IMG/VR virus record: IMGVR_UViG_3300046163_000043
Location: 1 to 24,017 of that record
DNA: 24,017 nt
Direction: 5' to 3' (one strand)
Source: a virus
Below the pieces are notes generated by a model. It saw only the letters and a program-made list of their open reading frames with translations, did not search any database and was not told where the DNA came from. The stretch's first letter is position 1. The number at the start of each line of letters is the position of its first letter. Of the stretch, positions 1 through 24,017 are shown piece by piece. The position numbers and the translations under genes were made by a program.

Positions 1-52
1 CAAAGTCTATTTGGGTATAAGACTCGACGTCAGCTGCCGTTGAGAAAGCCAT
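1..52 (-). CDS. Start of a head-tail connector-like protein (runs off the window)
   Basis: A minus-strand start codon at 50-52 follows a strong AGGAGG ribosome site located at the end of the neighbouring gene. The frame stays open to the window edge and encodes MAFSTAADVESYTQIDF. The opening Met-Ala-x-Ser-Thr-Ala-Ala-Asp-Val resembles the N-terminus of HK97 gp6-like head-tail connectors, and the position after the capsid gene fits that role. Only 17 residues are visible, so the product name is an inference from a short motif and gene order. Confidence 0.5.
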   Translation of the reverse strand, partial: MAFSTAADVESYTQIDF

Positions 53-61
53 TTAGACCTC

Positions 62-355
62 CTACTTGTCTTCGACGTCTTTTTTAACTGCTTTATCTTC
101 TACGTCTGATTTTTTGACTGCTTTTTCGGCTGGAGCCTTTTTAGCGGGCAGCTTTTTTCTCAGCTTTGTAGCTGGAGCTTTCTTCTCAGCTTTAGCTTTT
201 TTACCCCAACCTTGCTCTTTGAGCCAATCAGTAGGGTATTCTTTACCAGCTTTAGCAATTAGGTCTGCTTGAGAATATGGCACATCAACTGCGTCACCTT
301 CCCATAACTTTCCATCAGGTAGCTTATAAATGTTCTTTTCTGGAATTGTATACAT
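62..355 (-). CDS. Small Lys/Ala-rich protein downstream of the capsid gene, unknown function
   Basis: This 97-residue protein has two parts. Residues 1-50 form a compact region (KLPDGKLWEGDAVDVPYSQA and the following WLKEQGWG). From about residue 51 the chain is almost wholly Lys, Ala, Pro and Glu, in repeats such as KKAPA and KAVKK, ending in two copies of VEDK. It lies between the capsid gene and a connector-like gene, so a virion or head-completion role is plausible. The basic tail could bind DNA or neutralise acidic surfaces. It is preceded by a terminator-like hairpin, so it may be expressed at a different level from the capsid gene. No family is recognised. Confidence 0.75.
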   Translation of the reverse strand: MYTIPEKNIYKLPDGKLWEGDAVDVPYSQADLIAKAGKEYPTDWLKEQGWGKKAKAEKKAPATKLRKKLPAKKAPAEKAVKKSDVEDKAVKKDVEDK

Positions 356-400
356 AATGATTAATCCTAACTTATAAAATAAAAATTGTTGGTATTAGAA

Positions 401-422
401 AAGGGCTTCCGAAGAAGCCCTT
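401..422 (-). terminator. Terminator-like hairpin after the major capsid gene
   Basis: A perfect 9-bp inverted repeat (401-409 with 414-422) closes a 4-nt loop. Read on the minus strand the loop is UUCG closed by C-G, the very stable cUUCGg tetraloop, and the stem runs straight into a short T run (TTTTC). It lies 28 bp beyond the restored capsid stop codon and ahead of the next leftward gene. This fits a factor-independent terminator or attenuator that limits transcription beyond the capsid gene. Confidence 0.75.
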
Positions 423-449
423 ATCATTAAACTATCGTCTAAATCAAAC

Positions 450-1698
450 TTAGAAGTTTGTTATAGAACAGAAAGCTGTTGGTTTATAGACCACAAAGCC
501 CATTCTCATGGTTAATCTGATAGCTAGTTGATTCTTCGCAAAGAAGTCACTATGGCTGTCAGATACAGCTAGGTCTACACCTTGCTTCATGACAATTTGA
601 GCAGCATCGCCCACCACCGAATTTACCGACTAATGCGGTACCTTCTGCGATTGCTGTGCTTGGAACTACTTTAAGACCCCAGAGTCTTGCAGCAACGTCT
701 CCACCAAAGCCACCAGCGGCGACTATTAATGGGTTTTTGCTTGCATAACCTGCTGAGGAGGTTCCTGCTTGGTCTGTTACTGCTGTAACGATTTGATACC
801 AGTCACTTGGGTGCATAACAACTGCATCAGGCTCTACGAAAGAGTCTTTTCTGATTTCAGTAATTGCTTGATACACTTGTCCAAGTCTGTTCAATTCTCC
901 ACTGAATGAAGAATAGTCAAATGTGTTAATACCAGATTTTGATAATACACCAGTCAAGTTTGGAGCTGAACCATTACCGTTTAGTAATTGGTTGTCCATT
1001 CTTAATCTCATCATTGTGGTGAGACGTGAATTAACATATCCTTGGATACCAGAAACGTCAGCCAACAATTCATCAGTTACAGGCAAGAAAGTAGCAATCT
1101 TACGAATGCTTTCTGTTCTTTCTGTAAATGCCAATGCACCTTCGCCTGCAGAGGAGATGTCTCCTGCTTCTGCAATTTCAGCTGCATTGTTTGTGAATGT
1201 TGTCTCTTCAAGATATACATATGCATTTTGGTCTGTATTGATTTGGTCAAACAATCCAATTATTGCATTTGGGTCTCTTAAAGCGGTCTCTAATATTCCA
1301 GGTGCTCTTAATGACTCTGGTGGATAACCTGTGGTATTTAATGTTGTTTTAAATTCTGCTTGAGAATCTACGCCTTTAACACCATTGCTCATATATTTAT
1401 TATAAGCGTCAGTGTTTGTGAATTGCTCACCTATTGACTTGATACCAGCTGGAGCTTCTTCGGCTACAGGAAGTTCATTAACAACTTCGTTGCTAACTTC
1501 CATAGCTTTTTCATTAGCAGCTTTAGATTCTTCAATCTTTAGCTCGTCTAATGAACCAGCAAGCTCATCATTTAGACCTTTAATTTTCTCTTTTTGGTCA
1601 TGAGAGTACTTGCCTTCTTCAGCTGGAGCATCAAATACAGATTTAAGTTCTTCACGTGACTTAGCGATATTTCCTCTAAGCTCTTCTACTTTACTCAC
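450..1698 (-). CDS. Major capsid protein, HK97 fold (single-base frameshift near the C-terminus)
   Basis: The product forms the icosahedral shell. As read, the frame stops at 559 after 379 residues with an implausible Cys/Arg-rich end. Removing one base from the C run at 610-612 restores GDAAQIVMKQGVDLAVSDSH and a normal capsid tail ending VYKPTAFCSITNF, with the stop at 450 (415 residues). The first 75 or so residues are helical and charged (KVEELRGNIAKSREELK, KIKGLNDEL), like the HK97 delta scaffolding domain that the protease removes. The core carries typical Phage_capsid (PF05065-type) features such as SIGEQF, the E-loop-like ETTFTNN and AVVMHPSDWYQI. It lies directly downstream of the prohead protease. 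Either a sequence error or a true frameshift is possible. Confidence 0.93.
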
Positions 1699-1723
1699 TG
1701 TAATTATCTCCTATTAGATATAC

Positions 1724-2932
1724 TTATACTTCGTCGTTTTGAGCTTCTACATCAATAGCGTCTGCTATTAATCTTTGGCTCTCTATCCACACTTCGTCGT
1801 CAAGCTCATCATTTTCGACTGATTCTGTGTTATCTACTGGAACTTCTTCAGTAACTTCAGCTTCATCAGATTCTTCAGCAGGTTTCTCTACCTCATCTTC
1901 TGGTTCAGCTTCAACAGCTACTTCTTCAGTGTCTACTAAATCTGTTGGTTCTTCTACAACATCTTCAATATCTTCAGCTTGTTCGTCCTCTAAGTCTTGT
2001 TCTAAAGCACCTTCGGTTCCAACTTGTTCGATGAATTGGTCAATTTCTGTCCATGCATCTGACAAGTCTTCTTGAACAGCCCTTAATGCTTCAGTGGCTT
2101 TGACTCCTAATTTCCTTCCGTCTTTGGCACGTAACATCGCAATGGCGTTAGTTCGTGTCATCAAGTCATGTAACGCAGCAAGCACGTCTTTGACCTCATC
2201 TGAGAAAGTTTTAGAAACTTCCTCTGAATTCTCTATATCATCAGACTTTTTCATATCTTTGGCACATTTGCCTGTTTTGTCATAGTCACAATTACCATAA
2301 CTTTTTTCGTCTGATGATTCTGCTACTGCTGGGGCACAGTTATCTCCACCACAGCAAGTTGATTTTTCTTCTTCGGTTTGCTCTTCTTCAGGCTCTTCAT
2401 TTTCTAAAAATGTAGAATTACCAAGAACACCCTTTTCAGAAGCCATTTCCTCTAATAGTTCTTTATTAGATTTAATAGCCATTGTGTATGTGTCTTGATT
2501 AGCACCTACTAGAACAGGAGATACTTCGTAGACTGATAGGTCTTTTAAGTATCTTGCGTCAACATCCTTATCACCGCTCTTGAATTTACCTCTTTCTGAA
2601 TCGTTAACTCTATAACCAAAAGACCATTGTTGCAGGTCTCCCATAGCTTTAACTAAATTGTATGCTTCTTTACCAGATTCTGTGTCCATGAAAAATTCAC
2701 CTTCAAAAGTAGCTTTATCGCCATCTTGTTTGATTGCACCTTTTCCGATTGGCATATCCCATTTATGAGCCCATACCATTGGCACTGAACCTGATTTAAA
2801 TCCTGATTTGATAGCTTCTGGGATTACTACATCTCCATCACTATCTAATGTATTGAAAACTGAGAATACAGCAGAAACTTTACCTTCACCGTCCGCTTTA
2901 AATTCTAAGTCGATATTCTTAATTTCACTCAC
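1724..2932 (-). CDS. Prohead maturation protease with a long acidic tail
   Basis: Residues 1-165 match the HK97 gp4-type (S78) prohead protease: NTLDSDGDVVIPEA, a probable catalytic His56 in VWAHKW and Ser104 in QQWSFGY, then YLKDLSVYEVSPVLVGANQDT. It would cleave the capsid delta domain during maturation. Residues 170-402 form an unusually long, Glu/Asp-rich extension with a Cys-rich patch (TCCGGDNCAP, then NCDYDKTGKC) and a predicted helical part (TEALRAVQEDLSDAWTEIDQF). Such a tail could act as an internal scaffold that is itself digested, or could bind metal. Translation begins at GTG behind AGGAG. The gene lies between portal and capsid, its usual place. Confidence 0.93.
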   Translation of the reverse strand: MSEIKNIDLEFKADGEGKVSAVFSVFNTLDSDGDVVIPEAIKSGFKSGSVPMVWAHKWDMPIGKGAIKQDGDKATFEGEFFMDTESGKEAYNLVKAMGDLQQWSFGYRVNDSERGKFKSGDKDVDARYLKDLSVYEVSPVLVGANQDTYTMAIKSNKELLEEMASEKGVLGNSTFLENEEPEEEQTEEEKSTCCGGDNCAPAVAESSDEKSYGNCDYDKTGKCAKDMKKSDDIENSEEVSKTFSDEVKDVLAALHDLMTRTNAIAMLRAKDGRKLGVKATEALRAVQEDLSDAWTEIDQFIEQVGTEGALEQDLEDEQAEDIEDVVEEPTDLVDTEEVAVEAEPEDEVEKPAEESDEAEVTEEVPVDNTESVENDELDDEVWIESQRLIADAIDVEAQNDEV

Positions 2933-3019
2933 GAGTGTATCTCCTATATAAACTGTTAACAGATTTATTTAGGTGCATATATAGAAATAATAACAAATGG
3001 TTATAAAGTGTCGTGGTAT

Positions 3020-5748
3020 TTACTTAGTAATGTCTTTAATAACAGTCAACTTAGAGATAGGCATAGTGACTTTTCTATCAGTCTTTTTATGACTACCATC
3101 TTCGTTAATAGCCCAAACTAACATGGTAGGCTTCTTTGTCTTTTCCATTTACACTAGTTACAACACCATGTACTGTTGAAGGTGGGTCGGGGTCCTTATT
3201 GATTGACCAGCTTACAGATTGACCTATACGAACAAAACTTGCTTTCATTTCATCATTACCCTTTTTAGATGAGAGTGGGTGTGATGAAGGAAGTAAATCT
3301 TGGTCATAAGGCTTTCTCTTAAATCTTCCTGTTCTCAATGCATGAAGGAACCCGTTAACTCTGGCTACAGCCCCACTGGTCAGGTCCTGAAACATTTCCA
3401 CGAACTGAACCAGGGTTTGTACGATAAGCACCTACACCTCTGTTAAACACAGCAATCAACATTCTTAGTGTTGCTCTATGCTTAGGTTTTTTTGAGTTGT
3501 GTTCTTCAACTTTATTTGTTAAAGTTTTTCTTATTCTACTAGATACTGCTTTAGCAGCATTTTCGTCAGCCATTTTACTAGCAAGCTCAAGAGCTTCTTT
3601 TCTTCTAGCTCTTACGACTTTAACTTGGTCAGCGATAACTTTCTTCATAGCAGGAACACCCATGTTTAAAACACCACCCCACTTAATAGCAGCAACAACA
3701 CCAGCTAATCTGTTATTGTTTTGATGTCTTCCCATAAATCGTTCTCTTCTACGAACCCAGTTAAGTACTGATTCGCTTCTATCTCCAGATTGGTATTTAC
3801 TCCATCTGTTAAAAGCGTCATTACCTGTAAATGAGGTAGGAGGGTTTCCACCATTTCCACCTCGTCTCCATATTTCTGGGTAAGTCTCTTTTAGGTTTTT
3901 TGCATAACCGTGAGGAAACATTTTATATTTTGAATTTGATATTCTTACAAGCTTATCATCACCAGGACTTGGAAAATTTGTTCTATCTTTTTTAGGTTTT
4001 TCTTTTATATTCTCAGGTTCCATTTCAAAAACTTGCTCCATAACTACTTCAGCTTCTTCTGTAGAAACTTTCAACTCTTCAACAATACCAGCGATAAAAG
4101 ATTTTTTAGTTCTTTCAAATGATTCATGAGAGCTACAAGGCATGTAATAAGTCATCTCTTCAATCTTATGAGTATGAGAACCTTCACAACCTAATTGTTC
4201 TGCTCTTTCTTCAGCAGCTTCTCTAGTTGTAAACATAAACATATTCCTAGAAGGCTTTGGTGCTACTGCTTGTCTTGTTGTCTCTGGTGCGGCATCTACA
4301 CTATCCATCTTTGAATCGTATAATTTTCTTAAAAGTTTAGCTTCATAACTAGCTTCATTGTCGCTAGCAGCTTGAAGTTGTCCAGCTTGTGGATTATTAT
4401 CTGAACCTTCGTCTTGTTCTTCTGTCATTGGAGCTGGGTCACTACCATCAGCAGGAACTTGTAACATGTTGAGTGGTCTTAAATAAACATTATGTTTTTC
4501 ATCTACTTCAAGACCTACTACTTTTCTAGCTTCACCAATAGTAATCCAACCACCACTAACGCCTTTGTTAACTCTGTTGTATAAATTGTCCATATCTGTT
4601 TGTAGTGCTCTAACATTATTTACATCGTATTCACACATGACATCATCACCACCAAAATCTGGTAGTAACAACTGATGTGTTAATTCGTTAGCAACAGTCT
4701 TCCATAGTGGTACAAGTTTTTGTTCTGTAAAGAATTCTCTAAGTTCGGCAGTATTGTTGTATGTCGCTGAATCTAGTCCAGCTCCGAGTCCAGCGAGGAT
4801 TGCTGGGACACCTAAAACAGCAGAAACTCTTTCTTCTGGAAGTCTTCTTAATTCTTGTAATTTCATTTGGTCTGGTGAGAAAGAAACAACTTCAACTGAC
4901 ATTGCACCAGATAGAACCATTGGTTGTCCTCTGTTAGCTCCACCAAACTTTTGTTTATATGAAGAAGCTATAGCTTCAGCTTCTTCTCTAGTAGGACCAC
5001 CCATTGCATCATTTCTTGGAGAGAGAACTACTCCTGGAACTGCTAAGTTTGTTAACAGAGCAGATGAATATTGTCCTGCTGCTTCATCACCAATTAATTC
5101 TCTTAATATAGATTTAAGTGGTGCATGACCTCGTCTATGGTCATTTGAGTCAATACCTTGTCTTATATGAATAACATCTTTAGGGTCTATTTTTACTGGT
5201 TCTCCAGCTAATTCATTTTTTGAGTGTGCGTAGTATTCGTAATGTGTAATTAGCTTTTCAGTATTACCTCTAACTTCTACTAAGTTAGGCATCAAAGGTA
5301 CAAGTTGTACTACTTTACCATTTTGATTTCTATTTTTAAATATAAAAGCGTCTCCATGAGCATTTAGAGAAACAACAATGTAATGAGATAAAAGACTTGA
5401 TGACATAAACTCATTTGGTCTTCTATATAGTTCAGCTACAGGATGTTTGTAATCTACTTCTCTATCACCAAATATTTGGTCTCTTTTTACAACTTGTAAT
5501 TGTGGTTCTGAAAAAGATGTAGATAGAACATTTAAACAAGCGACGACTGCGGAGTTAGAAGTTCCGTCACCTATTTCTTTTAAAGAGCTAGTTTCCCAAA
5601 AACCTGCACCTGTGTTGTAACCATAAACTGATGAGTCACGACTAGATGATAGGCTTTGATTAAAATTAGCCATTTTCCTAAGTGAAGCTTCACTAGGTTT
5701 ATTTAAATATTCTGATGCTCTTTGTAAAAAATTCTTATTTTCTGCCAT
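3020..5748 (-). CDS. Portal protein with a long C-terminal extension (two single-base frameshifts)
   Basis: Residues 1 to about 430 are an HK97-type portal (Phage_portal): PVAELYRRPNEF, HGDAFIFKNRNQNGKV, VIHIRQGI, PVVLSGAMS-like PMVLSGAMSVEVVSF, and LGVPAILAGLG. It forms the DNA-entry vertex and docks the terminase. As read, the frame ends at 3355 after 797 residues. Removing one G from the C run at 3371-3374 continues it as GPDQWAVARVNGFLHALRTG. Removing the base at 3128 continues it again as KEATMLVWAINEDGS to a stop at 3020, giving 908 residues. The extension holds a TTREAAEERAEQLGC...YYMPCSSHE motif, a basic middle, a DLLPSSHPLSSK segment, and a final part resembling a small Tudor-like DUF2945 barrel. 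These modules recur in marine phage head proteins. It follows the terminase without a gap. Confidence 0.9.
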
Positions 5749-6963
5749 TTAATATGCTGTCCAACTTCTCCTCTGAACTAAACTTTGTGCTCCTAGCACT
5801 AAAGCGTCAACTATATCGTCATGTCTACCTACTGGAAAGGTCATTAATTCTCTCTCTAGCTCTTCTAACCACGATGCATTACGACGAAATAGCACATCGC
5901 CTGACTCCATCCTAGCTGATAAAGGTAAAGCCTGTGTTATTTTATCTTTAGAAGTGTCCATTTCTCTAACTCTCATTCCTACTCTCTGTGCAAGCTGAGT
6001 AAAGTTTTTTGTAAAGTTTTGTTTTTCCATACAAACATAAGCCCATTTATATTTTTCATACATTCGTTTAATTGTTGGTACAATATCTGGACCTTCTATT
6101 TTTACTCTGACCATATCCTCAATATATATTTTCATATCAGGTGAAATAGCACAAGATAATATAACTGTATAATCTGATTCTGTTTTCGTAGTAACAGCAA
6201 GGTCTGCTGTTCCAAAGTGTAACATCTCAGCTGGATTCCATTGAGAGCCACCACCAATATATAATCTATCTTTTATGTCAAAGTATGTCATCCATTCTGG
6301 TTTTAACATTCCTTGACCAGCTTCAACAAACTCTGCTAAATACTCTTGAGCAAAAACAATAGAACCTACTTCATCTTTAGCTGAATCAATTTCGTCGTCA
6401 TCTATCATTGGGTTGTCATAAGTAGAAAATCTAAATCTTTCCCAATTAGGTGCTTTCTCTGCAACTGACCATAAATCATAAAACCAATTGTCCATTCCCA
6501 TAGGTGTACTAATAAATAAAGCAGAACCTTTTCTTTCAGTTAAAGTAGGACGTAATACTTCTTGCCAAACATCTGGTTTAATAAATGCCGCCTCATCCAT
6601 TACTAAGAAATCCAAACCCTCACCACGTAGTCTTTGGGGATTATCAGCAGATTTACAAGATATAGAACCACCATTTGGAAATATAACTTCCATGTTAGCT
6701 AATGAAACTTTAGGTTGTATTTCTGGAGGAAAAGAATAAGCTGCGTTTTCTAGTGCTCTCCAACCAACTCTAGCTATTGCAAAAGTAGGTGCGACCCACC
6801 AAGCTCTACCACCATTAAGAGCAACTTCCATACACATGTGTATACCAAGACGAGTTTTACCAAACCTTCGACCAGCACAAAGTATTTTCCACCTACTCTT
6901 AGAACGGGCAACTTCTTTTTGGTTTTCATGAAGTCCTGGAAGTTCTGGTACATATACTGGCAT
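5749..6963 (-). CDS. terL: Terminase large subunit (packaging ATPase and nuclease)
   Basis: The motor translocates DNA into the prohead and cuts concatemers. The 404-residue protein has a Walker A motif AGRRFGKT at residues 30-37, Walker B FLVMDE at 119-124 and the coupling motif ISTPMG at 151-156. The RNase H-like nuclease domain follows, with candidate metal ligands Asp254 in GTADLAV, Glu313 in VCMEKQN and the terminal HDDIVDA at 381-387. Length is near the lower end for the family but all motifs are present. Its TAA stop is immediately followed by the portal ATG, and an HNH gene precedes it. Confidence 0.96.
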   Translation of the reverse strand: MPVYVPELPGLHENQKEVARSKSRWKILCAGRRFGKTRLGIHMCMEVALNGGRAWWVAPTFAIARVGWRALENAAYSFPPEIQPKVSLANMEVIFPNGGSISCKSADNPQRLRGEGLDFLVMDEAAFIKPDVWQEVLRPTLTERKGSALFISTPMGMDNWFYDLWSVAEKAPNWERFRFSTYDNPMIDDDEIDSAKDEVGSIVFAQEYLAEFVEAGQGMLKPEWMTYFDIKDRLYIGGGSQWNPAEMLHFGTADLAVTTKTESDYTVILSCAISPDMKIYIEDMVRVKIEGPDIVPTIKRMYEKYKWAYVCMEKQNFTKNFTQLAQRVGMRVREMDTSKDKITQALPLSARMESGDVLFRRNASWLEELERELMTFPVGRHDDIVDALVLGAQSLVQRRSWTAY

Positions 6964-6964
6964 T

Positions 6965-7366
6965 TTAGGGTTTAAATTTATATTTCATATCGAGGTATTC
7001 AGAAAACAATTCTCTATAAGCTCTTTTACTACCTTTAGTATCTCTACCATCATAAATATCGTGATGATATTTACATAGTATGCAAACATTATCTAAATCA
7101 TATTTCTTATCTGCACTTCTACCACCCATTCCTATATCGAGTATATGTGCAAGTTCTAACCATTGTTTACTACCACAGTCTTCCCATTCACATGCATATT
7201 TAGCTCTTTGTAAAGCTTGTTCTCTTATTTTAGATAAACCACCTTCAGGTTTTACTGCATTTTTCTTTTTACCTACACCACCACGCATACCTTTACCTTT
7301 TGTACGCATTTTAAATTCTTTGTGAGTTTCTTTATCGGGGTCCCAGAACTCATAATTGTCTACCAT
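6965..7366 (-). CDS. HNH endonuclease beside the terminase
   Basis: This 133-residue protein has the HNH beta-beta-alpha metal fold: Cys59 and Cys64, the LELAHI strand with His74, Asn93 in LDNVCILC, and Cys95/Cys98 followed by KYHHDIYDG. Residues 20-45 form a basic, glycine-rich N-terminal extension. HNH proteins next to the large terminase often help terminase cut DNA at cos sites, so a packaging role is likelier than a homing role. One base separates its stop from the terminase start, and its start overlaps the preceding FmdB-like gene. Confidence 0.92.
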   Translation of the reverse strand: MVDNYEFWDPDKETHKEFKMRTKGKGMRGGVGKKKNAVKPEGGLSKIREQALQRAKYACEWEDCGSKQWLELAHILDIGMGGRSADKKYDLDNVCILCKYHHDIYDGRDTKGSKRAYRELFSEYLDMKYKFKP

Positions 7367-7605
7367 CTGAATTTCCTTTTCTTCGCTTTTTGATACTTCT
7401 GATAAGAACTAGTTGTTAAATCGCTTGGGTCTTTTTCCCATTCTACATCAACTGGTGTTTCAAACATGACATTACGAGAAATTTGTCTTTGAGTAGGACT
7501 TGCACATTTTGGACATTCTATACTTGGTTCTTCTTTAATTCCATAAGTAACTTCAAATAGAAGTTCGCATTTATCTTTTAAACATTTGTGTTCATATCTA
7601 GGCAT
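7360..7605 (-). CDS. FmdB-type zinc ribbon protein
   Basis: The 81-residue protein begins MPRYEHKC and has a probable zinc site made of Cys8 and Cys13 (CLKDKC) plus CPKC at about 31-34, followed by TQRQISRN. This is the layout of the FmdB/CxxC_CxxC_SSSS regulatory zinc-ribbon family. The C-terminus is Lys/Arg/Tyr-rich (YQKYQKAKKRKFRW). Members are found in many bacteria and phages and their role is poorly known; nucleic-acid or protein binding is the usual guess. It overlaps the HNH gene by 7 bases, suggesting coupled translation. Confidence 0.85.
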   Translation of the reverse strand: MPRYEHKCLKDKCELLFEVTYGIKEEPSIECPKCASPTQRQISRNVMFETPVDVEWEKDPSDLTTSSYQKYQKAKKRKFRW

Positions 7606-7610
7606 AACAC

Positions 7611-7913
7611 TTAGGATAATTGAGTAGGGTCGTACATACTGTATTTAACAGTAATTTCTTCTCCATCTTTAATATCTGTTAAAAAATATAAATATCTAAA
7701 TCTTTGAACTTCTACAATCTTTGCATTAGGTTCTTCACTATGATTAATAAAACCACCTAAAGGCGTTCTGTATAATTTTGTAGTTATAGAGTCTTCTATA
7801 TGAGTGATACCACCGTTTACACCTTTTTCTATATCACCTAATGCAAATAGTCCTAATCCATCAATGTTAGATTTATCTATTGTAAGAAATTCAGGTAAAG
7901 GTCTATATGTCAT
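7611..7913 (-). CDS. Minimal SET-domain protein (putative lysine methyltransferase)
   Basis: At 100 residues this is close to the smallest SET fold. The visible signatures are SNIDGLGLFALGDIEKG (residues 15-31, the opening G-x-G motif), GGFINHSEEPNAKI at 53-66 (the NHS pseudoknot motif that binds S-adenosylmethionine) and DGEEITVKYSMYD at 83-95 with the catalytic Tyr region. Known SET enzymes methylate lysine side chains. Pre- and post-SET cysteines are absent, as in other bacterial and viral minimal forms. Its start overlaps the 3' end of the glycosyltransferase gene by 11 bases. The substrate is unknown; a virion or host protein is possible. Confidence 0.85.
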   Translation of the reverse strand: MTYRPLPEFLTIDKSNIDGLGLFALGDIEKGVNGGITHIEDSITTKLYRTPLGGFINHSEEPNAKIVEVQRFRYLYFLTDIKDGEEITVKYSMYDPTQLS

Positions 7914-8886
7914 TATGAAACCAATCTAAAGGAACGTGATAGTTGTGTAAAGATTTTTCTTTAAAATCTACATTCATCCACTTCTCGTATCTTTTTATAG
8001 TTTCTTGTAACTTAGGGTCTTCGTAGTATCTGACAAAGTTTTGCATTTCTTTTTGCTCTAGCATATCTTTTTCTTCAGGACTAACAAAGTGATGCCAATA
8101 AGCCCTTCCTCCACCTTCAGAGCTTATCTCTGTGTTGTACATGTGACCAACAATTGGTTGTGTATTTGGATAAACAAGTTCCCAACCATCATTAAGCAAT
8201 TTAAATGTTTTACACATATCTTCTTCCATCATCAGCATTTCTGGGTCTTCATCATAAAGAAAGTTTTGACCACTGAAAGAAAAGTTATAACTAAACTTAC
8301 CAGTAGGAATTAAGTTTCTATCATCTTTTATAGTATCTTTAACCATCCAAGGTAAGCAATACTGCCATATTGGTTGTGAAAGGAAAGGATATAGTTCTAA
8401 GTCCCATTCTTCTTCCCATCCAATATATGGATATAAATTCTTGTTATCTATAAAAACTCTTTGTTCATCTTTGTAAGCATACTTAGAAGGGTATGCAGTA
8501 ATGATTGATTTCTTATTACCAGTCAACTTAGTAGCGTCTTCGTAAAGCCAAGCTAACTTTTCATCCCAACCCTCAGAAAACTTAGTATGGCTATCAATAG
8601 AAAGAACGAAGTCTTCTCCATCATATAATTCAGAGACACCCTTCCTAGCCTTACCAGTACCAATCTTATCTAATCTATTATCTTCGTTTATATAATCAAA
8701 GTATCCTTTAATGTTTCCACCAAAGGTAGAGATAAGAGTTGAAAGCTTTTTTTCTTCTTCTGGTGATGATGATAAAAATCTTATTCCAAAATGTATGTCG
8801 TGTGATTTTGCATTTTCAAATGCATCAAAGACTGTTGGTAGTAATTCCGTATCGTGCATTGTTGGCATTGCTATAAATATTGACAT
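7903..8886 (-). CDS. GlcNAc-family (GT60-like) glycosyltransferase
   Basis: The 327-residue protein starts like a GT-A fold (SIFIAMPTMHDTELLPTVFDA). It carries GTGKARKGVSELYDGEDFVLSIDSHTKF split over residues 76-103, with the Asp98-Ser-His100 metal/nucleotide-sugar motif followed by GWD. This pattern is that of the Glycos_transf GlcNAc family (PF11397), whose eukaryotic founders add GlcNAc to hydroxyproline of Skp1. The later segment FSFSGQNFLYDEDPEMLMMEEDM fits the acceptor-side acidic helix of that family. It precedes and overlaps the SET gene, so two possible protein-modifying enzymes are made together from the virion operon. The acceptor is unknown. Confidence 0.82.
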   Translation of the reverse strand: MSIFIAMPTMHDTELLPTVFDAFENAKSHDIHFGIRFLSSSPEEEKKLSTLISTFGGNIKGYFDYINEDNRLDKIGTGKARKGVSELYDGEDFVLSIDSHTKFSEGWDEKLAWLYEDATKLTGNKKSIITAYPSKYAYKDEQRVFIDNKNLYPYIGWEEEWDLELYPFLSQPIWQYCLPWMVKDTIKDDRNLIPTGKFSYNFSFSGQNFLYDEDPEMLMMEEDMCKTFKLLNDGWELVYPNTQPIVGHMYNTEISSEGGGRAYWHHFVSPEEKDMLEQKEMQNFVRYYEDPKLQETIKRYEKWMNVDFKEKSLHNYHVPLDWFHNDI

Positions 8887-8921
8887 AGAGTTATCCTAAC
8901 AGATTGTTTGTTTTAGATACA

Positions 8922-8970
8922 GCTCTCCTAAGAGAGCCGATGATGGGAGGAGGTCGGTGTGGATGCCGAC
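8922..8970 (-). other. Two short hairpins in the leader of the glycosyltransferase gene
   Basis: The gap between the two leftward genes holds a 6-bp stem with a 4-nt loop (8922-8927 with 8932-8937) and a 5-bp stem (8953-8957 with 8966-8970). A C/T-rich stretch on the minus strand separates them. Neither is followed by a T run, so a terminator is unlikely; mRNA processing or translational control of the weakly signalled downstream start is possible. Confidence 0.45.
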
Positions 8971-8979
8971 AATTTAACT

Positions 8980-9198
8980 TTAGCTCTTAAACTTAAAACC
9001 CATGGTATTTGATAGTGCAGGATAGCTTGATAATACTATCACTGAAATTCTACTAATTAAATCTCTACCCTCTAAATCTGAAGGAACTCTAAATGTATCT
9101 ACTACTTGTTTATCTATAATCATGTCAACACGTATTTTTCCATTGTTTTCTGTGTCTGGATTTGTTTTAAATCTGATTCCGCCGAGAATATAGTTCAT
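8980..9198 (-). CDS. Small protein of unknown function
   Basis: The 72-residue protein is predicted to be mostly beta strand (NYILGGIRFKT, KIRVDMIIDKQVVDTFRVP) followed by a helix (RDLISRISVIVLSSY). It has no Cys cluster, signal peptide or membrane span. It is the first leftward gene after the divergent promoter region that carries a GAAC-N4-GTTC palindrome, so its expression could respond to LexA. No family is recognised. Confidence 0.6.
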   Translation of the reverse strand: MNYILGGIRFKTNPDTENNGKIRVDMIIDKQVVDTFRVPSDLEGRDLISRISVIVLSSYPALSNTMGFKFKS

Positions 9199-9260
9199 AG
9201 TTTCTTTACCTTATCACACTGTTTTCATTTAACATGTTTTTAACATTTCTTACCACATTT

Positions 9261-9278
9261 TTAGAACAAATGTTCTAA
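9261..9278. promoter_or_regulatory. SOS-box-like palindrome (GAAC-N4-GTTC)
   Basis: TTAGAACA and its exact reverse complement TGTTCTAA are separated by AA, giving a perfect 18-bp site. The core GAACAAATGTTC matches the Gram-positive/actinobacterial LexA consensus CGAACRNRYGTTCG at all but the outer bases. It lies between divergent genes, 12 bp before a plus-strand start at 9290 and 63 bp before the leftward gene at 9198. Binding by host LexA or a phage repressor is inferred. Confidence 0.6.
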
Positions 9279-9289
9279 TATTGAGAGCT

Positions 9290-9433
9290 ATGGATTACAT
9301 AATTGGATTTTTAATAGGATATACATTTAAAGAAATTGTTCTATTCCTTAATAGATTAAGTAAGTGGGATTACGATAATCGTTATCAATCTGAATATGAC
9401 TTTCGTCCATTAACAGAAGACGACTTACCTTAA
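9290..9433 (+). CDS. Small rightward membrane-like protein, unknown
   Basis: A 47-residue ORF starts at ATG 9290 just beyond the SOS-like palindrome. Its N-terminus, MDYIIGFLIGYTFKEIVLFL, is hydrophobic enough for one membrane span or amphipathic helix. The rest is Tyr/Asp/Arg-rich and ends in DDLP. It is the only rightward ORF inside the leftward block and overlaps the 3' end of the whiB-like gene by 9 bases. No Shine-Dalgarno is visible (the upstream bases are ATTGAGAGCT), so leaderless translation would be needed. Its placement, composition and clean end suggest it is real, but it could be chance. Confidence 0.45.
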   Translation: MDYIIGFLIGYTFKEIVLFLNRLSKWDYDNRYQSEYDFRPLTEDDLP

Positions 9434-9754
9434 TAAATCTCCTAAAGAAACATCATCATCATTATCAACGATTGGTTTCATCTTACGTTCTTTACGAATA
9501 GCTCTACGTTCTCTTTCTGATTTTCCTCCCCAAATCCCAAAACGCTCTCCTCGTTCCAAAGCTTGTTCTAAGCAAGGCTCTATTACTGGACATTTATTAC
9601 ATATCTCTTTTGCCTTTTTAGTAGAACTGCCTCGTTCTGGAAACCATTCATCAGCATCAAGTTCGGGGTGAACAACTGTGTTACAAGCAGCGTCTGAATA
9701 CCACTCTGGAATTCCTAAGACATCTGCTAATAGGCTTACCTTATCCATATACAC
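9425..9754 (-). CDS. WhiB-family Fe-S transcription regulator
   Basis: The protein carries the four WhiB cysteines: Cys24 (DAACNT), then Cys52 and Cys55 in ICNKCP, and Cys61 in EPCLEQAL. The GIWGG turn at 73-77 and a basic tail RERRAIRKERK follow. These ligate a 4Fe-4S cluster and contact sigma factor. WhiB proteins are restricted to Actinobacteria and their phages, so this is the best host indicator in the window. Some phage WhiBs (such as mycobacteriophage TM4 WhiBTM4) inhibit host WhiB2 and block septation. The start may be GTG at 9754 or ATG at 9748. It sits between the small terminase and the head genes. Confidence 0.95.
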   Translation of the reverse strand: MYMDKVSLLADVLGIPEWYSDAACNTVVHPELDADEWFPERGSSTKKAKEICNKCPVIEPCLEQALERGERFGIWGGKSERERRAIRKERKMKPIVDNDDDVSLGDLLR

Positions 9755-9889
9755 ATAACCTTAAACAAATCTATTAAGTCTTAAAAGGTTTATTAAGAAA
9801 ACTAAATGCGGATTGATATGATGTCTAATTTAGGGAAGGGGGAACAGGGGACACAAGGGACACAAGATGTGTGTATGTATGATATGACA

Positions 9890-9922
9890 CGAAAACAAGA
9901 AAAATTTATACGGTATGCTTAG
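9890..9922. repeat. Imperfect 33-bp direct repeat, copy 1 (beside the terS stop)
   Basis: CGAAAACAAGA followed by 22 bases containing TACGG and TGCT matches 10458-10490 without gaps (26 of 33 identical by eye). The two copies bracket the small-terminase gene, and this one overlaps its stop codon. Just upstream at 9855-9875 are two tandem GGGACACAA units. Duplicated sites beside terS could be terminase-binding (pac/cosB-like) or promoter elements. Confidence 0.55.
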
Positions 9923-10383
9923 TCCCCATAGGAAATCTGAAACTTTATAGGCTCTCCGCCCTCTGCTCCGATTTCAAGACTGGACCTTTTGCCCCACTTC
10001 TTTGGGAAACTTCGCTCTAGCCACCAAGCACTCGCTTGCCATACTCCATTATCACTAGCTCTACGTATATTACGTATGTGAGCACCCTCAGCTTCGGCTC
10101 TTGCTTTTTTTACTGCCTCCGAAAACTCTGAATACAGGTCAATCACTTCACCCTCGACAGCTGCATCAGCTGGGACTATCTCGACATCATCCTCAGTGTT
10201 TGGTGGGTTTAACAACTTATTGTCTTCCTTTTCAATGAACTTTTCGCCTCTCTTCATCCATTCATAGTAGGTTGAGGGCGAAATACCAACCATAGTGGCA
10301 GCGTCTTCCTGATAATAGCCGAGTTTAAGCCAGTTAGTAATGTCTTCTATCAATTGTGGGGTTAACTTAGTAGGTCTAGCCAT
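9919..10383 (-). CDS. terS: Terminase small subunit
   Basis: From the Met at 10383 the protein begins MARPTKLTPQLIEDITNWLK and continues YYQEDAATMVGISPSTYYEWMKRG, a homeodomain-like helix-turn-helix typical of phage small terminases. A middle acidic linker precedes helical FSEAVKKARAEAEGAHIRNI and the characteristic WQASAWWLERSFPKKWGKR at about 120-140. It recognises the packaging site and recruits the large subunit. The frame is open for 10 more codons upstream, but 10383 is preferred because family members start MA(R/K)P and a TATAAT box overlaps the upstream codons. WhiB and other genes separate it from terL. Confidence 0.88.
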   Translation of the reverse strand: MARPTKLTPQLIEDITNWLKLGYYQEDAATMVGISPSTYYEWMKRGEKFIEKEDNKLLNPPNTEDDVEIVPADAAVEGEVIDLYSEFSEAVKKARAEAEGAHIRNIRRASDNGVWQASAWWLERSFPKKWGKRSSLEIGAEGGEPIKFQISYGD

Positions 10384-10393
10384 CTTGAAAACC

Positions 10394-10399
10394 ATTATA
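10394..10399 (-). promoter_or_regulatory. Probable -10 box (TATAAT) for terS
   Basis: A consensus TATAAT on the minus strand ends 10 bases before the ATG at 10383. No Shine-Dalgarno intervenes and no clear -35 box is seen. Transcription would begin at or a few bases before the start codon, giving an almost leaderless mRNA, which is common in actinobacteria. Confidence 0.45.
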
Positions 10400-10457
10400 T
10401 CAGGTTTAAACACAGGATAGAGCCTTATATACCGATAAGTGTATAGATGGTCAAACT

Positions 10458-10490
10458 CGAAAACAAGAGATTTTTGTACGGGGTGCTAAG
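10458..10490. repeat. Imperfect 33-bp direct repeat, copy 2 (upstream of terS)
   Basis: This is the partner of 9890-9922. It shares CGAAAACAAGA, TTT, TACGG and TGCT at matching positions. It lies between the leftward terS promoter and the start of the rightward structured region, so it could serve either transcription unit or packaging. Confidence 0.55.
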
Positions 10491-10575
10491 CGTTATAGTT
10501 GAGTTACACTAGCGATAACTTGACCACCCCCCCTTATTTGATGGGGATGGTGAGATATACGAGAAAGGAGTACAC

Positions 10576-10620
10576 ATGAGCAAAGTAACAGTTACTTTGA
10601 TATTTGTACCTATTACTTAG
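10576..10620 (+). CDS. 14-codon leader-peptide-like ORF
   Basis: ATG at 10576 follows a strong AAAGGAG site at 10564-10570 with good spacing and encodes MSKVTVTLIFVPIT before TAG. The peptide is hydrophobic with many Val/Thr residues. It lies near the 5' part of the structured region, and its stop is 6 bases before the T-loop minihelix. It may be a leader peptide whose translation affects downstream folding, or the true first gene of the rightward unit. Its short length keeps confidence low. Confidence 0.4.
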   Translation: MSKVTVTLIFVPIT

Positions 10621-10626
10621 TAATAC

Positions 10627-10668
10627 ACCCGTGACGGTCTTTAATCAAGTTCGACTCTTGATACGGGT
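10627..10668 (+). ncRNA. tRNA-elbow-like minihelix, copy 1
   Basis: An outer 6-bp stem (ACCCGT 10627-10632 with ACGGGT 10663-10668) encloses an 11-nt strand GACGGTCTTTA. Next is a 6-bp stem (10644-10649 with 10657-10662) closing the canonical 7-nt T-loop TTCGACT. The layout is that of a tRNA acceptor plus T-arm with a D-loop-like GG strand but no anticodon arm. A second copy with entirely different stem bases, yet the same 11-nt length, GAYGGTC and TTCGACT, lies at 18350-18392. Confidence 0.65.
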
Positions 10669-11129
10669 ACGAGTCCTACACCGAGATACATGGTGACATG
10701 TATTGAGGTGAGAGGATTGTGTCATCCCAGACTTTATGAATCTGGAGAGGGAAAACGTCACATCCCAAACATGCAGTAATGCATTACTAAGTGAAGCGTC
10801 TAAGTACAGACTGACGCCCTGTCGTGGTGAGTGTGTTGAGCCACGGGTTAATAATCAACCACAGGCAGTGAGTACGACTCCTTTGTACTGCGACTGCTTA
10901 GGGCAGTTTTACCTAGCCAGTAGTGACAGTACTGGCGAAAACTCCACAGATAATCACTAGGTAGTCTGGGACGAGTGCTGTTAAGTCAGCTCAGTCTTTG
11001 GGACCTCCTACCCAGTAGCTAGTGACCTGTCGATGAACAATAGCTTGTTGTATAGCTTGTGCTACTTCTTGGTGGAGTAGCCGAAGGTATACACACGGTA
11101 TGCCGTTTACTAAAAAAAGGAGGATATCA

Positions 11130-11378
11130 ATGGATATCTATTTACTAGCAGCAATCGTTGCAACACTTACTTATATGTTTATAGGTAGGGAGTTGCTTAA
11201 CAATATATTTCCTAACTGGAGATATTGGATTGGACTTGAGACTGTCGAAGAGTCTCTTGGCTTTGGTGAAAGAGAAGTTGGTTACATACCTATGGAAGAC
11301 ATAGGAGATTCTACTTTAAAGAATCAATGTGACCATCATCCTGCCTTAGTACTATCTGATTGCTACGGCTGTTTCTAA
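11130..11378 (+). CDS. Small membrane protein of unknown function
   Basis: Translation from ATG 11130 is supported by AAAAAAAGGAGG a few bases upstream; the frame is open earlier but without a ribosome site. The 82-residue product has an N-terminal membrane helix (YLLAAIVATLTYMFIG, residues 3-18). An acidic cytoplasmic-like part with GFGEREVGYIPMEDIGD follows, then a Cys/His-rich end (CDHHPALVLSDCYGCF) that could bind a metal. It is the first sizeable gene of the rightward unit and its stop codon lies in the first boundary hairpin. No family is recognised. Confidence 0.7.
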   Translation: MDIYLLAAIVATLTYMFIGRELLNNIFPNWRYWIGLETVEESLGFGEREVGYIPMEDIGDSTLKNQCDHHPALVLSDCYGCF

Positions 11379-11429
11379 TACAGCACAACTGCTCATCAAG
11401 TTTGACTTGGTGGGCAGCATGGTGTGTTA
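11376..11429 (+). repeat. Gene-boundary hairpin E0
   Basis: The outer stem TAATACA/TGTGTTA (11376-11382 with 11423-11429, 7 bp) includes the stop codon of the upstream gene. An internal loop follows, then a 12-bp inner stem (11389-11400 with 11406-11417) with a 5-nt loop. It has the longest inner stem of the nine related elements and the loosest middle. No T run follows, so it is not a standard terminator. Confidence 0.6.
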
Positions 11430-11462
11430 GTCCAACATACCACTACAAGAAAGGAGATGCAT

Positions 11463-11654
11463 ATGCAATGTATCAAAACGGTTCCGTCTTCTAAGACGAA
11501 GGAGGAACAGTGTACATATCCACCTTATGTCCAGAGTCAAACGGATAAGAGGGAGGTCTTGTGTAGATTCCATTTGATGGATAAAGTCGTAAGACATGCA
11601 CATGAAAAGAAGCAAACAGTTGAACAGACTGTAGCTGATTTAAACATAAGCTAA
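11463..11654 (+). CDS. Small Cys/Lys-rich protein, unknown
   Basis: The start at 11463 is 6 bases after AAAGGAG; an ATG at 11457 is too close to that site. The 63-residue product begins MQCIKTVPSSKTKEEQCTYP. It has three Cys (positions 3, 17 and 35), then a basic helical C-terminal half (CRFHLMDKVVRHAHEKKQ) ending QTVADLNIS. The C-terminal half could be a short DNA-binding or dimerisation helix. There is no hairpin between it and the next mini-ORF, so the two may form one cassette. Confidence 0.6.
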   Translation: MQCIKTVPSSKTKEEQCTYPPYVQSQTDKREVLCRFHLMDKVVRHAHEKKQTVEQTVADLNIS

Positions 11655-11675
11655 AACTGAAAGAGAGGAAGCTAT

Positions 11676-11738
11676 ATGGATGCTAAAGATATAGTGCGTA
11701 ATCCAAACGCATTAGAAGCTATGTACGATATTAGCTAA
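11676..11738 (+). CDS. 20-codon mini-gene ending in a boundary hairpin
   Basis: ATG 11676 follows AGAGAGGAAG and encodes MDAKDIVRNPNALEAMYDIS. The stop codon forms the first base pairs of hairpin E1, exactly as the stops of accepted neighbouring genes do for theirs. That shared geometry is the main reason to believe it is translated. The peptide is a single potential amphipathic helix of unknown role. Confidence 0.45.
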   Translation: MDAKDIVRNPNALEAMYDIS

Positions 11739-11777
11739 TAGCTCGGAGCCTATTGAAAGGTAGGCTCTAAGGTATTA
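11736..11777 (+). repeat. Gene-boundary hairpin E1
   Basis: The outer stem TAATA/TATTA (11736-11740 with 11773-11777) contains the upstream stop. An unpaired G and CTC facing AGG come next. The inner stem is GAGCCTA/TAGGCTC (11746-11752 with 11761-11767) with an 8-nt loop. Confidence 0.75.
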
Positions 11778-11809
11778 ACACAAGGTTAATCCAATACTAA
11801 AGGAGAGAC

Positions 11810-12124
11810 ATGAATCTAATCATGAGACTAATACATGCAGTACCACTGTATGTTTTCATGGTCATTGAAAACTATCGTTTCTATGGCGTGAATTATGTTA
11901 CCAGTTTGACACACTGGTGGCGTGTAGAGGTATATACAATTACGGACTACAAGAAGTATGTGTTGTGTGAGCACATCAAGGAGTTCAGTAGTTGGTATGG
12001 ACCTAAGCGTAGATACAACCATACTAAACATTCTTTAAAGAAGTTAGAGAGTGTTCTGGATGAAGTTGAACAAGAAAATAGAAGGCAACAATTTCTTGAA
12101 CTAGATACAAATTATCCACGCTAA
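11810..12124 (+). CDS. Protein of unknown function (104 residues)
   Basis: ATG 11810 follows ACTAAAGGAGAGAC. The N-terminus (MNLIMRLIHAVPLYVFMVIENY) is hydrophobic and may be a membrane anchor. The middle is aromatic (THWWRVEVYTITDYKKYVLCEH) and the C-terminal third is a charged helix (HSLKKLESVLDEVEQENRRQQFLEL), likely coiled coil. It lies between hairpins E1 and E2 as a single-gene cassette. No family is recognised. Confidence 0.65.
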   Translation: MNLIMRLIHAVPLYVFMVIENYRFYGVNYVTSLTHWWRVEVYTITDYKKYVLCEHIKEFSSWYGPKRRYNHTKHSLKKLESVLDEVEQENRRQQFLELDTNYPR

Positions 12125-12164
12125 TAGCTCGGAGTTCATTTATGAGGTGAACTCTAGGGTATTA
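12122..12164 (+). repeat. Gene-boundary hairpin E2
   Basis: The outer stem is TAATA/TATTA (12122-12126 with 12160-12164), followed by an unpaired G and CTC facing GGG. The inner stem GAGTTCA/TGAACTC (12132-12138 with 12148-12154) changes two pairs together relative to E1. The upstream stop lies in the outer stem. Confidence 0.78.
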
Positions 12165-12194
12165 ACAATGATACCACTAAAAAAAGGAGACTAT

Positions 12195-12395
12195 ATGAAG
12201 AAGAGTCTATTCAAGAAAATCACTTATCTAATTGAGTGTTTTTATAGTTTAGCAAAAGGTAGATACACTGCTGACATTGAAGCATTGAATATTGCTATGG
12301 ATGTTTATGGAAAGTATCTATTTGTAAACCTAGGTGAATTCGAGGGAGCACCTAAGTTAATGTTGTTCACAGCATCCTGTTGTCCCGACTGTTAA
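12195..12395 (+). CDS. Small protein of unknown function (66 residues)
   Basis: The ATG at 12195 is preceded by ACTAAAAAAAGGAGACTAT, which decides the start over an upstream in-frame ATG at 12147 inside hairpin E2. The product begins MKKSLFKKITYLIECFYSLAKG and ends APKLMLFTASCCPDC, giving a terminal three-Cys cluster that might bind a metal or be redox active. The middle is helical (DIEALNIAMDVYGKYL). It is a single-gene cassette between E2 and E3. Confidence 0.65.
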   Translation: MKKSLFKKITYLIECFYSLAKGRYTADIEALNIAMDVYGKYLFVNLGEFEGAPKLMLFTASCCPDC

Positions 12396-12436
12396 TAACT
12401 CGGAGCTCATTGTAATGATGGGCTCTAGGGTATTGA
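12392..12436 (+). repeat. Gene-boundary hairpin E3
   Basis: The outer stem is TTAATA/TATTGA (12392-12397 with 12431-12436), then an unpaired A where the other copies have G, then CTC facing GGG. The inner stem is 8 bp (12403-12410 with 12418-12425). Confidence 0.78.
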
Positions 12437-12468
12437 CACAAGGTTAGTACTAAAAGAAGGAGGGCTAA

Positions 12469-12648
12469 ATGCCTAAAATAAAAGATACTGCCAAAGTTAT
12501 ATTGTCAGACGAGACAAGGGACGAGATGGTATATACGTGGAATGCATTCAACTTGGATGTTACCAAAGAAAGAAAACGAGAGCTTATGGGTCTTGTTTGG
12601 ATACCAGCTTATGTCAATTGTTTCTTTAAGGAAATGATAGATAGCTAA
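12469..12648 (+). CDS. Small protein of unknown function (59 residues)
   Basis: This gene starts at ATG 12469 after ACTAAAAGAAGGAGG and ends in TAA within hairpin E4. The product begins MPKIKDTAKVILSDETRDEMV and ends VNCFFKEMIDS. It is charged at the N-terminus and more hydrophobic in the C-terminal half (LMGLVWIPAYVNCFF). Spacing, ribosome site and boundary hairpins match its neighbours, so it is accepted despite its size. No family is recognised. Confidence 0.62.
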   Translation: MPKIKDTAKVILSDETRDEMVYTWNAFNLDVTKERKRELMGLVWIPAYVNCFFKEMIDS

Positions 12649-12686
12649 TAGCTCGGAGCTCATTCACGTGGGCTCTAGGGTGTTAG
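12645..12686 (+). repeat. Gene-boundary hairpin E4
   Basis: The outer stem CTAATA/TGTTAG (12645-12650 with 12681-12686) is followed by an unpaired G and CTC facing GGG. The inner 8-bp stem (12656-12663 with 12668-12675) closes a TCAC tetraloop. A G-U pair in the outer stem replaces an A-U seen in E1 and E2. Confidence 0.8.
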
Positions 12687-12720
12687 TAATTCGACTAACC
12701 CACTAAAAGAAGGAGACTAT

Positions 12721-12879
12721 ATGAAGAAGATATTTGTAATCGAGCAAATTGTCAAAGAACAATATAAGGTCGAAGCAAATAATGAGGAAGAAGCTACCTC
12801 TAAACTTCAAGATATGACTGCTGAACCATTCTTACAGGAAGGTATCAGTTTGAGAATTCTTGAGACGAGAACTAAGTAA
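12721..12879 (+). CDS. Small protein of unknown function (52 residues)
   Basis: ATG 12721 follows ACTAAAAGAAGGAGACTAT. The product MKKIFVIEQIVKEQYKVEAN continues with a negatively charged helix (NEEEATSKLQDM) and a final strand (ISLRILETRTK). The beta-alpha-beta order resembles small phage DUF-type proteins with a short ferredoxin-like half, but no family can be named. No hairpin separates it from the next gene, only an AAAGGAGG ribosome site, so the two form a pair. Confidence 0.65.
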   Translation: MKKIFVIEQIVKEQYKVEANNEEEATSKLQDMTAEPFLQEGISLRILETRTK

Positions 12880-12894
12880 AAGAAAGGAGGCTTT

Positions 12895-13020
12895 ATGTTA
12901 TGTAGTCATTGTGGTAAATCCATGAAGAATACAAAAGTAAAGTTTAGAAAGTTCATGAGGCAAGGTGTAGTAGGTATGGCTCCTACTTGCAATGATTGTT
13001 ATATGTCATGGGCAATATAG
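12895..13020 (+). CDS. Small zinc-ribbon-like protein (41 residues)
   Basis: ATG 12895 follows AGAAAGGAGGCTTT. The protein MLCSHCGKSMKNTKVKFRKF continues to TCNDCYMSWAI, giving two CxxC knuckles about 26 residues apart, as in small zinc ribbons. Basic residues between them suggest nucleic-acid binding. Its stop at 13018-13020 lies just before hairpin E5. Confidence 0.7.
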   Translation: MLCSHCGKSMKNTKVKFRKFMRQGVVGMAPTCNDCYMSWAI

Positions 13021-13021
13021 C

Positions 13022-13067
13022 TTAAACAGCTCGGACCTACTAGATATAGTGGGTCTAGGGTGTTTAA
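13022..13067 (+). repeat. Gene-boundary hairpin E5
   Basis: The outer stem TTAAACA/TGTTTAA (13022-13028 with 13061-13067, 7 bp) uses different bases from E1-E4 but keeps pairing. It is followed by the unpaired G and CTC/GGG. The inner stem is 13034-13041 with 13048-13055. It is the clearest case of covariation in the outer stem. Confidence 0.8.
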
Positions 13068-13083
13068 CACCAACATTATAAAT

Positions 13084-13148
13084 ATTGAGTTGACGTAGCA
13101 GTATTAATAATGTACAGTAAAAACTACAGATTGAGCGTCAACCTCAAT
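13084..13148 (+). promoter_or_regulatory. Promoter inside a long inverted repeat, upstream of the first amidoligase gene
   Basis: TTGACG (13090-13095) and TACAGT (13113-13118) are 17 bp apart, a good SigA-type promoter. The -35 box is part of ATTGAGTTGACG at 13084-13095, which pairs with 13136-13148 (12 bp with one bulged C). The repeat could be an operator or, in read-through transcripts, a hairpin in the leader. It suggests the long enzyme genes can be transcribed separately from the small-gene cassettes. Confidence 0.55.
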
Positions 13149-13176
13149 CCGTATAACCAATAAAAAAGGAGATAAA

Positions 13177-15177
13177 TTGAAAGTAGAAAATCTATCGTTT
13201 AACGAGATGATTGTTCAATTTGTAGCTATGTTGGAGGAACTACCAAGTCAAATGCATGAGCAATCATGTAACTGGCTTACTGGTGGAGATGCCGACTTTG
13301 AGTACGATGACATGGATGACCTTGTCAATAATCACTTCGATAGTGAGGATGAGTTGTACTACTACCTTTACGAAAGATTCGTAGATGTAGCAGTTGCTCG
13401 CCATAGTTCTCAAAACGTTTCACGACGTAGAGCTACGTTCAATGCAAGTGATGAGCATGCCTCATTCAACCATAGTTACTATTCTCACAGGAGAATGTAT
13501 ATTGTGGAAGCATTGGAGAATGCTAGATATGAAGTAGAAGCAACGGAGAATACTCTTCGTGTACGTTTCTTCGAGTATGTGCCAACTAGACCTGATATGA
13601 AGAACTGGTTGTTCTTATCATATGATGGTGAGGAACGCAGATATGGAAACATAGCTAGTCACTGGAAGATAGAAATGTTCAAGCGTAAGCTTGTTGCTAC
13701 TGCTGGTATGAGAGAGAGTTCAAGAACTAGAAAGTTCTGTCCTCACTGTCGTGCAGTATGTAACCCTACGACTGACATGTTCACTATCAACCAGGGTAGA
13801 AGTCGACCAATTAAAGTATGTGTGTTATGCACAATATACTTTTATGACTTCTATGAATTGAGCACTGGCACTTTCCACTATGTAGGTAACGAAGATGACT
13901 TAGATACTGTTGACTATTCAGCAGAACTAATCACTAGAGTTACTGACTTACGTAACTTCAAACGTTACGACTTAGTGGACTGGATAAAAGACCGAGTTGG
14001 TGTGGTACCATTCATTCCTAATTACAATTATGAAGACTACCACTCTGAACTAAATTGGTCCTTTTGGCAGACTACTGACCAAGGTACTGTAGCTATACCT
14101 AATAATAGATATGGCACTACAGTACAGAGGGATGTAACCCATGAGTCCAAAGAGTATGCTCGTAAGGGTATACCGATTGGAATGGAATTGGAAGTTCAAT
14201 ATAGGGACTTACAAGACCAACTAACTGGTGGAATACGTAAACTATTACATCCATTGCATAAGGATTTTCCTTATAACAATGAGAGATTACGTAGTACAAA
14301 CAATCAGTTAGCTATTGGGTCATACGACGTATCGACTGGTAGACATGGTCTGGAGTTCAAGTTCCAACCTATGTCACATCAGTTCGTTGCAAAACTACCC
14401 GATGACTTCTTTGAGACTTTGGTCTCAGAGTTCAGAGGATACAATGCAAAACGTTGTGGTATTCATATGAATATCCCCAAGAGTGTACTAAGTACAGGTC
14501 AGTACTGGTTCTTTATCGCTTGGCACAATATGAGACTATGGGAATACACTCACGCAAGTGAAGATGGTTACCATAACATATTGGGTGACATCTATCAGAG
14601 AGTAGATGCAGAATATGCTAAGTGGTTAAGTCTTACTGAAGTGTCAATACCAGAGTCTGGATACGACTTTGAATGTCGCTGTGGTAATCATGATGGTGAG
14701 TCTCAAGTAGTTACTATTGCTTGTAGCACATCAAGATACCTAGCAAGGCGAACTTCAAGTCCTGACAGAGCGTGCTGGATTAACATAGAGAATGCTGACA
14801 GAGTGGAAGTTAGAGCGTTTGCTTCAAATACATTGAAGTCCAGACTGCTCAAGAACTACCAGTTCTTAGATGCTTTCATGACTTATGCTGACGCAGTAAC
14901 ACTCAGTTACAAAACTAATCAAATGCAAAATATCAATGGTGGTATACAGAAGGAGCTTGAAGCTGCTTTTGAACCAGACGATTTAGGTATTGTTTTGAAT
15001 CACTTAAACAATCAATACCTGTTTGTATCTTGGTTAGATGCAACTGGTTATTGCCATCAGTATCCAGAACTCACGGAATACTTGGACTCGAAAGGGTACA
15101 GAGCCAGAGCCAATGAGGCTATGGAATCTAGTGCTTCGTTCAAAGAACAAGTAGACCATGTAGTTAACTGGTCATAA
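13177..15177 (+). CDS. Large amidoligase-like protein (diverged COOH-NH2 ligase family)
   Basis: The 666-residue protein starts with TTG behind AAAAAAGGAGATAAA. Residues 1-185 are acidic and unrecognised. Residues 188-218 hold a zinc ribbon (CPHC and CVLC). From 331 it follows the glutamine-synthetase-like amidoligase fold (PF12224-type): IGMELEV at 334-340, SYDVSTGRHGLEFKFQPMS at 382-400 and CGIHMNIPKS at 427-436. A second Cys pair (ECRCG) is near 499-503. Compared with the shorter relative at 17149 it lacks the Lys of the KxDxS motif and has HMN where that protein has HVH. It may therefore be a variant enzyme or a structural partner. The family forms amide bonds between a carboxylate and an amine using ATP. 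Confidence 0.78.
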   Translation: MKVENLSFNEMIVQFVAMLEELPSQMHEQSCNWLTGGDADFEYDDMDDLVNNHFDSEDELYYYLYERFVDVAVARHSSQNVSRRRATFNASDEHASFNHSYYSHRRMYIVEALENARYEVEATENTLRVRFFEYVPTRPDMKNWLFLSYDGEERRYGNIASHWKIEMFKRKLVATAGMRESSRTRKFCPHCRAVCNPTTDMFTINQGRSRPIKVCVLCTIYFYDFYELSTGTFHYVGNEDDLDTVDYSAELITRVTDLRNFKRYDLVDWIKDRVGVVPFIPNYNYEDYHSELNWSFWQTTDQGTVAIPNNRYGTTVQRDVTHESKEYARKGIPIGMELEVQYRDLQDQLTGGIRKLLHPLHKDFPYNNERLRSTNNQLAIGSYDVSTGRHGLEFKFQPMSHQFVAKLPDDFFETLVSEFRGYNAKRCGIHMNIPKSVLSTGQYWFFIAWHNMRLWEYTHASEDGYHNILGDIYQRVDAEYAKWLSLTEVSIPESGYDFECRCGNHDGESQVVTIACSTSRYLARRTSSPDRACWINIENADRVEVRAFASNTLKSRLLKNYQFLDAFMTYADAVTLSYKTNQMQNINGGIQKELEAAFEPDDLGIVLNHLNNQYLFVSWLDATGYCHQYPELTEYLDSKGYRARANEAMESSASFKEQVDHVVNWS

Positions 15178-15178
15178 G

Positions 15179-15225
15179 TAGATAGCTAGAGCCCATCTGA
15201 AATATGGTGGGCTCGATGGTATCTA
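15179..15225 (+). repeat. Gene-boundary hairpin E6
   Basis: The outer stem is TAGATA/TATCTA (15179-15184 with 15220-15225), then an unpaired G. CTA facing TGG replaces CTC/GGG with pairing kept. The inner 8-bp stem is 15189-15196 with 15207-15214. It lies just after the first amidoligase stop. Confidence 0.75.
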
Positions 15226-15286
15226 TATAGGAAAGGATACTAGGTGAAGTTCATACCTAAAAGTTGAACAATAAGGAGGTACACAA

Positions 15287-16348
15287 TTGTGTATTATAGC
15301 TAGTGTTCCAGCAGGAGCACAAGTAACCAAAGACCAACTATCAGAGATGTGGACACGCAACCCTGATGGTGGTGGTATTGCATATTTCGTCGATGGCGAA
15401 ATCAAAGTAGAGAAAGATATGGAACGTGAAAGTTTTATTGACACTGTACTTGAGACGCAGAAGAAATATGGTAATCGAGACATATTAGTACATATGAGAA
15501 TAGCAACTCATGGTGCTGTATGCATCGACAATACTCACCCGTTTGAGGTCAACAAGAACACAGTCATGGCACATAATGGTATATTGCCAGAAGCATTTAT
15601 ACCACCAGCTAAGTCTGCGTTATCTGACACTCGATTCTTCATAGATTACTTTATGAAGTACATTCCAGTGCAGAAATTGGATGACCCTTACTTCCAAGAC
15701 ATGGTTGACGAAATGATTAACCAAGGTTACGGAAATAAGTTGGTGTTCTTAACATCTGCTAAGACTAAGTATGACACTTATATCATAGGTGAAAAGCTTG
15801 GTGTATGGGATGGAGGTGTGTGGTTTAGTAACAGCTCTTACGAGAGTAGGAAGTTTGTTAGCTACAACTACCATCGAGGAACAACTCAAACGATAGATGG
15901 CGTAACTATCTCAGATAATTGCGAAATCTTACCAATAGTTGATGACGTCGACTTAGTAGAAGAAGGCGAAATCAATGACTGGTTGGTTTACCATTCAGAC
16001 CTGTGGCTACCATTCCAAGAAGTTGGAGTGCTTGACCACAAGGAAATGAAAGATTCGTTCTGTGTCGAAATGACATGGGACGGTCTTCGTTGTTCTGAGT
16101 GTGGTAAGACTGTAGCTGGTATCTATGAAAGAATGTGCAACTCAGATTGTAAATCAATCGAGCATGTAATTGATTGGGTATATGACAACATCGAAGCATC
16201 TGACGAGATGATTGATGCAGCTTTGTATTCAGGAATGCTCTACCAAGGTGGAGAACCTGTTACAGACGGTCAGCCTACTTTGTTTGACATGTCTACTAAG
16301 ACTAAGAAAAAGTCTAAGAAGAATAAATCAAACAAAAAGTCTAAGTAG
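15287..16348 (+). CDS. Class II glutamine amidotransferase-like protein
   Basis: Starting at TTG 15287 (after AATAAGGAGG) places the nucleophile Cys at position 2 (MCIIASVPAG), as required for N-terminal nucleophile glutaminases. Other class II landmarks are RNPDGGGIAYF, HMRIATHG at 69-76, NTHPFEV at 82-88 and MAHNGIL at 94-100. The domain hydrolyses glutamine to release ammonia. Residues about 100-260 have no recognised partner domain. A CSECGK...CNSDC zinc-ribbon-like segment follows, and the tail is Lys-rich. It lies between two amidoligase-like genes, so it could feed ammonia to them or act as an Ntn amidase on their products. Confidence 0.85.
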   Translation: MCIIASVPAGAQVTKDQLSEMWTRNPDGGGIAYFVDGEIKVEKDMERESFIDTVLETQKKYGNRDILVHMRIATHGAVCIDNTHPFEVNKNTVMAHNGILPEAFIPPAKSALSDTRFFIDYFMKYIPVQKLDDPYFQDMVDEMINQGYGNKLVFLTSAKTKYDTYIIGEKLGVWDGGVWFSNSSYESRKFVSYNYHRGTTQTIDGVTISDNCEILPIVDDVDLVEEGEINDWLVYHSDLWLPFQEVGVLDHKEMKDSFCVEMTWDGLRCSECGKTVAGIYERMCNSDCKSIEHVIDWVYDNIEASDEMIDAALYSGMLYQGGEPVTDGQPTLFDMSTKTKKKSKKNKSNKKSK

Positions 16349-16402
16349 TACTTAGCTTATCGGGGTATCAAGTTTCATGCTTGGTGCCCCGTCAGGTAAG
16401 TA
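16349..16402 (+). repeat. Gene-boundary hairpin E7
   Basis: The outer stem is TACTTA/TAAGTA (16349-16354 with 16397-16402), then an unpaired G. CTT facing AGG is paired. The inner stem is 11 bp (16362-16372 with 16380-16390) with a 7-nt loop. It begins directly after the glutamine amidotransferase stop. Confidence 0.75.
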
Positions 16403-16452
16403 AAACGCTTACCCATGTAGAAATACATGCCAATACTAAAAGGAGAAAGACT

Positions 16453-17034
16453 ATGAACAAACCAATACCAAAGTTCCTTCATGAAGACCTGAAGAAGCTT
16501 ATTGGAAAAAGGAATCCAACACAAGATGACGTTAGCAAGTTACTTGAGTTGGTGTTCACAACTAAATATCGTTGGACAGAACGTGTTATGCAATACCAAA
16601 ATGTTCACTATGAGGCAGAAACTCATGTATCTTTAGAGGATATGCTAGAAGATAGTGGTGAGCTAAGCGACTTAATTGATGCTTGGCAACGAGGTGATGT
16701 AGAAGAATGCACCGCCATTATTGGTAATGCAGTTGACGTAGCTGAGGACGACTTACATGACAATCGTTGGGACCATTCAGATGAGGTAGATAGAGACTAC
16801 CTTGATGAAGAGTTTGAAGATACGATTGACTCAGATGTGGATACGTTCGTAACTACTAGACAACAAGGTACATCCTGGATGGGCGAGCGACTCAGAGACT
16901 ATCATATTCATGAGGGTCAACAGCACTTCTTTGTATGGAAAAACGTCGTTAATTGGTTCGCCAATAGACGAAGTACTCCTATGAACACGGCTGCTCATGT
17001 AAGATACACGAGACAGGATGAGGAGACGAACTAA
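16453..17034 (+). CDS. Acidic protein of unknown function between the amidotransferase and second amidoligase
   Basis: ATG 16453 is chosen because ACTAAAAGGAGAAAGACT precedes it; the frame is open back to 16381 without a ribosome site and across hairpin E7. The 193-residue product is helical and strongly acidic in its middle (LEDMLEDSGELSDLIDAW, then VAEDDLHDNRWDHSDEVDRD). The C-terminus is more basic and aromatic (HFFVWKNVVNWFANRRS). No family is recognised. Its place inside the enzyme group makes it a candidate substrate, carrier or accessory subunit of the amide-forming system, but nothing in its sequence proves this. Confidence 0.68.
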   Translation: MNKPIPKFLHEDLKKLIGKRNPTQDDVSKLLELVFTTKYRWTERVMQYQNVHYEAETHVSLEDMLEDSGELSDLIDAWQRGDVEECTAIIGNAVDVAEDDLHDNRWDHSDEVDRDYLDEEFEDTIDSDVDTFVTTRQQGTSWMGERLRDYHIHEGQQHFFVWKNVVNWFANRRSTPMNTAAHVRYTRQDEETN

Positions 17035-17039
17035 AGCTA

Positions 17040-17090
17040 GCTAGTAGCTAACCTCCCTCTACTTAATTGTGGGGGGAGACAGGTGCTAGC
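17040..17090 (+). repeat. Gene-boundary hairpin E8
   Basis: The outer stem GCTAGTA/TGCTAGC (17040-17046 with 17084-17090, 7 bp) is followed by an unpaired G and CTA facing AGG (two pairs). The 10-bp inner stem (17053-17062 with 17069-17078) has a TTAATT loop. The overlapping GCTAG tandem at 17036-17044 allows a one-register shift. Confidence 0.7.
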
Positions 17091-17148
17091 ACCCGTTAAG
17101 TACTACGACGTTACTGTAGTGCACATACTAAAAAAAGGAGATACACTT

Positions 17149-18198
17149 ATGTGTAGAGAAGAATGCTATTCTGTAGTTCCCGAACTGCAGTCTTATAGCC
17201 ATAAGCCAGAAGTCAAGTACATTGATACTCGATTCATGACCCTAGGTGGTTATGACCCAGGTAATCATACTGTATTTGTTGGTCATCATGCCGATAAAAC
17301 AGAAGAGTACTTGAAATCTGCTGTCGATGCTACTGATGGATTCATTCCGATGGGAGTGGAAATAGAAGTAGAACACACATCAGAAACCGACCACGGTATG
17401 AGTAGAGGTGAATCTACAGAGGAAGCTCTGATAGAATTACATGACTACTCACCACACTATATTGACGAGTCAGACTCAAGACTTAGACAATTAATAATTG
17501 CTAAGACTGACAGCTCACTTAGTCATGGTGTGGAGTTCGTAACACAACCTATGACTGTTAGAGCTCATAAGTTGATGAACTGGGAAGCATTGCAGAGTAA
17601 AGGCTTTTATGCCTGGAATGCGAGTACTGCAGGAATGCATGTACATCTTCCTAAGTCATACTTTACGACTACTCAGTTGTGGTTGTTCTTAAAGTTATAT
17701 CAAAACCTCTGGACGTCAGAGAAAGATTACTTTAACTGGCTAGCTGGTAGAGCAGAAAACAGTTGGGCTAAAAGGCAAATGCCTTTCAGAAACTCAGCTG
17801 ATAACAATCTACTAGCAGTTGCTTCTACAAAGTGGGACGATAGACGAGACAGATATTCTGCCTTGAACTTCCTCAATGCCTATACAATTGAGTTAAGGTT
17901 CTTTCGTTCTAACATGAACATCGATGGACTATTAAGTAGACTTGAATTCGTTCAAGCATCTTATGACTTCGTTTGTGTTCTAAGTAGACTCAACAAGAAA
18001 GATATGTTCGATGCTATAAACTTCGGACTATCAAAGCAGTTACATCTGTTTATGATTGGTAACAAATCAGAGTATCCAATCATCTCAGAGAGATTGCTTA
18101 ATACAAATAAGTTCGGTGTTACATCTGACTTCGTTAACGAAGACATGGTGATACCATCGTTAATCAATGGGTTAAACCAAGTAAGGAAAGGAGCGTAG
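17149..18198 (+). CDS. Amidoligase-like enzyme (COOH-NH2 ligase family, motifs intact)
   Basis: The start is ATG 17149 after ACTAAAAAAAGGAGATACACTT; earlier in-frame codons overlap hairpin E8. The 349-residue protein matches the PF12224-type amidoligase. It has MGVEIEVEH at 68-76 (metal/ATP-binding Glu pair), IIAKTDSSLSHGVEFVTQPM at 116-135 (KxDxS then Glu) and TAGMHVHLPKS at 160-170. A helical domain follows, and ELRFFRSNMNIDGLLSRLEF near 250-270 fits the C-terminal Arg-rich strand. Relatives are predicted to join gamma- or alpha-carboxylates to amines with ATP. The final stop TAG shares its G with the GTG start of the next small gene. Confidence 0.86.
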   Translation: MCREECYSVVPELQSYSHKPEVKYIDTRFMTLGGYDPGNHTVFVGHHADKTEEYLKSAVDATDGFIPMGVEIEVEHTSETDHGMSRGESTEEALIELHDYSPHYIDESDSRLRQLIIAKTDSSLSHGVEFVTQPMTVRAHKLMNWEALQSKGFYAWNASTAGMHVHLPKSYFTTTQLWLFLKLYQNLWTSEKDYFNWLAGRAENSWAKRQMPFRNSADNNLLAVASTKWDDRRDRYSALNFLNAYTIELRFFRSNMNIDGLLSRLEFVQASYDFVCVLSRLNKKDMFDAINFGLSKQLHLFMIGNKSEYPIISERLLNTNKFGVTSDFVNEDMVIPSLINGLNQVRKGA

Positions 18199-18344
18199 TG
18201 GATACAATACTAACTGCTACAATCTGGTTCTTCCTCACTATCGGCTTGGCAGGTGCAATTGCATTCTACCTATCCAAAGACGTCGACATGAGCGACGATT
18301 ATAGGACTATCTATAATTGGTACTCTGACGACGACGAGGAGTAA
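18198..18344 (+). CDS. Small single-span membrane protein, translationally coupled
   Basis: GTG 18198 overlaps the amidoligase stop (TAGTG) and is preceded by AAGGAAAGGAG. The 48-residue product has one membrane helix (ILTATIWFFLTIGLAGAIAF, residues 4-23) followed by an acidic, Tyr-rich tail ending SDDDEE. Coupling makes a functional link with the amidoligase likely, for example tethering it to the membrane; that is inference. It is the last gene of the rightward unit, and its stop is 5 bases before the second T-loop minihelix. Confidence 0.7.
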   Translation: MDTILTATIWFFLTIGLAGAIAFYLSKDVDMSDDYRTIYNWYSDDDEE

Positions 18345-18349
18345 CCTAA

Positions 18350-18392
18350 AGCCTGGATGGTCGCATGGAGGGTTCGACTCCCTCCACAGGCT
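18350..18392 (+). ncRNA. tRNA-elbow-like minihelix, copy 2
   Basis: The outer stem is AGCCTG/CAGGCT (18350-18355 with 18387-18392), then an 11-nt strand GATGGTCGCAT. The T-stem GGAGGG/CCCTCC (18367-18372 with 18380-18385) closes the loop TTCGACT. All stem bases differ from the copy at 10627-10668, while GAYGGTC, the 11-nt spacing and the T-loop are kept. CTCTTTAA follows, so at the end of the operon it could also help terminate transcription. Confidence 0.7.
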
Positions 18393-18475
18393 CTTTAACC
18401 AATAAATTCCAAACGTAAAGTTATGGTGGCAGTTTGTTAGGCTGTACATGACTTTAAGTACATGTCTTATAACGG

Positions 18476-18502
18476 GGGAGAGGTCTGTCCAAACTGGATT
18501 TC
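18476..18502. repeat. Dispersed repeat GGGAGAGGT..GTCCAAA, copy 1
   Basis: GGGAGAGGTCTGTCCAAACTGGATTTC matches 18782-18808 at most positions, including GGGAGAGGT and GTCCAAA. The partner copy's first half lies in the loop and right arm of a hairpin (ACGCAC/GTGCGT). Confidence 0.55.
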
Positions 18503-18625
18503 AACTTTCACCATTTTTCACCATCATCCACCATATTTCAGCTTGCTTCCTATCTTGACGTCCAATATCTGAAGGTTATATATTTAGTTAAATAGTCCTA
18601 AGATGGAACTAAAGATATTATCCGA

Positions 18626-18695
18626 AAATCCCGTGTTTTTTTATCACTCATCAATAGGGTAAATCCCGTAAAAATAAAGCACACATCAATAGGGT
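18626..18695. repeat. Two-unit tandem repeat, period 35
   Basis: AAATCCCGT recurs at 18626 and 18661, and CATCAATAGGGT at 18649 and 18684, both exactly 35 bp apart with less conserved A/T-rich spacers. The second unit runs into TTGATG, forming a 6-bp hairpin (18684-18689 with 18696-18701) around TAGGGT. These look like paired binding sites for a protein. Confidence 0.6.
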
Positions 18696-18781
18696 TTGAT
18701 GACGAGATTTCTCTTCCACGCTTCCCTGGGAGAGTAAACGGCTTCTCTTGTTAATAAATCTAATAAGGGAACGCACGAATT

Positions 18782-18808
18782 GGGAGAGGTGCGTCCAAAA
18801 TGAAATTC
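18782..18808. repeat. Dispersed repeat GGGAGAGGT..GTCCAAA, copy 2
   Basis: This is the partner of 18476-18502. It follows one of the two ATAAATCTAWTAAGGGA motifs by about a dozen bases, which suggests that a larger module was duplicated and has diverged. Confidence 0.55.
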
Positions 18809-19020
18809 GACCTCGTTTTTGACATCAAACCACTACATATAGTATGTTTTCCGTGATGTCGAAACTCGCTCCGAACCTGCCATTCTGTGTTTCCACAATG
18901 CATTAAGATGTAGATAAATCTATTAAGGGATAGCGAAGCGTCCTGCAGAAGACGGCGATTCTGGGTACATCAAGTCAATGTTTATAGGCTTTTAAAAGGA
19001 ATCTCAGATGGGTTACTGCG

Positions 19021-19374
19021 TTAGCGTATGTACCAATCTCCACTTTCAATAACAGGATAACCACGATTAAACTGAAAAACATAAGCAATTGCAGTCGTGT
19101 CGTCCTCTAAATAAATTTCTTCATCCATATAAAGATAAGGAACACCCTCAATGGTATCTAATGCTTTCTTGGTTAAATCGTCTATTTCCCATAATTCTCC
19201 CTGTATTTCTTGAATACCCTCTTTACACAGAGCTGGGAACATTCCGACATCAACCAATGTATATAAAGGTTTTGTCTTAATATCTTTAATATATTTAGCG
19301 TCTAAGTTGTCGGATAACATAAAAGAACGGCTATCGCCTTTTCTCAATGTTCCATATACAAATATCTTAATCAT
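19021..19374 (-). CDS. Gamma-glutamylcyclotransferase (AIG2/GGCT-like)
   Basis: The 117-residue protein opens MIKIFVYGTLRKGD, the substrate-binding YGTLR loop of the GGCT/AIG2 fold. It has LYTLVDVGMFPALC and GELWEIDD, and a candidate catalytic Glu76 in ALDTIEGVPYLY. Known members release 5-oxoproline from gamma-glutamyl-amines or dipeptides. It is the first gene met across the convergent region from the amidoligase unit, so it could reverse or trim gamma-glutamyl amide bonds. It starts behind GAAAGGAAACTGA and overlaps a small upstream ORF. Confidence 0.9.
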   Translation of the reverse strand: MIKIFVYGTLRKGDSRSFMLSDNLDAKYIKDIKTKPLYTLVDVGMFPALCKEGIQEIQGELWEIDDLTKKALDTIEGVPYLYMDEEIYLEDDTTAIAYVFQFNRGYPVIESGDWYIR

Positions 19375-19498
19375 TCAGTTTCCTTTCAAAGTAAGACACA
19401 AAGTCGTCATTTAAACTCCATATCTTAATAATCCTTACAACGTTGTCCAAGTACCTATATACTTTTCTCGTCATAGCTATTCTAATTTTCTCAATCAT
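19367..19498 (-). CDS. Small basic ORF between the tRNA-like element and the cyclotransferase
   Basis: A 43-residue frame begins MIEKIRIAMTRKVYRYLDNV and ends SYFERKLND, with its stop overlapping the cyclotransferase start by 8 bases. It is basic and probably helical. No ribosome site precedes its ATG, which lies right after the 3' end of the tRNA-like element, so it may be leaderless or not translated. The overlap typical of coupled genes is the main support. Confidence 0.4.
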   Translation of the reverse strand: MIEKIRIAMTRKVYRYLDNVVRIIKIWSLNDDFVSYFERKLND

Positions 19499-19499
19499 G

Positions 19500-19579
19500 T
19501 GGACGTGGAGGGAATCGAACCCTCGTTACTTCTCATAATTACCGTCCCGCAACTACAATAAGTCTATCCATTCACGCCC
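19500..19579 (-). ncRNA. tRNA-like structure with atypical middle
   Basis: On the minus strand a 7-bp acceptor-like stem forms between GGGCGTG (19573-19579) and CACGTCC (19501-19507, one G-U). It encloses a perfect T-arm, GAGGG and CCCTC around TTCGATT (19508-19524). The first 5' bases overlap the stop codon of the gene at 19572. The intervening 48 nt is about six longer than in a normal tRNA, and I find no convincing D-arm or anticodon arm with U33, so no amino acid is assigned. It may be a degraded tRNA, a tRNA fragment at an attachment site, or a larger relative of the T-loop minihelices. Confidence 0.4.
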
Positions 19580-20129
19580 CAAAACTTGCGTCTAACACTC
19601 CTGTTTCTAAATATTTAAGTCTTTCAGCGTTAAAATCCCACTTAGGTTTAAGATGATGTTCCTCAGCAACTTCATTTGCTTTACGTCTATCCCATTCTTT
19701 AAGTGCAGTTTCAAACTTTCTTATACTACCTAGAGGCATTTGTTCATGGTCGTGGTCTTTCCAATATCTTAGACGTTCTCCAACATTGTGGTCTCTTTCA
19801 GACATCACATTCGCTAAATCAACGATTTTAATCTTTCTTTTGACTATAGCTTCGTTTATATAAATGGGGTCTAAGATAAATTCTAAATCATCAGCAGTAA
19901 TGAAGTTAGGGTATTTGTTGGGACTAAGTCTTTGATAATCTCTTAAAGTATCACTTATTGCTTTATAAGTTTTGTACTTGGGTATCCTCTTTTTCGACTT
20001 CACACTACGTATGTAACCACTTTTAGCACCGACAACTTTTTCAAAATTGGATATAACCACACCCTCGTCGACAAACTTTTGAAACATTTCCCAAAACCTG
20101 TCTTCTTTAATTATTCTTGTTCTCCTCAT
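19572..20129 (-). CDS. Putative HTH DNA-binding protein
   Basis: The second ATG (20129) is chosen because GGAGGA lies 4 bases before it; the ATG at 20141 overlaps that site. The 185-residue protein is basic. Two segments look like Xre/Arc-type helix-turn-helix units: VISNFEKVVGAKSGYIRSVK with KKRIPKYKTYKAISDTLRDY, and KIVDLANVMSERDHNVGERL with LGSIRKFETALKEW. Two weak tandem HTH domains suggest a regulator. The palindromes immediately upstream are obvious candidate operators. Its stop codon lies in the tRNA-like element. Confidence 0.6.
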   Translation of the reverse strand: MRRTRIIKEDRFWEMFQKFVDEGVVISNFEKVVGAKSGYIRSVKSKKRIPKYKTYKAISDTLRDYQRLSPNKYPNFITADDLEFILDPIYINEAIVKRKIKIVDLANVMSERDHNVGERLRYWKDHDHEQMPLGSIRKFETALKEWDRRKANEVAEEHHLKPKWDFNAERLKYLETGVLDASFGA

Positions 20130-20155
20130 CGACTCCTCCATAACTTTCTAAAAAC

Positions 20156-20228
20156 GGACGGATAGAAAATTCCTAGGAAGAAAGGAGGCAAAAAACCTAG
20201 GCGAAACCTACCCGTCCTAAACCTTAGG
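20156..20228 (-). promoter_or_regulatory. Cluster of palindromes upstream of the HTH-like gene
   Basis: TTCCTAGGAA (20170-20179) is a perfect 10-bp palindrome, and CCTAGG recurs at 20196-20201. GGACGG (20156-20161) pairs with CCGTCC (20212-20217), and CCTAA/TTAGG (20216-20220 with 20224-20228) forms a small hairpin. On the minus strand TTTTTT follows CCTAGG, so an attenuator is also possible. An operator for the adjacent regulator is the favoured reading. Confidence 0.5.
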
Positions 20229-20255
20229 TCTAATTTTACCAACCATAAATAAAAA

Positions 20256-20486
20256 TTACTGTATTTCATCTTGGTTGTCTCTTTCATCTTTGGAAGTTGT
20301 AACTATCCAATCAGTATTACTAATTAATGTATTAATTTTGTTAGCTATTCTGTCAGCTATTTGACTTTGTACTTCTGTGTTCCAAAGTTCTTTTTCAGAT
20401 TCATATTGCTCTAAATCTTTATGAATAGAATCAACAAGTACTTGACTAACCTTATTTACTAACTCCTCAACTTTTTGATTCGCCAC
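20256..20486 (-). CDS. Small helical protein, unknown
   Basis: GTG 20486 is preferred because GAGGAG lies 6 bases before it; the ATG at 20504 abuts the previous stop without a ribosome site. The 76-residue product is mostly helix with heptad-like spacing (VEELVNKVSQVLVDSIHKDL, then IADRIANKINTLIS) and an acidic C-terminus. It could be a coiled-coil dimer. It lies between the zinc protein and the regulator. No family is recognised. Confidence 0.6.
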   Translation of the reverse strand: MANQKVEELVNKVSQVLVDSIHKDLEQYESEKELWNTEVQSQIADRIANKINTLISNTDWIVTTSKDERDNQDEIQ

Positions 20487-20504
20487 CTTTTTCTCCTCTT
20501 TCAT

Positions 20505-20749
20505 CTAAATTTTTTCTGTTTCCCACAAAGGTACTAACTTATTGTCATGTCCAACATGCCAATCATCACACCAAGGGCAATCATACGCTTTTGCTTTAGC
20601 CTGCCGACGTCTTGGGTTGTTGTTCATCGTAATAGCTATTTCTTGTGCTTGCTTTGCGACAATGCTTTTTTTCGACGACACCCATAACATTTCGGACATT
20701 GACATTTGCTCCCGTTGACCTCGTACCAACATACCTTATTCGTCTTCAC
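20505..20749 (-). CDS. Two-zinc-motif protein, probably split by a frameshift at an A7 run
   Basis: The downstream frame ends with a convincing zinc motif (AYDCPWCDDWHVGHD) after a helix KKSIVAKQAQEIAITMNNN. Read alone from ATG 20732 its N-terminus (MLVRGQREQMSMSEMLWVSS) looks out of frame. The overlapping frame from GTG 20749 instead gives KVCWYEVNGSKCQCPKCYGC then RRKK, a good second zinc ribbon. The two join at A7 (20666-20672) by a -1 shift on CGA AAA AAA G or by one missing A, giving 81 residues. Such two-ribbon proteins are common in phages; nucleic-acid binding is likely. Confidence 0.55.
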
Positions 20750-21198
20750 TTGCAGTAGTAGGAACTGTTTTTTCGAGTTGTTTGTCTAAAAAGTATTCAG
20801 ACTTACCCTCAAACTGTGACCATAGATGTAATCCTACACCAATAGCCATAGCACATCTTTTAATTGCGTCGGATACTGCGTCTTTTAATCTCGCACCATC
20901 AGTTCTCCAATTAGTAGGGTTCTCGACATCGCCCTGCTTCCTCAACGGTTACTAGGTCTCCGTCGACTTCAACAGTTAAAGCAAGTACACAACCTGTAAT
21001 AATTGATTTGTAGTTGCCGTCTTTGTCTTTGACGTCTTCCCTTATGATTTCTTTTACTTCTTGTGAATAAACACCTAGAACACTAAGTAATCTTTGTCTT
21101 ATTACAGAGTGTTGTATGTATTCGCCAAATTTACCTTTAGGAGCTTTATGTATAAACTCTTTTGGAAATGGTCTTGATAGTTCGTGTAGTTGTTCCAC
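20736..21198 (-). CDS. Rad52/Erf-like single-strand annealing protein (frameshifted)
   Basis: The upstream frame starts at GTG 21198 behind AGGAGG (LHELSRPFPKEFIHKAPKGK, IQHSVIRQRLLSVLG, ILTGCV-like IITGCVLALTVEVDGDLVTV) and stops after 95 residues. Removing one base from the C run at 20932-20934 continues it as EEAGDVENPTNWRTDGARLK then DAVSDAIKRCAMAIGVGLHLWSQ, 153 residues in all. This pattern of KxFP, KHSV-like, GDxExPxNW and DAxKRCAxxxGxGLHLW is that of the Rad52-like annealing proteins often seen in actinophages. It would pair single strands in recombination-dependent replication. Confidence 0.82.
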
Positions 21199-21236
21199 TA
21201 CTTCCTCCTCTTTCTAATTTATTGGTTTAGTCAATC

Positions 21237-22220
21237 TTAGTTATCTTTAGCCCAACTGTCAAGTTCACTTGCAGACCTCATCTTTTCTTGTAAAGTACTT
21301 AACTCCTTAGGCGATAACCTAGGAGACACTTTCTCTAATGAAGCCCAATGTTTAGCTAATGATGTCGGCGTAGCTTTGAATCCAAAGTTAAGCAAATGAT
21401 TTTTTGCTCTTATCGGAATTTCATTTAAATCAATATCAATATCGTTAAGCTCTTTAACTGCTTTATTGAGTTGACCTCTAGCCATTGAGGTTAATTGATT
21501 CATATCATAGCCCAAAGAAATACAGATAGTTTTAAATATATCTTTATGTCTTTGACCCATATCAACAATTTCAACTTCAAATTCAGATAACACTAAATCA
21601 CTTGTATTTGGTGCACCCTTATCCGATTCTGCAACTTCGTTGCTAATAGTCTTGTCTACTCTTGTCTTGTCTTCTCTTGTCTTGTCTACGTCGGACGGGC
21701 TATGGACATCCTGTGGACGTCCTATGGACACATTCTTATCAAATTTATTAAGGTTAACTACTTCAAATTCAACAGGTTCTTCGGGGGTTTCTTTAATGTC
21801 AGCTTCGCTTACCCACTCTCTTGAATCACTATTACTCTTAGCAAATTTATTAGCAGAGTTTTTTGCATTCACTCTTTGCCTAGACTGTCTTTTTCTTTCA
21901 GCGTCCTTTTGTCTAATCTCAATTAAAGCACCTGTATATTCAAGCCAATCGTGAATAATTAATTTTCCGTCTTGCTCATCAATCCACCCATGCTTTATTA
22001 AAGCGTTAGTGAAATCAATAGGCTCTCCCTCCCATTGTGCCGAAAAGGGAACGAAGTCTTTGTATCTTGTTATGTCGCCATTCTCTGCGTAATCTACTGC
22101 CCACCACCATAGCAAATGTAGATGTCCTACTGCTTGTGGTATCGATATTTTAAGTTCGTTGGCTAATAATTTTAATTTGGGGTGTTGCCCCAACGCTTGT
22201 TCGGATTTAATCCACGCCAT
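21237..22220 (-). CDS. Replication initiation protein (phage replisome organiser-like)
   Basis: The 327-residue protein begins MAWIKSEQALGQHPKLKLLA and continues AVGHLHLLWWWAVDYAENGDI and WIDEQDGKLIIHDWLEYTG. This winged-helix layout is typical of phage initiators related to lambda O and DnaD N-termini. A charged linker contains the repetitive VDKTREDKTRVDKT. The C-terminal part is helical and ends TSLAKHWASLEK, reminiscent of helicase-loader regions. It starts behind GAGGAGAAAGAAA. Initiators of this kind often carry the origin inside their own gene; repeats in this linker are noted separately. Confidence 0.82.
   Translation of the reverse strand: MAWIKSEQALGQHPKLKLLANELKISIPQAVGHLHLLWWWAVDYAENGDITRYKDFVPFSAQWEGEPIDFTNALIKHGWIDEQDGKLIIHDWLEYTGALIEIRQKDAERKRQSRQRVNAKNSANKFAKSNSDSREWVSEADIKETPEEPVEFEVVNLNKFDKNVSIGRPQDVHSPSDVDKTREDKTRVDKTISNEVAESDKGAPNTSDLVLSEFEVEIVDMGQRHKDIFKTICISLGYDMNQLTSMARGQLNKAVKELNDIDIDLNEIPIRAKNHLLNFGFKATPTSLAKHWASLEKVSPRLSPKELSTLQEKMRSASELDSWAKDN
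21650..21730. repeat. Short direct repeats inside the initiator gene (candidate origin iterons)
   Basis: CTTGTCT recurs five times in 21650-21689, interspersed with ACT and TCT. Just beyond, GGACATCC and GGACGTCC occur 10 bases apart, followed by a further TATGGAC. They encode a low-complexity linker, so coding drift explains part of the pattern. The position in an initiator gene matches the lambda O/ori arrangement. Confidence 0.4.
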
Positions 22221-22641
22221 TTTCTTTCTCCTCTATTTTGTTGGTTGTCCACATTTCTTGTAGTCTATCAACTATTTCGTTTAATGTCGACAGTCTACAT
22301 AAAAATAAGCCGTCCCCACTTCCATGGGGCATAGCTATCATACTAAAAGGTTTATCTTCAATCCCTTTAGAAATAGCAAAATCATAACTTTGTGATTCTG
22401 CATGTTCAAACCTTTTAACAATGTCAGCTACTTGTTTACCCGACTTCACTTCAAATCTGACAGGACTATTCCAATATTCCTCATCGCTTGATTTAGTTAG
22501 TTCGTTATCTGGTACTCCAAGTAATTTCTTTGCTCTATCCTGTGAGGCTCTACCCTCAACACGATTAGTTTGATTTTGTTCTCTGACAAGTTCTTTTTTA
22601 AAAGATTTTAATCTTTCTTCAATATCTTTATCCAACATCAT
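22207..22641 (-). CDS. Putative PD-(D/E)XK-type nuclease or holliday-junction-resolvase-like protein
   Basis: ATG 22641 is preferred, with GGAG 9 bases upstream; an ATG at 22656 is also in frame. Residues include RVEGRASQDRAKKLLGVPDN, then PVRFEVKSGKQVADIVKRFE with a Glu-x-Lys core. YDFAISKG and PFSMIAMPHGSGDG follow. The Glu-Val-Lys strand after an N-terminal helix fits the restriction-endonuclease fold. It overlaps the next nuclease-like gene upstream and the initiator downstream. The exact family is uncertain. Confidence 0.55.
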   Translation of the reverse strand: MMLDKDIEERLKSFKKELVREQNQTNRVEGRASQDRAKKLLGVPDNELTKSSDEEYWNSPVRFEVKSGKQVADIVKRFEHAESQSYDFAISKGIEDKPFSMIAMPHGSGDGLFLCRLSTLNEIVDRLQEMWTTNKIEEKENGVD

Positions 22642-23020
22642 TGTATCTTTCTCCATGTAACAATGCGAAAAAAGTTTTTTCGTCCATACAATAAACTACA
22701 GGTTCTCCGTCAGCTGAACGTCTCTGTTGTCCTTTTTGTTTTTTTAATTTCTTCCAAGCTATGATAACAGGATATTTACCTGCTTTTCTTTTAGCTTTTG
22801 CTAGTGTCTGATGTAAATTAAGTGCTTGTCTATTCTTTGCTTCCATAATCCACCGTTCATTCGGAAGCATGTAGTCTACTCTGAAAAACTCGACATCTCC
22901 CTCGTCTTTGTTACCACCCTCAGCTAAACGTCTTGCTTTGTGGTGCCCATTATATTTATTAATAAGATTGACTTGTAGTGTTTCAAATGTTGTGCCCTGT
23001 TTCTTAGGTTTGTTAACCAT
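22628..23020 (-). CDS. PD-(D/E)XK nuclease, resolvase-like
   Basis: The 130-residue protein has GTTFETLQVNLI (Glu13), KDEGDVEFFRVDY with Asp42, and RWIMEAKNRQALNL carrying the catalytic Glu60-x-Lys62. AKRKAGKYPVIIAWKK follows. This order of E, D, ExK is that of Holliday-junction-resolvase and VRR-like endonucleases that trim branched replication intermediates. ATG 23020 follows AGGAGAAAATA placed at the end of the previous gene. Two such proteins in tandem may work as a pair. Confidence 0.8.
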   Translation of the reverse strand: MVNKPKKQGTTFETLQVNLINKYNGHHKARRLAEGGNKDEGDVEFFRVDYMLPNERWIMEAKNRQALNLHQTLAKAKRKAGKYPVIIAWKKLKKQKGQQRRSADGEPVVYCMDEKTFFALLHGERYNDVG

Positions 23021-23472
23021 TATTTTCTCCTGTTCAAAGCCTCCAACTTAAACAAAGTAAAAGACTCGTCTTCTTTCTTAGGCTTTTCTAGTTCTAACCA
23101 AACTAAATATTGTGGTGTGTATTCATAAGTATGAGTTATAAATCTAACTACTTGTTCTACAGTAGTTAATATTTCTGCGTCTGAGAGTGCTTTAGCAAAC
23201 TCTCCAACTTCAATCCAATCTGATTTGAACTGTTTAGTTCTTTCAGTAAGAATATGTTCTTGTTCTTGCTTTGCTAATGTTTCAAAGTAGTCCTCTGTTG
23301 CACTCATCAAAGCGTTTGTAATAAAAGCACCGAAGTCCATATCTGTATTGTCGTCCATATCGTGTTGTGGACATGCAGGGTGGCATGCCATATTTTGTGG
23401 AGCATTACATATTGGACAGACTTGTGATTTTTCTTCCTCGAAGTCATTTGGTTCACTAGGGTACATGCTCAT
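23020..23472 (-). CDS. Protein of unknown function with an N-terminal Cys/His cluster
   Basis: ATG 23472 is chosen; it lies 6 bases after a minus-strand TATAAT and has no ribosome site, so it may be leaderless. The frame is open to a TTG at 23490. The 150-residue product has CPICNAPQNMACHPACPQHD early, a likely zinc knuckle. An acidic helical part (NALMSATEDYFETLAKQEQE) and EVGEFAKALSDAEILTTVEQ follow. No family is recognised. The first base of its stop codon region overlaps the next gene's start. Confidence 0.62.
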   Translation of the reverse strand: MSMYPSEPNDFEEEKSQVCPICNAPQNMACHPACPQHDMDDNTDMDFGAFITNALMSATEDYFETLAKQEQEHILTERTKQFKSDWIEVGEFAKALSDAEILTTVEQVVRFITHTYEYTPQYLVWLELEKPKKEDESFTLFKLEALNRRK

Positions 23473-23478
23473 ATTAAA

Positions 23479-23484
23479 ATTATA
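23479..23484 (-). promoter_or_regulatory. Possible -10 box for a leaderless transcript
   Basis: A perfect TATAAT on the minus strand ends 6 bases before the ATG at 23472, placing the expected transcript start at the start codon. No convincing -35 box is seen. The arrangement matches actinobacterial leaderless promoters; it could also be chance in AT-rich DNA. Confidence 0.4.
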
Positions 23485-23513
23485 ATTCAATATACAAAGT
23501 TAGGTTGTATTAA

Positions 23514-24017
23514 CTAAAATGGATTTTCAGAATCTTGTAATTCTTTCTCTGGGACTGCATCCCCTTTAGGATTTTCGACATCATCCATGAATTTAAAGTA
23601 CGATTCATCTAACATTTCCCAAGTTTGTTTAATAACAACACCCTGTTGGTTAAAATTAATACTTCCTTTATCTCCATTTTCTAAACTAAAGTATTTATAT
23701 TCAACATCAAGTTTAAATTCTTTAGCTACATATTCAATGAATTGAAAAGCAGGAGACCATGCAGATTCAAAAGTATAGACTAACTTTTCTTTGTCGCTAA
23801 TTTTGAGACTTGTTTCACAATCTCCCCATTTTGTGCCGTAGTTATTTACGTTCCAATTGTACCAATCGTGAGCACCATACTTCTCATCTAGCTCTTCAAG
23901 TTCCTTACCTGTAAGTGTTTCCATTGTGTAACCCTCTCCAAGTAATTCCTCATCATTCATGCTATAGAATGTTACTGCTCTCATTTGGTCTATCTTTACT
24001 GAGTTTCCGTCTAAGTC
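23514..24017 (-). CDS. Api92/YubB-like (DUF1281-type) protein, 5' end outside the window
   Basis: The frame is open through 23985-24017 (encoding DLDGNSVKIDQ before the first internal Met), so the real start lies beyond the window. The visible part has WYNWNVNNYGTKWGDC and FESAWSPAFQFIEYVAKEFK, then EYKYFSLENGDKGSINF. These are the landmarks of the YubB/Api92 ferredoxin-like domain found in phages and plasmids. Residues after about 110 of the visible part are an acidic tail (DVENPKGDAVPEKELQDSEN). Function is unknown. Confidence 0.75.
   Translation of the reverse strand, partial: DLDGNSVKIDQMRAVTFYSMNDEELLGEGYTMETLTGKELEELDEKYGAHDWYNWNVNNYGTKWGDCETSLKISDKEKLVYTFESAWSPAFQFIEYVAKEFKLDVEYKYFSLENGDKGSINFNQQGVVIKQTWEMLDESYFKFMDDVENPKGDAVPEKELQDSENPF

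Follow-up and report, generated by a model that had tools for sequence, protein, structure and literature searches.

The hairpins described here are a real, previously undescribed family of gene-punctuation elements common to several unrelated phages, and a function for them is proposed below. They were found in a contig of an uncultured actinobacterial virus (the whole stretch analysed, 24,017 nt, is termed the window), where they punctuate a rightward module at positions 11130–18345 (plus strand). The module consists of small open reading frames, amidoligase-like paralogues (13177–15177 and 17149–18198) and a class-II glutamine amidotransferase (15287–16348), all on the plus strand. Comparison of the copies establishes two predicted folds for the element and the joint covariation of the strands that form them.

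The initial annotation placed nine hairpins of one design, E0–E8, in this module, and all nine are present at the positions it assigned. A structural descriptor (outer stem of at least 5 bp, an A or G bulge, CTN/NGG, inner stem of at least 6 bp) gives seven matches on the plus strand of the window and none on the minus strand, and 200 shuffles of the region yielded a mean of 0.025 matches per shuffle (maximum 2). A relaxed descriptor, in which 2 bp suffice for the middle helix, adds E1 and E8. E0, whose middle helix has only 2 bp, is the loosest copy. The count of nine is right for gene ends, but a tenth copy, EL, was overlooked in the leader. Its hairpin pattern is TGTATA-G-CTT...AGG-TATACA, and it is kept in the relatives L068, L072, L077 and L094.

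In the first fold (fold A), strand 1 includes CUN and the bulged G as well as the stop codon, and strand 2 comprises NGG and the outer stem's 3′ arm. When strands 1 and 2 pair, the helix of the inner hairpin grows to about 19 bp, interrupted by an internal loop. Measured with a descriptor that itself imposes minimum stem lengths, the helix totals 19.4 ± 1.7 bp in 40 distinct copies, or about two turns, and all classes have an internal loop. Double-sided changes are found at 12 of the 16 pairs of fold A, 96.9% of its cells are paired (32%–50% in slid controls), and there are 89 double-change cells vs 13 after shuffling. The covariation exceeds both kinds of control and supports the earlier proposal of a selected RNA structure. 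Amid the variable helices a core, CUCGGA/UCUAGGG, is common to most copies and nearly invariant. The full core is absent from EL, E0, E6, E7 and E8, but all five still keep the two-fold geometry.

The single-fold design first proposed is correct as to the outer and inner stems, but it overlooked a second, competing hairpin in each copy. Strand 2 can also pair with a downstream strand 3, which lies immediately upstream of the Shine-Dalgarno (SD) site, and this 2:3 hairpin (fold B) and the outer stem are mutually exclusive. The energy of the 2:3 hairpin averages −8.1 kcal/mol in 53 copies vs −4.7 ± 0.27 in controls in which the downstream parts were exchanged between copies (200 swaps; best control −5.4). 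Nearly all copies of fold B start at the core G pair, the first paired base being the GG that follows the internal loop. Strands 1, 2 and 3 vary jointly, i.e. they display triple covariation. The balance between the folds differs greatly among copies, with p(1:2) ranging from 0.01 to 1.00, and the SD site is accessible in both. A further candidate 5′ hairpin upstream of strand 1 (0:1, AGCU/AGCU) reaches only a z of about −2 against swaps and is not put forward as part of the design.

The copies in the window are all on the sense strand of the module (plus strand). EL (11049–11104) precedes the first module gene and lies in the leader, with its hairpin at 11049–11093 and its 2:3 hairpin, GGTATAC/GTATGCC, at 11086–11104. 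E0 (11376–11441) has its hairpin at 11376–11429, a TAA stop codon at 11376 and the 2:3 hairpin GGTGTGTT/AACATACC at 11421–11441. E1 (11736–11792; hairpin 11736–11777, 2:3 hairpin 11771–11792) starts with the TAA of a mini-gene at 11736, and E2 (12122–12175; hairpin 12122–12164) starts with a TAA at 12122 and forms the 2:3 hairpin GGTATTA/TGATACC at 12158–12175. In E3 (12390–12451; hairpin 12390–12438, 2:3 hairpin 12429–12451) the bulge is an A and the TAA is at 12393; in E4 (12644–12701; hairpin 12644–12687, 2:3 hairpin 12679–12701) the TAA is at 12646. A TAG is directly upstream of E5 (13022–13071; hairpin 13022–13067, 2:3 hairpin GGTGT/ACACC at 13059–13071). E6 (15178–15241; hairpin 15178–15226, 2:3 hairpin 15218–15241) has a CTA/TGG middle helix and a TAA directly upstream, and E7 (16349–16413; hairpin 16349–16402, 2:3 hairpin GGTAAG/CTTACC at 16395–16413) has a CTT/AGG middle helix and a TAG 3 nt upstream. 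The last copy, E8 (17040–17093; hairpin 17040–17090, 2:3 hairpin GGTGCTAGCACC at 17082–17093), has a TAA 8 nt upstream.

The placement at stop codons noted initially extends to all contigs: in most of 56 copies the outer stem opens with the stop codon as its first triplet (offset 0), and in most of the others the stop codon is 1–8 nt upstream of the stem. The next start codon is 23–37 nt downstream of most hairpins. A translation-start motif, ACTAAAARAAGGAG, follows several elements (11109–11122, plus strand, with more exact copies at 12176, 12449, 12702 and 17127). No element separates the genes at three same-strand junctions (11654/11676, 12879/12894 and the overlap at 18198). No substantial gene terminates at EL, which suggests that the function of the element is not tied to the stop codon.

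About 50 further copies are present in related and unrelated actinophage contigs, and the core is also found in unrelated actinophages. At least one copy is carried by each examined contig in which the module has close homologues (L068, L069, L072, L077), and by each of the more distant L070, L074, L076, L079, L080 and L100. Relatives identified by terminase that have no copies are contigs ending before the module; no copy was found in the distant module relatives L106–L108, L110 and L112. To the extent covered by the shuffled and slid controls and by these contigs, the elements withstood both refuting conditions set in the initial annotation, a lack of covariation and absence from relatives with the module's genes. 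The initial annotation knew of no named family of this form, and in agreement with this Rfam 15 gave no match at gathering score; at E ≤ 10 it gave two chance-level matches, neither a true element match. BLAST searches of isolate phages with the DNA or the consensus yielded nothing or chance matches only, the strict pattern was not found in 84,980 species genomes, and model R1 was not found in 395 Actinobacteria-class genomes, in a search run with no positive control. The mycobacteriophage Marvin, which has homologous amidoligase and glutamine amidotransferase genes, gave no R1 match. Marvin has a plain hairpin after gp105.

Genome comparison also shows that the elements bound exchanged gene cassettes. 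Half (50%) of the homology ends, against 17% expected, lie no more than 15 nt from an element-to-SD stretch. Against L068, seven of eight BLAST ends are within 5 nt of such a stretch, and the cassettes between E2 and E3 and between E4 and E5 are replaced.

The best explanation of these properties, offered tentatively, is that the repeat is a cis-acting intercistronic “process-and-cap” element of a polycistronic phage mRNA. A double-strand- or structure-specific host RNase, with RNase III as the leading candidate, would cleave fold A at the internal loop. The upstream mRNA would then end in the inner hairpin beside its stop codon, shielded from 3′ exonucleases. Since the cut would take away strand 1, strand 2 would be released to pair with strand 3, giving the downstream mRNA a hairpin 0–2 nt from its 5′ end, which would shield it from 5′-end-dependent decay and be followed by an open ribosome binding site. 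A single operon transcript could in this way give separately stable messages. The element would double as a ready-made cassette boundary, which may be why genes are exchanged between copies. Four functional options had been listed initially (insulation of translation, RNase cleavage, put-like antitermination, binding of a phage protein); the 2:3 fold and the leader copy EL favor processing or insulation over put-like antitermination.

The elements could function without any cleavage. One such reading, which is rather doubtful, is that of a translational insulator or termination-coupled switch, which would hold the next ribosome binding site in a fixed, open context and prevent unwanted coupling: during termination, a ribosome on the stop codon would cover strand 1 and so permit 2:3 pairing, and an untranslated element would adopt fold A. 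The offset of 0, the spacing to the next start codon and two folds close to balance are consistent with this. However, there is no conserved SD sequestration (strand 1:SD pairing of −3.69 vs −3.36 ± 0.18 in swapped copies), SD openness is 0.68 vs 0.67 with a ribosome on the stop codon, and EL, with no substantial gene ending at it, also argues against it. An attenuator or coupling switch that sequesters the SD site was rejected; strand 1:SD folds are attractive in E2 and E4 yet no better than swapped pairs.

It is unlikely that the elements are binding sites for a trans-acting phage or host protein that recognizes the bulged G and the internal-loop core, as in HK022 put-like antitermination, repression or mRNA protection. 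The near invariance of the core amid variable helices speaks for such a protein, and a shared host factor could explain its occurrence in unrelated actinophages. RNase III sites of the T7 type are not known to require any conserved sequence, yet most copies here share a core; this speaks against the process-and-cap reading and is a hint of a specific binder. The two-fold geometry is nevertheless kept in the five copies that do not have the full core. Put sites of HK022 are hairpins just downstream of early promoters, where they modify RNA polymerase, and are not located at each gene end; the window has a leader copy, EL, but copies also at most gene ends.

Less likely again is selection for DNA exchange, with the elements serving as sites of recombination for cassette shuffling, either of the integron attC type or as patches of homology such as the T4 PeSLs. 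The homology ends and replaced cassettes described above fit this reading, but it leaves the 2:3 pairing, the stop-codon register and the one-strand orientation unexplained, and a search for tyrosine recombinases (PF00589) found none in 14 carriers, whose contigs are fragmentary, with matches in control genomes. The attC boxes (R″ RYYYAAC, R′ GTTRRRY) occur in no window element and in only one model-confirmed element (L078, 1917–1965).

Transcription signals, either intrinsic terminators lacking a U-tract or promoter-hairpin cassettes like the extended start-associated sequences (ESAS) of cluster K mycobacteriophages, in which inverted repeats are joined to SigA-like promoters (PMC11373665), would account for hairpins positioned after genes but are very improbable and were rejected: U-tracts (already noted as absent from the hairpins) occur in 1 of 49 gaps vs 1.6 expected, SigA-like −35/−10 sites in 1 of 49 vs 4 expected in shuffles, and repeated termination without internal promoters would silence the later genes of the module. 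A REP-like nature was set aside because all copies share one orientation and the stop-codon register.

The elements may represent a new class of mobile RNA punctuation element, a possible but somewhat doubtful proposal. Each would be a three-strand switch that packs into about 60 nt the stop codon, a 3′ hairpin, the processing point and, for the following message, a 5′ hairpin that forms by itself, so that phage genes become plug-in cassettes of polycistronic transcripts across unrelated actinophages. Phage genomes are mosaics, and their sequence seldom reveals how a small gene, once acquired, comes to be expressed from within a long operon. With these elements, located exactly at sites of cassette swaps, every cassette would have a stop, mRNA ends and a start context of its own. 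About 60 natural variants of this compact design exist, and it is directly testable in a model actinobacterium; should the proposed mechanism prove right, operon engineering would gain a ready-made part. Otherwise uncultured actinophages can also be approached through the covariance model and the consensus.

Several known systems share some of these features. The PeSLs (promoter early stem-loops) of T4-like phages (Arbiol 2010, Comeau 2014, as cited in PMC4503421) are described as promoter plus terminator units that bound shuffled cassettes. The present elements are likewise intergenic stem-loop units at the borders of exchanged cassettes, but unlike PeSLs as described there, neither a promoter nor a terminator was found at them.

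CALINs are by definition without a recombinase. Integron attC sites and phage CALINs resemble the elements in that a structured, sequence-variable hairpin with unpaired bases follows each same-direction cassette gene (PMC9892861). The elements differ in having the extra 2:3 fold, model R1 gave no match in TJE1, a phage with tested attC sites, a single element has the boxes, and no recombinase was found in the 14 carriers with their fragmentary contigs; an attC/integron identity was rejected.

The analogy with ESAS drawn in the initial annotation stands as a loose likeness, but the gaps are without SigA-like promoters. Both are repeated, imperfect inverted repeats in actinophage gaps, nearly all in one orientation, gene-tied and near start-site motifs. 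ESAS are tied to starts with the SAS motif (PMC3203893, PMC11373665), whereas the present elements begin at the stop codon, have freely varying stem sequences and possess the alternative 2:3 fold. A search for SAS (GGGATAGGAGCCC) at start codons gave one site with three mismatches, inside a gene, fewer than expected by chance.

In phage T7, RNase III processes irregular intergenic hairpins, each about 20 bp long and containing an internal loop, within a single transcript; the elements resemble them in intergenic position, helix length and internal loop. T7 sites are not known to have a stop-codon register, a shared core or a downstream strand that competes to build a new 5′ hairpin, all of which are present here; any cleavage of the elements is putative. 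The plastid intercistronic expression element bears no sequence relation to them and is not in a repeated array, but it is likewise short and intercistronic, and it yields stable monocistronic mRNAs from an operon (PMC2230500), comparable to the stable separate mRNAs proposed for these phages.

The nine hairpins that the initial annotation had placed at the stop codons of rightward genes (E0–E8, positions 11376–17090) are all present as described, and they represent a real, previously undescribed family of intercistronic actinophage RNA elements. A structural descriptor gives seven matches on the plus strand of the window and none on the minus strand, against 0.025 per shuffle. It also locates a tenth copy (EL, 11049–11093) in the leader 5′ of the first gene of the rightward module (11130–18345). 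EL is kept in relatives, with altered stem length and loop.

The module leader (10460–11100) is GC-richer (~44%) and apparently non-coding, and its conservation in the related contigs L072 and L077 is mostly limited to EL and a mini-helix. Two such tRNA-elbow-like mini-helices lie on either side of the module (10627–10668 and 18350–18392, plus strand); each has a 5–6 bp stem, GAYGGUC, and a 6-bp stem closing a UUCGACU T-loop. Compensatory changes are found in L072 and L094 (CCCGU/ACGGG to CCCAU/AUGGG; AUCAAG/CUUGAU to GUCAAG/CUUGAC), and tRNA prediction gave no hit at either site. A T-arm-like sequence, GAGGGTTCGATTCCCTC, at 19500–19580 (minus strand) lies in a possible degenerate tRNA; ARAGORN found no tRNA there.

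The first fold, fold A, consists in order of an outer stem (consensus UAAUA/UAUUA), a bulged G, CUC/GGG, a G opposite UA, and the inner stem. Both-sided changes occur at 12 of 16 pairs (50 aligned copies, 48 distinct). In this alignment, which was fitted to the model, 96.9% of cells are paired vs 32%–50% with one strand slid. The observed covariation values were reached in none of 500 shuffles, a control that ignores relatedness. The covarying pairing first claimed thus holds against slid and shuffled controls, uncorrected for kinship. Compensation is also seen at orthologous sites (E8 GCTAGTA/TGCTAGC vs ACTAGTA/TACTAGT in L072 and L077) and after the same upstream gene end (GAGTTCA/TGAACTC in contig L012 vs GAGCTCA/TGAGCTC in L005). 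There are two classes, one with a CUCGGA/UCUAGGG core and one without the full core (EL, E0, E6, E7, E8), geometry being kept; the third middle pair C-G is A-U in E6 and U-A in E7. The invariant core of the one class may be a protein or nuclease determinant.

Of 56 copies, most begin their outer stem with the stop codon itself, and in most of the remainder it lies 1–8 nt upstream. Most hairpins are separated by 23–37 nt from the next start codon with a Shine-Dalgarno (SD) sequence. Gaps no longer than ~20 nt carry no element. Neither fold occludes the SD, whose sequestration by the element is not above control. No promoter enrichment was found at the elements, nor any of U-tracts, the latter in agreement with the initial annotation. 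A 20-aa mini-gene (11676–11738, plus strand) with its own SD terminates at E1; in L068 and L077, a short open reading frame of similar length likewise stops at the corresponding element.

The second fold, fold B, was overlooked earlier. Strand 2, made up of the GG and the outer 3′ arm, here pairs with a strand 3 immediately downstream, instead of with the outer 5′ arm (strand 1) as in fold A. Examples are GGUGUGUU/AACAUACC in E0, GGUAAG/CUUACC in E7, GGUAUAC/GUAUGCC in EL and GUGUUAGGA/UCCUAAUAC in contig L070. The mean energy is −8.1 kcal/mol (53 copies) vs −4.7 ± 0.27 when downstream parts are swapped among copies (200 exchanges, best −5.4). At every one of positions 1–5 of strand 2, 36–55 of 55 copies offer a partner in both strand 1 and strand 3, and the letters of the three strands co-vary, e.g. 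U/A/U, C/G/C, U/G/C. All 55 copies begin the 2:3 helix with core base 1 or 2; this helix is usually uninterrupted, and 1:2 is weakened by the bulged G and a U·G pair. A 5′ extension pairing (0:1) has weak support. In summed energy, folds A and B are a median of 2.8 kcal/mol apart, and across copies the predicted occupancy ranges from almost entirely A to almost entirely B. Thus the element looks bistable.

BLAST matches between the window and its relatives end at elements. With L068, 7 of 8 ends of module matches of at least 100 nt are no more than 5 nt away from an element-to-SD stretch; for all relatives, 50% of match ends are within 15 nt vs 17% expected. The E2–E3 and E4–E5 intervals hold replacement genes in L068, where ~730 bp also follow E0.

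The model search of viral contigs proposed earlier was run, together with exact patterns, on 2.9 million contigs, and carriers fall into two groups. The first has a terminase and/or module in common with the window (L068, L072, L077, L069; more distantly L070, L073, L074, L079, L100, L109, L111). In the second (L078, L081, L082, L133), the terminase differs in the members in which one was seen (L081, L082), and no close homologues of window proteins were found where tested. Absence from related phages had been named as an objection; the terminase relatives without the element are contigs that end before the module. Species genomes yielded no copy, and neither did 395 genomes from the Paractinoplanes class, searched without positive control.

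The window is one whole IMG/VR record (24,017 bases) and encodes capsid, prohead protease, portal and terminase. A WhiB protein (9425–9754 in the window) is present in 20 of 20 tested records, related or element-bearing, and among control genomes in Corynebacterium only, so these records are phages of Actinobacteria. A 100-aa protein (7611–7913, minus strand) has a SET-domain match (Pfam E = 1.6e-8), unusual for a phage. The module holds two paralogous amidoligase-like proteins (13177–15177 and 17149–18198) adjoining a class-II glutamine amidotransferase. This pairing recurs in Mycobacterium phages related to Marvin; two module genes have distant homologues in Marvin and its relatives, and an amidotransferase homologue is also found in Methylophilales phage MEP401. 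The module DNA has no match among isolate phages.

Comparison of sequences shows two alternative folds, joint covariation, a stop-codon register and cassette boundaries. The function appears most like RNA processing combined with a cassette boundary. The fold A helix (19.4 ± 1.7 bp, with an internal loop) fits an RNase III-type processing hairpin, and a cut would fall in that loop. The upstream message would then carry the inner hairpin as its 3′ end; strand 2 would pair with strand 3, and the downstream message would start with a hairpin 0–2 nt from its 5′ end. Such processing would explain why 2:3 begins exactly where the internal loop stops, and also why a copy (EL) lies where no substantial gene ends.

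Directly after gp105, in a comparable intergenic gap (positions 7988–8040), Mycobacterium phage Marvin carries a strong but plain hairpin, GGGGACGGGCAACGTTGCCCGTCCCC, that lacks the core. Among known hairpin-type elements, attC, ESAS and PeSL each differ from the present family in tested defining features.
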